Below are positions 1-64,000 of a stretch of DNA of 64,000 nt, one piece after another. Made by a program: the position numbers and the translations under genes. How positions within the stretch are numbered: position 1 is the first letter of the stretch; every line of letters begins with the position of its first letter. Under the pieces are notes generated by a model. The model searched no databases and was not told the origin of the DNA. It saw only the letters and a list, made by a program, of their open reading frames with translations. Source of the DNA: Ciceribacter sp. L1K22 (GTDB taxonomy: Bacteria > Pseudomonadota > Alphaproteobacteria > Rhizobiales > Rhizobiaceae); the NCBI RefSeq assembly GCF_017599385.1, contig NZ_JAGFPK010000001.1, positions 3,231,436-3,295,435 on the forward strand, in the 5' to 3' direction.

Positions 1-43
1 CGATTAAGATCACGAAAACCTAAGACCAAAACACCACCTGACC

Positions 44-90
44 GCGCACCTAAAAACAAGAAAACCCGCCAAGCAAAAATCGGCGGGTTT
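44..90 (-). terminator. Rho-independent terminator downstream of carD
   Basis: A 9-bp perfect stem (62-70 with 82-90, arms AAACCCGCC/GGCGGGTTT) is followed, reading leftward, by a T-rich stretch to about position 44. It lies about 60 bases past the carD stop and would end leftward transcription. Confidence 0.7.
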
Positions 91-102
91 GTCAGCAGTC
101 TG

Positions 103-128
103 AAGGCGTCCTGAACGGACGCCTTTTT
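103..128 (+). terminator. Hairpin with T-run, probable rightward terminator
   Basis: Perfect 9-bp stem AAGGCGTCC/GGACGCCTT (103-111 with 117-125), loop of five bases, then extra T residues to 128 on the plus strand. It probably ends a rightward transcript that enters from outside the window, facing carD. With the leftward hairpin at 62-90 it makes a convergent terminator pair. Confidence 0.6.
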
Positions 129-147
129 GGTAACTCTTTGCCGGCTT

Positions 148-717
148 TTATGCCGCCTCTTCCTGCGCGTCGTCCTCTTCGACAACCTTTCCGCGCTTCG
201 GACCCTTGTTGAGATTGGCTTCGATAAGGCGCACCGCTTCAGTTTCCGACATTTTATTCACCGCGGCAATTTCACGAGCCATTCTGTCTAAAGCGGCCTC
301 GTAGAGCTGTCGCTCGGAATAGGACTGCTCAGGCTGGTTTTCGGCCCTGTAGAGATCCCGGACAACCTCGGCGATCGATATCAAATCACCCGAATTGATC
401 TTTGCATCATACTCCTGCGCGCGGCGGGACCACATGGTACGCTTTACCCGTGCCTTGCCTTGTACGACCTTGAGTGCGCGATCAACAAAATCGGTTTCCG
501 ACAGCTTGCGCATGCCAATGCTCACAGCCTTAGCGACCGGAACCTTGAGACGCATCTTGTCTTTCTCGAAATCAATGACAAAAAGCTCAAGCTTCATGCC
601 CGCAACTTCTTGCTCCTCGATGGCCGTGATGGTACCCACCCCGTGAGCAGGATAGACGATCGATTCGCCGGTCTTGAAGCCTTGACGGATCGGGGATTTC
701 TTCTGCTGGTTCGTCAT
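148..717 (-). CDS. CarD/CdnL-family RNA polymerase-binding regulator
   Basis: Predicted 189-residue CarD-family protein. Family members bind the RNA polymerase beta subunit and stabilise open promoter complexes, often at rRNA and stress promoters. The N-terminal part (about residues 12-75, including G-ESIVYPAHGVGTI) matches the RNA polymerase-interacting Tudor-like domain. The following helical part, with the MWSRRAQEYD stretch, fits the DNA-contacting domain. The last twelve residues are strongly acidic. The frame stays open to a TTG at 753, but the ATG at 717 has GGGAG twelve bases upstream and gives the normal family N-terminus (MTNQQKKSP), so I start there. It stands alone downstream of fdxA and ends before a terminator. 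The family call is secure; the regulated genes are unknown. Confidence 0.9.
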   Translation of the reverse strand: MTNQQKKSPIRQGFKTGESIVYPAHGVGTITAIEEQEVAGMKLELFVIDFEKDKMRLKVPVAKAVSIGMRKLSETDFVDRALKVVQGKARVKRTMWSRRAQEYDAKINSGDLISIAEVVRDLYRAENQPEQSYSERQLYEAALDRMAREIAAVNKMSETEAVRLIEANLNKGPKRGKVVEEDDAQEEAA

Positions 718-1053
718 TCGAATTACAAACTCCCTGTTATGCTTCCAGCCCAAGGCCGGCGCCGGGTCGATTCAGGCCCGGATGAGACGGGGGAAACCGT
801 CAGGTCACACGTTGCTGATCCTATAAACAAAAGCCGACATGCCCTCGGCCCTAATCTTGACGCGACTTATGTCTGCGCAGTCGCCAAGACCTAGCCCGAA
901 GCATGCTTGTTTTGTGAAAATTAGGGCATACCCATGCCTAAAGTGGAACAGTTTTTGTGTTGTAGCACAAAAGCATGCGGAAATCAATATTTTGCTGCTT
1001 GGCTACGCTGCGCCTTGCCTGCCACTTCATTGGACCGGGTGAGAACCGAACAG
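718..1053. other. Intergenic region between fdxA and carD, no gene seen
   Basis: This 336-base stretch holds the 5' region of carD. Short open frames exist on both strands, but none has a Shine-Dalgarno sequence or recognisable content. I could not pick out a convincing promoter by eye. Confidence 0.5.
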
Positions 1054-1392
1054 TCAGTCACCCTGACCGGGGTTTGGGGAGAAAAATTTCTCGAGCTTCC
1101 CTTCTAGGCCGTCCATCTCTTTGGCTTCCGGCAGAGCATCGCGCTTCGTGGTGATGTTAGGCCACACTTTTGCATATTCCATATTAAGCTTTAACCAGGA
1201 GTCGAGACCCGGTTCTGTGTCAGGCTTGATGGCTTCAGCCGGACACTCCGGTTCGCAAACCCCGCAATCGATGCACTCATCGGGATGTATGACGAGGAAA
1301 TTTTCGCCCTCGTAAAAACAGTCGACCGGACAGACCTCCACGCAGTCGGTGTACTTGCAGCGTATGCAATTGTCTGTAACGACGTACGTCAT
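1054..1392 (-). CDS. fdxA: Seven-iron ferredoxin FdxA
   Basis: 112-residue cytoplasmic electron carrier of the Azotobacter FdI type. Cys9, Cys17 and Cys50 are placed to hold the [3Fe-4S] cluster, and Cys21 (followed by Pro22), Cys40, Cys43 and Cys46 to hold the [4Fe-4S] cluster. Length and C-terminal extension (helical, ending [10 protein letters not shown]) fit the family. The frame is open to a TTG at 1404, but the ATG at 1392 has GGAG at good spacing and begins [12 protein letters not shown] as in relatives. It sits between the S4-domain gene and carD, an order I recall from other alphaproteobacteria. The redox partner is not indicated by neighbours. Confidence 0.95.
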
Positions 1393-1477
1393 GCGGGACT
1401 CCAAGCCTTCTAATATTTTTTCGCCGACAGTCTGACAGCAGCCAGAACCCGTCCGTTGGCCGCTCCAATTTCTGTCG

Positions 1478-1498
1478 GAGCCAATGAGCTATTGGCTC
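1478..1498. promoter_or_regulatory. Inverted repeat in the fdxA 5' region
   Basis: Perfect 8-bp arms GAGCCAAT/ATTGGCTC with a five-base spacer, about 90 bases upstream of the fdxA start and 60 bases past the S4-domain gene stop. No T-run follows on either strand, so an operator is as likely as a terminator. Confidence 0.3.
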
Positions 1499-1556
1499 GG
1501 CTGCGCTATAGCAAGGATAAACCATCCTGAAAATAGCTGAAAAGGAACAGAGTTTT

Positions 1557-1961
1557 CTAATCGCTGTCGTCTGCGACGCTGGGACGCAAGGCTGCTATAG
1601 CGCGGCGTTCACGTTTCGTGGGTCGCCCGCTTCCGGGCTTGCGGAGGGCCTGGTGTAGATGTGTAAGGCGCTGCTCGCCAGTCTTTGACGGCGTCACATC
1701 TTCATAAAGAAGCCGAGCCTCGGAATACGGACCCCGCCTGTCGGCGATTCCCTTTACAATGAGGACGCTATCCGCATGCTCGAAGGAAAGCTCTAAGCGG
1801 TCTTCAAGTGTAACGAGGCGGCTTGCCTGATGAACCGCGTTGCCATTGATCTTGATATGGCCTCCGCCGATATACGCTTGCGCAAGAGACCGCGATTTCA
1901 CGATGCGGGCGAAATAGAGCCACTTGTCGACACGTTGACGATGTTCCGCAGCGCGATCCAT
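1557..1961 (-). CDS. S4-domain RNA-binding protein, Hsp15-like
   Basis: 134-residue basic protein. An S4 RNA-binding fold occupies about residues 10-60 (RVDKWLYFARIVKSRS, then GGHIKINGNAV), the pattern of heat-shock protein Hsp15 (HslR). In E. coli Hsp15 binds 50S subunits carrying stalled peptidyl-tRNA. The C-terminus is rich in Lys and Arg (SGRPTKRERRA), as in relatives. ATG at 1961 lies six bases downstream of the helicase stop, so the two are almost certainly co-transcribed and perhaps translationally coupled. Pairing with an RNA-helicase-like gene supports a role in ribosome or RNA handling. Family assignment is firm; identity as true HslR is inferred. Confidence 0.85.
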   Translation of the reverse strand: MDRAAEHRQRVDKWLYFARIVKSRSLAQAYIGGGHIKINGNAVHQASRLVTLEDRLELSFEHADSVLIVKGIADRRGPYSEARLLYEDVTPSKTGEQRLTHLHQALRKPGSGRPTKRERRAIAALRPSVADDSD

Positions 1962-1967
1962 GACGTC

Positions 1968-4946
1968 CTATTTTTTCATCTGCTCCTTGAGCGCCGCCAG
2001 CTTCGCGAAGGGAGAGTCGGGATCGAGGGGTCGCTCCTTGCGGGGCGGATTTGCCTCAAAACGAGCTTGCTGGGGCTTTTGCCGACGATCATCGCGCGAC
2101 GATTTCGAATGCCGACCTTTGCCATCGGGAGCCGCGGCCCTGTCTTTCTTAGAGCTATGCTCCTCGCGGTTTCCGCCAGTCCTTGGCGGGCCCTTTCGGT
2201 TTTCGCCGTGACGACCTTGAGAAGCTTCATCACGTCGCGACCGCCCATCCCGAGTGAGAGCGCGCTCGCTACGTTGCTGATCATTCCGCCCGCCCGGCCG
2301 CCAAAGGAGAACTGGTTTCGGTTCAGATGAAGCCGCCTCTTCATCAATACCAACCGCCGCCTCTTCAGTATCTGCCTGGGACGTCTCGGAAGTCTCCTCC
2401 GTCACCTCAGAAGCAATGGGAGGAACCGGGGACCCCGGCACTATGTCGGCTGCGTCGGAAGTGACTGGGTTTTGCTTCTGCAAGAACTCCGCTGCTTCGG
2501 CTGCCGAGACAACATCGGCGCGATAGCCAAGTCCCTTGAGGATTTCTTCTATATCATCTGGTGTCGCCCCTAGAATCGACAACATCGCAGTGGTTGCGGT
2601 GAACCGACGGCCATCATAAGCACCCTCAGGGCGTGGACCCTGTCCCGGCTTCCACTGCAAAAGCGGACGAATGAGGTCCGCGAGCCGCTCAAGTATGTCG
2701 ATACGAACTGCACGTTTTCCGAGAAAGCGGAAACCGGCCAGTTTGTAGAAGGTTCGCTCGAAGCCACTATCCGTGGCGACCGAGGTCCGACCTGCCGCAA
2801 GCACCGGTATCAATTCGCCATAGCCGGCCTTATCGAGACCATCATTCTTCAGGGCCCACAACAAAGTTATCAATTCGGCCGGCGCTGGCTTCAGCAACGC
2901 AGGCATGAAAACGTGATAGGCACCAAAACGTACGCCGTGACGCCGCATGGACGCACGAGCGTCCTGATCGAGAGACTTAACGTCATCGGCCACATCTCGA
3001 CGGAACAGAACCCCCAGATTTTCCACCAACTGAAAAGCGAGACCTTTTGCAAGACCCTGCAAATCCTCGGCTCTCGAGAGATCATCGAGCGGCTTCAGAA
3101 CGGTCGCGATATGGTGATTCACAAAGCGCTCGATACGGGCAACCACATGTTCCCTGGCGTTACCCGAAAGCTGCTCGTCCGCAAGTAGGATCACCCGAGG
3201 ATGAAGGATGTGATCACTTCCCGTGAGACGACCCACCGGGTCGCCGAGCCAACGGACCAAACCGTCGGAGCTAAGCGCGAGGTCGCTGTTGCCGCAGGCA
3301 TGCAGTCGAGCGGCGCGCGCTTCAAACTCGAGATGCAGCGCCTTTTGGGCAGCAGACTGGACAGCCTTCGCATCGGGGCCGTCCGTGCCGGCGACGGTCG
3401 TGAAACGAAATCCCGCCAATTGCCCCATCAGATGACCTTCCACGAAGACGTCACCATTAACACTGATTTCTGCTTCCAGCATCGCATTCTCTCTTAAGCG
3501 CTTCATGAGCACAGATGTCCTGCGATCAACAAAGCGTTTCGTCAACCGTTCATGTAACGCATCGGACAACCGATCCTCGATTTCCCGCGTCTTTTCTTGC
3601 CAGTGTGTCGGATCGGCAAGCCAACCCGGCCGATTGGAGACATAGGTCCATGTTCGGATCTGCGCAATCCTGGCGGACAGCGTGTCTATTTCACCATCTA
3701 TTCGATCGGCCCTTTTGACCTGTTCCGCCATGAAGTTCTCGTTGACCGTGCCGTGACGTACGAGATCGAAAAACAGCGTGGAGATCAGATCCGCATGCTG
3801 CGCAGGTGTGATCCGGCGATAGTCAGGCAAAGCGCAGGCTTCCCAGAGCTTTTCCACTTTTTCTGCATCAGTGGCAGCATCTCTGATCTCCGGGTACCGC
3901 GCCAGATATTCAAGCGCCTGCTGATCGACGGCCGGCAAAGCCCTCGCAAGACCACCAATCTGCGGCGCCGCGTCAAGACTCCGGCGCAGTGCATCTATGG
4001 ATGAATAGTCGAGACGCGCCGTGCGCCATTGCAGGACCTTGACGGGATCGAATGCATGTACCTCCAACCGTTCAACCAGTTCATCATCGAAAGGCGCCAC
4101 CCGGCCCGTGACGCCGAAGGTCCCATCCCGCACATGACGTCCAGCACGACCTGCTATCTGCCCAAGCTCACCGGGATTTAGGTTCCGAAACTGATAGCCG
4201 TCAAACTTGCGATCCTGTGCAAAAGCAACATGATCAACGTCAAGATTGAGCCCCATACCGATGGCATCTGTCGCGACCAGGTACTCGACATCGCCGGATT
4301 GGTAGAGCGCCACCTGTGCATTGCGTGTGCGTGGGCTCAAGGCGCCAAGAACGACGGCTGCACCGCCACGCTGTCGCCGTATGAGTTCAGCGATGGCATA
4401 AACCTCATCGGCGGAAAAGGCCACAATAGCCGTACGCTGCGGAAGACGCGTGGTCTTTTTTTGTCCTGCATAGAGAAGCTGCGAGAGACGGGGGCGCTCG
4501 ACGATTGTTATACCGGGCAGCAGCTGAAGAAGGATGGACTTCATCGTTGCCGAGCCAAGCAACAAAGTCTCGTCTCGTCCACGCAGGTGCAGTAGCCTGT
4601 CCGTAAAAATATGTCCGCGCTCGAGATCGCCAGCCAACTGTATCTCGTCGATGGCCACGAAAGACGCTTTCGTATCCCGTGGCATTGCTTCGACCGTACA
4701 GACGGAAAACCGGGCCGCTACAGGTGTTATACGCTCCTCTCCGGTGATTAAGGCGACCTGCGCAGCACCAACCTTTTCGACAAGACGGCCGTAGACTTCC
4801 CGGGCGAGCAGCCGAAGAGGCAATCCTATGATACCCGAGCCATGAGCGATCATCCTTTCGATCGCGAAATGCGTTTTCCCGGTATTGGTCGGCCCCAACA
4901 CGGCAGTTACACCGCGACCGGTCAGGATCATGGGATGCGATGTCAA
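1968..4946 (-). CDS. SUV3-like DEAD/DEAH-box helicase
   Basis: Superfamily 2 helicase of about 992 residues, related to mitochondrial SUV3. Walker A is GPTNTGKT (residues 18-25), followed by the DEIQ Walker B motif, a GSATM motif III and QIAGRAGRH motif VI, all in the first third. A long middle region follows. From about residue 830 the chain becomes low-complexity, Arg/Lys/Ser/Glu-rich and probably disordered. Likely role: ATP-driven RNA unwinding. GGAG lies seven bases before a TTG at 4946, which I take as the start; the first ATG (4931) would remove five residues only and has poorer spacing. The gene is followed within six bases by the S4 RNA-binding gene. Confidence 0.88.
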   Translation of the reverse strand: MTSHPMILTGRGVTAVLGPTNTGKTHFAIERMIAHGSGIIGLPLRLLAREVYGRLVEKVGAAQVALITGEERITPVAARFSVCTVEAMPRDTKASFVAIDEIQLAGDLERGHIFTDRLLHLRGRDETLLLGSATMKSILLQLLPGITIVERPRLSQLLYAGQKKTTRLPQRTAIVAFSADEVYAIAELIRRQRGGAAVVLGALSPRTRNAQVALYQSGDVEYLVATDAIGMGLNLDVDHVAFAQDRKFDGYQFRNLNPGELGQIAGRAGRHVRDGTFGVTGRVAPFDDELVERLEVHAFDPVKVLQWRTARLDYSSIDALRRSLDAAPQIGGLARALPAVDQQALEYLARYPEIRDAATDAEKVEKLWEACALPDYRRITPAQHADLISTLFFDLVRHGTVNENFMAEQVKRADRIDGEIDTLSARIAQIRTWTYVSNRPGWLADPTHWQEKTREIEDRLSDALHERLTKRFVDRRTSVLMKRLRENAMLEAEISVNGDVFVEGHLMGQLAGFRFTTVAGTDGPDAKAVQSAAQKALHLEFEARAARLHACGNSDLALSSDGLVRWLGDPVGRLTGSDHILHPRVILLADEQLSGNAREHVVARIERFVNHHIATVLKPLDDLSRAEDLQGLAKGLAFQLVENLGVLFRRDVADDVKSLDQDARASMRRHGVRFGAYHVFMPALLKPAPAELITLLWALKNDGLDKAGYGELIPVLAAGRTSVATDSGFERTFYKLAGFRFLGKRAVRIDILERLADLIRPLLQWKPGQGPRPEGAYDGRRFTATTAMLSILGATPDDIEEILKGLGYRADVVSAAEAAEFLQKQNPVTSDAADIVPGSPVPPIASEVTEETSETSQADTEEAAVGIDEEAASSEPKPVLLWRPGGRNDQQRSERALTRDGRSRRDEASQGRHGENRKGPPRTGGNREEHSSKKDRAAAPDGKGRHSKSSRDDRRQKPQQARFEANPPRKERPLDPDSPFAKLAALKEQMKK

Positions 4947-5196
4947 CCTTAAACTCCACGACTAGACGCCACGTTGGCGACGTCGACAATCAAATGGCTA
5001 TGAATTTTCAGAAAGGCAAGCGACGGAACTCACCGCGGCCGAAAAATGCCGATGACGGAATGAGGTCCGGGCGGTAACGCCAGGAATTGGCAAGTGCCTG
5101 CAGTGAGAGGAAGGCGCAATGACCTGGAGCTTCCGGCATCCGACCTCGATGGGAACATTTTCGTGCCCTTTTCGTTGAAGCGCCGAGGTCAAGAAC

Positions 5197-6177
5197 ATGT
5201 CCCTTCCGCTTCCACCCCCCGAACAACTTTCGGCTTTCCCCGGCCACAACTTCGCGCTGATCCACGGGTTGGGAATGGCGCCAGTCTTCTGGCGGCTTTA
5301 CGCACCCCAATTCATGCTTGAGCACAAGACGATTGCCTATCCCCTCCCCGGCCATGACGGATGGCCGCTTCCTGTCGCGGGTCAGCCACTCTACACCCAG
5401 CAAATAGTTTCGGCATATGCGAATGCGATCGAACGAGATTTCCGAGGCCAGCCTGTTACGTTATTCGGCCATTCCACCGGTGGCTTCGTGTCCCTTGCGA
5501 TCGCGGCAGCCAGACCCGATCTTGTTCGTGCGATCGTGCTGATCGGTGGATTCGCCTGCGGCCGATTTGAGGGACGTGAGCGCCTTGCTGCGCGCCTGCT
5601 GCGGATACCACACATCGGCCCCGCCCTTTTTCAGACTTTGTTCAAGAGATGGATTTCCACGCGGGAGACCTTCCGCTCAGGCTCCATTGATTGTGTCTAC
5701 GATAAGTCCTGCCCTTGGGAGAGTGACGAGACACAGCAGATGATGGAAGACGTGCGGGTGCGTCTTCAGTGTTGTCGCCCGGAAGACGTGGGTTCAGTCG
5801 TCCGTTGGTTCCAGAACAGCACTCTGCTGGATCATCTCGAAAAGATCACCACACCCGTTCTCAATCTTGTTGGTGCAAATGACGAGATTGTCCCCGCGCA
5901 TCATCAGCTCAGATTGGCACGAAGCATGCCTAACGCGATGACGGTACTGTTTGGCCAGACAGGACACCTCCTGATGGTCGAAAGGCAGAGCGAGCTAAAC
6001 AGGATTTTGTCCCGCTTTAGCGCTGCCCCCTGGATCGTGATGTCGCCGGGAAGGTCGGCACGGATAACCAAGCCTCGTATTACCTCCGCTCAGGCGGAGG
6101 GTTGGGTAGCGACACGGGGATCTCTGATCGCCCGTTTCAAAACGGCATGGGGAACAAAAACTGCGCAGATTCATTAA
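5197..6177 (+). CDS. Alpha/beta-fold hydrolase
   Basis: 326-residue hydrolase of the alpha/beta fold. The nucleophile elbow is G-H-S93-T-G-G, the acid is probably D229 in GANDEIVP, and the base H257 in QTGHLLM. An oxyanion-hole HG motif (LIHGLG) lies near residue 23. No signal peptide is evident, so it is probably cytoplasmic. ATG at 5197 has GAGG eight bases upstream. The C-terminal 45 residues past the catalytic His are unusual in composition and may be poorly folded. The substrate cannot be predicted; esterase, lactonase or dehalogenase-like activities are all possible. The next two genes are tiny envelope proteins with no evident link. Confidence 0.8.
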   Translation: MSLPLPPPEQLSAFPGHNFALIHGLGMAPVFWRLYAPQFMLEHKTIAYPLPGHDGWPLPVAGQPLYTQQIVSAYANAIERDFRGQPVTLFGHSTGGFVSLAIAAARPDLVRAIVLIGGFACGRFEGRERLAARLLRIPHIGPALFQTLFKRWISTRETFRSGSIDCVYDKSCPWESDETQQMMEDVRVRLQCCRPEDVGSVVRWFQNSTLLDHLEKITTPVLNLVGANDEIVPAHHQLRLARSMPNAMTVLFGQTGHLLMVERQSELNRILSRFSAAPWIVMSPGRSARITKPRITSAQAEGWVATRGSLIARFKTAWGTKTAQIH

Positions 6178-6213
6178 GGGACAGATCGCGAAGCATCCAA
6201 AGGAGAGGTTTAC

Positions 6214-6369
6214 ATGCTCGGTACGATTTTGCTGGTGGTTCTAATCTTGTTGCTGATCGGTGCCTTGCCGAACTGGGGCTATAGTCGGTCATGGGGTTAT
6301 GGCCCGTCCGGCGGACTGGGGTTGGTTCTCGTGATTGTTCTTATCCTGCTCCTTATGGGCAGAATTTAA
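6214..6369 (+). CDS. DUF3309-like small membrane protein
   Basis: 51-residue protein with two hydrophobic helices (about residues 3-18 and 34-48) separated by a Trp/Tyr/Ser/Gly linker (PNWGYSRSWGYGPSGG). This is the pattern of DUF3309 proteins, common in Rhizobiales and usually 50-60 residues. ATG at 6214 has a strong AGGAGAGG seven to eight bases upstream, and the TAA is at 6367. It lies 36 bases after the hydrolase gene and 20 bases before a lipoprotein gene, so it may be co-transcribed with both. Function is unknown; family members are often found near stress or envelope genes. Confidence 0.8.
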   Translation: MLGTILLVVLILLLIGALPNWGYSRSWGYGPSGGLGLVLVIVLILLLMGRI

Positions 6370-6389
6370 ATCAACCGTCGGAGTACCTC

Positions 6390-6644
6390 ATGAAAAAGAT
6401 TCTTCTCTCTATCGCCCTTATTGGCACGTTAGCATCTTGCACGGCGACCGAAAAAGGCGCGGCTACCGGCGCGGCCGTTGGCGGCGTCGTGGGTGGCGTT
6501 GCGACCAATTCTTGGGGTGGCGCAGCAGTCGGAGCCGCGGTTGGCGGTGTTGCTGGCGCATTGATCGGCCAAGCTCAGGACCGTCCTGGTTATTGCGTAT
6601 ATCGCGACCGCTACGGCCGCACTTACGAAGCGCGTTGCCGCTAA
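6390..6644 (+). CDS. Small glycine-zipper lipoprotein
   Basis: 84-residue predicted lipoprotein. The signal is MKKILLSIALIGTLASC, with lipobox L-A-S-C and acylated Cys17. The mature part carries a glycine-zipper region (about residues 23-60: repeated GAAxGxxVGG units) of the rickettsial 17-kDa-antigen/YMGG type, then a short Cys- and Tyr-containing tail. The frame extends upstream, but ATG at 6390 with GGAG six bases before it gives a clean lipoprotein start. It should be anchored in the outer membrane or periplasm; function is unknown. A terminator follows directly. Confidence 0.85.
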   Translation: MKKILLSIALIGTLASCTATEKGAATGAAVGGVVGGVATNSWGGAAVGAAVGGVAGALIGQAQDRPGYCVYRDRYGRTYEARCR

Positions 6645-6667
6645 AGCGCGTTTCAAGTCCAAATGAA

Positions 6668-6694
6668 GGGGTCGCAGTTACGCGGCCCCTTTTC
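6668..6694. terminator. Bidirectional terminator between lipoprotein gene and phbB
   Basis: Eight-bp stem (6668-6675 with 6682-6689, one G-T wobble) followed by TTTTCT on the plus strand. It lies between the convergent lipoprotein and phbB genes and could serve both. Confidence 0.65.
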
Positions 6695-6706
6695 TCATGG
6701 GTTCTC

Positions 6707-7432
6707 TTAAACGAAGAACTGCCCGCCGTTGGCCGAAATTGTCGACCCGGTTATGAAGCCCGCATCATCGGAAGCAAGAAAAGATACGCACCGGGCAATT
6801 TCTTCCGGTTCCCCCAGCCGACCGACCGGTATCTGGGGGATGATGCGTTCGTTGAGCACTTTTTCAGGGATGGCCCGTACCATTTCGGTGCCAATATAAC
6901 CCGGGCAGACAGCATTGACAGTAATGCCCTTCGCTGCGCCTTCCTGGGCAAGCGCCTTGGTGAAACCTAGATCACCCGCTTTAGCCGCTGAATAGTTAGC
7001 TTGTCCCATCTGACCCTTCTGGCCGTTGATCGACGAGATATTGATGATGCGACCGAAGTTCCGGTCCCGCATTCCGGTCCACACAAGATGGGTCATGTTG
7101 AACAGGCCTGTAAGGTTCGTCCCGATCACCTCGTTCCATTGCTCGGGGGTCATTTTGTGGAACATGGCGTCCCGAGTGATGCCAGCATTGTTGACGAGCA
7201 CTTCGACCGGGCCGATTGCCGCTTCAACATTCGCGACGCCAGCGGCACAAGCCTGATAGTCGGAAACATCCCACTTGAAGACCGCAATACCTGTTTCCGC
7301 TTCAAACGCCTTGGCCTTCTCGTCATTACCGGCGTAATTGGCGGCCACACGATACCCTTGCTGCTTGAAAGCAATGGAAATGGCCGCTCCTATGCCGCGC
7401 GTGCCGCCTGTGACCAACGCTACCCTGCCCAT
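6707..7432 (-). CDS. phbB: Acetoacetyl-CoA reductase PhbB
   Basis: 241-residue short-chain dehydrogenase that reduces acetoacetyl-CoA to (R)-3-hydroxybutyryl-CoA with NADPH, the second step of polyhydroxybutyrate synthesis. Visible motifs: cofactor loop TGGTRGIG (residues 8-15), NNAG (81-84), and catalytic Ser134, Tyr147 and Lys151. The C-terminal ITGSTISANGGQ is typical of PhaB/PhbB. ATG at 7432 has GGGAGGA upstream. It follows phbA by 88 bases on the same strand, forming the usual phbAB pair. The polymerase gene phbC is not in the window. Confidence 0.96.
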   Translation of the reverse strand: MGRVALVTGGTRGIGAAISIAFKQQGYRVAANYAGNDEKAKAFEAETGIAVFKWDVSDYQACAAGVANVEAAIGPVEVLVNNAGITRDAMFHKMTPEQWNEVIGTNLTGLFNMTHLVWTGMRDRNFGRIINISSINGQKGQMGQANYSAAKAGDLGFTKALAQEGAAKGITVNAVCPGYIGTEMVRAIPEKVLNERIIPQIPVGRLGEPEEIARCVSFLASDDAGFITGSTISANGGQFFV

Positions 7433-7520
7433 GTATGTCCTCCCTCATTAGACGCCACGATTGTTTTTGGATGAGCTCCTCTACGGGAGCCTTAATCGTC
7501 ACCAAGGAGATTGCGTGTCG

Positions 7521-8702
7521 TCACAGTGCTTCAAGGCACATCGCCACACCCATTCCTCCACCGATGCATAATGTCGCTAGCCCTTTCTTTGCGCCCCTCC
7601 GTTTCATCTCAAACAGCAGGGTGTTGAGAATACGGGCCCCGGAAGCGCCCACTGGATGGCCAATGGCGATGGCGCCGCCATTGACATTCACGATTGATGT
7701 GTCCCAGCCGAGATCCTTGTTGACGGCGCAGGCCTGTGCGGCAAACGCTTCGTTTGCCTCCACCAGTTCGATATCGCTGACTTTCCAGCCGGCCTTCTCC
7801 AGCGCCTTTCGAGACGCCGGGATCGGCCCGGTGCCCATGATCTTCGGGTCAACGCCAGCCGTCGCCCATGATGCGATACGAGCCATCGGAGAAATGCCGC
7901 GGCGAGCAGCTTCGGCTTCGGTCATCAGGAGGGCAGCCGCTGCACCGTCGTTGATTCCGGATGCGTTGCCAGCCGTGACACTGCCTTCCTTGTCAAAGGC
8001 GGGTTTCAGCTTCGTCAAGCTATCTAAAGTCGCTCCGTGACGGATGTATTCATCGGCATCGACGGTGATGTCTCCCTTGCGGCTTGAAACGACCACCGGA
8101 ACAATTTCATCCTTGAACTTGCCCGCTTTTTGCGCCGCTTCGGCCTTGTTCTGTGACGAAAGAGCGAATGCGTCCTGCTCGTCGCGGGACAACTGCCACT
8201 GCCGGGCGACATTCTCCGCGGTTATTCCCATGTGATAACCATAAAACGCATCGGTGAGACCGTCCCTGATCATCGTGTCGACCATCCGCATGTCGCCCAT
8301 CTTGGTCCCCGACCGCAGATGCGCGCAATGGGGTGCCATGGACATCGATTCCTGACCGCCGGCGACGATAATCTTGGCATCTCCAGTCGCGATCTGCTGC
8401 ATGCCAAGAGCAACCGCGCGAAGTCCCGAGCCGCAAAGCTGGTTGATACCCCATGCCGTCGCTTCCTGCGGAATGCCGGCTTTCATCGCCGCCTGACGAG
8501 CAGGGTTTTGCCCCTCCCCCGCGGTGAGTATTTGTCCGAGAATGACTTCATCGACTTCCTCGCCGGCAACGCCGGCGCGCTCCAGCACGCTCCTGATCAC
8601 CGTGGCGCCAAGCTCATGGGCTGGAACCGATGCGAATGCACCGTTGAACGAACCGACGGGAGTACGTGCCGCGCTTGCGACAACGATTGACGTGATGCTC
8701 AT
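7521..8702 (-). CDS. phbA: Acetyl-CoA acetyltransferase PhbA (beta-ketothiolase)
   Basis: 393-residue thiolase that condenses two acetyl-CoA to acetoacetyl-CoA, feeding polyhydroxybutyrate synthesis (and reversible in ketone use). The acylated nucleophile is Cys90 in NQLCGSG; His349 in [10 protein letters not shown] and Cys379 in LCIGGGMG complete the active site. Length is normal for biosynthetic thiolases. ATG at 8702 has GAGGAG five bases upstream. It is first gene of a leftward phbAB operon, divergent from the phaR repressor gene across 237 bases. Confidence 0.96.
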
Positions 8703-8939
8703 GGTGTCTCCTCGGACGTGTTTTTGCTGTGCAACGAAACTGGCAAAGCTTTATGTGAGAGTCAAATGAAACAGGGCAGCATCGCTATCGTCTTTTGGTT
8801 GTATGAACACCTGGTGATGAAGCAGGAAACAGACGCAAATCCCGCATCGCACAAAGAGATTGTCAGGACGCTCCGTTTGCGATTACAGTTGTCTTGGGAG
8901 AAGGCAATAATAATCAAATCTATGGGTTAGGAGACCGAC

Positions 8940-9515
8940 ATGGCGAAGGCCGAGGGCGAGATCGTTATCAAAAAATATGCCAACCGACGGCTCTATAATA
9001 CCGGCACCAGCACTTATGTGACGCTCGACGACCTGGCCAAGATGGTAAAGAAGGGGGAGGACTTCACGGTCCAGGATGCCAAGACGGGCGAGGACATTAC
9101 CCATTCGGTCCTCACACAGATCATCTTTGAGCAAGAGTCCAAAACCGGCAATACATTGCTCCCGATTTCGTTCCTGCGGCAGCTTATAAGCTACTATGGC
9201 GATCAGATGCAGATGGTTGTTCCGAGCTTTCTGGAACATTCCATGAAAGCGTTTGCGGATCAGCAAAGTCAGATGCGCGATCAGATGGCGAAAGCTTTTG
9301 GCGAGATGCCTTTGTCAAAAAATCTTCACATGCCGATGCAACTGGTCGAAGAGCAGGTAAAGCGCAATACCGAACTTTTCCAGCAGGCGATGCAGATGTT
9401 TTCACCGTTCCTCGGCCCACAGACACCCAAGGAAACCAAGAAGCCTGAGGCGAAGGATATTGACGAATTGAAAGAGCAGTTGCGGTCGCTGCAGAACAAG
9501 CTCGACAGCCTTTAA
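8940..9515 (+). CDS. phaR: Polyhydroxyalkanoate synthesis repressor PhaR (AniA)
   Basis: 191-residue regulator. The first 65 residues (KKYANRRLYNTGTSTYVTL, then DFTVQDAKTGEDIT) match the PHB/PHA accumulation regulator DNA-binding domain. The middle part matches the PHB-accumulation domain, and the tail is a probable coiled coil (ELKEQLRSLQNKL). In rhizobia (AniA/PhaR) this protein represses phasin genes and shifts carbon between polymer and exopolysaccharide. ATG at 8940 follows GGAGACCGAC. It lies divergent from phbA, so control of the shared 237-base promoter region is likely, though I see no unmistakable PhaR site there. Confidence 0.94.
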   Translation: MAKAEGEIVIKKYANRRLYNTGTSTYVTLDDLAKMVKKGEDFTVQDAKTGEDITHSVLTQIIFEQESKTGNTLLPISFLRQLISYYGDQMQMVVPSFLEHSMKAFADQQSQMRDQMAKAFGEMPLSKNLHMPMQLVEEQVKRNTELFQQAMQMFSPFLGPQTPKETKKPEAKDIDELKEQLRSLQNKLDSL

Positions 9516-9683
9516 CAGATGCCCGGTTCTTTCAGTCGGAAACGTCAATCAACAAGGCCGGCAGGTCGGTCAACAAAACTGGTTGCGGTGCCGAAGAAGC
9601 GGTTCTGCCAAGAAGATTTTTGATTAGCGATATTGGCCGCACACCGGGTCATCTGTTTGAGATGAGGCCCCAATAGCGCCCGC

Positions 9684-9712
9684 AAAACAAAAGGCCGGAC
9701 AAGCCGGCCTTT
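9684..9712 (-). terminator. Rho-independent terminator after rpmF
   Basis: Perfect 9-bp stem AAAGGCCGG/CCGGCCTTT (9690-9698 with 9704-9712), loop of five bases. Leftward it runs into TTTTGTTTTG. It is 23 bases past the rpmF stop. The rest of the 219-base gap between phaR and rpmF shows no gene. Confidence 0.8.
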
Positions 9713-9734
9713 ACGCGTCATCATTAAGAAATGA

Positions 9735-9920
9735 TTATGCATTTTCCTTCGGCGTCAGAACCTGACGACCGCGGTACATCCCGGTCTTGAGGTCGACGTG
9801 ATGGGGACGGCGCAGTTCGCCGGAATTCTTGTCTTCAACGTAGGTCGGAGCCTTCAGACCATCAGCCGAGCGGCGCATACCGCGCTTGGACGGGCTTGTT
9901 TTTCTCTTCGGTACAGCCAT
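9735..9920 (-). CDS. rpmF: 50S ribosomal protein L32
   Basis: 61-residue ribosomal protein bL32. The start [20 protein letters not shown] is the conserved N-terminus, followed by the alphaproteobacterial form [18 protein letters not shown]. It lacks the zinc-binding cysteines found in some other bacteria. The frame is open ten codons further, but ATG at 9920 with GGAG eight bases upstream is the family start. It is transcribed alone and has its own terminator; an rpmF-mtgA neighbourhood is usual in rhizobia. Confidence 0.97.
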
Positions 9921-10071
9921 TTCAACTACTCCACATGACGGGTAAAACATACTCGCCAGCCTTACAAAAGGGCCGGACCTCGCATGTCTCGATCTCGGAA
10001 TTTGGCGGGCTTATACATGTCCCCCGCGCCTTTGACCAGTCCCTAGCGTGATTTTTTGCTATACCCCTGAC

Positions 10072-10719
10072 CTACACCTCGTCTTCAGGGACAAGCCATG
10101 ACTCCTGAAGCGCAGCGTCTCGCCATTTAATCCAGGACGGATGCGCCTGCATCGTCTGCATGTACCCCAGGCTGTCGCTGTCATCGACCAGTTCGTAGAT
10201 GCTGAAACGGTTCACCACAGGAGCGAACATCGCATCTGCGGCGCTAAAGTCGCCGAACAGGAACGGTCCTCCTGACTTCGCCAATAAACCGTGCCAGAGT
10301 GCCCGAATTCGCGCGACATCGTCCATGACGCCGTCAGGGAGATCTATTCGTCCCGGGCGTCGCCGGATATTCATGGGGCAGGCGTTGCGCAGCGCCCGGA
10401 AGCCCGATGCCATCTCCATGGAGATCGATCGGGCGATAGCACGGTCACTCACATTGCAAGGCCACATCCCGGCGTCAGCATGGATCTCTGCCAAATACTC
10501 GATAATGGAAAGCGATTCCCAGATCTTCAGCGCTCCGTGCTGGAGAAGCGGGACACGACCCGTCGGAGACACCTCCTTGAGCTTTGGGTTTCCCGCGGGG
10601 AAATCGAACGGAATCAAATGCTCTTGAAACGGGATGCCACGTGCATCCATGGCAAGCCATGAACGAAAAGACCATGATGAATAGTTCTTGTTGCCGATGT
10701 AGAGAACGAGATCAGCCAT
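10072..10719 (-). CDS. Glutathione S-transferase family protein
   Basis: 215-residue two-domain protein. The N-terminal thioredoxin-like domain (about residues 1-80) includes NKNYSSWSFRSWL at the probable glutathione-activating end and the conserved VPLLxxxxxxIWESLSIIEYL segment that binds the gamma-glutamyl moiety. The C-terminal helical domain (about 90-210) includes FLFGDFSAADAMFAPV, the usual N-capping/hydrophobic staple region. ATG at 10719 has AGGAG upstream. Substrate is not predictable; family members conjugate or isomerise electrophiles or act as glutathione-dependent reductases. It stands between rpmF and mtgA on the same strand with no tight overlap. Confidence 0.9.
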   Translation of the reverse strand: MADLVLYIGNKNYSSWSFRSWLAMDARGIPFQEHLIPFDFPAGNPKLKEVSPTGRVPLLQHGALKIWESLSIIEYLAEIHADAGMWPCNVSDRAIARSISMEMASGFRALRNACPMNIRRRPGRIDLPDGVMDDVARIRALWHGLLAKSGGPFLFGDFSAADAMFAPVVNRFSIYELVDDSDSLGYMQTMQAHPSWIKWRDAALQESWLVPEDEV

Positions 10720-10790
10720 GTCGCACTCCTGTTAAGTTGCAGCCGACTAAACAGATTTCGCCTAGGATTGACCAACAAAAGTTCGTTGAA

Positions 10791-11489
10791 TCAATCATAA
10801 AGACAAGTGATGTAGTCTCCCGATTGACGAGCCCGTCGCTCAATGACGGCTGCCAACCTGTTCATGGAGCGGCTGGGCTTGCTCGCGACACGCTCTATAG
10901 GGTTAGGCAAGGAAACGGCAAGCAGTGCGGACTGCCTCTGGCTGAGCTTCGCGGCAGAAGTGTTGAAATGATGCCGCGCAGCGGCTTCGATACCGTAGAT
11001 GCCGGGCCCCCACTCCGCAATGTTCAGGTAGATCTCCATCATCCGTCGTTTCGACCACGTCAGATCCGAGACGAGAGCGAGGGGGAGTTCCAGCGCCTTC
11101 CGGATGAAAGATCGGCCGTTCCAGAGAAACAGGTTCTTCGCAGTCTGCATTGGTATCGTGCTGGCGCCACGAGTAGCCTCACCAGATAACGTATCCTCAA
11201 CGACGGACCTCATCTGGGTCCAATCAACACCATAGTGTGAGCAGAATTGTCCATCCTCGGACATCATCACCGACCTGACAAGATTTGGTGAAATGTCATC
11301 AAATGCCACCCATTGGCGATCATAGCCGCTAAAAGTCGCCAATTCGGCGATCATCAAGGTGGACACCGGCCGCACAGGTGGCAGGGCATAAAGGAAAATC
11401 AACAGATAGGGCAGGATGATCAGAAAAAGTGCGACGTGAACGGCACGGGCCAACAAGGCACGAGGACGGGCTCTCACTTCCGCTGTCAT
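10791..11489 (-). CDS. mtgA: Monofunctional peptidoglycan glycosyltransferase MtgA
   Basis: 232-residue GT51 enzyme that polymerises lipid II into glycan strands at the periplasmic face of the inner membrane. One N-terminal transmembrane helix (about residues 15-36) anchors it. Catalytic Glu78 lies in [13 protein letters not shown]; the family motifs [13 protein letters not shown] (107-119), a [15 protein letters not shown] block with Glu152, and GIYGIEAAA follow. There is no transpeptidase domain, which separates it from class A penicillin-binding proteins. ATG at 11489 has AGGTGG upstream. It is divergent from the farnesyl diphosphate synthase gene, which feeds the lipid carrier pathway. 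Confidence 0.95.
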
Positions 11490-11659
11490 GCGAACACCAC
11501 CTGCACGATTGCCAACGACTGCTTCCTCTGCTTGTACTCCGGCTCTGCAATCTCTTTAGCGAGACCATGGCGGCATGACCAGTACTCGACACGCGACGAG
11601 TGTCGCCTCCACGTGCGATTCCCGTTGCCTGTCCTCGGTTGCCGTGTCACATAGCGCTT

Positions 11660-12574
11660 ATGATCCGCAGCGACGACGCCTTCCAAACCAGCCTTTCATC
11701 CTATGCCGAGACGGTCGAAGCCCGCCTCGCGATCCTTCTGGATCGCGCCACTCAAGTTGGAGAGTTGGCCCGTCCACAGCAACTGATCGAAGCCATGCAT
11801 TACGGGGCATTGAACGGGGGCAAGCGCCTGCGACCATACCTCGTAATGCAATCGACGCGCCTCTTTGCGGGAAACGACGAAGCGGCGCTGCAGATCGGTT
11901 GCGCGCTGGAATGTCTGCACAGCTATTCGCTCGTCCACGATGACCTTCCTGCGATGGACGATGATGACATGCGCCGCGGCAAACCGACGGTGCATGTGAA
12001 ATACGACCAGGCGACCGCCATTCTCGCTGGCGATGGTCTCCTTACGTATGCTTTCGACATCATAGCGTCGCCGGAAACGCCCCTGCCGGACGCTGCCAAG
12101 GTGGCTCTGGTCCTCGAACTCGCGCGCGCGGCCGGTATCGGCGGAATGGCTGGCGGCCAGATGCTCGACCTCGCTGCGGAGAAGGCGCAGCCGGACGAGG
12201 CGGGAATCGTCATGCTCCAAGCCATGAAAACTGGCGCTTTGCTGCGTTTTGCCTGCGAAGCCGGCGCAATTATTGCTGGAAGTAACGCACAGGACCGCAG
12301 CCGTCTTCGGCAGTTCGGGGAGATCATCGGCCGCGCGTTTCAACTGGCGGATGATCTTCTGGACGTCACTTCAGATCCCATCACCATGGGGAAGGCAACC
12401 GGGAAAGATGCCGCCAAGGGAAAAGCAACGCTTGTGCGCCTCAGGGGTGTCGAATGGGCGCATGAAGAACTTGAAAAGCTCGCGACCGAGGCGTGCGGCG
12501 TGCTCAGTCCTTTCGGTGACGCCGCACAACCCTTGAGAGATGCGGCACGTTTCATCGCCGGTCGAAAGAGGTAG
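11660..12574 (+). CDS. ispA: Polyprenyl synthetase, probable farnesyl diphosphate synthase
   Basis: 304-residue trans-isoprenyl diphosphate synthase. The first Asp-rich motif DDLPAMD (residues 94-100), preceded by Y-S-L-V-H, and the second motif ADDLLD (230-235) bind the magnesium-diphosphates. GGKRLRPYL (53-61) is the conserved substrate-binding stretch. The residues before the first motif match E. coli IspA-type enzymes, so the product is most likely C15; a geranylgeranyl product is possible. A GTG at 11600 would add 20 residues without family support, so I use ATG 11660, although its Shine-Dalgarno is weak. The downstream LysE gene begins about 55 bases on. Confidence 0.9.
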   Translation: MIRSDDAFQTSLSSYAETVEARLAILLDRATQVGELARPQQLIEAMHYGALNGGKRLRPYLVMQSTRLFAGNDEAALQIGCALECLHSYSLVHDDLPAMDDDDMRRGKPTVHVKYDQATAILAGDGLLTYAFDIIASPETPLPDAAKVALVLELARAAGIGGMAGGQMLDLAAEKAQPDEAGIVMLQAMKTGALLRFACEAGAIIAGSNAQDRSRLRQFGEIIGRAFQLADDLLDVTSDPITMGKATGKDAAKGKATLVRLRGVEWAHEELEKLATEACGVLSPFGDAAQPLRDAARFIAGRKR

Positions 12575-12629
12575 GGCGCCGCTTCCTTCTGGTTAGAACA
12601 GGTGTTGGAAAACAGCGGAGAAGCACTTG

Positions 12630-13262
12630 ATGATAGAAGTCATCTACCACTGGCCTCAGCTCGCGAGTGCATACCTCGTTTATCTCATCGCAGTACTCAG
12701 CGCCGGACCAGCCACCCTTGCGATCGCCTCGACATCCCTGAGCCATGGACGACGACACGGGATAACGATCGCCGCCGGGATTTTCTGCGGGTCGATGACT
12801 TGGGCGATCGCCGCTTCTCTAGGGCTTGCCGCCGTCCTGTCACACTACGCTCAAGCTCTGGTTTTGATGCGTATCCTAGGCGGCCTCTATTTGCTGTACC
12901 TTGCCTGGCGCGCTTTTCGCTCGGCCGCAAGCAGCACAAACAGGCTGAGCGTTGCGAACGCGAGGATCAGCCTGAAAGGTGTATTTCTAAAAGGCTATGC
13001 CATACATATCACGAACCCGAAGGCCATCTTTGCATGGCTGGCAATCATCTCTCTAGGCCTACCGGCAGAAGCCACTTCGGCGGCCGTGGTATCCGTCGTT
13101 TGCGGCTGCCTGATCACCGGTTTCACAGTCTTTATGGGCTATGCAATGCTTTTCTCGACACCCGGGGCGCTGCGCACCTATGATGCAGCACGCCGCTACA
13201 TTGATGGAACGCTTGCGGTGTTTTTCACCTTTGCCGGCTTCAAGCTCTTGATGGCCCGCTGA
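12630..13262 (+). CDS. LysE/RhtB-family amino-acid exporter
   Basis: 210-residue inner-membrane protein with about six hydrophobic segments, matching the LysE/RhtB exporters of amino acids and homoserine lactones. Family signatures are the N-terminal GPATLAIASTSLSHGRRHGI, the central LGGLYLLYLAWRAFRS and ITNPKAIFAWLAII. A TTG at 12627 directly precedes the ATG; GGAG nine bases upstream supports ATG 12630. It follows ispA closely and may share its transcript. The substrate is unknown. Confidence 0.88.
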   Translation: MIEVIYHWPQLASAYLVYLIAVLSAGPATLAIASTSLSHGRRHGITIAAGIFCGSMTWAIAASLGLAAVLSHYAQALVLMRILGGLYLLYLAWRAFRSAASSTNRLSVANARISLKGVFLKGYAIHITNPKAIFAWLAIISLGLPAEATSAAVVSVVCGCLITGFTVFMGYAMLFSTPGALRTYDAARRYIDGTLAVFFTFAGFKLLMAR

Positions 13263-13321
13263 TATGAAGAGGGCGCCGCGCGTTGCGCGACGCCGTCCCT
13301 TGCCCAACCGGCCCCTTAGAG

Positions 13322-13984
13322 TCAGGCCTTGATTGGGGCGATCTGGATCTCCACGCGACGGTTCTGCGCCCGGCCTTCCGCTGTGGAATTGGGCGCAACC
13401 GGTTGGCTCGGACCGAACCCCATGGCCGAAACGCGGCGGGAATCGACGCCCTGGCCGAACAGATAGTTAGCCACGGACTGAGCGCGGTTCTGAGACAGCT
13501 GCTCGTTGTGCTGCAGGCTACCGGTGGAGTCCGTATGTCCGTTGACGTCGATGAGCGTCTTGTCGAACTTCCGAAGGACGATCGCAACCGAGTTGAGAGT
13601 CGGATAGAACTGCGGCATGACCGCGTATTGATCAGTCGCGAACGTGATGTTTGACGGCATGTTGAGTATAATGCGGTCGCCGTTACGAGTGACAGAAATC
13701 CCGGTCCCCTGAAGTTGCGCGCGCAGCTCCGACTCTTGCCGATCCATGTAATTGCCGATCATGCCGCCGGCCAGACCGCCGATGGCGGCACCAACCAGAG
13801 CGGAATCACGCCGCCCGGTAGCCGAACCTCCGACAGCAAGGCCGCCGAGTGCGCCGGCCGCCGCACCGAGCATCGCACCGCCTGCGGTGTTCGACATCTT
13901 CTGCTCACCGGTGTAGGGATCGGTGGTGGTGCAGGCACTGAGATAAACGGCCGCGAGAGCCAGAATGGGCAGCTTCTTCAACAT
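13322..13984 (-). CDS. OmpA-family lipoprotein with glycine zipper
   Basis: 220-residue predicted outer-membrane lipoprotein. The signal ends in lipobox L-S-A-C with Cys18. A glycine-zipper segment follows (about residues 34-76, repeated GGxxxGxxxG spacing). The C-terminal OmpA-like domain (about 105-215) carries VNGHTDSTGS and RAQSVANYLFGQGVDSRRV and ends in NRRVEIQI, the peptidoglycan-binding pattern. It resembles the E. coli YiaD type. It probably tethers the outer membrane to the cell wall. ATG at 13984 has GGAG eleven bases before it. It faces the LysE gene convergently across a GC-rich 59-base gap. Confidence 0.92.
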   Translation of the reverse strand: MLKKLPILALAAVYLSACTTTDPYTGEQKMSNTAGGAMLGAAAGALGGLAVGGSATGRRDSALVGAAIGGLAGGMIGNYMDRQESELRAQLQGTGISVTRNGDRIILNMPSNITFATDQYAVMPQFYPTLNSVAIVLRKFDKTLIDVNGHTDSTGSLQHNEQLSQNRAQSVANYLFGQGVDSRRVSAMGFGPSQPVAPNSTAEGRAQNRRVEIQIAPIKA

Positions 13985-14057
13985 CGGTCATGATTCTCCA
14001 TCGCGATTTGATCAGCGAGCAACATAACAATTACGGCGATATGAAGATAGCGGCCGC

Positions 14058-15308
14058 TCACTCAGCGGCGGATCTCTGGCCGTAGCGTTTCTCGATGTAG
14101 TCGATCACCAGGGCCTCGAAATCAGCGGCGATGTTGGGACCGCGCAGTGTCATCGCTTTCTGCCCATCGATGAACACGGGAGCGGCGGGGCTTTCGCCCG
14201 TGCCTGGAAGCGAAATACCGATATCGGCATGTTTGCTTTCGCCGGGTCCATTGACGATACAGCCCATCACGGCGACATTCAGCCCCTCAACCCCGGGATA
14301 TTTCTCCCGCCAGACCGGCATATTCTTGCGAATGTCGTCCTGAATCCGCTGCGCCAGTTCCTGGAAGACCGTTGATGTCGTTCGGCCGCAGCCGGGACAT
14401 GCCGCAACAACCGGTATAAACTGCCTAAATCCCATGACCTGCAGCAGTTCCTGCGCCACCTGAACCTCACGGGTGCGGTCTCCATTCGGTTCGGGGGTAA
14501 GCGAAACGCGGATCGTATCGCCGATGCCGTGTTGCAGGAGGTACCCCATGGACGCAGAAGAGGCGACAATACCCTTCGACCCCATGCCCGCCTCTGTCAG
14601 TCCAAGATGGAGTGCGTGGTTCGAGCGGGCCGCAAGCATCGAATACACGGCGATCAGATCCTGAACTTGGCTCACTTTGGCCGAAAGGATGATCTTGTCC
14701 CGCGAAAGACCTATCTCCTCAGCGAGTTCTGCAGACAAAAGGGCAGACTGGACGATGGCTTCCCGTGTCACCTGTCGAGCCGACAACGGAGAGCCGGCTC
14801 CCTGATTCTTGTCCATCAGGCTGGTCAACAACTCCTGGTCAAGCGAGCCCCAGTTCACACCGATACGAACGGGCTTGTTGTAGCGGATCGCCATCTCCAC
14901 GATCTCGGCGAATTGCTTGTCTTTCTTGTCCTTGAAGCCGACATTTCCGGGGTTGATGCGGTATTTCGCGAGGGCCTCGGCACAGGCTGGATGATCCGCA
15001 AGGAGCTTGTGGCCGATGTAATGAAAGTCGCCTACCAAAGGGACGTCCAGCCCGAGCCGCAGCAACCGCTCGCGTATTTTCGGCACTGCGGCCGCACTCT
15101 CATCACGGTCGACTGTGATGCGCACGATTTCCGACCCGGCCTTGTGGAGTGCCGCGACCTGCGCGACCGTCGCGTCAACGTCGGCGGTGTCGGTATTGGT
15201 CATCGACTGGACAACGACCGGCGCCCCGCCCCCTACGCCCACGCCGCCAACATCCACAGCGACAGAAGGGCGACGGGGCTTGGGATCGAAATCGGCTATA
15301 TCAGACAT
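14058..15308 (-). CDS. ispG: 4-hydroxy-3-methylbut-2-en-1-yl diphosphate synthase IspG
   Basis: 416-residue [4Fe-4S] enzyme of the MEP isoprenoid pathway, converting MEcPP to HMBPP with electrons from a flavodoxin or ferredoxin. The N-terminal TIM-barrel half includes [12 protein letters not shown] and RINPGNVG. The C-terminal half carries the cluster ligands in ACPGCGRT and [16 protein letters not shown]. The frame runs to a TTG at 15359, but ATG 15308 with AGGAG nine bases before it gives the usual N-terminus. Together with ispA 2.5 kb away it supplies isoprenoid precursors, although the two are on opposite strands. Confidence 0.96.
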
Positions 15309-15381
15309 GGGTCCGCGTCTCCTGGAGACAGTTCTTTGCCTTTCAGGTGGCTTAAGCAATGCCCCTTGTCAACAGCTTCAG

Positions 15382-16578
15382 CTAGCGAACATGATCCACT
15401 GGTCGATCGGCATGTCGCGCCAGGTTAGACAATCCCAGCACCACGATATTGAGCATGGAGACACCAGTAAAGACGATCGAAAGCGAAGTGTGTTCGGCAA
15501 CGAAGCCGATAAGCGATGGTGCGAAGAGAATGCCGGAATAACCAAGCGTGGTCACCACCGACAGCCCGACACCGGCCGCCATGCCGGGCGCATTGCCAGC
15601 CGCGGAAAATGCGATCGGCACCATGTTGGATATGCCTACGCCCGCAATACCGAAACCCAGTAGCGCAACGAAGACATTCGGCGCCAAACCGGCAACGACC
15701 AATCCAGAGAAGGAAAGCACCGAGCAGATGCGTAGCGTCCTCACGGCCCCAAGCCTGTCGCGCACCCAATCCCCCATGAACCGCATGATCGCCATCGTCA
15801 GCGAAAATGCAGCGAAGGCGAGACCTGAAAGGCCGATATCGGCGGAAAGTTCGTCTCGAAGATAGATTGCCCCCCAATCGAGAATCGTACCTTCGGGTAT
15901 CATGGAGAAGAGAGCGATAATTCCTATAAGCCAAGGCAAAGGAGAGATCGGCAGCCTGGCTCGCGTTGACACCTCTTCCAAGTGGGGCGCGTCTTTCAGG
16001 ATCATTGGGCGGGCGATCAGGAACAAAGCAAGCGATGTCGACGACACCATCACGGCATGGAGGGAAACTCCGGCGGCAGCAATAAGATAGCCGCCGATTG
16101 AGGAGCCCAAAAGTCCCCCCAGACTCCAGAACGCATGGCAAGAGGACATGATGGAGCGACCCATTCGACGCTCCACCTCCACCGCATTGGCATTCATCGA
16201 CACGTCCATCGCGCCGGTAAGGCCGCCGAAGAGAAAGATTGCCATCGCACCGCTCCAAATCGAGGGTGCGAAGGTGACGCCTAGAATGGTTGGAATGAAC
16301 AGAAGTGTTGCAACCTGGACCACCCGGTTTGAGCCGAGGCGGGCAATCTGAGCGCCGGCCAGCGGCATCAGAAGGACCGACCCGACACCGAAAGCCAGCA
16401 ACATCAATCCTAGATCTGCTTCCGACAACGCCAGTCGACCGGCGAATTCCGGAATCTTGGGCGCCCATGATCCCATCACGAAGCCGTTTAGAAGAAAGAG
16501 CGTGGCCACGGCGACTCGGGGACGTGGAAAAAGACGAGCCCGCTCTTGCAGGGCTCGATCGAATGCTTGGTCGGACAT
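15382..16578 (-). CDS. MFS transporter, YbjJ-like
   Basis: 398-residue inner-membrane transporter with about twelve hydrophobic helices. The segment MDVSMNANAVEVERRMGRSI and the following CHAFWSLGGLLGS are typical of the YbjJ-like branch of the major facilitator superfamily. ATG at 16578 follows GAGGAGTCTTTG; a TTG one codon earlier is less likely. It is divergent from the EamA permease gene, and both could export related metabolites, but the substrate is unknown for this group. Nothing in the sequence shows regulation. Confidence 0.88.
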   Translation of the reverse strand: MSDQAFDRALQERARLFPRPRVAVATLFLLNGFVMGSWAPKIPEFAGRLALSEADLGLMLLAFGVGSVLLMPLAGAQIARLGSNRVVQVATLLFIPTILGVTFAPSIWSGAMAIFLFGGLTGAMDVSMNANAVEVERRMGRSIMSSCHAFWSLGGLLGSSIGGYLIAAAGVSLHAVMVSSTSLALFLIARPMILKDAPHLEEVSTRARLPISPLPWLIGIIALFSMIPEGTILDWGAIYLRDELSADIGLSGLAFAAFSLTMAIMRFMGDWVRDRLGAVRTLRICSVLSFSGLVVAGLAPNVFVALLGFGIAGVGISNMVPIAFSAAGNAPGMAAGVGLSVVTTLGYSGILFAPSLIGFVAEHTSLSIVFTGVSMLNIVVLGLSNLARHADRPVDHVR

Positions 16579-16739
16579 CAAAGACTCCTCAGGACCGGCG
16601 CACGCTATTTAAATCGATTGTATTCTCAAGCCACTTTCCTGCAGCAAGTCGTCACGTTTTATTTCAATCGTAAACTCTGGTCGTGTTTGACAACCGGCTG
16701 AGAACGGAGAAAAAAGTTACATGACGCATGGAGTGGTCT

Positions 16740-17639
16740 ATGCGTTTATCACTCAAGATTGAGACAGGTGCGCCGGTGGCAGGTAGTGTTGGCTTGGGCA
16801 TTCTGCTGACGAGCCTTTCGTACTTCCTGTTCACCCTTCACGACGGCGTCATCAAGCTTTTGGTCGAAACGACTGCGGTTTGGCAGATTCTCTTCTTCCG
16901 CAGCGCCACCATATTAGCGGGATGCTTTCTTGCCGGAGGCGCATCCCTCGCGAAAGAGGCCGCACAATCTTCTATCATCAAGCCAATGTTGATCCGCAGT
17001 GTGCTGCTTCTCGCTGCATGGCTTTCCTATTATAACGCTGCCAGATTCATGCACTTGGCAGAACTCACCACGCTCTACTATGCGGCTCCGGTGGTTGCGA
17101 CCTTGCTCGCTGTTCCAATCCTTCGCGAACAAGTGACTGTCGCGCGATGGGTCGCGGTGGCTATCGGCTTCGCCGGCGTTGTCATCGCGAGTAATCCCGT
17201 CGACCTCAAGATCAGCTGGCAGGTCTATCTGGCCCTGCAGGCCGCGTGCCTATGGGCGCTCTCGACGGTTCTACTGCGCAAGACGGCAATGGGCGCAAGA
17301 TCGCTGGTCCAGATGTGCATCACCAATCTTTTCTTTCTGTTCATGACCGGGGCGATGCTGCTTCATGTCTGGCACACACCAACGGTCACCGAGGCGGCCT
17401 TGCTGGTATCTACAGGCATCATAGGCGGCCTGGCGCAGTTGGCGTTCTTCGAGGGCATGCGACGCGCGCCCGTCTCGGTCCTGGCGCCGTTCGAGTACAC
17501 CTCGCTGATTTGGGCATTTCTGTTGGGTTACGTCATCTGGGCAGACGTCCCGACCGCAAATGTGTTCATCGGCGCCGCACTCATTTGTGGCGCGGGGTTC
17601 GTCATCGTCTTCAGCGAAAGGCTCAAGCTGAGGCGGTGA
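16740..17639 (+). CDS. EamA/DMT-superfamily permease
   Basis: About 299-residue membrane protein with ten predicted helices in two EamA repeats (about residues 10-140 and 150-290). The family includes RhaT/YdcZ-like exporters and importers of metabolites; I cannot assign the substrate. Two in-frame starts exist: ATG 16728, with a poor ribosome site, and ATG 16740, with GGAG six bases upstream, which I prefer. A 13-codon frame from ATG 16721, itself preceded by GGAG, overlaps the start out of frame. It is divergent from the MFS gene and separated by about 100 bases from the efflux operon downstream. Confidence 0.85.
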   Translation: MRLSLKIETGAPVAGSVGLGILLTSLSYFLFTLHDGVIKLLVETTAVWQILFFRSATILAGCFLAGGASLAKEAAQSSIIKPMLIRSVLLLAAWLSYYNAARFMHLAELTTLYYAAPVVATLLAVPILREQVTVARWVAVAIGFAGVVIASNPVDLKISWQVYLALQAACLWALSTVLLRKTAMGARSLVQMCITNLFFLFMTGAMLLHVWHTPTVTEAALLVSTGIIGGLAQLAFFEGMRRAPVSVLAPFEYTSLIWAFLLGYVIWADVPTANVFIGAALICGAGFVIVFSERLKLRR

Positions 17640-17676
17640 CGGGAGTCACTGCCCCGGAAATATCACAACTACGCCA

Positions 17677-17719
17677 TTGTAATTCCGCAGCCTTCAATAT
17701 ATATGTTATTTCATATGTA
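17677..17719 (+). promoter_or_regulatory. Putative promoter with AT-rich operator for the RND operon
   Basis: Inverted repeat TATATATG-N6-CATATGTA (17698-17719, one mismatch between arms) lies just upstream of the DUF2892 gene and its GGAGG. A possible -35 TTGTAA is at 17677, so the palindrome would cover the -10 region. This AT-rich layout is typical of ArsR- or TetR-type repression, but no such regulator gene is adjacent. Confidence 0.45.
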
Positions 17720-17735
17720 TATTTTGGAGGTCCTC

Positions 17736-17936
17736 ATGTCCCTTGATCGCGTCATCCTTGCCTTCGCCGGCGTGATGGTATTGCTGTCCGTCGCGCTGAC
17801 AGCCTTCGTCCCTCCCTACTTCGTGTGGCTGACAGTTTTTGTAGGCGTCAATCTGCTGCAATCGGCTTTCACGGGCTTCTGTCCTGCCGCAATGATTTTC
17901 CGCAAGCTTGGCATCCGTCCCGGCTCCGCCTTCTGA
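17736..17936 (+). CDS. DUF2892 small membrane protein
   Basis: 66-residue protein with two hydrophobic helices (about residues 5-24 and 27-45) and a C-terminal motif G-F-C49-P50 followed by AAMIFRKLGI. This matches DUF2892 (YgaP transmembrane-domain-like) proteins, often found beside rhodanese or sulfur and metal genes. A frame starting at 17703 is open, but ATG 17736 has an excellent GGAGG and begins MSLDRV as in relatives. It is first gene of an operon with a membrane-fusion protein and an RND permease, 19 bases before the next start. The conserved Cys may sense or carry sulfur or metal; that is inference. Confidence 0.85.
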   Translation: MSLDRVILAFAGVMVLLSVALTAFVPPYFVWLTVFVGVNLLQSAFTGFCPAAMIFRKLGIRPGSAF

Positions 17937-17955
17937 TGGATGAAGGAGCAGTAAA

Positions 17956-18948
17956 ATGACAAAGCGCCGTCTTCCGACGTTGATAGCCTATTCTATGCTG
18001 TTGCTGTGGGCGTCTCTGAGCACGGCGGCACTCGCGGAAACCCTTCGCCTGGAAGCCACGACGATTCCCGACTGGAAGGCGGTGTATGGTCGCGTAGAGG
18101 CCCGCGACAGTGTCCCGGCACGGGCTCGCATTGGCGGCACTGTGATGGAGCTCAACGTTACGGAAGGTGACAACGTTGGCGCGGGTGATATCATTGCGAC
18201 CGTCCGCGACGACAAAATCGGTTTCCAGATTGCAGCTCTCGACGCCCAGTTGAAGGGTCTGAATGCCTCGCTTGAAAACGCTTCCGCGGAACTGGCGCGG
18301 GGCGAGGAACTGATCAAACGAGGCGTGACCACCGCACAACGGCTAGACGCTCTGCGGACGCAAGTCGACGTCGTCCGCAATCAGATTGCCTCGGCAGAAG
18401 CACAACGCTCTGTCATCATTGAGCAAAGCAAGGAAGGTGCCGTCCTGGCACCGACCTCGGGCAAGGTCCTGAGCGTTCCAGTCACGCGCAATACAGTCGT
18501 CATGGCCGGCGAATCCGTCGCCGTTATAGGTGGTGGCGGCTTCTTCCTCCGCGTTGCCATCCCGGAACGGCACGCCGCCCTCCTTACCGAAAACAGTATC
18601 ATTGAGATCGAGAAGGGTAATGGCAGCTCCACGTCGGGCCGACTTGCCAAGATTTACCCCGAGATCGACAGCGGCAGGGTAATAGCCGACGTCGAAGTGG
18701 ATGATCTGCCCACCGAGTTCGTCAACAGGCGTCTACTCGTGCGCATCCCGGTCGGAAAACGATCGGCTTTGGTCCTACCTCAGACATCCATCGTGAGTCG
18801 CTTCGGCATCGACTACGTGACTGTCCGGACAGGGGATGGCACGGCGGAGCGTACGGTGGTCACATCACGTCCGTTCACCTTCGGCGGCGTTGATGTGGTC
18901 GAGATACTGACCGGGCTGCAAAGCGGCGAAGAAGTGGACCTGAAATGA
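17956..18948 (+). CDS. RND efflux periplasmic adaptor (membrane fusion protein)
   Basis: 330-residue HlyD/AcrA-type adaptor. A Sec signal peptide (about residues 1-27, ending AALA) is followed by a lipoyl/barrel-sandwich region (GTVMELNVTEGDNVGAGDII), a coiled-coil hairpin (about residues 85-150), the second lipoyl half (APTSGKVLSVPV) and a beta-barrel domain. It links an inner-membrane RND pump to an outer-membrane channel. ATG 17956 has GGAG nearby. Its TGA overlaps the ATG of the RND permease (ATGATGA), indicating translational coupling. It is somewhat shorter than drug-efflux AcrA. Confidence 0.92.
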   Translation: MTKRRLPTLIAYSMLLLWASLSTAALAETLRLEATTIPDWKAVYGRVEARDSVPARARIGGTVMELNVTEGDNVGAGDIIATVRDDKIGFQIAALDAQLKGLNASLENASAELARGEELIKRGVTTAQRLDALRTQVDVVRNQIASAEAQRSVIIEQSKEGAVLAPTSGKVLSVPVTRNTVVMAGESVAVIGGGGFFLRVAIPERHAALLTENSIIEIEKGNGSSTSGRLAKIYPEIDSGRVIADVEVDDLPTEFVNRRLLVRIPVGKRSALVLPQTSIVSRFGIDYVTVRTGDGTAERTVVTSRPFTFGGVDVVEILTGLQSGEEVDLK

Positions 18949-21900
18949 TGAAACCCGGTCTCGGAATCGCAGGCTCACTTACCAGGGCATTCATAACCTC
19001 GCCATTGGTCCCACTCTTCCTGCTTGCCGCCTTTGCATTGGGCCTGGTCGCCTTGATGACATTGCCGCGCGAGGAAGAGCCCCAAATCTCGGTTCCCATG
19101 GTGGACATCATCGTCCGCGCGAACGGTTTGAAGGCGGAAGACGCCGTCAAACTCGTGACGGAGCCTCTGGAAACGATCATCAAGGGCATCAACGACGTCG
19201 AGCATGTCTATTCTCAGACCGCGGACGATCAGGTCATGGTGACCGCACGTTTTGTGGTCGGCACCTCCGGAGACACGGCGGTCCTTCGTGTCCACGACAA
19301 GATTCGAGCCAATCTAGCCTCCATTCCAGTCGGTATCCCCGAGCCTCAGGTCATCGGAAGAACGATCGATGACGTCGCGATTGTGACGCTGACGCTAACA
19401 CCGTCGAGAGATAAAGGAGCCGGCTTTACCGCCAACGATCTCACAAGGATCGCTCGCGAGTTAAGAGCCGAAATGTCCAAGATCGACAACGTCGGTCTGA
19501 GCTATCTCATCGGCGAAACCGGAGAGGCGATCCGAATTGAGCCGGATCCAGAAAAGCTTGCTCTCTACGGGATAACTCTAAGACAACTGTCGGACAAAGT
19601 CGCCGGCGCGAACAAGGCATTTCCGACAGGTCTGCTTCGCCAGTCAGGCCAGCAGATCGAGATGATCGCTGGTGAAACGCTGACCACGTCAACCGAAATA
19701 GCCAATCTGTTGCTGACGACCCGAGACAATCGGCCTGTTTATGTCCGCGATGTCGCAGACGTATCCTTTGTCACCGATACCGCCGAATCGAGAGTCTCGA
19801 CGGTAACACTTCGGGAAGATGGTTCCCTGGATCGCGTACCGTCGGTAACTCTGGCTATAGCTAAGCGGGCGGGTTCGAACGCCGTCATTGTCTCGGAAGA
19901 AATCCGAGACCGGGTCGAGATGCTGAAGGGCACGTTGATTCCGGATTCCATGGATGTCGAACTGACGAGGGACTACGGCGAGACGGCAAATGAAAAGGCC
20001 AACGAACTGCTATTCCACTTGGCGCTTGCCACCCTCTCGATCATTGCTTTGGTCTGGGTTTCCATCGGCCGTCGCGAAGCATTTGTTGTCGCAATCGTCA
20101 TTCCGGTGACGATCCTGCTGACGTTGTTCGCGGCGAACATCATGGGGTACACGCTTAACCGCGTATCCCTCTTCGCCCTGATCTTCTCGATCGGCATCCT
20201 TGTCGATGACGCGATAGTTGTTATCGAGAATATTGCCCGTCACTGGGGAATGGCCGACGGAAGAGGGCGACGCGAAGCGGCAGTCGACGCTGTGGCGGAA
20301 GTCGGCAATCCGACCATCGTTGCCACGCTCACAGTCGTCGTGGCCCTGCTTCCGATGATGTTCGTCTCCGGGATGATGGGTCCCTACATGAGCCCCATCC
20401 CGGCGAACGCATCCGCCGCGATGATCTTCTCGTTTTTCGTTGCGGTCCTCGTCACACCTTGGCTGATGCTGAAGATTGCTGGCAAGGGAGTAGTTCACCA
20501 CGACGCCGCGCACACCACCGGCGGAGCACTGGGGCGTGGATATGCCGCCGTTGCTCGCCCGATACTCGCGAGCAAGTCGCGAAGCTGGATATTCCTCGCT
20601 GTGGTGGGCGCCGCGACAATAGGCTCGCTCGCGCTGTTCTACACCCAAGACGTGACAGTCAAGCTTCTGCCCTTCGACAACAAGTCTGAACTTCAGGTCG
20701 TGGTGGACCTGCCCGAAGGATCGTCGGTCGAGGCGACCGACGCGATTATTCAGGCGGTGGCAAGTATTGCCTTGACCACACCCGAAGTCCGATCCGCACA
20801 GACACATGCAGGCAGCGCATCGCCTTTCGATTTCAACGGCCTTGTCAGGCATTCCTATCTCCGAGCCGCACCTCAAATGGGGGACGTCCAGATCAATCTC
20901 AGCCCAAAAAGCGAACGGTCACGGACCAGTCACGACATAGCCCTCGATCTGCGGAGACGCCTTCAGTCGGAGTTGCAATTGCCGCCGGGAGCATCACTCA
21001 AAGTGGTGGAGCCGCCTCCGGGGCCGCCGGTCATGGCGACCCTCCTGGCTGAAATCTACGGTCCAGACGCGGAAACGCGCCGCGCTGTGGCAGAGAAGGT
21101 CAAGCAGGCATTTTTGTCCGTGCCGTTCGTGGTCGACGTCGACGATAGCTACGGCCTGCCGGCGCCACGCTTGCGGGCCACACTTTCGACGGACGACCTG
21201 GATTTCTACGGCGTCTCCGAGGCAGATGTCTTCGACACTCTCTCGATCCTGAACGGGTCCACGGTGATCGGCTACTCGCATCGCGGCGGAAGCCGTCCGC
21301 CGATACCGATCGAGGTGGCTCGTCCGAAAGGCGAACGAGTGCTGGATGAAGCATTTCTGGCCACGCCCATTCCGGCCAACCTGCTACCAGGATCGCGGGC
21401 GGTGGTCGAACTTGGAGATGTTCTGAAGATCAGCAAAGAACAGGCCTCTTTCCCGATCTTCCGACACAACGGGCGTTACGCCGAAATGGTAACGGCGGAA
21501 CTGGCGGGCGAGTTTGAAGCGCCGCTTTACGGTATGCTTGCCGTCCAGAAGGCCATCGAGACGACGGACTGGAACGGCATTCAAAAACCCGAGATATCCC
21601 TTCACGGCCAACCGGATGACGAAAGCGCTCCCGTCCTACTCTGGGATGGCGAGTGGGAAGTCACTTGGGTAACCTTCCGGGACATGGGTGCCGCGTTCAT
21701 GGTGGCCATGCTGGGAATCTACATACTGGTCGTCGCACAGTTCGGATCGTTCAAGGTTCCGCTCGTGATCCTGACACCGATCCCGCTAACCTTCATCGGC
21801 ATCATGATAGGACACTGGATACTTGGCGCACCTTTCACCGCAACCTCGATGATCGGCTTCATAGCCTTGGCGGGCATCATTGTGCGCAACTCGATCCTGC

Positions 21901-22145
21901 TCGTCGACTTCATCCGTCATGCACCTACCGGCGATCGGCAGCTTGCGGATGTTCTTCTTGAAGCGGGAGCAATCCGCTTCAAGCCCATCCTGCTGACGGC
22001 ACTTGCGGCCATGATTGGAGCGGCGGTGATACTCGCCGACCCCATATTCCAGGGACTGGCTATCTCTCTCCTGTTCGGACTTGCCTCATCAACGCTTCTC
22101 ACAGTTCTCGTGATCCCGGCAATTTACCGAGTTCTGCGAACCTGA
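18945..22145 (+). CDS. RND efflux permease
   Basis: 1066-residue resistance-nodulation-division pump with the expected twelve-helix, two-repeat arrangement and two large periplasmic loops. TM4 carries the proton-relay pair Asp421-Asp422 in GILVDDAIVVIEN, typical of the hydrophobe-amphiphile (HAE) branch rather than the heavy-metal branch. The C-terminal half has GIIVRNSILLVDF. It is coupled to the adaptor gene by a 4-base overlap. No outer-membrane channel gene is adjacent, so a TolC-like protein encoded elsewhere must be used. Substrate is unknown; the DUF2892 partner and AT-rich operator hint at sulfur, metal or oxidant stress, which is inference. Confidence 0.93.
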   Translation: MMKPGLGIAGSLTRAFITSPLVPLFLLAAFALGLVALMTLPREEEPQISVPMVDIIVRANGLKAEDAVKLVTEPLETIIKGINDVEHVYSQTADDQVMVTARFVVGTSGDTAVLRVHDKIRANLASIPVGIPEPQVIGRTIDDVAIVTLTLTPSRDKGAGFTANDLTRIARELRAEMSKIDNVGLSYLIGETGEAIRIEPDPEKLALYGITLRQLSDKVAGANKAFPTGLLRQSGQQIEMIAGETLTTSTEIANLLLTTRDNRPVYVRDVADVSFVTDTAESRVSTVTLREDGSLDRVPSVTLAIAKRAGSNAVIVSEEIRDRVEMLKGTLIPDSMDVELTRDYGETANEKANELLFHLALATLSIIALVWVSIGRREAFVVAIVIPVTILLTLFAANIMGYTLNRVSLFALIFSIGILVDDAIVVIENIARHWGMADGRGRREAAVDAVAEVGNPTIVATLTVVVALLPMMFVSGMMGPYMSPIPANASAAMIFSFFVAVLVTPWLMLKIAGKGVVHHDAAHTTGGALGRGYAAVARPILASKSRSWIFLAVVGAATIGSLALFYTQDVTVKLLPFDNKSELQVVVDLPEGSSVEATDAIIQAVASIALTTPEVRSAQTHAGSASPFDFNGLVRHSYLRAAPQMGDVQINLSPKSERSRTSHDIALDLRRRLQSELQLPPGASLKVVEPPPGPPVMATLLAEIYGPDAETRRAVAEKVKQAFLSVPFVVDVDDSYGLPAPRLRATLSTDDLDFYGVSEADVFDTLSILNGSTVIGYSHRGGSRPPIPIEVARPKGERVLDEAFLATPIPANLLPGSRAVVELGDVLKISKEQASFPIFRHNGRYAEMVTAELAGEFEAPLYGMLAVQKAIETTDWNGIQKPEISLHGQPDDESAPVLLWDGEWEVTWVTFRDMGAAFMVAMLGIYILVVAQFGSFKVPLVILTPIPLTFIGIMIGHWILGAPFTATSMIGFIALAGIIVRNSILLVDFIRHAPTGDRQLADVLLEAGAIRFKPILLTALAAMIGAAVILADPIFQGLAISLLFGLASSTLLTVLVIPAIYRVLRT

Positions 22146-22153
22146 AGCATCTT

Positions 22154-22184
22154 CCGGCTCCGTCAAATCGACAGGCGGGGCCGG
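22154..22184. terminator. Hairpin between convergent RND and M20 genes
   Basis: A 9-bp stem with one G-T wobble (22154-22162 with 22176-22184, arms CCGGCTCCG/CGGGGCCGG) fills the 42-base gap between two convergent genes. No T-run follows, so termination is inferred from position and stability only. Confidence 0.4.
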
Positions 22185-22187
22185 CCG

Positions 22188-23351
22188 TCACTTGGACGAC
22201 AGGTAATCTTCTACCAATTCAACCCAAAACGCCGTGCCTGTTGGCAGAATGTCGTCGTTGAAATCGAACTTCGGATGATGCAGCGGTGGATCGTTTTCCG
22301 TCTTCGCGGTCCCGAGAAAGAAGTAAGTGCCCGGCCGCTCCTGCAGCATGAAAGCGAAATCTTCACTCCCCATGATCGGCTGCGGCATGTCGACGACATG
22401 CTCCCCGCCTGCAAACCGCATCGCCAGTTGACGGACGTAATCGGTCTCCGACTTGTGATTGATCGTCGGCGGATATCCGCGTTCGTAGTCGATTTCCACG
22501 GACACGCCGTAGCTCGCGGCTTGCGCTTCTGCAATGAGGCGGATCCGCCGTTCGAGTTCGTCTCGAACGTTATCGTCCAGCGCACGAATGGTGAGTTTCA
22601 TCTCCGCCCGCTCGGGAATCACGTTGCTGGCGATACCGCTGTTAAAGGCTCCGACCGTGATGACAGCCGACTGAAGCGGATGAATATTCCGAGAGATCAC
22701 AGTCTGTAGCGCCATGATAATGCTGGCGCCGGCCACGATCGGGTCGGCAGCTTCCTGCGGCTCGGCTCCGTGTCCGCCACGACCGACAACGGTGATTTTG
22801 CATTCATCGGCGGACGCCATGATTGGCCCCTCGCGAAACGCGAACTGGCCGAACGGCATGCTGGGATCATTGTGAAGCGCAAAGATCGCGTCGCAGGGAA
22901 ATTTGTTGAAGAGACCGTCATCCATCATGATTCTGGCGCCGCCGAAATTTTCCTCAGCCGGCTGAAAAATCAAATGTACGGTGCCGTCGAAACTTTTGCG
23001 TTCAGCAAGAATTCGTGCAGCACCCAGCAACATTGCGGTGTGACCATCATGTCCGCAGGCATGCATCACGCCCGGATGCGTGCTGGTGTACTCTGCCCCC
23101 GTTTCCTCGAGGATCGGTAGCGCATCGAAGTCCGCCCGGATGCCGACGCTGCGGCGACTCGTGCCGTTTCTCAAGGTTGCAACGACCCCCGTCTTGCCAA
23201 GCCCGCGCGCGACCTCGTATCCCATGGTAGATAGCTGCTCAGCCACGAAGTCGGAAGTCTTGAACTCGGACAATCCAATCTCCGGTATCTGGTGAAGATA
23301 ACGTCGATTTGCGACGATTTCCGGCATATGATTGGAAAACTGGATAGTCAT
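22188..23351 (-). CDS. M20-family amidohydrolase (hippurate/N-acyl-amino-acid hydrolase type)
   Basis: 387-residue metallo-aminoacylase of the M20D group. Metal and catalytic motifs are HACGHDGH (Cys99, His101), QPAEE (130-134), FALHNDP (His159), GSEDFAFM and the C-terminal HHPKFDFND (His358-His359). Relatives cleave hippurate, N-acetyl amino acids or indole-acetyl amino acids. Its ATG directly follows the stop of the upstream ABC permease with no gap, so it is last gene of the importer operon. That suggests the imported compound is an N-acylated or amide-linked amino acid that is split after uptake. No signal peptide: cytoplasmic. The substrate is inferred from context only. Confidence 0.92.
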   Translation of the reverse strand: MTIQFSNHMPEIVANRRYLHQIPEIGLSEFKTSDFVAEQLSTMGYEVARGLGKTGVVATLRNGTSRRSVGIRADFDALPILEETGAEYTSTHPGVMHACGHDGHTAMLLGAARILAERKSFDGTVHLIFQPAEENFGGARIMMDDGLFNKFPCDAIFALHNDPSMPFGQFAFREGPIMASADECKITVVGRGGHGAEPQEAADPIVAGASIIMALQTVISRNIHPLQSAVITVGAFNSGIASNVIPERAEMKLTIRALDDNVRDELERRIRLIAEAQAASYGVSVEIDYERGYPPTINHKSETDYVRQLAMRFAGGEHVVDMPQPIMGSEDFAFMLQERPGTYFFLGTAKTENDPPLHHPKFDFNDDILPTGTAFWVELVEDYLSSK

Positions 23352-24167
23352 TTACACACCACGCGTTGGAACTCGGTTTTCGAAATAGCGGAAAAATGCG
23401 ACGAGTGCACCCGTCAGGCAGAGATAGATCAGCGCCAGAAGAAGAAGCGGTTCGTAGGTTAGAAAGGTCTCCTGCCGCACCTTTGAAATGACGGCATAGA
23501 CGTCAACAACGGTAATGGTTGCAACCAGGGGCGTCGACTTGAGTTGGAGAACTGTCTCCCCGTTGAGGGTCGGAAGGGCTCGATTGATCGCACGCGGCAG
23601 CCATATTCGCCGAAACGTCGTAAACCTACTCATCCCGAAAGCTCGGGCTGCCTCCAGTTCCCCCCTCGGCACTCCGGCGAAGGCACCGCGCATGACCTCT
23701 CCTTCATACGCCGCGAAGGAGAGCGTTAGCGCCGCAAAACCATAAGGCCCGGCCTGCCGCAGATAGGGCCAGAGGAACGACTGCCTGATCTCGGGATATT
23801 GTGCAAAAATGGAGCCGAGACCGTAGTAGAGCAACCACAGCTGCAGCAGCAGCGGGGTGCCCCTGATCAGCGTGCAGAAACCTCTTGCAAGCCAGGCCAG
23901 CGGCCTTGGTCCAGCGACTTGAACCAATCCGATCGGCACCGCAAGAAGAAAGCCTACAAACGCGGTGGAGAAAAGCAGAACGAGCGTTTCCCAGATGCCG
24001 TAAAGGAGGCGCGTCTGGTAACGAGGCAGCCAATCCCACCTCATGAACCATATCGCGCAGAATACGACCAGGGCGAAGAAGGCCATTAATATGATGCGAT
24101 GTGGCTCGAGGAGGCGACGCGCGGGAGGCGAAACATAGGCCGGTGATGTCGTGTTCACATCCGACAT
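23352..24167 (-). CDS. Polar amino-acid ABC transporter permease (HisM-like)
   Basis: 271-residue inner-membrane permease of the His/Glu/Gln/Arg/opine family. About five helices, starting near residue 25; the cytoplasmic coupling segment is EAARAFGMSRFTTFRRIWLPRA, matching the family EAA loop. A TTG at 24185 adds six residues, but ATG 24167 with GGAG ten bases upstream is preferred and sits one base after the stop of the first permease. The gene is followed with no gap by the M20 hydrolase. It should pair with the neighbouring permease as a heterodimer. Confidence 0.92.
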   Translation of the reverse strand: MSDVNTTSPAYVSPPARRLLEPHRIILMAFFALVVFCAIWFMRWDWLPRYQTRLLYGIWETLVLLFSTAFVGFLLAVPIGLVQVAGPRPLAWLARGFCTLIRGTPLLLQLWLLYYGLGSIFAQYPEIRQSFLWPYLRQAGPYGFAALTLSFAAYEGEVMRGAFAGVPRGELEAARAFGMSRFTTFRRIWLPRAINRALPTLNGETVLQLKSTPLVATITVVDVYAVISKVRQETFLTYEPLLLLALIYLCLTGALVAFFRYFENRVPTRGV

Positions 24168-24168
24168 C

Positions 24169-24897
24169 TCAGATCGGCTCCGCAATGCCGCGGCGGGCGC
24201 GGCGTTCTATGATCGAGATCACAACGTTGGAGACAAGCGTGAGCGATAGGTAAAGCACGCCGGCCGCGCAGAAAAACAACATGTACGCCTTCGTGCTGCC
24301 GGCGGCCTGACGCGTAACAAGCGTCAACTCACTAAACCCGACGACCGCCAGAAGGGCCGTGTCCTTCGTTGCGATCAGCCATAGGTTCGCCAGACCCGGA
24401 AGAGCAAATGGCAGCATTGCCGGAAGCGTGATGCGCCGCATGATCTTCCAGGGAGACATACCATAGGCCCGGGCCGCTTCGATTTGTCCGGGTGGAACAG
24501 CTTTAATGGCACCTCTCAGCACCTCTGTGGAATACGCGCCCTGGACGACGCCAATGACAAAAATCCCCGCAGCCAGGCCGCTGATATCGACCATCGGCAA
24601 TCCGAAGAGGGTCAATAACGCGTTCACCGCGTCCGTTCCTGCATAATACAGGAGGAGGATCAGCACGAGCTCTGGTACGGCCCTGATCACGGTTGTGTAA
24701 ACTTCCAGGAGGTCGCGCAGGATCGGCCCACCATAGAGCTTGCCGGACGCCCCCCCGATCCCGATGACGAGACCAAGCCCATACCCACCAATTGCGAGCT
24801 GAAGTGAACTTGCAAAACCGCTCAGAAGGACGCCGCCCCAGCCAGGAGGCGACAAGGCAAGCAGATCGAGATTGAGAAAGCCGGTCTCTGCGGCCAT
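24169..24897 (-). CDS. Polar amino-acid ABC transporter permease (HisQ-like)
   Basis: 242-residue inner-membrane permease (255 if started at ATG 24936). The family EAA loop is EAARAYGMSPWKIMRRITLPAM. Hydrophobic helices begin near GFASSLQLAIGGYGLGLVIG. Neither ATG has a strong ribosome site; GGAT eight bases before 24897 is slightly better and the extra residues upstream look atypical, so I choose 24897 with low certainty. It is the first of two permeases after the binding-protein gene. The pair resembles the arginine, histidine and opine importers of Rhizobiaceae. Confidence 0.9.
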   Translation of the reverse strand: MAAETGFLNLDLLALSPPGWGGVLLSGFASSLQLAIGGYGLGLVIGIGGASGKLYGGPILRDLLEVYTTVIRAVPELVLILLLYYAGTDAVNALLTLFGLPMVDISGLAAGIFVIGVVQGAYSTEVLRGAIKAVPPGQIEAARAYGMSPWKIMRRITLPAMLPFALPGLANLWLIATKDTALLAVVGFSELTLVTRQAAGSTKAYMLFFCAAGVLYLSLTLVSNVVISIIERRARRGIAEPI

Positions 24898-24971
24898 GGG
24901 CACGGATCCACGTTCGCGGGCGAGGCCGGCCCGCATCGCGTTAGGATACGGGCCGAAGCGAGGTCGAAGGC

Positions 24972-25751
24972 TCAGCCGCCGTAGATATCGAAGTCAAAGT
25001 ACTTCTTCGAGAATGTGTCGTATGTGCCGTTTGCGCGGATCGCCTTGATGGCCGCGTTGATCTTGTCTTTCAACTCCGCGTCGCCCTTGCGCACCCCCAC
25101 GCCAACGCCTGCGCCAAGGATGGCCGGATCATCCTTCACGTTCCCTTTGTGCTCACAGCAGGTGCCCGCATCCGACTTGAGGAACGCATCGAGTGCGATG
25201 GCGTCAGCCTGTACCGCATCGATGCGGCCTGCGGCCAAATCCTGGTTCGCCTCATCCTGCGTCTGATATTCCTTGATCTCGGCAGCAGTCGGACCGAAAT
25301 ATTTCTGCGCATAGTCGGCGTGTACGGTCGATACTTGGACGCCAATGATCTTCCCGGCAAGCCCTTCCGGCGTCGCTTCGAACGCCTCTTCCTTGGGTCC
25401 GATAATCCCCGTCGGGGTGTTGTAGTACTTGTCTGAAAAATCGATCGTCTTCAGTCGCTCCTCGGTAATCGACATCGAACCGACGATCATGTCGATCTTG
25501 TTAGACGTCAGCGCCGGGATGATGCCGTCCCAAGCTACGGGTGTGATGACGCACTCGAGTTTTGCCTCGGCGCAGATCGCTTCCATGAACTCGACCTCCC
25601 AGCCGACCCACTTGCCCGCGGCGTCTGGCGACGTGAACGGCGGGTAGGGTTCGGCAGCGAAGCCTACTTTCACCTCAGCGGCAGAGGCCTGCCCGGTAAT
25701 GGCAACGCCGACCATCACCGAGAAGATCGCGATCTTGAGAATGTTTTTCAT
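24972..25751 (-). CDS. Amino-acid ABC transporter substrate-binding protein
   Basis: 259-residue periplasmic solute receptor of family 3. A signal peptide of about 24 residues ends QASA. The mature start EVKVGFAAEPYPPFT and the following GWEVEFMEAICAEAKLECVITPVAWDGIIPAL are the usual ligand-pocket elements of Lys/Arg/Orn/His- and opine-binding proteins. ATG at 25751 has GGGGA before it. The gene is second in the operon after the ATPase. Ligand specificity cannot be read off; an arginine-like or acylated basic amino acid is inferred from the divergent arginine-type genes. Confidence 0.93.
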   Translation of the reverse strand: MKNILKIAIFSVMVGVAITGQASAAEVKVGFAAEPYPPFTSPDAAGKWVGWEVEFMEAICAEAKLECVITPVAWDGIIPALTSNKIDMIVGSMSITEERLKTIDFSDKYYNTPTGIIGPKEEAFEATPEGLAGKIIGVQVSTVHADYAQKYFGPTAAEIKEYQTQDEANQDLAAGRIDAVQADAIALDAFLKSDAGTCCEHKGNVKDDPAILGAGVGVGVRKGDAELKDKINAAIKAIRANGTYDTFSKKYFDFDIYGG

Positions 25752-25793
25752 GTCTTTCCCCTGTTTTTCGTTGTTTATGCCGGGCTTTGCCGG

Positions 25794-26567
25794 CTAGTGA
25801 ATCGAACGGATGAACTTTTTCAAACGCTCGGATTGCGGATCGCCGAACACCTTTGCAGGCGGTCCCTGTTCTTCGATGATGCCGTTGTGCAAAAAGACGA
25901 TATGGGTCGCGACCTCGCGGGCGAATTTCATTTCGTGTGTTACCAGGATCATAGTCCGCTTCTCGCGCGCGAGATCTCCGATGACACTTAGAACCTCTCC
26001 GACGAGTTCCGGGTCGAGTGCGGATGTTGGCTCATCGAAAAGCATGACAAGAGGTTGAACGGCGAGCGCCCGAGCAATGGCGGCACGCTGCTGCTGCCCG
26101 CCGGAAAGAAACGCCGGGTAGGCGTCACGCTTGTCGTACAGCCCGACGCGCCGCAGCAAAGTTTCGGCGATCGTCACCGCCTCGTCTCGTTTCATTCCCA
26201 AGACATGGATCGGGACTTCTATGACGTTCTGCAAAACGGTCATGTGCTGCCAGAGATTGAAGCTCTGGAAAACCATGCCAAGACGACTGCGGATTTTCTG
26301 CACTTGGCGCCGGTCGGCAGGCATCAGACCACCTCGGCCGTCCTTCTTCAGCAAAATCGTCTCGCCGTGCACCGTTACTGAACCGGCCGTAGGCAGTTCC
26401 AGCATGTTGATGCAGCGAAGAAACGTCGACTTTCCGGACCCGGAGCCTCCGATCACCGCGATGACATCGCCTTGACTGGCGGAAAGTGAAACCCCCTTCA
26501 GAACCTCTAGAGGGCCAAAACGCTTAAAGAGGTCGCGCACCTCAATGGCCTGCGCCGTCGTGTCCAT
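25794..26567 (-). CDS. Amino-acid ABC transporter ATP-binding protein
   Basis: 257-residue ATPase of the HisP/GlnQ type. Walker A is GGSGSGKST (40-48), the signature LSGGQQQR (154-161), and Walker B VMLFDEPTSALD (174-185). The H-loop follows (LVTHEMKFA). It energises the two permeases downstream. ATG at 26567 opens the leftward five-gene operon: ATPase, binding protein, two permeases, M20 hydrolase. The 207 bases to the divergent hydrolase gene hold the shared control region. Confidence 0.95.
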   Translation of the reverse strand: MDTTAQAIEVRDLFKRFGPLEVLKGVSLSASQGDVIAVIGGSGSGKSTFLRCINMLELPTAGSVTVHGETILLKKDGRGGLMPADRRQVQKIRSRLGMVFQSFNLWQHMTVLQNVIEVPIHVLGMKRDEAVTIAETLLRRVGLYDKRDAYPAFLSGGQQQRAAIARALAVQPLVMLFDEPTSALDPELVGEVLSVIGDLAREKRTMILVTHEMKFAREVATHIVFLHNGIIEEQGPPAKVFGDPQSERLKKFIRSIH

Positions 26568-26684
26568 TCACACCGCCAATGCCCCGCAACAACGGGGAAG
26601 CTGTTGCAACTGTCCCACCGGCAGTGTCTTCCTGGACTGATGCGGCGCCGGCCGTTCGCTCGATCCTTGAAGGCAGTTTTGCAC

Positions 26685-26716
26685 TTGTGCGGTAATTATT
26701 CAACCGTATAATAACC
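26685..26716 (+). promoter_or_regulatory. Putative promoter with overlapping operator in the divergent region
   Basis: TTGTGC (26685-26690), a 16-base spacer and a perfect TATAAT (26707-26712) form a plausible rightward sigma-70 promoter. The spacer and -10 are covered by an inverted repeat GGTAATTATT-N6-TATAATAACC (26691-26716, eight of ten positions paired). A repressor bound here would block the promoter. The TetR gene two reading frames downstream is the obvious candidate. Confidence 0.5.
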
Positions 26717-26773
26717 GAAGTTCATTGGCGCCTTGAAATCATGACGGCTTGAAGTCTGGAGGGGGATAACATC

Positions 26774-27649
26774 ATGGCGCACGGTTCCCAGGAAATGTCC
26801 GGTAGACTGAGGCGCGTCCTGATGCGGCGTCCCGGACCGAGCCTCCTGACAGCAGACCCTAAAAGGTGGCACTACGGCCCCACCTTCGACGGAGCCAAGG
26901 CAGTAGATCAGTATCGCGCATTCGTAGCGCTCGTCGAACGTAGCGGCACGGAGATCGTGTGGCTGGAGGATAGCGGCGATGGCCTTGCGGATGCAATGTT
27001 CACACATGATCCTTCGCTTGTGACACGACATGGAGCCGTAATCCTGCGAATGGGAAAGCTGCTGCGCTCGGACGAACCCGGCCTGCACGAAAATGCCTAT
27101 CGTAAAGCTGGTATCCCGGTTCTGGGACGGATTGAAGCGCCGGGCACGGTTGAAGGCGGCGACTGCGTCTGGATCGATGAAGAGACACTGGCGATCGGCC
27201 GTGGTGTGCGAAGCAACCAGGCTGGAATTGAGCAACTCGCGGCAATTCTTGCTCCGCACGGAATAAGCGTTGTCGGATTCGATCTGCCGCTTTGGCAGGG
27301 CGAGGAAGCATGCCTTCATCTCATGTCGGTGATAAGTCCGCTGAAGCGGGATCTTGCTCTCGTCCATGCCCCACTTCTGCCCGCAGCCTTCTACTTTCTC
27401 TTGAAGGAGCGCGGAATCGGTTTGGTTGTTGCACCGGAAGACGAGTTTGCGGCTAGCAGCGGCCTTAACCTCAATGTTCTGCCAACAGCACCGGGGGAAT
27501 TGATCATGATCGACGGGTTCCCGGGAACCAAGACCGCTTTGGAAGCCGCTGGCTGCTCTGTCTCGACCTTTCCCGCCGACGCGCTGTGCGTTGCATGCGA
27601 GGGCGGCCCCACTTGCCTGACGCGGCCAATCCTCCGGGATCGGTCATGA
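26774..27649 (+). CDS. Dimethylarginine dimethylaminohydrolase/arginine deiminase-like protein
   Basis: 291-residue member of the guanidino-group-modifying (amidinotransferase/deiminase) fold. Likely catalytic residues are Asp79 in FTHDP, Glu127 in TVEGGD, His182 in CLHLMSVISP and nucleophile Cys281 in CEGGPTCLTRP. Relatives convert methylated arginines to citrulline plus methylamines, or arginine to citrulline plus ammonia. ATG at 26774 has GGAGGGGG upstream. It is first gene of a rightward operon; its TGA overlaps the TetR ATG. Followed by an aminotransferase and a ketoarginine-type decarboxylase, it most likely acts on an arginine derivative; the exact substrate is unknown. Confidence 0.85.
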   Translation: MAHGSQEMSGRLRRVLMRRPGPSLLTADPKRWHYGPTFDGAKAVDQYRAFVALVERSGTEIVWLEDSGDGLADAMFTHDPSLVTRHGAVILRMGKLLRSDEPGLHENAYRKAGIPVLGRIEAPGTVEGGDCVWIDEETLAIGRGVRSNQAGIEQLAAILAPHGISVVGFDLPLWQGEEACLHLMSVISPLKRDLALVHAPLLPAAFYFLLKERGIGLVVAPEDEFAASSGLNLNVLPTAPGELIMIDGFPGTKTALEAAGCSVSTFPADALCVACEGGPTCLTRPILRDRS

Positions 27650-28281
27650 GCAGGCGAAGCTTCCATCGAGCCGGCGAGGGAGAACGGAGACAGGAACTGA
27701 TTACCGCAACGCTCGACTGCGTCGCGGAGTTAGGCCTTCAGGGAGCGACCGTACGCCAGATAGCGGCAAAGGCCGGAGTGACCGGAGGGCTCATCAGGCA
27801 CTACTTTGCCGGCAAGGATGAGATGATGCAGGCCGCCTATGAAGAGCTTATGGCCGGCATGACAGGCGCGGCCATCGCTGCTGCGGACCGGGGCGGCGCA
27901 ACCGCCCGCGAGCGCCTTCGAGACTTTATTGTGGCCAATCTGACGCCACCCGTGACGGATGGGCGCACCCTGTCTCTTTGGGCGTCCTTTATAAGCCATG
28001 TTCGTACTGATCCGACATTCGCCAGAATTCACCGCGAGAGCTACTTGGCTTTCCTGTCGGCGCTGGAACAATTGATTGCCGCATTTCTTCGCGAATGCGA
28101 CCAGCCCGCCGATCCCGTGCGCTGCCGGCAACTAGCCATTGCAATCAACGGCCTGATCGACGGGCTTTGGCTTGAGGGAACGATAGCGGGAGACTTGTTC
28201 ATGGAAACACCCCTCCCCGCCATCGCCCTGAATTCCGTGGAGGCTCTCCTCGGCGGCTTGAGACTGAGCGACCTGGAATAA
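27646..28281 (+). CDS. TetR-family transcriptional regulator
   Basis: 211-residue repressor-type protein. The N-terminal helix-turn-helix lies at about residues 30-55 (GATVRQIAAKAGVTGGLIRHYFAGKDEM), and the C-terminal ligand domain resembles BetI. ATG at 27646 overlaps the stop of the upstream hydrolase gene in an ATGA, so the two are translationally coupled. It probably controls this operon and the divergent ABC operon through the inverted repeat at 26691-26716. The inducer might be the imported compound or a catabolic intermediate; that is inference. Confidence 0.9.
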   Translation: MSRRSFHRAGEGERRQELITATLDCVAELGLQGATVRQIAAKAGVTGGLIRHYFAGKDEMMQAAYEELMAGMTGAAIAAADRGGATARERLRDFIVANLTPPVTDGRTLSLWASFISHVRTDPTFARIHRESYLAFLSALEQLIAAFLRECDQPADPVRCRQLAIAINGLIDGLWLEGTIAGDLFMETPLPAIALNSVEALLGGLRLSDLE

Positions 28282-28293
28282 AGTTGAGAAAAG

Positions 28294-29493
28294 ATGCGCT
28301 ACGCCTCAATCACTGATCGTCTTGCACATCTGGGCTCCGGTAAATGGGCGGTGCATATCAAGGCTCGCCAGATGGCGGCATCTGGACAACCGGTTATCGA
28401 GTTGACGATCGGAGAACCGGACATAGCACCCGACCCGGCGCTTCTGGGCGAGGCGAGCAGGGCAATGCACGCCGGCCGTACGCGATATTCGAATGGCCGC
28501 GGTGAACCCGCCGTTGTCGCCGCACTCACCGAGAAATATCGAAAGCGGCGGCCGGATGTCAGTGAGCGGAATATTCTCTGCTTCCCCGGCACTCAAACGG
28601 CTTTGTTCGCAGTTATGCTGGGGCTGGTAGAAACCGGAGACGACGTAATTGTCGGTGATCCACTCTACGCGACGTATGAAGGCGTCATCGCTGCGACCGG
28701 AGCGAGGATGGCACCGGTACCTCTGCGGCCGGAGAACCGCTTCCATATGAAAGCCGACGATCTGAAAAAAGCAGTAACGGCAAGATCGAGAGCCGTCCTT
28801 CTCAACTCCCCTCACAACCCGACGGGAGCGGTTCTCACACGCGCTGAGATCAAGGCAATCGGCAAGGTCTGCATTGAGCACGATCTGTGGATCGTCTGCG
28901 ACGAGGTTTACGAGGAGCTGATCTTCGACGCACCCTTCGCCTCACCTTTCGATGATCCCGACCTGGCGTCCCGGACGATTGTCGTCTCTTCGATTTCCAA
29001 ATCACATGCCGCACCTGGTTTCCGGTCTGGCTGGGCCGCCGGTCCGGTCGAGTTTTGCGATCGCCTTCTTCCGGTATCGGAAACCATGCTTTTTGGTGTG
29101 CAACCCTTCATAGCCGACATGACTGCCATGGCGGTTTCGGGCTCGTTCGACACTGCCGGCCGGATGCGGGACAACTACCAGCGGAGAGCTAAGCTGGTGG
29201 AGCAGCGATTGAAGGAGCACGGAAGTCTCGTACCTTTGATGCCGGAAGGCGGAATGTTTCTTCTGATTGATGTTTCCGGGACAGGATTGACCGGTGAGGA
29301 GTTCGCTGCGCGCCTTCTCGATGAAAAGCATGTGGCTGTTATGCCGGGTGGCTCGTTTGGAGACCAAGCGCGATCGTTCGTCCGAGTATCGCTGACTGTC
29401 TCGGACGATCTTCTTGAGAAGGCGTCGGCACGAATAGCGGAACTGGGCGATGAATTGGTGGGGCGGGTGCGGACGAAGACATGGGCATCGTAA
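28294..29493 (+). CDS. Class I aminotransferase, arginine:pyruvate transaminase-like
   Basis: 399-residue fold-type I PLP enzyme. Asn175 in NSPHNPTG, Asp203 in VCDEVY, the Schiff-base Lys236 in SSISKSHAAPG and Arg244 are the expected cofactor residues. It resembles aspartate/aromatic aminotransferases, including arginine:pyruvate transaminase (AruH). That role fits because the next gene, overlapping it by 13 bases, is a 2-ketoarginine-decarboxylase-like enzyme. Start ATG 28294 is 12 bases after the TetR stop with a weak GAGAAAAG site. If the call is right, arginine plus pyruvate gives 2-ketoarginine plus alanine. Other substrates cannot be excluded. Confidence 0.88.
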   Translation: MRYASITDRLAHLGSGKWAVHIKARQMAASGQPVIELTIGEPDIAPDPALLGEASRAMHAGRTRYSNGRGEPAVVAALTEKYRKRRPDVSERNILCFPGTQTALFAVMLGLVETGDDVIVGDPLYATYEGVIAATGARMAPVPLRPENRFHMKADDLKKAVTARSRAVLLNSPHNPTGAVLTRAEIKAIGKVCIEHDLWIVCDEVYEELIFDAPFASPFDDPDLASRTIVVSSISKSHAAPGFRSGWAAGPVEFCDRLLPVSETMLFGVQPFIADMTAMAVSGSFDTAGRMRDNYQRRAKLVEQRLKEHGSLVPLMPEGGMFLLIDVSGTGLTGEEFAARLLDEKHVAVMPGGSFGDQARSFVRVSLTVSDDLLEKASARIAELGDELVGRVRTKTWAS

Positions 29494-31091
29494 CAAAGAC
29501 GGTAGGCGAAGCGCTCATCGATATTCTTGAGGCGAACGGGGTCGACGTCGTGTTTGGCATCCCTGGCGTCCACACCGTGGAACTCTATCGCGGCCTTGCA
29601 AATTCCAGAATCCGCCATGTCACACCGCGACACGAACAGGGCGCGGGTTTCATGGCAGACGGATATGCGCGCGTCAGCCGAAAGCCGGGGGTTTGTCTCG
29701 TGATTACCGGCCCCGGCCTGACCAACACGATTACGGCAATGGCGCAGGCCTACCAGGACTCCGTACCGATGCTCGTGATTTCCGGCGTCAATCCGCGTGC
29801 GTCTCTCGGCCACGGCCGTGGCCGGTTACATGAACTACCCGACCAACGTGCGATGATTGCCACACTGGCACTGATGTCGCACACCCTGCTCGAACCCGAG
29901 GATTTGCCTATCGTCATGGAGCGTGCATTCGCAATATTGCGCTCGGGGAGGCCGGGGCCCGTTCATATCGAGATTCCCACCGATGTCATGGCGAAAAAAA
30001 TTTCGATTGGCAAAATCGTATCGCCGGTCGTAGCAGGACCGCGAGCAGAACTTTCCCATCTGCTTGATCTCGCGGAGCGCTGCAAGAGCGCGCGCGCCCC
30101 GGTAATTCTGTGCGGCGGAGGCGCGGTATCCGCAGCACCCGGAATCGAACTGCTTGCGCAGCGACTTGACGCTCCTGTAGTCACGACTGTCAATGCGCGC
30201 GGGATGTTCTCCGGTCATGACTTGTCGGTGCCAGCCAGCCCCAGTCTTAAAGCGGTGCGAAAGCTGATCGCAGCTTCTGATCTGGTGATCGCTCTCGGAA
30301 CCCAGATGGGCCAAACAGACTATGACATGTATGATGACGCAGGCTTTCCAGTCATATCCCAACTAGTGAGGGTTGATATCGATCTTCAGCAATTGGCGAG
30401 GGGACCCGCCGCCTCGCTGTCGCTCCACTCGACCGTCAACAATCTGGTCGATGACCTTCTCTCGTTACTTGAAGGCAATGCCGTCCAGCGCGACGGACGG
30501 CGGCGTGCCGGAGAGGTTACAATCGAGGCGCGCGCTGAAATCGGCGAAAAGCTGGAGCGGCAGGTCACCATTCTGGAAACTATTCGCGACACGCTTTCCA
30601 ATTGCATCATCGTCGGCGACTCTACTCAGCCGGTTTATGCCGGCAACCTCTTTTACGAGGCGGGACGCATACACGGGTGGTTCAATGCCGCCACCGGATA
30701 TGGTGCACTTGGATACGGGCCTCCAGCCGCCATAGGCGCCAGCTTGGCGGAGCCCACAACGCCGATTGTCTGTCTTGTCGGCGACGGGGGATTGCAGTTT
30801 TCTCTAGCAGAGATCGGTTCGGCCAAGGACTGCGGCGCGAACGTCATCTTCCTCGTCTGGAACAATGACGGTTACGGTGAGATCAAAAACTACATGCTTG
30901 ACTGCGGCATCACGCCGGAAGGCGTCACGCCATCCGCACCGGATTTCCAGTTGATCGCGTCCGCTTATGGTCTGGCTGCCGAAAAGTTGAGTCACATCTC
31001 GGAACTACCCGCCGCACTCTTGAGGGCCGAATCCGCCACCGGGCCATCGCTAATAGAGATCCACGAAATTCTCACTGCCGGAGTGTCGTGA
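29481..31091 (+). CDS. aruI: ThDP-dependent 5-guanidino-2-oxopentanoate decarboxylase-like enzyme
   Basis: 536-residue thiamine-diphosphate enzyme of the acetolactate synthase/benzoylformate decarboxylase fold. Catalytic Glu52 lies in TPRHEQGAGFMADGYAR. The ThDP/magnesium motif begins at Gly434-Asp435-Gly-Gly and ends in NNDGYGEI. Domain order is Pyr (1-170), central (190-330), PP (360-530). The best-known match in this setting is AruI, which decarboxylates 2-ketoarginine to 4-guanidinobutyraldehyde in the arginine transaminase pathway. Start ATG 29481 overlaps the aminotransferase end by 13 bases, a tight two-step module. The next enzyme, a guanidinobutyraldehyde dehydrogenase, is not in the window. 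Confidence 0.85.
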   Translation: MGIVTKTVGEALIDILEANGVDVVFGIPGVHTVELYRGLANSRIRHVTPRHEQGAGFMADGYARVSRKPGVCLVITGPGLTNTITAMAQAYQDSVPMLVISGVNPRASLGHGRGRLHELPDQRAMIATLALMSHTLLEPEDLPIVMERAFAILRSGRPGPVHIEIPTDVMAKKISIGKIVSPVVAGPRAELSHLLDLAERCKSARAPVILCGGGAVSAAPGIELLAQRLDAPVVTTVNARGMFSGHDLSVPASPSLKAVRKLIAASDLVIALGTQMGQTDYDMYDDAGFPVISQLVRVDIDLQQLARGPAASLSLHSTVNNLVDDLLSLLEGNAVQRDGRRRAGEVTIEARAEIGEKLERQVTILETIRDTLSNCIIVGDSTQPVYAGNLFYEAGRIHGWFNAATGYGALGYGPPAAIGASLAEPTTPIVCLVGDGGLQFSLAEIGSAKDCGANVIFLVWNNDGYGEIKNYMLDCGITPEGVTPSAPDFQLIASAYGLAAEKLSHISELPAALLRAESATGPSLIEIHEILTAGVS

Positions 31092-31204
31092 CGCGATACG
31101 GCTTATCTGCCGATCGATGGCCAAGCGCTTGCAATTACGATAAGACCGCTGACAAGTCGGCGACTTGTTCCGGCGGAGTGGGATCAGTTGGCGGGAGAGG
31201 GTGA

Positions 31205-31888
31205 ATGGCGGACACACGCCACGGGCGTAAAGCTTCGGCGGCAGCGCCAGAGGCAAAGCGCGCCTCGCTGCAGCAGGACCCGCATGCAATTCGCGATCCC
31301 AAGGAAAACAATCTCGAACTCGCGATCGGCCACGAGGTTCGCTTCTATCGCAAGAAGCTAGGGATAACAGGTGCCGACCTCGCGAATGCCACCGGCATCT
31401 CGCTAGGGATGCTGTCCAAGATTGAAAACGGCAACACGTCCCCTTCGCTGACGACACTGCAATCCCTGGCCAAGGCTCTGGGTGTGCCGCTTAGCGCCTT
31501 CTTCAGGCGCTTCGAGGAGGTAAGAAACGCGGTGTATGTGCGGTCAGGCGAAGGGCTCGAACTAGAACGTCGCGGCACGCGGGCTGGACATCAGTATAAC
31601 CTTCTGGGTCATCTCGATGGTGGTCCTAGCGGGCTTCAAATAGAACCATACCTGATCACATTGACCGCCAAATCAGACGTCTTTCCCACGTTTCAGCACG
31701 AAGGCATGGAGTTTCTCTACATGCTCGAAGGCGAAGTGAAATACCGTCACGCTGACCGGCTATATACCATGCGACCGGGGGATAGCCTTATGTTCGACGC
31801 CGACGCCCCGCATGGACCGGAGGTTCTGGTGAAGTTGCCGATACGTTTCCTCTCCGTGATCTGCTACCAAAGCAGACTGGAAAGCTAG
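31205..31888 (+). CDS. XRE-family regulator with C-terminal cupin
   Basis: 227-residue transcription factor. A helix-turn-helix of the XRE type covers about residues 43-98 (LGITGADLANATGISLGMLSK, then NGNTSPSLTTLQSLAKALGV). A cupin_2 ligand domain covers about 145-220 (EGMEFLYMLEGEVKYRH, PGDSLMFDADAPHGPE). Proteins of this build often control amino-acid or polyamine catabolism. ATG 31205 has GGGAGAGGG before it. It is 113 bases after the decarboxylase gene, so it may be transcribed with it or separately; it likely senses an intermediate of the arginine-derivative pathway. The first 35 residues are low-complexity. Confidence 0.88.
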   Translation: MADTRHGRKASAAAPEAKRASLQQDPHAIRDPKENNLELAIGHEVRFYRKKLGITGADLANATGISLGMLSKIENGNTSPSLTTLQSLAKALGVPLSAFFRRFEEVRNAVYVRSGEGLELERRGTRAGHQYNLLGHLDGGPSGLQIEPYLITLTAKSDVFPTFQHEGMEFLYMLEGEVKYRHADRLYTMRPGDSLMFDADAPHGPEVLVKLPIRFLSVICYQSRLES

Positions 31889-32075
31889 GCATCGCCAAAT
31901 GAGCCTCTCCGCGGACATGGCACAAAAAAGCCACTATGATAGAAAAGGCACGGACGCCACAAAGGGCGGCTCTCCGACCACTGCATCCGGTCAAGGGACT
32001 ACCACAGTGTGAGTGCTTACTAGACGATAAAATGGACCGCAGGAACAACAGAACGCACGACGCGTTTCCTGCCGA

Positions 32076-35000
32076 ATGACCAACCCTCAGGAATACTCCG
32101 CTAACATGCCCCACGACGTCATGCAGCCGGCTCCCGTGCGCGAAATCGAAACCAAACAGATCGATCACAACGACTCGATCCGCGCCACCTATCTTTCAGT
32201 TGAGGAGCTGCAAGAAAAGGCCGCTGAATTGGCAGCGGAAAGCGGAACCGAACTCCCCGGATTCTTTGCCTTCGATTTCTTCGCAAGACACAAGGAGAGC
32301 GAGCAAGAAATCCTTCGGGTTTACCGGACAACGGCGGCCGATGTTGAGTCGGGAGCGACGATCACGCCAGCTGCTGAATGGCTCCTGGACAATCACTACA
32401 TTATCGAAGAAGCCATTCAGGAGGTCCGGCGGGATTTTCCTCGCCGATTCTACCGTCAACTGCCGACAATGCGCGTTGGCACGACCGAAATTCCCCGAAC
32501 GTTGGCGCTTGCTTGGCTTTATGTCGCCCACACCCATAGCACGACTTCACAGGAAAGCCTGACGGCGCTCGTCGAAGGCTTTCAATCGCGACAGGTCCTG
32601 GAAATCGGTGAACTCTGGGCGCTGCCTTCGATGGTCCGGTATGTCCTGATCGAGAATCTGCGACGGATTTCTACCCGTGTGGAGCGCTCTCGTCGTATGC
32701 GGCGCCGAGCAAACGAAGTTGCCGACGAAATCATCCGTCTGGGTGACCCGGATGCGAGTGATGAGCTACTGAAGCGAATTGAGGATCTGGCAGAAGACAA
32801 CACGTTCACCACGCAATTCGTATACCGGCTCCGAAACGGCTCGCAGAACACAAGCTTTGCGGTGACATGGCTCGAGAAGAGGCTTGAGCGAGCAGGCCGA
32901 TCCGTCGAGGAAGCCCTGACAGCGGAGCAGAACCGTCTCTCGTCCGGTAATGTAACGATGGGAAACATCGTCCGGAGCCTTCGCGAGATTGACGACACAG
33001 AGTGGTCGGTGTGGGTCGAACACGTGTGTCACGTTGACCGTGTTCTGGGAATGCACACCGACTATCGCGAACTGGATTTTGGTTCACGCAACGCCTACCG
33101 CAACACGATCGAGAAGATGGCCCGGCGTTCGGCCCTCACCGAGGTGGAAATCGCGCAAGCGGCAATCGATTTGGCGAATGACGCAACAGAATCGCGCGAG
33201 AGCGAAAGCCTGGCGGACGTAGGAGCATTTCTTGTCGGCAGACAGCGCCGGCAACTGGAGTCGGCGATCAGCTACCGGCCTTCCCTATTGCAAATGCTTG
33301 TCCGGTTGATCACCCGCCTGAACTGGCTCGCCATTGCGCTCCCGGTGGTGGGTATCACGCTCGGGGCCCTAGCAATCGTGGCCTGGTTCCTGTTCCAAAC
33401 GGAGCTCTCAACACCGGTCATCGTCCTGATGCTGATGATGATCGCGCTTCCCGCTTCTGAAGGCGCGACCGGCCTTTTCAATACCCTTGTGACGTTTATC
33501 GTGAAGCCGGCGCGTCTCGTCGGCTTCGAATTCAAAGAAGGAATCCCGGAAGCAGCACGAACACTTGTGGCGGTTCCCTGCCTGATTGCAAACAGGGACG
33601 AAGTGGACGAACTCGTTCGCAATCTGGAGGTCCACTACCTGACGAACCCGCGCGGGGAGATATACTTCGCCCTGTTGAGCGACTGGCGTGACAGTCAGGT
33701 AGAAGAAACCCAAGCGGATATCGAGGTGCTGGAATACGCAAAGCGAGAGATCGCTGAACTCAATCTTCGATATAACGAAGATGGCAAGACACGGTTTTAT
33801 CTTCTACATCGCCGTCGGCAGTATAACCCCGTCGAGAACTGCTGGATGGGCTGGGAGCGAAAGCGAGGCAAGCTTCACGAACTGAACCTTCTGCTGCGTG
33901 GCGACCGCGACACATCGTACATCCCGGGCGCAAATGTCGCACCGGAAAACATACAGTATGTGATGACCCTGGATGCGGATACGCGACTGATGCGCGAAGC
34001 CGTGACCAAATTGGTCGGCAAGCTCTACCACCCGATCAACCGGCCGATTGCTGATCCCAAAACCGGCAGAGTGGTCAGCGGATACGGTATTCTACAGCCG
34101 CGCGTCACCCCTTCCCTGACGACTGGCAAGGATGCCTCCGTATTCCAGCGCGTGTTTTCGATCAACCGTGGTCTGGATCCCTATGTTTTCACGGTATCTG
34201 ACGTCTATCAGGACATCACGGGTGAAGGAACGTTCACCGGCAAGGGTCTTTATCATGTCGATGCGTTCGAGGCGGCAATCAAGGGACGTGTCGATGAGAA
34301 CACTGTGCTCAGCCACGATCTGCTCGAAGGGTCCTTCGCCCGATGCGCCCTGGTCACTGACGTAGAGCTGGTTGAAGACTTTCCCACACGCTACGAGGTG
34401 GAAATCTCCCGGCAACATCGTTGGGCACGAGGCGATTGGCAGCTACTGCCTTACATTCTCGATCCACTGCGCGGCATAACCGCGCTTGGCCGATGGAAAA
34501 TGGTCGACAATCTAAGACGGTCGCTCACACCGATTGCGTGGTTTCTCGCCTCCGTGCTCGGCTGGACGACAATGACACCGCTGGCGGCCGTTCTTTGGCA
34601 GATGCTTCTCATCTTCTGCCTGTTTGTCGCACCAACGCTATCGCTTCTTTCCGGACTCATACCGCGTTCAAGCGATTTCGTGCCACGCGCGCACTTTCAG
34701 TCTGTTTGGACGGAGGCTCGAGCTGCGAATGCCCAAGTGGCGCTTCGCATTGTCTTCATCGCCGACAACGCATGGATGATGGCGGATGCGATACTTCGTT
34801 CGCTCTATCGGCTCTTCTATAGCCGAAAATTTCTGCTGGAATGGAAAACGGCTGCCAGCGTTCAATCCGTCGCACAAGGTGATATCGGGTCTTATTACCA
34901 TTCGATGCGCCATGCGCCTGCGCTCGCAGTGCTGGCACTGACAATCGCCAGTGTCAACGGAACGTTCGGCGTGGTGGTGAGCCTACCATTCGTAGTGCTT

Positions 35001-38000
35001 TGGGTGCTCTCCCCACTGGTCGCGTGGTATGTGAGCCAATCCGCGGAGACAGAGGATCGACTCGAAGTTCCACCCCAGACACTTTTCGAGCTTAGAAAGA
35101 TCGCACGTCGGACTTGGCGTTTCTACGAAACCTTCGTGACAGCGGGCGACAACTACCTGCCGCCGGACAACTTCCAGGAAAAGCCAGAACCTATCGTCGC
35201 ACACCGAACGTCGCCGACAAATATCGGCGTCTATCTCTTGTCTGTCGTGTCAGCCCGGTACTTCGGCTGGATCAGCTTCGAACAAACCGTCGAGAAGCTT
35301 GAGCAGACCTTGTCGACAGTTGACAGGATGGAAAAGCATCGCGGCCATCTCTTCAATTGGTATCATACGGATACGTTGAAGACCCTTGGTCCCAGATATA
35401 TATCCGCCGTCGATAGCGGTAACCTTGCAGGCCATCTGATTGCCATATCATCGGCGTGCCGAGAATGGGCTGAAGCGCCATCCGCACATCTCCAAGGCAA
35501 CCTGGACGGCATTGGTGATGTAGGCAGTATACTGGAGGAAGCTCTGAAAGACCTGCCGGACGATCGAAAGATCGTTCGCCCTCTACGACGGCGCCTTGAA
35601 GAGAGAATTTCTGGCTTCAGCTCAGCTTTGGCGGCCGTCAAGCGCGAACACGAATTCGCATCCATCCGTATAGCGAATCTTGCGGTTCTGGCACGAGACA
35701 TCCAGAAGCTCGCAGCCAATCTTCATCATGAGGTACGCTCCGAGCAGAGTGCCGAGGTAACGCGGTGGACGGAAGCCTTGGTCTCGACGTGTGAAGCCCA
35801 TATCGCAGACTCGGCTTCCGACCTCTCCAATATAGAACCCATCCGTCAGAGATTGGTCACGCTTCGCGACAAAAGTCGTGATTTGGCGTTTTCGATGAAC
35901 TTCACCTTCCTGTTTCGTCCGGAACGGCGCCTGCTGTCCATCGGATACCGTGCAGACAGCCGGGAACTGGACGAGGCTTGCTATGACCTGCTCGCATCGG
36001 AATGCCGTCTGACGAGTCTCTTCGCGATCGCAAAGGGAGATTTGCCGACGGAGCACTGGTATCGTCTCGGCCGTCAAGTCGTCCCGATCGGCGCACGCGC
36101 GGCGTTGATTTCGTGGTCGGGCTCCATGTTCGAATACTTGATGCCGCCGCTCGTGATGCAGGAAAGGCAGGGCGGCATACTTAACCAGACGAACAACCTT
36201 GTCGTCCAGGAACAGATGAATCATGGCCGTCGGCTGAATGTTCCATGGGGCATCTCCGAGGCCGCATTCAATGCGCGCGATCACGAATTGACCTATCAGT
36301 ACACCAATTTTGGCGTGCCGAGCTTAGGCCTCAAGCGCGGCTTGGGCCAAAACGCCGTGATTGCGCCCTACGCATCGATTCTGGCCAGCCAGTACTATCC
36401 CGAAGCAGCTCTTGAAAATCTTCAACGACTGAGAAAGCTCGGAGCTTTAGGCGCCTATGGCTTCCATGACGCTGTCGATTTCACACCCACACGCGTACCG
36501 GATGGCAAGAGGTGCGCAGTTGTCTACAACTACTACGCCCATCATCACGGGATGTCGATTGCGGCGATCGCCAACGTGGCCTTCAATGGCCGTCTGCGCG
36601 AACTCTTCCATGCGGATCCGGTAATTGAGGCCGCCGAACTCCTCTTGCAGGAAAAAGCACCGCGCGAAATACCCGTAATGAGCGCGAAACACGAGTCGAG
36701 CGTGCCTGGGAAGGGCCAGGCTGATCTATTGCGTCCGGAGATCAGGACGATCACGGATCCGGCATCGAAGGACCGGGAACTGGTCTTCCTGTCGAACGGC
36801 CACTATTCGGTTGTCCTTTCGGCAACGGGATCAGGATTCTCTCGGTGGAATGGACAGGCCGTCACCAGATGGAAAGCAGATCCAACCGAAGACCGTTCCG
36901 GTACCTTCATCTTCTTGCGGGACACGGCAAGCGGCGACTGGTGGTCTGCGACGGCCACACCCCGCCGCGCAGAGGATGAAAAAACCAAGGTTATATTTGG
37001 CGACGACAAGGCCGAATTCTTCAAGACCGTCGGCGATATATCGAGCAGCGTCGAGTGCATCGTGGCTACAGAGCACGACGCCGAAGGTCGCCGCGTGACG
37101 CTTCTGAATACAGGGCCTGAGGACCGTTACATAGAGGTCACATCCTACCTTGAGCCTGTGCTTGCGATGGATGATGCCGACAACGCGCATCCACTGTTCT
37201 CGAAGATGTTCCTGCGCACCGAGTTCGGGAAGCGAAAGGACGTGATCCGGGTTGAGCGCAACAAGCGAAGCCCTGGCGACCCGGATATGTGTCTCGCGCA
37301 CTTGGTGGTCGACAATGCGGGACCCGGTCGCCCAACGGAATTTGAAACCGACCGAATGGCGTTTATCGGACGAGGCAGGACCCTGTCCGACGCCGCTGCC
37401 TTCGATCGGGACGCCACGCTTTCCGGCACCGAAGGCTTCACTCTGGACCCGATTCTCAGCCTCCGCCGTATTGTACGGGTGCCTTCGGGCAAGAAGGTCA
37501 ATGTGATTTTCTGGACCATCGCGGCTCCTAACCGCGAGGAAATCGACCAGGCTATCGACCGCTACCGTCATCCGGACGCCTTCAGCCATGAACTCATCCA
37601 CGCATGGACCCGAGTTCAGGTCGAAATGCGGCACATCGGCATCACATCTCAGCAGGCTGCGGCTTTCCAGCACCTTGGGCGTTACCTGGTGTATCCGGAA
37701 ACGCACCTGCGCGCCGACCCGGAAACGGTACGCAATGGCCTGGCGTCTCAACGAAGCCTGTGGCCGTTGGCGATATCCGGCGACTATCCCATCTTCGCCC
37801 TGCGCATCAACGATGACATGGACATCGACATTGCACGCGAGGCATTAAGTGCACAGGAATATCTCCGGCGTCGCGGTATCGTCGCCGATCTCGTGATCGT
37901 AAACGAGCGGGCATCGTCCTACGCGCAGGATATGCAACATGCGCTGGACGCGCTGTGCGAGAACCTTCGACACACGCAAGGAGACGGCGTAAAGCCGCAC

Positions 38001-40586
38001 GTTTTCGCGGTTCGACAGGACCTGATGGAAGAGAGCACTTGGAATGCGCTTCTGGCAGCTGCGCGTGTCGTCCTCCACGCGCGAAACGGCAAGATCGTTG
38101 ATCAGATAAACCGCGCGGTCTCACTCTATTCTTCGCCACGCGGCGGGGAAGGGCGCGATGCGGAATGGTCTGGCCGAATATCTTCACCTTTGCTGCCCAA
38201 AACAGAACGAGATCAGACTGAAGCCGATCTCGACCTCTGGAACGGATTTGGGGGATTTAGCAAGGATGGTCGCGAATACGTCATCCGTCTGCAGGCCGGT
38301 GAGACGACGCCTCATCCGTGGATCAATGTTATCGCCAACGAGCAGTTCGGCTTCCATGTCTCGGCCGAAGGATCGGGCTTCACCTGGAGCAAAAATTCCC
38401 GCGATTATCAATTGACGCATTGGTCAAACGACCCGGTGATCGATCGCTCCGGTGAGGCTTTCTACATCACCGACCTTGACAGCGGCGAGGTCTATTCCCC
38501 TACTGCCTCCGGCAACCTGCGCTCCGAAAGCACATTCGAGGCACGTCACGGTCTCGGCTATTCCGTATTTGAAGCCGTTCACACCGATATCAGAACAACG
38601 CTCACTCAGACCGTGGCGAGGACGCTCCCAGTCAAGCTGAGCCGCTTGACGCTCCAAAACACATCGCTCGAAAGGCGACGTCTGCGTTGCTACGCGCTGG
38701 TAGAGTGGGTGTTGGGCAACAATTCGCAGAAGACGGCGCCATTCGTGTTGTCGAGCTTCGACGAGGAAACTGGCAGCCTTTTCGCTACAAATCCCTACAG
38801 CATAGATTACGCAAGCCGCTATTCCTTCTTCGGAGCGTCAGCGCGGCCGGACAGCTTCACAACGAACCGACGGGAGTTTGTCGGGCGAAATGGATGCATC
38901 AAGCTTCCGCAGGCGGTAGCGCGAGCCTCAGCGCTTCTCAGTGCCACGGAAAGCGAAGGCGACCCTTGCGCCGCACTGGCTTTCGATATCGAGTTGGGCC
39001 CTGGCGAGACGCGAGAGTTGGTCTTCCGACTGGGCGATGGTGGTTCGAGAGAAGAGGCTGGAGACATTTTAGATAAGGTCTCCGCGATATCCTTTGACAA
39101 AGTCCTCAACGAGCAGAAGGACTTCTGGCTCGACTTCACCAGCCGCGTAAAGGTGCATACACAGGATATCGCGCTCAATAACCTCGTGAATTTCTGGCTC
39201 CCTTACCAAACGTATGGTTGCCGTATCACTGCAAGGGCGGCATTCTACCAAGCAAGCGGCGCCTACGGTTTCCGTGATCAGTTGCAGGACTCGTTGAGCC
39301 TTCTCCTTCACGATCCAGGGCTTGCCAGACGACAGATCCTCGCAGCCGCAGGGCGTCAGTTCCGCGAAGGCGATGTACAACATTGGTGGCTGCCGCAGAC
39401 CGGCGCAGGCGTCCGCTCAACCATTTCGGACGACGTCGTGTGGCTTTCTTACGCCATCGTCCGCTACATCAGGACCACGGGCGACGCCGGTATCCTCGAT
39501 GAGCGTATACCTTTCCTGTTGGGACCGGAGCTCAAGCCGGGCGCCCACGATGGATTCTTCCAGCCAGAGATATCGGAAGATGACGCCGATCTCTATGAAC
39601 ACGCGGCATCTGCTTTGGATCTCGCCATACAGCGTACCGGTGAACATGGCCTGCCATTGATCCTCGGTGGCGACTGGAACGACGGGATGAACCGGGTAGG
39701 CGAGAGCGGACGCGGCGAAAGCGTCTGGCTGGGCTGGTTCCTGGGTCAAGGACTACGGGACTTCATTCCGTACGCCGAGCGTCGCGGAGATCTCGCCAGA
39801 ATGGCGCGGTGGCAGAAGCATCTAACCGACCTGACGCAGTCACTGGACACGCAGGCATGGGACGGAAGCTACTATCGGCGCGGCTATTTTGATGACGGAT
39901 CTGCGCTCGGCGCATCGGAGTCGCTCGAGTGCAGGATCGATTCGATCGCGCAGTCCTGGAGCGTGCTTTCGGATCTCGGAACACCTGACAAACGAGCGCT
40001 CGCACTCCAGTCTGCCTACGACGAACTCGTCGATCAGGAAACCGGGATCATCCGCCTCTTCACACCACCTTTCGTGCGAAGCGAGAAGGATCCCGGTTAT
40101 ATCAAGGCCTATCCGCCGGGGGTTCGGGAGAACGGAGGGCAATACACGCATGCAGCTATCTGGTTGGGAATGGCATTTGCGCGTCAGGGCGAGACCGACA
40201 AGGCCTGGCAAAGCTTCTCCATTTTGAATCCGGCGAACCGTGCTTTGACAAGGAGCGACGCAGAAACCTACCGCGTCGAACCCTATGTGGTAGCGGCTGA
40301 TGTTTACGGTGCTGAACATTATGCCGGCCGTGGTGGCTGGACCTGGTATACGGGATCGGCCGGATGGCTCCATCACTTTGCGCTAAGCGAATTGCTGGGA
40401 ATTGAGCGCCGAGGCGATCGGATGCATGTCTCGCCGCTTCTGCCCGACCACTGGCAGAGATTTTCCGCCGAGGTATCCCTGGAAGGAAAGACTTTCGCGA
40501 TCGCCGTTGATCGCTCAGGTCAAGGATATACCGTCAGCGTCAATGGCGAAAAGCTTCCAGATGCCAGCCAGGGCATACGCATCTGA
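32076..40586 (+). CDS. ndvB: Cyclic beta-1,2-glucan synthase NdvB/ChvB
   Basis: 2836-residue inner-membrane enzyme that initiates, elongates and cyclises beta-1,2-glucan from UDP-glucose; essential for osmotic adaptation and plant infection in rhizobia and agrobacteria. After a cytoplasmic N-terminus come membrane helices at about residues 415-465. The glycosyltransferase domain follows, with Asp633 and Asp635 in TLDADTRL and Q780-H-R-W-A-R-G-D. More helices lie at about 812-860 and 946-988. The C-terminal half is the GH94-like phosphorylase region that sets ring size, with Asp2533-Trp-Asn-Asp2536. Length matches Ensifer NdvB. ATG 32076 lacks a clear ribosome site; ATG 32106 is a possible alternative. 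Confidence 0.96.
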   Translation: MTNPQEYSANMPHDVMQPAPVREIETKQIDHNDSIRATYLSVEELQEKAAELAAESGTELPGFFAFDFFARHKESEQEILRVYRTTAADVESGATITPAAEWLLDNHYIIEEAIQEVRRDFPRRFYRQLPTMRVGTTEIPRTLALAWLYVAHTHSTTSQESLTALVEGFQSRQVLEIGELWALPSMVRYVLIENLRRISTRVERSRRMRRRANEVADEIIRLGDPDASDELLKRIEDLAEDNTFTTQFVYRLRNGSQNTSFAVTWLEKRLERAGRSVEEALTAEQNRLSSGNVTMGNIVRSLREIDDTEWSVWVEHVCHVDRVLGMHTDYRELDFGSRNAYRNTIEKMARRSALTEVEIAQAAIDLANDATESRESESLADVGAFLVGRQRRQLESAISYRPSLLQMLVRLITRLNWLAIALPVVGITLGALAIVAWFLFQTELSTPVIVLMLMMIALPASEGATGLFNTLVTFIVKPARLVGFEFKEGIPEAARTLVAVPCLIANRDEVDELVRNLEVHYLTNPRGEIYFALLSDWRDSQVEETQADIEVLEYAKREIAELNLRYNEDGKTRFYLLHRRRQYNPVENCWMGWERKRGKLHELNLLLRGDRDTSYIPGANVAPENIQYVMTLDADTRLMREAVTKLVGKLYHPINRPIADPKTGRVVSGYGILQPRVTPSLTTGKDASVFQRVFSINRGLDPYVFTVSDVYQDITGEGTFTGKGLYHVDAFEAAIKGRVDENTVLSHDLLEGSFARCALVTDVELVEDFPTRYEVEISRQHRWARGDWQLLPYILDPLRGITALGRWKMVDNLRRSLTPIAWFLASVLGWTTMTPLAAVLWQMLLIFCLFVAPTLSLLSGLIPRSSDFVPRAHFQSVWTEARAANAQVALRIVFIADNAWMMADAILRSLYRLFYSRKFLLEWKTAASVQSVAQGDIGSYYHSMRHAPALAVLALTIASVNGTFGVVVSLPFVVLWVLSPLVAWYVSQSAETEDRLEVPPQTLFELRKIARRTWRFYETFVTAGDNYLPPDNFQEKPEPIVAHRTSPTNIGVYLLSVVSARYFGWISFEQTVEKLEQTLSTVDRMEKHRGHLFNWYHTDTLKTLGPRYISAVDSGNLAGHLIAISSACREWAEAPSAHLQGNLDGIGDVGSILEEALKDLPDDRKIVRPLRRRLEERISGFSSALAAVKREHEFASIRIANLAVLARDIQKLAANLHHEVRSEQSAEVTRWTEALVSTCEAHIADSASDLSNIEPIRQRLVTLRDKSRDLAFSMNFTFLFRPERRLLSIGYRADSRELDEACYDLLASECRLTSLFAIAKGDLPTEHWYRLGRQVVPIGARAALISWSGSMFEYLMPPLVMQERQGGILNQTNNLVVQEQMNHGRRLNVPWGISEAAFNARDHELTYQYTNFGVPSLGLKRGLGQNAVIAPYASILASQYYPEAALENLQRLRKLGALGAYGFHDAVDFTPTRVPDGKRCAVVYNYYAHHHGMSIAAIANVAFNGRLRELFHADPVIEAAELLLQEKAPREIPVMSAKHESSVPGKGQADLLRPEIRTITDPASKDRELVFLSNGHYSVVLSATGSGFSRWNGQAVTRWKADPTEDRSGTFIFLRDTASGDWWSATATPRRAEDEKTKVIFGDDKAEFFKTVGDISSSVECIVATEHDAEGRRVTLLNTGPEDRYIEVTSYLEPVLAMDDADNAHPLFSKMFLRTEFGKRKDVIRVERNKRSPGDPDMCLAHLVVDNAGPGRPTEFETDRMAFIGRGRTLSDAAAFDRDATLSGTEGFTLDPILSLRRIVRVPSGKKVNVIFWTIAAPNREEIDQAIDRYRHPDAFSHELIHAWTRVQVEMRHIGITSQQAAAFQHLGRYLVYPETHLRADPETVRNGLASQRSLWPLAISGDYPIFALRINDDMDIDIAREALSAQEYLRRRGIVADLVIVNERASSYAQDMQHALDALCENLRHTQGDGVKPHVFAVRQDLMEESTWNALLAAARVVLHARNGKIVDQINRAVSLYSSPRGGEGRDAEWSGRISSPLLPKTERDQTEADLDLWNGFGGFSKDGREYVIRLQAGETTPHPWINVIANEQFGFHVSAEGSGFTWSKNSRDYQLTHWSNDPVIDRSGEAFYITDLDSGEVYSPTASGNLRSESTFEARHGLGYSVFEAVHTDIRTTLTQTVARTLPVKLSRLTLQNTSLERRRLRCYALVEWVLGNNSQKTAPFVLSSFDEETGSLFATNPYSIDYASRYSFFGASARPDSFTTNRREFVGRNGCIKLPQAVARASALLSATESEGDPCAALAFDIELGPGETRELVFRLGDGGSREEAGDILDKVSAISFDKVLNEQKDFWLDFTSRVKVHTQDIALNNLVNFWLPYQTYGCRITARAAFYQASGAYGFRDQLQDSLSLLLHDPGLARRQILAAAGRQFREGDVQHWWLPQTGAGVRSTISDDVVWLSYAIVRYIRTTGDAGILDERIPFLLGPELKPGAHDGFFQPEISEDDADLYEHAASALDLAIQRTGEHGLPLILGGDWNDGMNRVGESGRGESVWLGWFLGQGLRDFIPYAERRGDLARMARWQKHLTDLTQSLDTQAWDGSYYRRGYFDDGSALGASESLECRIDSIAQSWSVLSDLGTPDKRALALQSAYDELVDQETGIIRLFTPPFVRSEKDPGYIKAYPPGVRENGGQYTHAAIWLGMAFARQGETDKAWQSFSILNPANRALTRSDAETYRVEPYVVAADVYGAEHYAGRGGWTWYTGSAGWLHHFALSELLGIERRGDRMHVSPLLPDHWQRFSAEVSLEGKTFAIAVDRSGQGYTVSVNGEKLPDASQGIRI

Positions 40587-40602
40587 CAAGATTTCAAAAA
40601 TG

Positions 40603-40630
40603 GAAAGGGCGGCAATAGAGCCGCCCTTTC
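40603..40630. terminator. Bidirectional terminator between ndvB and pyc
   Basis: Perfect 11-bp stem GAAAGGGCGGC/GCCGCCCTTTC (40603-40613 with 40620-40630), six-base loop. Leftward it is followed by CCATTTTTG. It separates convergent ndvB and pyc and probably serves both. Confidence 0.75.
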
Positions 40631-40659
40631 ACCATACAGCCAAGAATACGGACGCTCGG

Positions 40660-43600
40660 TTAGTCCGCGAAGACCACCAGAAGATCTTTGGCATCAATCT
40701 GATCGCCGGTTCGGACGAGGATTTCAGAGACGACGCCGTCGCGATCGGCGTGAAGCGCAGTTTCCATTTTCATCGCCTCGATCGAAAGCAACACGTCCCC
40801 GGTCTTTACAGATTGGCCGGCCACAACTGCGACTGTCGATATAACCCCAGGCATAGGCGCGCCAATATGGGCGCCGTTGCCCGGCTCCATTTTGCGCCGC
40901 ACTGCCGAACCAGAAGCGCCATGGGCACGATCGGGGACTTTGACACGACGCGGCTGACCATTAAGTTCGAAGAAGACGGTGATCATCCCCGTGTCATCGG
41001 TCGCGCCCATGGCCTGATTGACAATGACAAGTGTCTTACCCTTCTCCAGATCGACAAACAGCTCCTCCCCGACCGGCAGGCCATAAAAGTACGAAGGCGT
41101 AGGCAGTACGGAGACTGGACCGTATAAATCGGCAGCCAGCGCGAAGTCCGTGAAGACTTTCGGGTACATGAGGTATGAGGCCAACTCGAAGTCGTTGATC
41201 TCACGCCCAAGCTTCTCCTCGACCGCCGTTCGCTCACCCTCAAGGTCCGTTTCCGGAATGAGTGACCCGGGACGGACGATGTATGGCTCCTCACCCTTCA
41301 GCGCCTTGCGCTGCAGAGCCTCTGGCCAGCCCATTGGTGGCTGCCCTAGATCACCCCGCAGCATGGACACCACCGATTCAGGGAAAGACACGTCTCGCGA
41401 AGGATCAACCACGTCGTCGACGGAAAGGTCCTGGCTAACCATCATAAGGGCCATGTCACCAACCACTTTCGACGACGGTGTCACCTTGACGATGTCACCG
41501 AACATCTGGTTCGCGTCGGCGTATGCCTGCGCCACCTCATGCCACCGGGTCTCCAGCCCCAGCGAGCGAGCCTGCTCCTTGAGATTGGTGAACTGTCCTC
41601 CCGGCATCTCATGCAGATAGACCTCCGACGCTGGGCCCTTAAGATCGCTTTCAAAAGCGGCATACTGATTTCGAACGGCCTCCCAGTAGAAGGAGAGCTT
41701 TCGGATCCATTGAGGATCAAGACCCGGATCACGCTCGGAACCCCGAAGAGCCTCGACGATGGAACCAAGGCAAGGTTGCGACGTGTTCCCGGAAAGGGCA
41801 TCCATGGCAGCGTCGACAGCGTCAACGCCGGCATCCACCGCTGCGAGCACCGTTGCCGCTGCAATCCCCGACGTGTCATGCGTATGAAAGTGGATCGGAA
41901 GATCCGTCGCCTCACGAAGTGCCTTGAAAAGGATTTTGGCAGCGGCAGGCTTCAACAGCCCCGCCATATCTTTCACGGCGATGATATGAGCACCGGCCTT
42001 CTGCAACTCCTCGGCCAGGGACACGTAGTATTTCAGGTCATACTGCGGACGAGCGGAATTGAGGATGTCACCTGTGTAGCAGATGGCAGCCTCGCACAGC
42101 TTGTTCTCCTCTGCCACCGCGTCCATCGAGACGCGCATGTTCTCCACCCAGTTAAGGCAATCGAAGACACGGAAGAGATCCACCCCACCAGCCGCCGCCT
42201 GCCGCACAAAGAATTTGACGACATTGTCGGAATAGTTCTTGTACCCGACGCCATTGGCCCCGCGCAGCAACATCTGCAGGAGGAGGTTCGGAGCACCTTC
42301 CCGAACAAGAGCAAGACGCTCCCAAGGATCCTCCGTCAGAAAACGCATGGAAACGTCGAACGTCGCTCCACCCCAGCATTCCAGAGAAAGGAGTTGTGGC
42401 AATGCTCGCGCGTAGGTCGCCGCTGCACGGGCAATGTCGTAAGTCCGCATGCGCGTCGCCAGCAGCGATTGGTGACCGTCACGCATAGTTGTGTCGGTGA
42501 TCAACACACGGCTTTCGTTGCGCATCCATTCGGCGAACTTCACCGGCCCAAGTGTATCAAGCAGCTGCTTGGTGCCATCCGGAACCGCCGCGTCGATGAA
42601 GGGGACGACTGGTTCAGCGGCATCTTCGGGAGGACGCGGGCGCCCCTTCGCTTCCGGATGACCATTCACCGTCACGTCCGCAAGATAGGTGAGCAGCTTC
42701 GTGGCACGGTCCTGGCGTTTGACCTGGGCGAACAGTTCCGGAGTCGAATCGATAAACCGTGTGGTATAGCTGTTGTCGCGGAACTTGGGATGCCCGATGA
42801 TGGCTTCGAGAAACGTGAGGTTCGTGGCCACGCCCCGGATGCGAAACTCTCGCAAAGCGCGATCCATGCGTTGGATCGCTTCGTGCGGCGTCGGCGCCCA
42901 CGCCGTCACCTTTTCCAGCAACGGATCATAGTAGCGGGTTATAACCGCGCCGGAATACGCGGTTCCCCCATCCAGACGAATACCGAAGCCCGTTGCACCT
43001 CGATAGGCGGTTATCCTGCCATAATCAGGGATGAAATTGTGTTCGGGATCTTCCGTAGTGATACGGCACTGGAGCGCGTGTCCGTTGAGACGAATGTCCT
43101 GCTGCCTCGGAACGCCGGACCCCTCCGTCCCGATAGCATGCCCATCAAGGATATGGATCTGAGCCTTGACGATATCGATACCGGTAACGACCTCCGTCAC
43201 GGTATGTTCAACCTGAATACGCGGATTGACCTCGATGAAGTAGAACTTCCCGGTATCTGAATCCATCAGGTATTCGACTGTGCCTGCGCCGATATAGTTG
43301 GTGGCTTGCGCAATCTTGAGCGAATAGCTTGCAAGCTCTTGGCGCTGAGCATCGCTGAGATAGGGCGCAGGCGCGCGTTCCACCACCTTCTGGTTTCGAC
43401 GCTGGATGGAGCAATCGCGCTCAAAGAGATGGACGACGTTTCCGTGCGTGTCTCCAAGTATCTGGCTCTCCACGTGACGGGCACGCTCCACCAGCTTCTC
43501 GAGATAGACTTCGTCCTTCCCAAATGCCGCTTTTGCCTCTCGCTTGGCCTCGGTCACTTCGCGAATGAGATCTTTAGGGTCGCGGATCGCACGCATTCCA

Positions 43601-44121
43601 CGGCCCCCGCCACCCCACGACGCTTTCAACATCACAGGGTATCCGACCTCCTCGGCAAGCCGGTGAATCTCGGCCTCGTCATCGGGCAAGGGATCAGTGG
43701 CCGGCACGACCGGTACGCCAACCGAAATCGCCAGATTGCGCGCGGCGACCTTGTTGCCCAATTGCCGCATCGTATCCGAGCGCGGACCGATGAATGTCAG
43801 CCCTGCCGCGTTGCAAGCCTCCACGAACTCCGGGCTTTCGGAAAGAAGGCCATAGCCGGGATGAATCGCATCAGCCCCTGAGAGCTTCGCAACTCGGATC
43901 ACTTCGTCGATCGACAGATAGCTCTCGATAGGTCCGAGATCTCTCGAAAGATGAGGTCCTCGTCCGACCTGATAACTCTCGTCGGCCTTGAAGCGATGCA
44001 GGGAAAGCTTGTCTTCCTCGGCCCAGATGGCAACCGTTTTAAGCCCCAGTTCGTTAGCCGCCCGGAACACGCGGATCGCTATTTCAGATCGATTGGCGAC
44101 GAGAATCTTGGAAATTGGCAA
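40660..44121 (-). CDS. pyc: Pyruvate carboxylase
   Basis: 1153-residue biotin enzyme making oxaloacetate from pyruvate and bicarbonate, replenishing the TCA cycle. Domains: biotin carboxylase (1 to about 480, with KASWGGGGRGMRA), carboxyltransferase (about 535-830, with RDGHQSLLATRMRT), allosteric/tetramerisation region, and biotin carrier (last 75 residues) with biotinyl Lys1118 in EAMKM. Length is within a residue or so of Rhizobium etli Pyc. The start is TTG at 44121 with a very strong AGGAGGAG six bases before it; no ATG gives the conserved MPISKILVANRSE N-terminus. It is flanked by expR upstream and ndvB convergent. Confidence 0.97.
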   Translation of the reverse strand: MPISKILVANRSEIAIRVFRAANELGLKTVAIWAEEDKLSLHRFKADESYQVGRGPHLSRDLGPIESYLSIDEVIRVAKLSGADAIHPGYGLLSESPEFVEACNAAGLTFIGPRSDTMRQLGNKVAARNLAISVGVPVVPATDPLPDDEAEIHRLAEEVGYPVMLKASWGGGGRGMRAIRDPKDLIREVTEAKREAKAAFGKDEVYLEKLVERARHVESQILGDTHGNVVHLFERDCSIQRRNQKVVERAPAPYLSDAQRQELASYSLKIAQATNYIGAGTVEYLMDSDTGKFYFIEVNPRIQVEHTVTEVVTGIDIVKAQIHILDGHAIGTEGSGVPRQQDIRLNGHALQCRITTEDPEHNFIPDYGRITAYRGATGFGIRLDGGTAYSGAVITRYYDPLLEKVTAWAPTPHEAIQRMDRALREFRIRGVATNLTFLEAIIGHPKFRDNSYTTRFIDSTPELFAQVKRQDRATKLLTYLADVTVNGHPEAKGRPRPPEDAAEPVVPFIDAAVPDGTKQLLDTLGPVKFAEWMRNESRVLITDTTMRDGHQSLLATRMRTYDIARAAATYARALPQLLSLECWGGATFDVSMRFLTEDPWERLALVREGAPNLLLQMLLRGANGVGYKNYSDNVVKFFVRQAAAGGVDLFRVFDCLNWVENMRVSMDAVAEENKLCEAAICYTGDILNSARPQYDLKYYVSLAEELQKAGAHIIAVKDMAGLLKPAAAKILFKALREATDLPIHFHTHDTSGIAAATVLAAVDAGVDAVDAAMDALSGNTSQPCLGSIVEALRGSERDPGLDPQWIRKLSFYWEAVRNQYAAFESDLKGPASEVYLHEMPGGQFTNLKEQARSLGLETRWHEVAQAYADANQMFGDIVKVTPSSKVVGDMALMMVSQDLSVDDVVDPSRDVSFPESVVSMLRGDLGQPPMGWPEALQRKALKGEEPYIVRPGSLIPETDLEGERTAVEEKLGREINDFELASYLMYPKVFTDFALAADLYGPVSVLPTPSYFYGLPVGEELFVDLEKGKTLVIVNQAMGATDDTGMITVFFELNGQPRRVKVPDRAHGASGSAVRRKMEPGNGAHIGAPMPGVISTVAVVAGQSVKTGDVLLSIEAMKMETALHADRDGVVSEILVRTGDQIDAKDLLVVFAD

Positions 44122-44152
44122 AACGAACTCCTCCTAAGTCGGCCGCACACAA

Positions 44153-44184
44153 TGTTGCAGTGCGAAATTCATAACCTGTTGCAG
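44153..44184. repeat. Direct repeat in the pyc 5' region
   Basis: TGTTGCAG occurs at 44153-44160 and again at 44177-44184, 24 bases start to start, 32-63 bases upstream of the pyc start. Spacing near two helical turns and the position suggest a regulator site, but I do not recognise the motif. Confidence 0.3.
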
Positions 44185-44280
44185 AAGGAAGTTCAATTTC
44201 CTGTCATATTGGAATCGTCACAGGCGGCGGTCTGCGGACCACGGACATTTGCCGTAGCGATTGCAGCCGCTGAAGGTCGC

Positions 44281-45021
44281 TCAGGTGATCAAACCGCGAC
44301 GAAAGGCGAGGGCGACGACATGTTGACGGTTCTTGGCGTTGAGCTTGTCCTGGATCCCGTTCATATACCAATCGACAGTATGGTTCGAGATTGCCAACAC
44401 CTTGCTGATCTCGTTTGAGGTCATCCCATCCGCGAGGTAACTCAAGACCTCCATCTCGCGCCTCGTGAGTTTAGCCTCGACATTGCGAACGTTTTCCAGC
44501 TCAGCGGCTTTTTTCGTGACCTCAAGATATCGCCAGAATACCCGCTTCGCGACGGCATCGAACAAGGCCATTTCCATGGGAGAGAGGTCAGCGCCCTTTC
44601 CGCCAATGGACATATTTCCGAGCAGGCCATTGCGGCTATGAATTGGAAAGATATAGCCATCTTCCAGGCCGAAACGTGCCGCATCACTCATCATCCGTTC
44701 CATCCGCGTCCGATGGGGATCCGAACGAAATGCCGATAGTGCCTCCCTCCACCGGAACCCTCGTTGGGCAACACCCAGATATCGGACCGTGGGATCGCTG
44801 ACGATGTATTTCTTTGCGACATAAGTTTCGAGCCAACGTTCAGGCCAACGGCCGGCAAGAACCAACTGCATCTGGTCGTCGAGTGGTCTCTGTTGCCGCG
44901 TCACACCGTAGTAATCGAAGCGGTAGGCCGCTAGCAGCGTCTCTAGCGCCGATGTGATATCGCTAGCAGTCCGGCATTCAGTAACCGTGGTCAAAAATTG
45001 AGTGATCTTATCAACGTTCAC
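44281..45021 (-). CDS. expR: LuxR-family quorum-sensing regulator, ExpR-like
   Basis: 246-residue regulator with an N-terminal autoinducer-binding domain (about residues 20-165, including WPERWLETYVAKKYIVSDP and Gly-rich loop) and a C-terminal LuxR helix-turn-helix (about 180-240, LTRREMEVLSYLADGMTSNEISKVLAISNHTVDWY). The position between pyc and ndvA is the position of expR in Sinorhizobium meliloti, and the length matches. ExpR there binds long-chain acyl-homoserine lactones and controls exopolysaccharide and motility. The frame is open to 45066, but GTG 45021 with GGGGA upstream gives the family start. No luxI-type synthase is in the window. The gene is intact. Confidence 0.85.
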   Translation of the reverse strand: MNVDKITQFLTTVTECRTASDITSALETLLAAYRFDYYGVTRQQRPLDDQMQLVLAGRWPERWLETYVAKKYIVSDPTVRYLGVAQRGFRWREALSAFRSDPHRTRMERMMSDAARFGLEDGYIFPIHSRNGLLGNMSIGGKGADLSPMEMALFDAVAKRVFWRYLEVTKKAAELENVRNVEAKLTRREMEVLSYLADGMTSNEISKVLAISNHTVDWYMNGIQDKLNAKNRQHVVALAFRRGLIT

Positions 45022-45088
45022 GATATTCCCCGACCGGCGCTGCCGAAGAATCGCACAGGGCCTCAATAGCGTCTAAAAGCGAGCACAG

Positions 45089-45111
45089 TACGTTAGAGAC
45101 CATTTAACGTA
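45089..45111. promoter_or_regulatory. Palindromic operator candidate between expR and ndvA
   Basis: Perfect inverted repeat TACGTTA-N9-TAACGTA, 68 bases upstream of the expR start and about 200 bases before the ndvA start. Its symmetry and location suggest an operator for expR, possibly autoregulatory. The other 250 bases of this divergent gap hold no gene I can support. Confidence 0.5.
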
Positions 45112-45316
45112 GAGTGCCAAATCTTGCCTTCCAACATAAAATTGCGTGTGTGAGAGACCCTGTGGAAACTGGTGGAACAAGTGCTCGCGTTCAAATTGGT
45201 CGGAAATCGCAGCAGAACCTCGGGCCGGGGATTTTCGCCTCTGCCGGTGGCATATTGACTATCGTTTGGAATATGCGACATCCCGGGTAAGATCGCAAAC
45301 AGTCAGGACGCATCGA

Positions 45317-47065
45317 TTGTCTCTACTCCAGGTCTATGTTCGAGCATTGAGTTACCTGGCCGCGTACAAGGCGAAAACGACCGTGATCGTGATCGCCAAT
45401 ATTGTGCTGGCGGTTATCACCATTGCGGAGCCGATCTTGTTCGGCCGCATAATTGATGCGATCTCCGAAGGTGCGGACGCAAGTGGTGTTTTGTTGATTT
45501 GGGCCGGGTTTGGTGTCTTCAACACGATCGCGTACGTGCTCGTGGCCCGTGAGGCTGACCGCTTGGCGCATGGCCGAAGGGCATCGCTGTTGACCGAAGC
45601 CTTCAGTCGCATCATTTCGATGCCGCTGGCATGGCATCACATGCGCGGGACGTCGAATGCACTGCACACCCTGTTACGGGCTAGCGAGACCTTGTTTGGT
45701 CTTTGGCTGGAATTCATGCGGACACACCTGGCGACGTTTGTCGCTCTGGCCTTGCTCATTCCGACCGCATTTTCGATGGATACCCGCCTGAGCGCTGTGC
45801 TGCTGGTCCTCTCGTTTCTTTATCTGATGATAGGTAAGACCGTGATGGTCAAGACGAAGGAGGGACAAGCCTCCGTCGAGGGGCACTATCACACGGTCTT
45901 TTCGCACGTGAGCGACTCCATTTCCAATGTGTCGGTTCTGCACAGCTACAATCGCGTGGAAGCGGAAACGCGCGCATTGAAAAAATACACCGACGACCTG
46001 CTGGCGGCCCAGTATCCGGTGCTGGACTGGTGGGCAATCGCGAGTGCGCTTAATCGCGTAGCCTCAACCTTGTCGATGCTGATCATCCTGGTGATTGGTA
46101 CGATGCTGGTTCAGGCGGGCGAATTGAAAGTTGGAGACGTCATCGCTTTTACAGGGTTTGCGGGCCTCCTGATTGGCCGACTAGACCAGATGCGCGCCTT
46201 TGCTACTCAGATTTTTGAAGCCCGGGCGAAGCTGGAAGAGTTCTACAAACTTGAAGAGTCAGTGCAGGAGCGAGAGGAGCCGGCTGGCGTTTCCGAGTTG
46301 AAAGAGGTCAAGGGAGCAGTGGAATTCCAAAACGTTTCTTTCGACTTTGCCAATACAACTCAGGGCGTCCACGATCTGAGTTTTTCCGTCGGCGTGGGAC
46401 AGACGATAGCGATCGTCGGTCCGACAGGAGCAGGAAAGACGACGCTGATCAATCTGCTTCAGAGGGTTTACGATCCCCATCAGGGCAGGATTCTGATCGA
46501 CGGCATAGATATTTCGACCGTTAGCCGCCGGTCGCTGCGCCACGCCATCGCGACCGTGTTCCAGGATGCTGGGCTCCTCAACCGCTCGATCGTCGAGAAC
46601 ATCCGGCTCGGCCGAGAAGATGCAACCGAACCCGAGATCATCAGCGCCGCCGAAGCCGCCGCCGCTACCGAGTTTATCGAAAGCCGCCTCAATGGTTATG
46701 ACACGCTCGTCGGTGAGCGCGGAAACCGACTGTCGGGCGGGGAGCGTCAAAGGATAGCGATCGCGCGGGCGATCCTCAAGAACGCACCGATCCTTGTTCT
46801 GGATGAGGCGACCAGTGCGCTCGACGTGGAAACCGAGGGCCGTGTGAAGGAGGCCATCGATCGCCTGCGGAAGGATCGTACGACGTTTATTATCGCGCAC
46901 CGGCTGTCCACCATTCGTGAAGCCGATATGGTTCTGTTTCTGGATCACGGCCGGATTGTTGAAATCGGCAGCTACGAGCAACTGAGAGATAGCGGCGGCA
47001 GATTTGCCAGCCTCTTGCAGGCAAGTGGACTGACGAGTACGGAAACGTCTCCCGCGATTGCCTAA
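45317..47065 (+). CDS. ndvA: Cyclic beta-1,2-glucan ABC exporter NdvA/ChvA
   Basis: 582-residue fused membrane-ATPase exporter that moves cyclic beta-1,2-glucan to the periplasm. Six membrane helices (about 15-300, with IANIVLAVITIAEPILFGRIIDAIS) precede the ATPase: Walker A GPTGAGKTT (368-376), signature LSGGERQR (472-479), Walker B ILVLDEATSALD. The frame is open to 45146, but relatives begin at MSLxQVY; here that codon is TTG 45317, with AGGA eight bases upstream. I take the TTG as start; an upstream start would add 57 non-homologous residues. Its partner ndvB lies 5 kb to the left, and expR is divergent. Confidence 0.95.
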   Translation: MSLLQVYVRALSYLAAYKAKTTVIVIANIVLAVITIAEPILFGRIIDAISEGADASGVLLIWAGFGVFNTIAYVLVAREADRLAHGRRASLLTEAFSRIISMPLAWHHMRGTSNALHTLLRASETLFGLWLEFMRTHLATFVALALLIPTAFSMDTRLSAVLLVLSFLYLMIGKTVMVKTKEGQASVEGHYHTVFSHVSDSISNVSVLHSYNRVEAETRALKKYTDDLLAAQYPVLDWWAIASALNRVASTLSMLIILVIGTMLVQAGELKVGDVIAFTGFAGLLIGRLDQMRAFATQIFEARAKLEEFYKLEESVQEREEPAGVSELKEVKGAVEFQNVSFDFANTTQGVHDLSFSVGVGQTIAIVGPTGAGKTTLINLLQRVYDPHQGRILIDGIDISTVSRRSLRHAIATVFQDAGLLNRSIVENIRLGREDATEPEIISAAEAAAATEFIESRLNGYDTLVGERGNRLSGGERQRIAIARAILKNAPILVLDEATSALDVETEGRVKEAIDRLRKDRTTFIIAHRLSTIREADMVLFLDHGRIVEIGSYEQLRDSGGRFASLLQASGLTSTETSPAIA

Positions 47066-47087
47066 CCATTAAATGTCTCAGAGAAAC

Positions 47088-47852
47088 TCATGCGATCGAC
47101 AGTCGTTGGGCAAGATCCAGTAGTTGTTCCAGAATAGCGGTTACGCCAATCCGCTCAGCGCGGTCCATACGTTCGGTAAAGGCGCAGGTAATAACGGCGA
47201 CGGCATCGCCATTAGGTTCCCTTATCGGAGCCGTGATATCGACCAATCCTCGCAGTTGCTGGCTGTCCGCTATGCGATAGCCTTGGTCACGAACAGCGAG
47301 AAGCTCGGGCTCGACGCTTCGCAGCTTTTCCAGTTTGTCAGAGCCACGCCAAATTGCCAGCGTGTCCTCCCGCCGTTGGAGGTCCTGAAAGGCGAGCAGC
47401 GTCAGACCAGAGCCTGTCGTCAGCAGATCAAGCCTTGAACCGACATTGACCCTGAATTCCCAACTATCGACCGGGCTCGCTTGGGCCACCACCAGTCCTG
47501 CACCGTTGTATGGCACCACGAGGTGGCAAGACTGCTCCACCTCTCTTGCGAACTCGTCCATAAGGGGCATGGCTTTGGAGACAAGTCTTCTGACGGGCGG
47601 ATGCCGATGGGAAAGGACGAACAGTTTCATCGTCAACTCGTATCTGTCTCCTTCGGCCGAACGCGAGACATAGTGACGAGCGACAAGGCGTTCGAGCATC
47701 CGATAAATCTCCGATGGACTGCGACCCATCGCACGAACAATTTCCGCACGCGTCAGACCCTTGGGCTGCTCGGCAAGGAGTTCCAGGATATCCAGTCCCT
47801 TGTCCAGCGCTGGTGCCCTATAGCGATCGGGGGCGGTCTTTCTCTCTTCCAA
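47088..47852 (-). CDS. IclR-family transcriptional regulator
   Basis: 254-residue regulator. The winged helix-turn-helix lies at about residues 15-75 (LDILELLAEQPKGLTRAEIVRAMGRSPSEIYRMLERL), and the IclR effector domain at about 90-250. The start is TTG 47852 with GAGGA eight bases upstream; I see no suitable ATG. It is divergent from the UxaA-family dehydratase gene and probably controls it. In Rhizobiaceae IclR proteins in such pairs usually respond to sugar acids. It is convergent to ndvA with only 22 bases between. Confidence 0.9.
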   Translation of the reverse strand: MEERKTAPDRYRAPALDKGLDILELLAEQPKGLTRAEIVRAMGRSPSEIYRMLERLVARHYVSRSAEGDRYELTMKLFVLSHRHPPVRRLVSKAMPLMDEFAREVEQSCHLVVPYNGAGLVVAQASPVDSWEFRVNVGSRLDLLTTGSGLTLLAFQDLQRREDTLAIWRGSDKLEKLRSVEPELLAVRDQGYRIADSQQLRGLVDITAPIREPNGDAVAVITCAFTERMDRAERIGVTAILEQLLDLAQRLSIA

Positions 47853-48007
47853 AATATGCGTCCTCGGCTTTCGCTTAACGTTCCGGTCAATTCAAATAAC
47901 ACCCCATGGTGATTGCAAGTCCAGTTCATTTTTGAATATAATGTGCATATGTAAACGGCCGCCGGATGGCATCCTGGTCGAATTTCGGACTATGGGTGCT
48001 TTCGAGC

Positions 48008-48083
48008 CGCCCGCTTCGGGCGAAGGTAATGAGTTGAAATGGCCGGCAGCCCCGCGACTGCGGGAGGCTTGACGCCATCAAGC
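48008..48083 (+). promoter_or_regulatory. Structured 5' leader before the UxaA-family gene
   Basis: Three stem-loops are visible: 48008-48013 with 48017-48022 (CGCCCG/CGGGCG), 48051-48055 with 48060-48064 (CCCGC/GCGGG, GACT loop), and 48067-48072 with 48078-48083 (GCTTGA/TCAAGC). The last ends right at the Shine-Dalgarno GGAGG (48084-48088). The second and third almost touch and might compete. I recognise no known riboswitch class. The remaining part of the 245-base gap back to iclR is AT-rich and probably holds both promoters. Confidence 0.35.
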
Positions 48084-48097
48084 GGAGGAAGGCACCA

Positions 48098-49615
48098 ATG
48101 TCACAAGCGAGTATTCGTCTACACCCAAGCGACAATGTCGAGATTGCTCTACGGGACCTCAAAACGGGCGACTGTCTGAGCGAAAGTGGCGTTGCTGCGG
48201 CGCAGACGATTATGCGCGGCCATAAGGTAGCTTCCACCACGATAGCCGCAGGGCAGTTCATCCTGCGTTACGGGCAGGTCATCGGTGTTGCCATGAGCGA
48301 CATCGCAGCCGGCGATCATGTGCATGTCCACAATATCGGGATGTCGGATCACTCACTCGACTACGCCTTCTCCACTGATGCGCGAGTGCTGCCGGCCATC
48401 GCCGAAAGCCGCACATTCCAGGGTTATCGACGCGCGGACGGCAGGTTTGGCACCCGAAACTATGTGGCAGTCCTCACATCGGTGAACTGTTCGGGCAGCG
48501 TCGCGAAATTCATCGCAGAGGCTGCGGAGCGGTCCGAGTGGTTCAACGCGTTGGAGAATGTCGACGGCATCGTGCCGATCGTTCATGGGTCCGGCTGCGG
48601 CATGTCGGGCTCGGACGAGGGATATGCAACGCTCTTTCGCACCCTTTCTGGCTACGCGCGCAATCCCAATTTCGGCGGCATTCTGCTGGTCGGCCTTGGA
48701 TGCGAGGTCATGCAAGTGCCGGAACTGGTTGGCAAGGACCGCCTTCGGCCCGACGGCAATTTTCGCTACATGACCATCCAAGCGACGGGTGGGACCCGCA
48801 AGACAGTTGAAGCAGGGGTGGCCATGGTTCGCGAACTCGCGGAGGAAGCGAACAGGATAAGCCGGCAACCGGCACCCTTGTCAGAACTGATGGTGGGTCT
48901 TCAATGCGGAGGTTCGGATAGCTATTCCGGCATCACTGCAAACCCCGCTCTCGGTTATGCCTCTGATCTTCTTGTCCGCCATGGCGGCACAACAATTCTG
49001 TCGGAAACGCCCGAGGTTTACGGGGCGGAGCATCTTCTCACCCGCCGCGCGATCAGTCCGGACGTCGGGCAAAAGCTCGTGGAAAGAATCGATTGGTGGA
49101 AGGACTATACTGCCCGAAACATGGGAGAGATGAACAACAATCCCTCGCCCGGCAACAAGCGCGGCGGGTTGACTACCATACTGGAGAAATCGCTGGGCGC
49201 CGTCGCTAAAGGCGGAACAGCACCGCTTGTTGGCGTCTACAAGTTCGCCGAGCAGATCAGCACGCACGGGTTTGTCTTCATGGATAGCCCTGGCTACGAC
49301 CCCTGTTCCGTGACGGGCCAGATCGCTTCCGGTGCCAACCTGATAGCATTCACAACCGGCCGAGGTTCGGTATCCGGCTACAAACCCGCACCCGGTATCA
49401 AGCTCGCCACCAATTCCGAGATGTATGAGCGCTTGTCCGAGGATATGGACATCAATTGCGGCGACATCGTTGATGCTGGGGTATCGATTGAAGAGAAAGG
49501 ACGCGAGATATTCGAGCTGTTCATCGCCGTTGCTTCGGGAGCAGAGACAAAAAGCGAGGCCTTGGGTTTCGGTGGAGCCGAATTTGTCCCGTGGCAAATC
49601 GGTGCGGTGATGTGA
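48098..49615 (+). CDS. UxaA-family sugar-acid dehydratase (altronate/galactarate type)
   Basis: 505-residue single-chain enzyme of the altronate/galactarate dehydratase family. The N-terminal SAF domain (about residues 15-85) is joined to the large C-terminal catalytic domain (about 100-505: TSVNCSGSVAKFIAE, HGSGCGMSGSDEG, GLGCEVMQ, GLQCGGSDSYSGITANPALG). Conserved Cys residues are those expected for an iron cofactor. It removes water from a hexonate or hexarate to give a 2-keto-3-deoxy acid. ATG 48098 follows GGAGGAAGG. It is divergent from iclR and convergent with gbpR (nine-base gap). The substrate is uncertain; altronate, galactarate or a related acid is possible. Confidence 0.88.
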   Translation: MSQASIRLHPSDNVEIALRDLKTGDCLSESGVAAAQTIMRGHKVASTTIAAGQFILRYGQVIGVAMSDIAAGDHVHVHNIGMSDHSLDYAFSTDARVLPAIAESRTFQGYRRADGRFGTRNYVAVLTSVNCSGSVAKFIAEAAERSEWFNALENVDGIVPIVHGSGCGMSGSDEGYATLFRTLSGYARNPNFGGILLVGLGCEVMQVPELVGKDRLRPDGNFRYMTIQATGGTRKTVEAGVAMVRELAEEANRISRQPAPLSELMVGLQCGGSDSYSGITANPALGYASDLLVRHGGTTILSETPEVYGAEHLLTRRAISPDVGQKLVERIDWWKDYTARNMGEMNNNPSPGNKRGGLTTILEKSLGAVAKGGTAPLVGVYKFAEQISTHGFVFMDSPGYDPCSVTGQIASGANLIAFTTGRGSVSGYKPAPGIKLATNSEMYERLSEDMDINCGDIVDAGVSIEEKGREIFELFIAVASGAETKSEALGFGGAEFVPWQIGAVM

Positions 49616-49624
49616 GACGGCACA

Positions 49625-50566
49625 TCACATACGTCCCCTCTCTCGAAATTCTGTCAGTACGAAGTCCTTGAGCCGTAGGGCAATCGTCGACATTCGTTTG
49701 CCCTTCAGCGTGATGAGGTGATAGGGCTCCACTTCGATGAGTTGCCGCATGTCAAGCGTCTTTAGGCCAGCGATACGGGCATCGTGACAAAGAAGGTCGG
49801 AAACCTCGCGTGACATTGGGGCAATAGCATTCGACGATGACAGCAAAGCGATCATCACCAGCAATGACGTCGTGTTGATGATGTTCGGAGGGATGGGGGC
49901 GCCGTTGGCAATGAACACATTCTCCACCGCCCGTCTGACTGGCGCGCCGGGAGCTTGCATCACCCAGGGAAAATGAACGAGGTCGAACACCGAGAGGTCG
50001 GCGGTATCTGCGAAAGGATGCGTATGGTGAACAAGCAGCTTCACCTCTTCGATCCTAAGACCGATCACGTCGAAATGACGCACATCGAAACCGGACGGCA
50101 AGCGACCAAGTATGAAGTCGTGATGCCCCGCGATCAGTCCATTCACCAGTTGGTCGCTTGGCGCGACGTCCACGTGAATATCCACCGCCTCGGCTTCCTC
50201 CTTCAATGCCTGCATGGCGGGAACGACGTAACCGACCGCGCCGCCCGTAACCGCCCCCACCCTGACCGTGCCCGCATGGCCGCGCCTGATCGCCTCGATC
50301 TCCCGCGCGGCCTCCCTTATTTCTTCAAGGAGCGTTTGGGCACGTCGGGCGATCGCATGACCGACCTCGGTCGGCTCCATTCCCTTTGGCGTGCGATGAA
50401 ACACTGACACCCCCACCAGTCGCTCGATCTCCGCGAGCATGCGCGAGGCAGCCGGCTGCGTTAGCGCCAAAGCGCTTGCGGCAAGACTCAATTGCCCTTT
50501 TTCGGCAATCTCCCTGACAAGACTGAAATGTTTCGGCAGGAGCCGAGCGCCCAAAGGTTCTGACAT
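49625..50566 (-). CDS. gbpR: LysR-family regulator GbpR
   Basis: About 313-residue LysR regulator: winged helix-turn-helix at about residues 8-67 ([34 protein letters not shown]) and a periplasmic-binding-like effector domain (about 95-310). Divergent position to chvE is that of Agrobacterium GbpR, which activates chvE-gguABC in response to L-arabinose, D-galactose and D-fucose. Two starts are possible: GTG 50593 and ATG 50566; neither has a strong ribosome site and I prefer the ATG. Assignment rests on gene context plus family. Confidence 0.87.
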
Positions 50567-50569
50567 CAG

Positions 50570-50625
50570 CCATATATCAAAGTTGGTATGCACAAAGTCA
50601 AATTATTCATTTGATCGGCATATGG
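50570..50625. promoter_or_regulatory. Putative GbpR binding region between gbpR and chvE
   Basis: CCATATATCAAA (50570-50581) is mirrored by TTTGATcggcATATGG (50610-50625): the elements ATCAAA/TTTGAT and CCATAT/ATATGG are inverted with about 28 bases between. The spread of about 55 bases fits a LysR recognition plus activation site. Binding by GbpR is inferred from position. Confidence 0.4.
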
Positions 50626-50639
50626 GGCTCGATAAGAGT

Positions 50640-50667
50640 CGGCCCCGGAGCTGGGGGCCGCGCTTTT
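50640..50667 (+). terminator. Terminator-like hairpin in the chvE leader
   Basis: Seven-bp perfect stem CGGCCCC/GGGGCCG (50640-50646 with 50654-50660) followed by CGCTTTTT. It stands on the coding strand between the control region and chvE, where no plus-strand gene ends. A second stem (50690-50699 with 50707-50716) follows before the ribosome site. It could attenuate chvE or stop antisense read-through from uxaA. Confidence 0.5.
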
Positions 50668-50739
50668 TCGGCCACTCGTTCTTTTCTTAGCGAGCCCAGG
50701 GGGAGCTTGGACTCGCACGGTTTGACCAGGGAGGTTACC

Positions 50740-51810
50740 ATGAAGAAATTTGGCGCCCTGATTGCCTCGTTCGCAATCAGCATCGCATCCTTTACGCCCG
50801 CTGCCTTCGCGCAGGACAAGGGCATGGTCGGTATTTCGATGCCGACGAAGACGTCCACGCGCTGGATCTCCGATGGCGAAACCATGGAGAAGCTGTTCAC
50901 GGAAGCGGGCTATACGCCGGATCTGCAGTTCGCAGACGATGATATTCCGAACCAGCTCGCCCAGATCGAAAACATGGTGACCAAGGGCGCCAAGGTTCTC
51001 GTGATCGGCGCCATCGACGGCACGACCCTCTCCGACATCCTGCAGAAGGCCGCAGATGCTGGCGTAAAGGTCATCGCCTACGACCGCCTGATCCGCGACT
51101 CGGGCAATGTCGACTACTATGCTACCTTCGACAACTTCCAGGTTGGTGTTCTCCAGGCAACGAGCCTCGTGGACGGCCTGAAGGAGCGTTTCCCGGACGT
51201 CAAGCCGTGGAACGTCGAACTCTTCGGCGGCTCTCCGGACGACAACAACGCCTTCTTCTTCTACGATGGCGCTATGTCAGTCCTGCAGCCCCTGATCGAC
51301 AGCGGCGACATTGTTGTGAAGTCTGGCCAGATGGGCATGGAACAGGTTGGCACTCTGCGTTGGGACGGTACGGTTGCCCAGGCCCGCATGGAGAACCTTC
51401 TCTCCTCGACCTACACGGACGATCAGCTGCACGGTGCCCTTTCGCCGTATGACGGTCTCTCCATCGGCATCCTGTCGGCTCTCAAGGGCGTCGGCTATGG
51501 CTCTGGCGATATGAAGATGCCGATCGTGACCGGCCAGGACGCGGAACTGCCGTCCGTCAAGTCGATCCTTTCGGATGAGCAGTACTCCACCGTCTTCAAG
51601 GACACTCGCGAACTCGCGAAGGTTGCCGTTTCGATGGTCGAAGCCCTGATGTCTGGCGGCACGCCGGAAATCAACGACGACAAGACCTATAACAACGGCG
51701 TCAAGGTCGTACCGTCCTACCTGCTGAAGCCGGTGGCAGTCGACAAGGCCAATGTTCGCGACGTTATGGTTTCGTCCGGCTATTACACCGCAGAGCAGAT
51801 CGACAACTGA
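50740..51810 (+). CDS. chvE: Multiple-sugar-binding periplasmic protein ChvE
   Basis: 356-residue periplasmic sugar receptor of the ribose/xylose-binding type. A 24-residue signal peptide (ending AAFA) precedes the mature start [19 protein letters not shown]. Length and the aldose-binding fold match Agrobacterium ChvE (354 residues), which binds arabinose, galactose, glucose, fucose and xylose and, in agrobacteria, also signals through VirA. ATG 50740 has GGGAGG at good spacing. It is first gene of the chvE-gguABC operon, with a terminator before gguA that should leave the receptor in excess. Confidence 0.95.
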
Positions 51811-51827
51811 TACCTTTTGTCATCAAG

Positions 51828-51858
51828 GGGTCCGCGGCATCGTCGCGGACCCATTTTT
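51828..51858 (+). terminator. Rho-independent terminator between chvE and gguA
   Basis: Perfect 9-bp stem GGGTCCGCG/CGCGGACCC (51828-51836 with 51844-51852), seven-base loop, then ATTTTT. It lies 18 bases after the chvE stop. Partial read-through would give much receptor and less ATPase/permease. Confidence 0.8.
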
Positions 51859-51928
51859 CATGAAGGCTGAGGGAGCTTGCGTTGGGGTCCCGATGTATAG
51901 GCATCGAGCCGGCGCTGGAATTCTGCAC

Positions 51929-53464
51929 ATGAACAATATCATTCTGGAGATGCGCGGCATCACCAAGACATTTCCGGGTGTGAAGGCCTTGGACAATGTC
52001 AGCTTCAAGGTGAAGGAAGGCGAGATACACGCTCTTGTGGGCGAGAATGGCGCTGGCAAGTCCACGCTCATGAAGGTCCTCAGCGGCGTTTATCCGGCTG
52101 GAACTTACGACGGCGAGATTCACTACGACGGTAAAGTTCGTAACTTCCACAACATCGCCGACAGCGAAGAAATCGGCATTATCATTATTCACCAGGAGTT
52201 GGCGCTGGTTCCTCTGCTGTCCATCGCCGAGAACATCTTCCTTGGAAACGAGGTAGCGACCAAAGGAGTTATCCAATGGCCGCAAACCTTCGCAAAAACC
52301 AAGGAACTGCTGGCGAAGGTCGGATTGAGGGACGCCCCCACCACACGCATCACCGACATCGGCGTCGGCAAGCAACAACTGGTCGAGATCGCCAAGGCAT
52401 TGTCGAAGAAGGTCAGGCTTCTGATCCTGGATGAACCGACTGCGTCGCTGAACGAGACGGATTCCGATGCGCTGCTCACACTCCTGATGGAGTTCCGCAA
52501 GCAGGGGCTCACCTCGATCATCATCTCGCACAAGCTCAACGAAATCCGGAAGGTGGCCGACCAGATAACGATTCTCAGGGACGGCGGAACAGTAGAAACG
52601 CTGGACTGTCACTCGCAGGAGATAACCGAGGATCGCATTATCAAGGGAATGGTCGGTCGCGACATGGAAGATCGCTATCCGCCGCGTGACCCGAAGATCG
52701 GCGATATGCTGCTCGAGGTGAAAAACTGGAACGTGTTCCATCAAAACCATCGAGATCGGCAGTTCCTCCACGACGTGTCCTTCAACGTGCGGGCAGGAGA
52801 AGTTGTCGGCATCGCCGGGCTGATGGGCGCTGGTCGTACCGAGACCGCCATGAGCATCTTCGGCAAGTCCTGGGGTCATAAGATTACCGGCGAAGTCAAA
52901 ATGCACGGTAAGCCCGTGGATGTGAGCACAATCCGAAAGGCGATTGACGCAGGCCTCGCCTATGTCACTGAGGATCGGAAGCATCTCGGGCTCGTCCTGA
53001 TGAATAACATCAAGGAAAACACCACACTGGCGAACCTCAACGGTGTCTCTGCAGGCGGCATAATCGATGACCGGGCAGAGGCGCGGGTTGCTTCCGACTA
53101 CCGGCAGAAACTCCGTATCCGGTCCCACTCGATCTATCAGGAGGCCGTGAACCTTTCAGGTGGCAATCAGCAGAAGGTCGTTCTGTCGAAGTGGCTCTTC
53201 ACCAATCCTGAAGTTCTTATTCTCGACGAGCCGACCCGCGGTATCGACGTCGGCGCAAAGTTCGAAATCTACACCATCATCAACCAGCTTGCAGCGGAAG
53301 GTAAGGGCATCCTGATGATTTCATCGGAAATGCCTGAACTGCTCGGCACCTGCGATCGCGTCTACGTTATGAACGAGGGACGGATCGTGGCCGAACTCTC
53401 GAAACAAGAGGCAAGTCAAGAGTCCATCATGCGTGCCATCATGCGCTCTGGGGAGAAAAATTAA
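51929..53464 (+). CDS. gguA: Multiple-sugar ABC transporter ATP-binding protein GguA
   Basis: 511-residue tandem ATPase of the ribose/xylose type (RbsA/XylG). The first half has Walker [10 protein letters not shown] (38-46) and Walker [13 protein letters not shown]; the second half has a degenerate Walker A (GLMGAGRTE) but intact signature LSGGNQQK and Walker [13 protein letters not shown]. Only one site is therefore likely to be a full P-loop, as usual for this family. The frame is open upstream, but ATG 51929 with GGAA eight bases before is the family start. Its TAA overlaps the gguB ATG by one base. Confidence 0.94.
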
Positions 53465-54675
53465 TGGCGATCGACACAAGAACCGAAGCCCCCAAGGTAT
53501 CCATCGGCGACTACCTGCGCCGAAACATTCGAGAATACGGCCTGTTGCTGGCGCTTGTCGTCATCATGGTTCTGTTCCAGGTGCTGACCGGCGGCGTGCT
53601 GTTCCGCCCAGTCAATATTACCAACCTGGTGCTCCAGAACTCGTTCATCATCATCATGGCGCTCGGCATGTTGTTGATCATCGTGGCCGGTCACATCGAC
53701 CTTTCTGTGGGGTCGATCGTTGCTTTTATCGGCGGGATATCGGCCATCATGCTGGTCAAATGGGGCTGGCATCCGGCGATCGTCGTGCCATTGTGCCTGA
53801 TCATCGGCGCCGCCATGGGCGCGGCTCAGGGTTACTGGGTAGCGTACCAGAAGATACCTTCCTTCATCGTCACGCTCGCCGGCATGCTGGTATTCCGCGG
53901 TATGACATACGTCGTGCTCGAAGGCCGACCTATTGGCCCCTTCCCGAAGGAATTCCAACTCCTGTCAACTGGCTTCGTCCCGGATTTCCTTGCTTTCGGA
54001 GATGCCGCAGACGGCTTGATCAAGAACTACTTTGCGTTGGTCGTCGTCATTGCACTGGTGGCTTACGCCATCTACGCTGGCATGAAGAACCGCCGCATCA
54101 ATGATGCGCACGGCACCGAAAATGAGCCGTTCGCATTCTTCGTCGTCCAAATGGCGATCATAAGCGCAGTCGCACTTTTCCTCGGCTTTCAGCTGGCAAC
54201 CTATCGCGGTTTCCCGAACGTCCTGGTCGTCATGGCGGTATTGATCGCTCTCTACTCTTTCGTCACAACACGGACGACGATAGGCCGCCGCATCTATGCT
54301 CTTGGAGGCAATGAAAAGGCCGCAAAACTGTCCGGCATCAATACCGAACGACTCACCTTCTTGGCCTTCGTCAACATGGGTGCGCTTGCAGCTCTGGCAG
54401 GCATGATTATTGCGGCACGACTGAACTCCGCGACCCCGAAGGCAGGTGTCGGCTTCGAGCTCGACGTGATCGCGGCATGCTTTATCGGAGGCGCATCGGC
54501 TTCAGGGGGCGTCGGCAAGATCACCGGCGCGGTGATCGGCGCTTTCATCATGGGCGTCATGAATAACGGCATGTCGATCATGGGCATTGGCATCGACTAC
54601 CAGCAGCTGATCAAGGGCCTCGTGCTTCTCGCGGCTGTCTACTTCGATGTCTACAACAAGAACAAGGCAGTTTGA
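53464..54675 (+). CDS. gguB: Multiple-sugar ABC transporter permease GguB
   Basis: 403-residue inner-membrane permease of the ribose/xylose branch (BPD_transp_2), with about ten hydrophobic helices; GHIDLSVGSIVAFIGG and GASASGGVGKITGAVIGAFIMGVMNNG are typical. It forms the channel for sugars delivered by ChvE and energised by GguA. ATG 53464 overlaps the gguA stop (TAATG), with GGGGAG upstream. It is ten bases before gguC. Confidence 0.94.
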   Translation: MAIDTRTEAPKVSIGDYLRRNIREYGLLLALVVIMVLFQVLTGGVLFRPVNITNLVLQNSFIIIMALGMLLIIVAGHIDLSVGSIVAFIGGISAIMLVKWGWHPAIVVPLCLIIGAAMGAAQGYWVAYQKIPSFIVTLAGMLVFRGMTYVVLEGRPIGPFPKEFQLLSTGFVPDFLAFGDAADGLIKNYFALVVVIALVAYAIYAGMKNRRINDAHGTENEPFAFFVVQMAIISAVALFLGFQLATYRGFPNVLVVMAVLIALYSFVTTRTTIGRRIYALGGNEKAAKLSGINTERLTFLAFVNMGALAALAGMIIAARLNSATPKAGVGFELDVIAACFIGGASASGGVGKITGAVIGAFIMGVMNNGMSIMGIGIDYQQLIKGLVLLAAVYFDVYNKNKAV

Positions 54676-54685
54676 GGAATATCGG

Positions 54686-55651
54686 ATGTTTCTGTCTCAA
54701 TTGAAGGCCGGTGGCGTCATTTGCCGCCATGGCGAAGTGGCGACGATCGTGCCAGGCGTTTCCTCGACCTATGAACTCGCTCTGGCTGCTATCAAGGCCA
54801 ACTCTTCGCTGAAAACGGTGATCGAACAGCGCGGCAAAGGGGAAACAGTCAACCTCCCCGACCTCGCTGCGGCAGGCAAACTCGACTGCCCCGTCCGGCA
54901 TCCGGACGCGGCTCACATGTACCTGACAGGCACCGGGCTCACCCATACCGGCTCTGCATCGGCTCGTGACAGCATGCATGCGGATACGACCGGTATGAGC
55001 GATTCCATGAAGATGTTCCGCATGGGCATCGAAGGGGGGAAGCCGAAAGCTGGCGAGACCGGCGTACAGCCGGAATGGTTCTACAAGGGCAACGGTGTGA
55101 TGGCCGTCGCACCTGGCGACGATCTCGTGTCTCCGCCTTTTGCGCTGGATGGCGGCGAGGAGCCTGAGCTCGCGGGCTTCTATGTCATTGGCGAGGACGG
55201 GACGCCTTTCCGACTCGGTTTTTCGGTCGCCAACGAGTTTTCCGACCACGTGACGGAGAAGATCAACTATCTCTATCTGGCGCACTCGAAACTGCGGCAG
55301 GCCGCGTTCGGCCCCGAGCTATTGGTTGCTCCTCTCCCGGATCACGTCGAAGGCACATCGCGTATCCTTAGGGATGGCGAGGTCCTTTGGGAAAAGCCTT
55401 TCCTTTCAGGCGAGGATAACATGTCCCACACCATCGCCAACCTGGAGTATCACCACTTCAAATACGCGCTGTTCTGCCAGCCGGGCGACCTGCATGTGCA
55501 CATGTACGGTACCGCAACGCTTTCGTTCGCCGACGGCATAAGGACCCAGGAAGGCGACGTCTTCGAAATCGACGCTCCGCAATTCGGTTTGCCACTGCGC
55601 AATCGCCTCTCGCGAGCAGCCGAGAAGCCGCTGACCGTCAAGATGCTGTGA
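54686..55651 (+). CDS. gguC: GguC/AraD1, fumarylacetoacetate-hydrolase-family protein
   Basis: 321-residue protein related to the FAH superfamily (GguC, also called AraD1). The C-terminal half carries the metal-binding FAH-type elements (NEFSDHVTEKINYLYLAHSK, and the core around ILRDGEVLWEKPFLSGEDNMSH). FAH-fold enzymes process 2-keto-3-deoxy sugar acids. With the arabinonate-type dehydratase right behind it, a role in 2-keto-3-deoxy-L-arabonate breakdown is reasonable but inferred. ATG 54686 has GAGGA eight bases before; an upstream frame is not supported. Original Agrobacterium work found gguC not essential for sugar uptake. Confidence 0.88.
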   Translation: MFLSQLKAGGVICRHGEVATIVPGVSSTYELALAAIKANSSLKTVIEQRGKGETVNLPDLAAAGKLDCPVRHPDAAHMYLTGTGLTHTGSASARDSMHADTTGMSDSMKMFRMGIEGGKPKAGETGVQPEWFYKGNGVMAVAPGDDLVSPPFALDGGEEPELAGFYVIGEDGTPFRLGFSVANEFSDHVTEKINYLYLAHSKLRQAAFGPELLVAPLPDHVEGTSRILRDGEVLWEKPFLSGEDNMSHTIANLEYHHFKYALFCQPGDLHVHMYGTATLSFADGIRTQEGDVFEIDAPQFGLPLRNRLSRAAEKPLTVKML

Positions 55652-55698
55652 CGCCTGGCCGCTTTGGGCGGCTCTGAAACTGGACAGAGAAGAACATC

Positions 55699-57444
55699 AT
55701 GAGTGCTTTCAAACCGGCCCCTTGGCCCCGCAAGCTTAGATCTCAGCACTGGTATGGCGGAAATTCGCGCGACACGATCTACCACCGCGGCTGGCTGAAG
55801 AATCAGGGCCATCCCCACGACCTGTTCGATGGAAGGCCGGTGATCGGCATCCTCAACACCTGGTCCGACCTGACACCCTGCAACGGGCATCTGCGAGAAC
55901 TGGCGGAGAAGGTGAAGGCCGGTGTGTGGGAAGCAGGCGGATTTCCCGTTGAAATTCCGGTGTTCTCCGCGTCGGAAAATACGTTCCGTCCGACAGCCAT
56001 GATGTACCGCAACTTGGCCGCCCTTTCGGTCGAGGAGGCCATGCGCGGCCAGCCCATTGATGGCGCCGTCCTTCTGGTTGGCTGCGATAAGACCACGCCG
56101 TCACTCGTGATGGCCGCCGCGTCCACGGACCTGCCGTCAATCGTCGTCACCGGCGGCCCGATGTTGAACGGCTACTTCCGTGGCGAGCGCGTTGGGTCGG
56201 GAACCCATCTCTGGAAGTTTTCGGAGGCCGTGAAGGCGGGTGAGATGTCTCAGGATGAGTTCCTCGAGGCGGAAGCTTCGATGTCTCGCTCCAGCGGCAC
56301 CTGCAACACCATGGGCACCGCATCCACGATGGCTTCGATGGTGGAAGCGTTGGGCATGGCCCTTTCCGGTAATGCTGCCATTCCAGCCGTCGACAGCAGG
56401 CGCAAGGTAATGGCGCAACTCTCCGGCCGCAGGATTGTGCAAATGGTAAAGGACGACCTCAAGCCGTCCGACATCATGACGAAGCAGGCTTTCGAAAACG
56501 CCATTCGCGTCAATGGTGCCATTGGCGGTTCAACCAACGCAGTCGTCCATCTGCTCGCTATGGCAGGCCGTGTCGGAATAGACCTGACGCTGGACGATTG
56601 GGACCGGTTGGGTCGAGACATTCCGACTATCGTCAACCTCATGCCTTCAGGTGAATACCTGATGGAAGAGTTCTTCTATGCCGGCGGTCTACCCGTTGTC
56701 ATCAAGATGCTTGGCGAGTCCGGAAAGTTGCACAAGGACGCGCTGACCGTCTCCGGCACCAGCATATGGGAAGAGGTCAAGGACGTCCGGAACTGGAACG
56801 AGGATGTCATCCGCCCGGTCGAGCGTGCGCTCACGCAACAGGGCGGCATCGTCGTCCTGCGGGGTAACCTCGCGCCGAAGGGGTGTGTCCTGAAACCGTC
56901 GGCGGCCTCGCCACACCTGATGAAGCATCGCGGTCGCGCTGTGGTGTTCGAGGACATCGATGACTACAAGGCCAAGATCAACGACGAAACCCTCGACATC
57001 GATGAGACCTGCGTCATGGTCATGAAGAACTGCGGTCCCCGCGGTTATCCTGGTATGGCAGAGGTCGGCAACATGGGTCTGCCGCCGAAGGTGCTCCGGA
57101 AGGGCATCACCGACATGGTCCGCATCTCCGACGCACGCATGTCCGGAACTGCATACGGCACGGTTCTACTGCACACGTCGCCGGAAGCAGCGCGCGGCGG
57201 TCCGCTCGCGATCGTGGCAAATGGCGACTTCATCGAAATCGACGTCGAGGCGCGGAAGGTACATCTCGATATCTCCGACGAGGAAATGCAGCGCCGCCTC
57301 GCCAACTGGCGTCCGCCGGTGGAACCGCCGGCAAGCGGTTATGCGCGCCTGTATCACGATCACGTCGAAGGCGCTGACACTGGTGCGGACTTCGATTTCC
57401 TCAAGGGATGTCGCGGCTCGGAAGTCGGCAGGGACTCTCACTAA
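55699..57444 (+). CDS. IlvD/Edd-family sugar-acid dehydratase (L-arabinonate type)
   Basis: 581-residue [2Fe-2S] dehydratase. Cys61, Cys129 and Cys202 line up with the cluster ligands of Rhizobium leguminosarum L-arabinonate dehydratase (579 residues), and Lys131 with its modified metal-binding lysine. Relatives convert L-arabinonate, D-galactonate and D-fuconate, which share the C2-C4 configuration, to 2-keto-3-deoxy acids. It is distinct from IlvD (branched-chain synthesis) in length and context. ATG 55699 has GAGAAG upstream. It connects sugar uptake (chvE-gguAB) with the aldolase/kinase genes downstream. Confidence 0.92.
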   Translation: MSAFKPAPWPRKLRSQHWYGGNSRDTIYHRGWLKNQGHPHDLFDGRPVIGILNTWSDLTPCNGHLRELAEKVKAGVWEAGGFPVEIPVFSASENTFRPTAMMYRNLAALSVEEAMRGQPIDGAVLLVGCDKTTPSLVMAAASTDLPSIVVTGGPMLNGYFRGERVGSGTHLWKFSEAVKAGEMSQDEFLEAEASMSRSSGTCNTMGTASTMASMVEALGMALSGNAAIPAVDSRRKVMAQLSGRRIVQMVKDDLKPSDIMTKQAFENAIRVNGAIGGSTNAVVHLLAMAGRVGIDLTLDDWDRLGRDIPTIVNLMPSGEYLMEEFFYAGGLPVVIKMLGESGKLHKDALTVSGTSIWEEVKDVRNWNEDVIRPVERALTQQGGIVVLRGNLAPKGCVLKPSAASPHLMKHRGRAVVFEDIDDYKAKINDETLDIDETCVMVMKNCGPRGYPGMAEVGNMGLPPKVLRKGITDMVRISDARMSGTAYGTVLLHTSPEAARGGPLAIVANGDFIEIDVEARKVHLDISDEEMQRRLANWRPPVEPPASGYARLYHDHVEGADTGADFDFLKGCRGSEVGRDSH

Positions 57445-57455
57445 GGAATATGACG

Positions 57456-58382
57456 ATGAAGCCCGTTTCCCTGGCCCTCGTGGGCGTCGGCAAGATTGCG
57501 CGCGACCAGCATATTCCCTCGATCGCCGGAAATCCGGCGTTCGAGCTTGAGGCCGCAGTGTCGCGTCATGGACGGATCGAGGGGATTGAGAACTTCACCG
57601 ACTTCGACGAATTCCTCAAGTCTCGTCCCGACGTCACCGCGGTTTCGCTCTGCACGCCGCCTGAAGTTCGCTTCGACATGGCCGCCAAGGCTATTTCCGC
57701 GGGTCGCCATGTCATGCTCGAAAAGCCTCCCGCTGCCACCATCGGCGAGGCCGAGGCGTTGTCGGAAATGGCAAGGAAGGCGGGCGTCACCCTGTTCGCA
57801 ACGTGGCACTCCCGCTTCGCCACGGCGGTCGCACCCGCCAAGGCCTGGCTATCCGGAAAGGACATCACGGGGGCCGAGATAGTCTGGAAAGAAGATGTCC
57901 GCCGCTGGCATCCGGGTCAGGCGTGGATCTGGGAACCCGCCGGCTTCGGCGTCTTTGACCCCGGCATCAATGCTCTCTCCATCTTGACCGCCCTTCTTTC
58001 CGATCCGGTAATTGTGGAAAAAGCCAGGCTCGAAGTTCCGTCCAACAAGCGGCAACCCATAGGCGCAACACTGCGGATGCGCAGCGCCGCCGGAGTTCCA
58101 ATCTCCGCCGATTTCGATTGGCGTCAGGAGGGCCCGCAAACCTGGGACATCGAGGTCACCACCCGCGAAGGCGTGCTCCGGCTCTCCAAGGGCGGCAGCG
58201 AAATGTATGTCGATGACAAACTGACGGGAACCGGGCCGGATCGGGAATATGCTGGAATCTACGCGCGTTTCGCCGAGCTTCTGCAAAACGGAGAGTCCGA
58301 CGTTGACTTCCAGCCTCTTCGTATTGTCGCTGACGCCTTCCTTTGCGGGGAAAGCGTGCTGACCGATGAGTTCTTCGATTAA
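57456..58382 (+). CDS. Gfo/Idh/MocA-family aldose 1-dehydrogenase (galactose/arabinose)
   Basis: 308-residue NAD(P)-dependent oxidoreductase. The Rossmann motif GVGKIA (Gly10, Gly12) and E89-K-P-P92 identify the Gfo/Idh/MocA family. Members called D-galactose 1-dehydrogenase or L-arabinose 1-dehydrogenase oxidise C1 to the lactone. The setting supports that: dehydratase before, DgoK/DgoA after, ChvE importer upstream. ATG 57456 has AAGGA eight bases before; ATG 57450 is two codons earlier and too close to it. A lactonase for the next step is not in the window. Confidence 0.85.
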   Translation: MKPVSLALVGVGKIARDQHIPSIAGNPAFELEAAVSRHGRIEGIENFTDFDEFLKSRPDVTAVSLCTPPEVRFDMAAKAISAGRHVMLEKPPAATIGEAEALSEMARKAGVTLFATWHSRFATAVAPAKAWLSGKDITGAEIVWKEDVRRWHPGQAWIWEPAGFGVFDPGINALSILTALLSDPVIVEKARLEVPSNKRQPIGATLRMRSAAGVPISADFDWRQEGPQTWDIEVTTREGVLRLSKGGSEMYVDDKLTGTGPDREYAGIYARFAELLQNGESDVDFQPLRIVADAFLCGESVLTDEFFD

Positions 58383-58394
58383 GGCGCAGCTAAA

Positions 58395-59309
58395 ATGAGT
58401 GAGCCATTCGTAGCGGCCGTCGATTGGGGAACCAGCAACTTTCGTGTCTGGCTCCTCGACAGCGATGGCATTGTGCTCGCGGAACGGCAGTCGGCCGAAG
58501 GCATGCAAGGGCTGGCGAAAGACGAGTTCGCTGGAGTCCTTGATCAACATCTCGCGGAACTCAAAGCTGGCGCCGATCTCCCCGTCGTTATCGCGGGCAT
58601 GGCCGGTGCGCGCACAGGATGGATCGAGACAGCCTATCTCGCCGTCCCTGCAAATCTCGATGCGCTCGCGCATGGGGCGGTGAAGGCGCCACACCCCGCA
58701 CGGCAGGTCTACATCCTTCCCGGAGTGTGCCAAAGAGCCCCCCTTGCATACGATGTAATGCGCGGCGAGGAAACGCAATTGGCGGGCGCTTTGGCAGAGG
58801 GCCACCAGAACGGCATTTTTTGTCTGCCGGGGACACACAGTAAATGGGCGTGCCTTGAGGACGGAGTGCTCACTGGTTTCACCACTATGATGACGGGAGA
58901 ACTGTTCGATCTGATCAGCCGACAGTCGATCTTGCGGCTCTCCGTCGACACCTCGTCAAACACTGGGCTCGACATGTCGGCCTTTTCCGACGCGGTAGAA
59001 GAAACGTTTGCGCAGGGATTTTCGCTGATGTCTGCGCTTTTCTCGATCCGCGCGGGTGGTCTTTTAGCTAACGTGCCACCTCCTGCAGCGACCGCGCGTT
59101 TGTCTGGTCTTCTGATCGGCAGTGAGATATCTGCAGCGCTTAAGATGTTTCCCGACAAGAACACTGTTTATCTCGTAGGCTCGGAACGCTTGAACGGGCT
59201 TTATGGTGAAGCGTTGCGGATCGCAACGCGGCCCTCAGTGGTGTTGGATGGTGCAAAGCTGGTTCGCAGAGGACTGTTTGCGGCCGCCGAAACCCTTTTC
59301 TCCAGGTAA
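58395..59309 (+). CDS. dgoK: 2-dehydro-3-deoxygalactonokinase DgoK
   Basis: 304-residue sugar-acid kinase with the ASKHA (actin/hexokinase) fold: N-terminal phosphate loop AVDWGTSNFRVWLL, then GMAGARTGW and CLPGTHSKWA. It phosphorylates 2-keto-3-deoxy-D-galactonate to KDPGal. ATG 58395 is 12 bases after the dehydrogenase stop, with an AAGG site. The next gene is the KDPGal aldolase; this pair is the classic end of the De Ley-Doudoroff galactose route. Confidence 0.95.
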   Translation: MSEPFVAAVDWGTSNFRVWLLDSDGIVLAERQSAEGMQGLAKDEFAGVLDQHLAELKAGADLPVVIAGMAGARTGWIETAYLAVPANLDALAHGAVKAPHPARQVYILPGVCQRAPLAYDVMRGEETQLAGALAEGHQNGIFCLPGTHSKWACLEDGVLTGFTTMMTGELFDLISRQSILRLSVDTSSNTGLDMSAFSDAVEETFAQGFSLMSALFSIRAGGLLANVPPPAATARLSGLLIGSEISAALKMFPDKNTVYLVGSERLNGLYGEALRIATRPSVVLDGAKLVRRGLFAAAETLFSR

Positions 59310-59321
59310 TGAAGGTCCTCC

Positions 59322-59954
59322 ATGTCTCAGGTAAAATGGCCAAATCTCAAGCGAAATCTTGTCGCGATCCTTCGAGGAATAAAGCCTGAAGAGACGGAAG
59401 CTGTTGTCGGCACGCTGCTGGAAGCAGGCTTTGAGGCCATAGAGATACCGCTCAATTCACCGACACCTTTCGTTTCGATCGAGAAGGCGAGGAAAATGGC
59501 GCCAGCCGAAAGATTGATTGGCGCAGGTACAGTCCTGAAGGTCGAGCAGGTACAGCAGTTGCGGGATTGCGGCGGCGACCTTGTTGTCACTCCGAACACA
59601 AATCCGGAAGTTATCCGTGCGGCATCGGCCTTCGGTATGGTCACGATGCCCGGGGCCTTCACCGCGACTGAAGCCCTTCAAGCCGCGGAGGCCGGAGCCT
59701 CGGCACTGAAGTTCTTCCCCGCGAGCGTGCTTGGTCCGGAAGGTATAAACGCGATCAAGGCAATTCTTCCGCCGGATGTTGCGCTGGGTGCGGTAGGCGG
59801 CGTGTCGGAAGTTGATTTCACCCGGTACCGGAAAGTCGGCGTGACGTGTTTCGGACTCGGATCAAGCCTCTACAGACCGGGAGACGATGCCACAATCGTC
59901 GGTCAGCGCGCTCGCAACGTGATCGCTGCCTACGATGAGGCTCTATCAGCCTAA
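59322..59954 (+). CDS. dgoA: 2-dehydro-3-deoxy-6-phosphogalactonate aldolase DgoA
   Basis: 210-residue class I aldolase (KDPG/KDPGal type). Glu41 in FEAIEIPLNSPTPF and Schiff-base Lys130 in ALKFFPASVLGP are the catalytic residues. It splits KDPGal to pyruvate and glyceraldehyde 3-phosphate. The T-P-N-T-N-P motif around residue 92 and the ENSPTP-like stretch favour the DgoA branch over Eda. ATG 59322 is 12 bases after dgoK with GAAGG before it. It is the last gene of the sugar cluster and faces the polyamine operon convergently. Confidence 0.94.
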   Translation: MSQVKWPNLKRNLVAILRGIKPEETEAVVGTLLEAGFEAIEIPLNSPTPFVSIEKARKMAPAERLIGAGTVLKVEQVQQLRDCGGDLVVTPNTNPEVIRAASAFGMVTMPGAFTATEALQAAEAGASALKFFPASVLGPEGINAIKAILPPDVALGAVGGVSEVDFTRYRKVGVTCFGLGSSLYRPGDDATIVGQRARNVIAAYDEALSA

Positions 59955-60011
59955 GCATACCAGTTCTGGCTTACCGCCCGCAGAAGCCGCTGGCGACGGC
60001 GGGTGCGTTCC

Positions 60012-60812
60012 TCAGCGGTCCCCGTTGCTCATTGCGCCAAGCAGTTTGGGCAAGTCGCCAAATCTCGCCACTAGGCCAAAGATGACAGCGGCGACCACGA
60101 CGAAGAAAATCGACACCGAAGCCATGACCGGCGTGTAGCCATAGCGCAGCGCGTTGAAGATCTTGATCGGCAAAGTCTCCATCGTGAAGCCGACTGTCAT
60201 GTAGGCGACGATGTATTCATTGAGCGACAATACGAAAGCAAAGGCATAGCCGGAAACAAGGTAGGGCGTGATTAAGGGCAGTATCACCGTCCGAAAGATC
60301 GTTCGATCGTCAGCACCCATGACGGATGCCGCTTCCACCAGTGAGCGATCAATCGCCGAAAAACCCAATGACAGCGTCACCAGCGGCAGCGTCACGAAGA
60401 AGATTGCGTGACTGATGACCGCCGTCCAGGGCTGACCGTAAGCTCCGGTCGCAGCCCAGAAAGTGAGCAAGCCAAGCGCAGTTATCACCGGCGGCAGCGT
60501 GAAAGGAGCGATGCCGAGCAGCTGGAATATCTGTGCCCAGGGAGCAATTCGACGCCAAAGGAACCAGGAAAGCGGCAACGCGATCGCGACCGCAAGCGCG
60601 GCCGACAGCAACGCCAGTGTCAAAGATGAAAACAACGCAGATCGCCAACCAGCATCGGTGAAGATCGCGCCGTACCAAGATAGCGAAAAGCCCTGCGGCG
60701 GAAAGTTCAGGCTTTGCTTGGCATTTACCGACACCCCAGCGACGACAACGATGGGCGCTGCGAGGAAGAAGCCGATCAGAGTGAAATAGAGGCGTGTCAG
60801 GACCGTATTCAT
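60012..60812 (-). CDS. Polyamine-type ABC transporter permease (PotC-like)
   Basis: 266-residue inner-membrane permease, six hydrophobic helices. The EAA loop is EAASVMGADDRTIFRTVILPLI. It belongs to the spermidine/putrescine branch (binding-protein-dependent permease, PotC side). ATG 60812 overlaps the stop of the upstream permease by four bases. It is the last gene of the leftward operon and faces dgoA. Related iron, thiamine or other small cation transporters share this build, so the substrate is provisional. Confidence 0.9.
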   Translation of the reverse strand: MNTVLTRLYFTLIGFFLAAPIVVVAGVSVNAKQSLNFPPQGFSLSWYGAIFTDAGWRSALFSSLTLALLSAALAVAIALPLSWFLWRRIAPWAQIFQLLGIAPFTLPPVITALGLLTFWAATGAYGQPWTAVISHAIFFVTLPLVTLSLGFSAIDRSLVEAASVMGADDRTIFRTVILPLITPYLVSGYAFAFVLSLNEYIVAYMTVGFTMETLPIKIFNALRYGYTPVMASVSIFFVVVAAVIFGLVARFGDLPKLLGAMSNGDR

Positions 60813-61663
60813 GCTGCCTCTCCCTTGCGACCGATGAGCAACGTCAGTGCGACCATGCCAAGCGTGACCAGCACGAGGAATACGGCCATGGCGGCGGCGA
60901 ACGGCATGTTGGACTGGTAGATCGCCTGATCGGTGATGAGCACCGACAGCGTCCAGTGCGAGGGGCGACCGAGGATCTGCGGCAGCAGATAAGAGCCGAG
61001 CGCGAAGATGAAGACCATGATCAGCGTCGCGATCAGCGTATCGCGCAGCGCCGGCACGACCACAGTAAAGAAGGCGCGGAGCGGCGAGGCTCCGAGCGTT
61101 CGCGCGGCTTCAGTGAGCGTCGGGTCGAGCCGGACGATGGCGGGATAGAGCACCAGCACCGTATAGGGCAGCGCCTGATAGGTCATGCCCGTCAGCACCG
61201 CGCCGAAATTCGGCATCAGCGCCACCGGGCTCCCCATCAAGCCGACCATGACCAGGAGATTGGTGATACCGGCCGTGCGCGAAAACAGCGTCGACCAGGC
61301 AAAGCCGATAATGACTTCCGACAGAGACAGGACAGAGAGCAAGGCCACCAGCCAGATAACCTGCGCCTTGCGGGACATGCGCGCGAGCAGATAGGTGAAA
61401 GGCAGCGCCAAAGCCACACAGACCACGGCAACAGCGATCGCCAGCGCCAGCGAAAAGCCGAGCACGCCGCCGAAGAAGAAGGACAGGAAGCGGGCGTAAT
61501 TGTCGAAGACGAAATCCGGCGAATAGAAACCGGTCGGGTCTCGCTTGAAGAAGGAGACGGCGATCATCGTCGCGAAGGGCACGACGAAGAACAGGATCAG
61601 CATGCCCGCGGGAAAGGCGAGCGGCGCATAGTCGAGCGTGGCCTTGGGCGGTTCGCGTCTCAT
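60809..61663 (-). CDS. Polyamine-type ABC transporter permease (PotB-like)
   Basis: 284-residue inner-membrane permease with six hydrophobic helices and the coupling loop EAARTLGASPLRAFFTVVVPAL. It is the partner of the PotC-like permease. ATG 61663 overlaps the ATPase stop by four bases (ATGA) and its own stop overlaps the next permease start, so the three genes are translated in a coupled fashion. GC content appears slightly higher than in neighbouring operons by eye. Confidence 0.92.
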   Translation of the reverse strand: MRREPPKATLDYAPLAFPAGMLILFFVVPFATMIAVSFFKRDPTGFYSPDFVFDNYARFLSFFFGGVLGFSLALAIAVAVVCVALALPFTYLLARMSRKAQVIWLVALLSVLSLSEVIIGFAWSTLFSRTAGITNLLVMVGLMGSPVALMPNFGAVLTGMTYQALPYTVLVLYPAIVRLDPTLTEAARTLGASPLRAFFTVVVPALRDTLIATLIMVFIFALGSYLLPQILGRPSHWTLSVLITDQAIYQSNMPFAAAMAVFLVLVTLGMVALTLLIGRKGEAA

Positions 61664-62694
61664 GCCGACAGCACCACGGCGGTTTCAGGGTCGATGACGA
61701 TGCCGACATCCTGACCGACAGTGACGACCGGCCGTTCGCGCGGAGTCGAGACCGCGACGACTTCGGTGCCAGACACATCAAGGAAAGTTTCAATGGTGCC
61801 GCCGAGGTCGCGGATGAAGGTGACCTTGCCGGTAATGCGGCCTTCGCCTGGGGCTGCTAGCTTCACGTCTTCTGGCCGAACAGAGAGGCTCGTCTGCCCC
61901 GAACTTGATGGAGCTGAAATGCCCGCGACGCTATGGCCGAGGACAAGCGCCGTTCCGCCCTGTGCGGTCAGCGGTAGGAGATTGGTCGAGCCGATGAAGT
62001 CGGCAACGAAGCGATCGGCCGGCTTGCGATAGATCTCGATCGGGCTCGCCGCCTGGCGGATTTTGCCGCCGCTCATGACGACAACCGTATCGGCCATGGT
62101 CATCGCCTCGCGCTGGTCATGGGTGACGACGATCGTGGTGATGCCGAGCTGCTGCTGCAGCTTGCGAAGTTCCACCTGCATCGCCTCGCGCAGCTTGGCG
62201 TCGAGCGCCGACAGCGGCTCGTCGAGCAGGAAGAGTTTCGGCGAAATCGCAAGAGCCCGGGCAATCGCAACGCGCTGCCGCTGGCCGCCGGAGAGCTTGT
62301 GCACCGGTCGGTCTGCATAGCCGGTGAGGTGGATCATCGCCAGCAGCTCGTCGACCCGCTTCACCTGCTCCTCGCGGCCGATGCCACGGATGCGCAGGGG
62401 ATAGGCGATGTTTTCGCCGACAGTCAGATGCGGGAAGAGTGCCAGCGACTGGAAGACCATGCCAAGATCCCGCTTGTGCGTCGGAACCTGCGTGATGTCA
62501 CGGTCGTCGAGCACCACCGCACCCTCAGTCGGACTTTCGAGACCGGCAATCATCCGGAGCAGCGTGGTCTTCCCGCAGCCGGAGGGGCCGAGCAAACAAA
62601 CGAAAGTCCCGTGCGGCACGGAGAGCTGCACATGGTCAACCGCCGTGAAAGGACCGAACTGTTTGGTTACGGAATTGAGGACGAGGCCAGACAT
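61660..62694 (-). CDS. Polyamine-type ABC transporter ATP-binding protein (PotA-like)
   Basis: 344-residue ATPase. Walker A is GPSGCGKTT (36-44), signature LSGGQRQRVAIARAL, Walker B LFLLDEPLSALD, then a C-terminal TOBE domain (about 260-340, SVRPEDVKL). This build is typical of PotA and related iron/spermidine ATPases. ATG 62694 has GGAG five bases before it; ATG 62697 is one codon earlier. It follows the binding-protein gene after a 186-base gap that contains a palindromic repeat. Confidence 0.93.
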   Translation of the reverse strand: MSGLVLNSVTKQFGPFTAVDHVQLSVPHGTFVCLLGPSGCGKTTLLRMIAGLESPTEGAVVLDDRDITQVPTHKRDLGMVFQSLALFPHLTVGENIAYPLRIRGIGREEQVKRVDELLAMIHLTGYADRPVHKLSGGQRQRVAIARALAISPKLFLLDEPLSALDAKLREAMQVELRKLQQQLGITTIVVTHDQREAMTMADTVVVMSGGKIRQAASPIEIYRKPADRFVADFIGSTNLLPLTAQGGTALVLGHSVAGISAPSSSGQTSLSVRPEDVKLAAPGEGRITGKVTFIRDLGGTIETFLDVSGTEVVAVSTPRERPVVTVGQDVGIVIDPETAVVLSA

Positions 62695-62832
62695 CATGTC
62701 TCCGAAGTCAAGTGGTCAGGGCCCGATGCCCTTTTGGCGCGGCGATAGCATCTCACGCTCGTATTGTATTGCAAACGCTACGGTCCCGGATGGAGCATCA
62801 CGCGTTGGTGGTTGGGTTTTCCCTCACCCTGC

Positions 62833-62856
62833 CCTCTCCCCGGCAGCGGGGAGAGG
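62833..62856. repeat. Palindromic intergenic repeat (CCTCTCCCCG element)
   Basis: A 10-bp perfect stem CCTCTCCCCG/CGGGGAGAGG (62833-62842 with 62847-62856), loop GCAG, preceded by CCCTCACCCTG. This is the type of short dispersed intergenic palindrome common in proteobacterial genomes. It lies between the binding-protein and ATPase genes of one operon and may stabilise the upstream mRNA or attenuate downstream genes. Confidence 0.6.
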
Positions 62857-62880
62857 AGACGTTGGCGCTGTCTGGTCCAA

Positions 62881-63969
62881 TCAACCGACGATCAGTTCCG
62901 TCCACTTCTGATTCAGCCAGTCCGACTTGGTCTGATAGAGGTCGTAGCGGGGCGTGATCGGCTCGATGTCAGAGGAAACGGCAGCAAATTCGTCCGCTGT
63001 CAGGTCGAGCAGTTCACGCTTGACCGTCGGGGCCGTGCCGACCTTGCGCGACAGCGTCGCCTGAATGGACGGCTGGCACATGTAGTCGATGAAGATGTGT
63101 GCTTCTTCGGTCTTGGCGGACGCGCGCGACAAAGCCCAGCAACCCGAATCCTGGATGCCGCCTTCCTGTGGGAAGGTCGAGCGAACCGGCTGGCCGTCGG
63201 CAGCGGCAAGACCTGTGACGTCGTGATAGTACTGGCCCATCGGGATTTCGCCCGACTTCAGCGCCTGTTCGAACTGGGCTTCGTCACGATACCATAGGCG
63301 CACATTCGGCTTCACCTCGGCAAGCTTTTCGAAGACCTTCAGGATTCCTTCCTCGGTGTCGAGCGCATTGGTGCCGCCGAAATGGGTCTTGGCGGTCACT
63401 TCCAGAAGGAACGAGTTCGACACCAGAGCCAGCAGCCCGAGCTTGTCGGCATTGGCCGGATCCCAGAGCGCGTTCCAAGAGGTGGGCGCTTCCTTGTAGA
63501 CATCGGTATTGGTGACGAGGGTGATGTACCAAGCAACGGCACCAACACCTGCGACACGACCGTCCGGGTACTTGTTGACGAAACGATCGATCAGGCCCGA
63601 GGCATTCTTGATCTTGGCCATATCGATAGGAGCCCAGAGCTCGGTGGCCTGCCCCTTCAGCATGGCGACCTGCGACATCATCGAGAGGTCGGCCGGCGCC
63701 TGGCCGGCCTTTGCGGCCTGCTCAAGCTGGACAAGCCAAGCTTCACCGGTCGGCTCGGCGATCGACTCGACGGCGATGCCGGTCGCCTTGGTGAAATCCG
63801 GAAAGATATTCGTGTCGAACGAATCCTTAAAGTAACCCCCATAGACGCCGACCTTGATCGAACGGTCTTGCGCGCGAAGGATCGACGGCATCGAGAGCGC
63901 CCCAACGGCCGCAAGCGAACCGGCGAGCAAGCCACGGCGGCTAGTGGAAGTGGAAAGAATGTCTTTCAT
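62881..63969 (-). CDS. Polyamine-type ABC transporter substrate-binding protein (PotD-like)
   Basis: 362-residue periplasmic solute receptor of family 8. The N-terminus has a twin-arginine signal (S-R11-R12-G-L-L, then a hydrophobic stretch ending LRA at residue 33), so it should be exported folded by Tat. The body (KVGVYGGYFKDSFDTNIFPDFTKATGI and later GDGRV/WYITLVTN-like pocket elements) matches spermidine/putrescine-binding relatives. ATG 63969 has GAGGGA eight bases before; the frame upstream is not needed. It opens the leftward operon; its promoter is at or beyond the window edge. Confidence 0.92.
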   Translation of the reverse strand: MKDILSTSTSRRGLLAGSLAAVGALSMPSILRAQDRSIKVGVYGGYFKDSFDTNIFPDFTKATGIAVESIAEPTGEAWLVQLEQAAKAGQAPADLSMMSQVAMLKGQATELWAPIDMAKIKNASGLIDRFVNKYPDGRVAGVGAVAWYITLVTNTDVYKEAPTSWNALWDPANADKLGLLALVSNSFLLEVTAKTHFGGTNALDTEEGILKVFEKLAEVKPNVRLWYRDEAQFEQALKSGEIPMGQYYHDVTGLAAADGQPVRSTFPQEGGIQDSGCWALSRASAKTEEAHIFIDYMCQPSIQATLSRKVGTAPTVKRELLDLTADEFAAVSSDIEPITPRYDLYQTKSDWLNQKWTELIVG

Positions 63970-64000
63970 GATGATGTTCCCTCTGTTGTCCAAGGCACTT

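Follow-up and report, generated by a model that had tools for sequence, protein, structure and literature searches.

The arginine transaminase pathway of Pseudomonas aeruginosa is formed by AruH and AruI, a transaminase followed by a ThDP decarboxylase. In Sinorhizobium meliloti, the activities of AspC (SMc02262) and of IlvB1 (SMc02263), encoded downstream, have been assayed, and the arginine network was found to matter in root nodules (PMC7268258). According to the text of that paper, AspC is active on arginine, agmatine, ornithine and putrescine and transaminates with pyruvate as the acceptor; citrulline was in the assay mix and is not named there as a substrate, while IlvB1 shows a sevenfold preference for 5-amino-2-oxopentanoate (PMC7268258). 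Tags for a transporter (SMc02257, SMc02258 and SMc02260) and for a ‘lysine-arginine-ornithine-binding’ protein (SMc02259) lie just before aspC and ilvB1 (PMC7268258). Operons of a further described kind are built around the citrullinase CtlX, a GME-type protein whose proposed substrate is citrulline (PMC9007349).

Within the window, the 64,000-nucleotide stretch of Ciceribacter sp. L1K22 DNA that was analysed, ten genes in two divergent arms form a locus whose gene list and order agree with the original prediction. The minus-strand arm comprises an ABC ATPase of HisP type (25794..26567; PF00005; HisP model 345 bits, below its cut-off of 466), a periplasmic binding protein of lysine/arginine/ornithine/histidine type (24972..25751), a HisQ-type permease (24169..24936; PF00528; HisQ 181 bits, below its cut-off of 319), a HisM/ArtM-type permease (23352..24185; PF00528; HisM 132 bits and ArtM 127 bits, neither reaching its cut-off) whose start is uncertain (the gene caller favours 24086), and an M20D amidohydrolase (22188..23351; PF01546) that is joined to this second permease with an intergenic gap of 0 bases. 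Across a divergent gap of 206 bases, the plus-strand arm carries, in this order, a DDAH-like guanidino hydrolase of the GME superfamily, here called type A (26774..27649), a TetR-family regulator with a BetI-type C-terminal domain (27646..28281; PF00440, PF13977), a class I aminotransferase (28294..29493; PF00155, 206 bits), a ThDP 2-oxo acid decarboxylase (29481..31091) and, spaced by +113 bases, an XRE-cupin regulator (31205..31888; PF01381 and PF07883; PuuR 55 bits, cut-off 211). The predicted overlaps of plus-arm genes are present between type A and TetR (4 bases, with the TetR start at ATG 27646 and not at the listed GTG 27586) and between aminotransferase and decarboxylase (13 bases), but not between TetR and aminotransferase, which are spaced by +12 bases and therefore do not overlap.

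The AruI/IlvB1-like decarboxylase scores 747 bits against NF005712, the curated ‘5-guanidino-2-oxopentanoate decarboxylase’ model (cut-off 500). For the aminotransferase, whose PLP lysine is K236 by motif, none of the 25 NCBIfam rows listed reaches its cut-off; the nearest, GntC cyclodehydratase (NF041364), was rejected at 240 bits against a cut-off of 415. Gene context suggests that this enzyme is AruH/AspC-like and would serve as an arginine:pyruvate transaminase. The succession of a transaminase and a ThDP decarboxylase that passes the curated model is shared with AruH/AruI, but the window locus differs from the P. aeruginosa system in adding its own importer, TetR, M20 and DDAH-like genes. 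The S. meliloti genes show the same succession, with tags for an LAO-type importer directly before them, and a comparison at the level of gene order, made with the published tags and with two Sinorhizobium-like loci (L226 and L227), suggests that the window's aminotransferase and decarboxylase are equivalent to AspC and IlvB1. M20, importer, TetR, aminotransferase and decarboxylase are arranged in both of these loci as in the window, and the decarboxylase of L226 scores above the cut-off of NF005712; unlike the window, the two loci have no type A gene between importer and TetR, and a canonical-type DDAH lies elsewhere in their genomes. The original claim that no such operon had been described thus needs narrowing, as AspC with IlvB1 downstream is already described (PMC7268258), whereas a deiminase-bearing version of the locus was not found in the literature searched. 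Resemblance to the CtlX operons (PMC9007349) is seen in a run at L297 that holds CtlX, an ornithine cyclodeaminase, a canonical-type DDAH, an LAO-type importer and M20, but in which no aminotransferase or ThDP enzyme was seen. CtlX, DDAH and importer also occur together at L298, as do DDAH, importer and M20 at L302. CtlX belongs to PF19420.

The binding protein matches PF00497 and misses the cut-off of the LAO-type model TIGR01096 (226 vs 256 bits); its closest PDB sequences are 2m8c, a cationic amino acid binding protein, and 1hpb, a histidine-binding protein, with LAO next. Its residues R99 and D183 are invariant (112/112 sequences). Residues of this type clamp the free alpha-carboxylate and alpha-amine in LAO, and import of an N-acylated substrate, as had been proposed, is therefore not supported. 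The M20 gene product belongs to M20D by TIGR01891 (389 bits, cut-off 154).

Conservation was followed in loci fetched by the deiminase alone, with neighbour genes counted at an identity of at least 35%. Among the best 80 of 284 deiminase matches, 80/80 named loci have the aminotransferase, the ATPase and the binding protein no more than 10 kb from the deiminase; the two divergent arms belong together, as predicted, and are not usually unlinked. M20 is present in 53 of these 80 loci and absent from 27, and is an optional member of the importer arm. The XRE-cupin gene is near the deiminase in only 4/80 loci, all nearest relatives, so it was rejected as a general member and its place in the module is doubtful. 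Two loci without permeases (L120 and L135, both on short pieces) and two that end too close to the aminotransferase to show the decarboxylase (L114 and L120) were counted as absent among the 80; L120 was left out of one tree. In a family-wide sample based on the aminotransferase (67 loci; minimum tblastn identity 45% for type A, 38% for canonical-type DDAH), type A is found in 30 of 47 clusters of importer, TetR and aminotransferase and in 30 of the 48 clusters used for the comparison with DDAH, although four of the 67 loci (L242, L282, L283 and L284) span less than 14 kb and gene absence there may reflect the contig end. With such counts for type A (30/47), M20 and XRE-cupin, the fixed operon of seven families that had been envisaged was abandoned. 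The core is importer, TetR and aminotransferase, usually with the decarboxylase, and M20 and XRE-cupin are optional. Type A itself is dispensable, because two clusters lost it and retain scars, and 4/48 cluster genomes have neither type A nor canonical-type DDAH. Of the type A loci that lack a linked aminotransferase, the seven examined in the family all come from the close genera g3 and g115, and in 7/7 type A is accompanied by importer and decarboxylase but by no aminotransferase. The type A gene of G491 is located away from the aminotransferase. Relatives at 56-57%, L047 and L048, have an ALDH and a gene of 206 codons in the same row; the L047 ALDH is nearest to a succinate-semialdehyde dehydrogenase model, below its cut-off.

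The divergent gap holds a conserved promoter/operator-like element on the plus strand (26681..26713; GCACTTGTn5AATTATTCAACCGTATAATA), with a -10 TATAAT at 26707-26712, a candidate -35 TTGTGC at 26685-26690 and a spacer of 16; a TTATT...AATAA dyad overlaps it. By a fixed core pattern scored without a shuffle control, the CGTATAATA-type core is present in 77/111 divergent gaps, the set being restricted to gaps 80-500 bases long whose flanking genes point in opposite directions (70/99 gaps with deiminase vs 7/12 without). In its own genome, the element is the only site at three or fewer mismatches to the 20-base core, a reversed-pattern control giving 0. A single local TetR and a single operator within this gap would probably control the enzyme arm.

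Type A matches the GME/ADI superfamily model PF02274 (66 bits, gathering score 22.8), of which it is the sole match in its own genome, and misses the dimethylargininase models NF045658 (75/450 bits), NF045660 (86/340) and NF045659 (21/300) and the arginine deiminase model TIGR01078 (65 vs 489 bits). Conservation of D73, D79, R98, E127, R146 and H182 in 104/104 sequences, and of C281 in 103/104, means that type A retains the two Args for the carboxylate, one Asp each for the amine and the guanidinium, and the catalytic Cys/His/Glu triad, and these DDAH residues support the predicted suitability of the enzyme for an Nω-substituted arginine. The P. aeruginosa DDAH residue numbers attached to these roles are presumed by us. 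The roles themselves, for the triad and the carboxylate and amine contacts, are taken from PMC11659421. Two residues past the catalytic His, type A has Met184 (Met in 102/104), and so carries neither the Lys that marks DDAHs nor the second guanidinium-binding Asp that marks arginine deiminases. An AF2 model of type A (pLDDT 86.7) is closest by Foldseek to P. aeruginosa DDAH 3rhy_A (TM 0.87 on target), and VIA-align places an arginine deiminase at the top (Z 30.7), with DDAH in sixth place (Z 29.4). Fold, triad, and carboxylate and amine contacts are common to type A and P. aeruginosa DDAH (1h70, 3rhy), but the two share 28% identity, with M184 in place of Lys164 and H78 in place of Glu65.

Among the 48 cluster genomes, canonical-type DDAH occurs in 0/30 where the cluster includes type A vs 14/18 where it does not (Fisher 6e-9). 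Family-wide, 75 of 247 genomes have type A, 34 have canonical-type DDAH and 0 have both, where 10.3 would be expected (3e-6), which suggests that type A most likely replaces DDAH. Correction for the tree, which included 46/48 clusters, reduces the number of informative pairs to 3-5; each of them goes the expected way (sign-test p 0.0625-0.25). In 4 of the 14 genomes with canonical-type DDAH, the gene lies inside the cluster (4/47 clusters; three genera, two positions). These proteins are assigned by likeness (34-39% identity to P. aeruginosa DDAH, with the DDAH Lys and Glu65 in 8/8 checked), the three scored in-cluster members reaching 196-211 of 450 bits.

From sequence comparison, the locus is probably a version of the rhizobial arginine/ornithine transaminase locus with a DDAH-like enzyme for Nω-substituted arginines, and other assignments of type A were weighed against this reading. 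Counting against it are the low scores of type A with the dimethylargininase models, its missing DDAH Lys, the assignment of canonical-type DDAH by likeness, the VIA-align ranking, the small number of informative pairs, the dispensability of type A, and the loci where it stands without an aminotransferase or where relatives lie beside an ALDH. Were type A an arginine deiminase replacing ArcA, imported arginine would be converted to citrulline. No match to ArcA reaches E <= 1e-50 in its own genome, where PF02274 finds type A alone, and both the aligner's preference for ADI and a C-terminal EGGPTC motif, which we take to be ADI-like, point the same way. We nevertheless consider this assignment unlikely: Met occupies the position of the second guanidinium Asp of ADI, ArcA at the same threshold is unrelated to type A (10/33 genomes with it and 5/21 without, p 0.76, matches in 10 of the 15 ArcA genomes being only somewhat under the curated cut-off), and the exclusion seen for type A concerns canonical-type DDAH and not ArcA.

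Two further schemes concern the pathway itself. Since type A shares a gene row with enzymes that would make 2-ketoarginine and 4-guanidinobutyrate, and its relatives at L047 and L048 lie in a row with an ALDH, it might strip guanidine nitrogen from either intermediate, as the ureohydrolase SpeB2/GbuA does. This is quite improbable: the invariant amine Asp and carboxylate Args indicate that type A fits an alpha-amino acid, four ureohydrolases are already present in the own genome, and deimination of an intermediate would leave the exclusion with canonical-type DDAH unexplained. The linear route of the original prediction, in which an N-acyl- or N-methylarginine is imported, trimmed by M20 and the DDAH-like enzyme and the product transaminated and decarboxylated directly, draws on the presence of M20 in the importer arm and on its recurrence beside importer and canonical-type DDAH at L297 and L302. 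We regard it as very unlikely, given the free amino acid clamps of the binding protein, the 27/80 loci without M20 and the 17/47 clusters without type A, and given that the DDAH product is citrulline, which the paper's text does not list as an AspC substrate (PMC7268258).

For the preferred reading of a transaminase locus equipped with a DDAH-like enzyme, the data here show gene content, conservation, residues, the mutual exclusion with canonical-type DDAH and the shared operator-like element, and the AspC and IlvB1 activities are published for S. meliloti; the role of M20 and all substrates of the Ciceribacter proteins are what we infer. The LAO-type ABC importer would take up arginine-like amino acids whose alpha-carboxylate and alpha-amine are free. 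The aminotransferase would move the alpha-amino group onto a keto acid, as S. meliloti AspC does with pyruvate, and the ThDP enzyme would decarboxylate the resulting 2-oxo acid to guanidino- or aminobutanal, the breakdown of which general aldehyde dehydrogenases and ureohydrolases could complete. Through type A, arginines substituted at Nω would become accessible, mono- and dimethylarginine being the likeliest; Cys281 would attack the guanidinium carbon, expelling the substituted amine and yielding citrulline. This citrulline would probably re-enter via arginine or ornithine (through ArgG/ArgH, or a citrullinase where present), not by direct transamination.

The gene cluster is common in soil and root-nodule bacteria and would serve arginine uptake and breakdown, and the predicted combination of arginine-type import with AruH/AruI-type degradation is upheld. 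Type A is most likely a substitute for DDAH that would make Nω-methylarginines usable. We give even odds to the broader proposal that it is a second, hitherto unrecognised bacterial DDAH family, which took the place of canonical DDAH in many Rhizobiaceae and in some Xanthobacteraceae and was wired into the arginine transaminase locus, so that these bacteria feed on Nω-methylarginines or on arginines with other Nω substituents; if true, this would give bacterial DDAH a catabolic purpose. To our knowledge, little has been established about the purpose of bacterial DDAH. Here, two DDAH-like enzymes are never found together in 247 genomes and each can sit in the same arginine locus, which argues that DDAH chemistry is tied to nutrient uptake. 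Type A is a candidate for a new enzyme family and may add a methylarginine branch to the arginine network.

All ten genes of the original prediction were found as described, in two divergent arms 206 bases apart (22188-31888). The minus-strand arm consists of genes for an ATPase of HisP type, a binding protein of LAO/HisJ type (LAO, lysine/arginine/ornithine binding protein), two permeases and the M20D amidohydrolase (M20); the plus-strand arm holds those for a GME-superfamily enzyme (the deiminase, 26774-27649), a regulator of the TetR family, a class I aminotransferase (28294-29493), a ThDP decarboxylase and an XRE-cupin regulator. The decarboxylase scores 747 bits against a cut-off of 500 for NF005712, the 5-guanidino-2-oxopentanoate decarboxylase model. 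The predicted overlap of plus-arm genes holds for deiminase and TetR (4 bases) and for aminotransferase and decarboxylase (13 bases), but a 12-base gap separates TetR from the aminotransferase. Among NCBIfam models, the aminotransferase comes closest to that of the guanitoxin-pathway cyclodehydratase GntC (240 bits, cut-off 415), and capreomycidine synthase is also among its matches; GntC ranks first for the relative in L226, a Sinorhizobium-like locus, as well. About 30 kb away, ABC transporter genes recognized by eye (60012-63969; two permeases, ATPase, secreted binding protein) adjoin an agmatinase-type ureohydrolase just past the window end (G000:C1:3295528-3296331), and the pair is another possible guanidino-compound locus.

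Named genomes searched with a GME-enzyme alignment gave 284 matches, the best 80 of which were taken as loci; their record titles are mostly Rhizobiaceae or Rhizobiales and also include several Ancylobacter and one further Xanthobacteraceae record. The proposed linkage of the arms was borne out in these best 80 of 284, as binding protein, ATPase and aminotransferase lie within 10 kb in 80/80, with TetR in 79/80, both permeases in 78/80 and the decarboxylase in 61/80. The whole gene set does not regularly co-occur, since M20 is found in 53/80 and XRE-cupin in 4/80 of the same best loci; M20 and decarboxylase are there both present in 51 and both absent in 17, with decarboxylase alone in 10 and M20 alone in 2. 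For a sample independent of the GME enzyme, the aminotransferase was found at E ≤ 1e-90 in 67 of 247 family genomes, and all 67 loci were read (our own through the window; four sit on short pieces). Importer, TetR and aminotransferase occur together in 47 of the 67. These 47 clusters carry either the window's GME enzyme, here type A (30), or a canonical-type DDAH in its place (4), with neither in 13 and both in none (Fisher 0.013); the decarboxylase is present in 37 and M20 in 28. Given these counts, importer, TetR and aminotransferase form the core, the decarboxylase is usual, M20 frequent and the deiminase accessory.

A tree of the aminotransferases from 104 clusters, in which type A clusters are over-represented, requires 8 or more switches of the type A label, of which well-supported branches force 5. 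Remnants of the type A 5' end persist in 2 of 12 clusters without it, L250 (46 bases, E 7e-9; its congener L249 still has the gene) and L247 (57 bases, E 1.5e-5), and these two are losses of type A; a comparably clear 5' trace was looked for in the other ten and none was seen. In clusters without decarboxylase (L086:12798-15660, L087, L089), the aminotransferase has one or both of two further genes nearby, for L-piperidine-6-carboxylate dehydrogenase (L086, 825 bits, cut-off 730) and for a pipecolate oxidase resembling AmaA (L086, 463 bits against a cut-off of 600), judged in L087 and L089 from N-termini only; these neighbors hint at a lysine link. Elsewhere a dehydrogenase takes M20's place behind the permeases (L044:4869-5870, L252:3674-4663 and, by its N-terminus, L040). 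Its closest model in L044 is L-sulfolactate dehydrogenase (146 bits, cut-off 500), and we take the enzyme to be of the Ldh_2 family.

Four clusters from three genera lack type A and contain another DDAH, which in L232, L223 and L273 follows M20 or the last permease and in L237 the decarboxylase. We call this group canonical-type because its proteins retain the DDAH Lys and Glu65 (8/8 checked) and share 34-39% identity with P. aeruginosa DDAH, whereas window type A shares 28% and has Met and His at the Lys and Glu65 positions; the L232, L223 and L237 proteins match NF045658 at full length with 196-211 bits, under the cut-off of 450. Whole-genome searches of 48 cluster genomes (the 47 plus G588, whose cluster lacks TetR) found canonical-type DDAH in 0/30 genomes with type A versus 14/18 without (Fisher 6e-9, kinship ignored). 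Across the 247 family genomes, at E ≤ 1e-50 for each, 75 have type A, 34 canonical-type DDAH and none both, against a chance expectation of 10.3 (Fisher 3e-6, kinship ignored). A kinship-aware test of independent pairs on the aminotransferase tree yielded 3 to 5 informative pairs, all exclusive (sign-test p 0.0625-0.25). We read this exclusion as functional replacement, in which type A appears to do the work of DDAH; here and below, the substrates of the locus enzymes are those that we infer. The arginine deiminase (ADI) gene arcA shows no association with type A (10/33 genomes with it, 5/21 without, p 0.76).

The AlphaFold model of type A (pLDDT 86.7, pTM 0.87) has P. aeruginosa DDAH as its best Foldseek match (3rhy_A; TM 0.75 on query, 0.87 on target), whereas VIA-align ranks arginine deiminase first (Z 30.7), ahead of DDAH 3rhy (Z 29.4) and NnhA (Z 29.2); the modeled fold is therefore not decisive between DDAH and arginine deiminase. 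Type A scores under the cut-offs of every DDAH and ADI model matched. By alignment, P. aeruginosa DDAH D60, D66, R85, E114, R132, H162 and C249 correspond to type A D73, D79, R98, E127, R146, H182 and C281, the first six kept in 104/104 type A sequences and C281 in 103/104. The exception, L221:8397-9272, is a 57% type A relative beside the aminotransferase alone, in which the catalytic Cys position is gone and Gly replaces Met184. Other type A relatives (56-57%; L047:9592-12508, L048:7452-10369) each form a row of three genes together with an ALDH and a 206-codon gene that is presumably isochorismatase-like; the L047 copy of the latter gave no NCBIfam match at E ≤ 1e-30. Our matching of published residue roles to the P. 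aeruginosa numbers is assumed. Those roles, as given in PMC11659421, comprise the triad, two Args for the carboxylate, one Asp for the amine and one for the guanidinium; ADIs have a second Asp at the site of the DDAH Lys, which makes space for the dimethylamino group. Type A has Met at this site in 102/104. Judged from these residues, it is predicted to bind an arginine-like α-amino acid and, because the second Asp is absent, should tolerate a substituted guanidine.

An N-acylated import substrate, as originally proposed, is at odds with the binding protein, whose R99, D183, S92 and Y36, kept in 112/112, align with LAO R77, D161, S70 and Y14. We take LAO R77 and D161 to clamp the α-carboxylate and α-amine, and N-acylated ligands are therefore disfavored. 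The divergent gap holds an element (26681-26713, plus strand; consensus GCACTTGTn5AATTATTCAAGCGTATAATA, with ACCG for AGCG in the window) whose -10 TATAAT, overlain by a TTATT/AATAA dyad, is directed at the enzyme arm, where type A is the first gene. Its core occurs in 77/111 divergent gaps, including 7/12 of those without type A, and, with no more than 3 mismatches allowed, the 20-base core has a single site in the window's own genome (none for the reversed control). On the simplest reading, it is a candidate single-locus TetR operator.

Two loci from Sinorhizobium-like genomes, L226 and L227, share M20, importer, TetR, aminotransferase and decarboxylase with the window but lack type A. We infer that this is the S. 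meliloti SMc locus, L226 and L227 standing in for the S. meliloti chromosome. Published studies describe pyruvate-linked transamination of arginine, agmatine, ornithine and putrescine by AspC (SMc02262; PMC7268258), list SMc02257/58/60 with amino-acid and oligopeptide transporters (PMC3596328) and give SMc02259 as a lysine-arginine-ornithine-binding protein (PMC4941405). A literature search whose reach excluded most subscription journals found no paper pairing '5-guanidino-2-oxopentanoate decarboxylase' with 'dimethylarginine dimethylaminohydrolase', rhizobia were not mentioned among the matches listed in a further search, and another yielded a single unrelated paper. The locus is real, well conserved and belongs to a type already known; its one novelty is a DDAH-like enzyme family that appears to replace DDAH.

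In G600, also Sinorhizobium-like, canonical-type DDAH lies inside one gene run (L297:5572-13324, contig C2) of ornithine cyclodeaminase (553 bits, cut-off 350), CtlX (NF046062, 415 bits, cut-off 334), DDAH, LAO-type binding protein, two permeases, ATPase and M20, with a divergent Lrp-type gene. CtlX is a putative citrullinase according to PMC9007349, and the route could run from methylarginine through citrulline and ornithine to proline. L297 is a possible complete methylarginine-to-proline operon, and its gene content shows that a putative citrulline route needing no transamination exists. Shorter versions have CtlX, DDAH and importer (L298) or DDAH, importer and M20 (L302); no full operon of this kind lies within 4.5 kb on each side in L296, L299, L300, L301 or L303, the last having part of it (importer parts across L296-L303 were identified partly by eye). 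M20, which goes with the importer arm in the window locus, has an importer of similar kind beside it in L297 and in L302. This recurrence of DDAH with an importer, twice with M20, outside the arginine locus supports a nutritional role.
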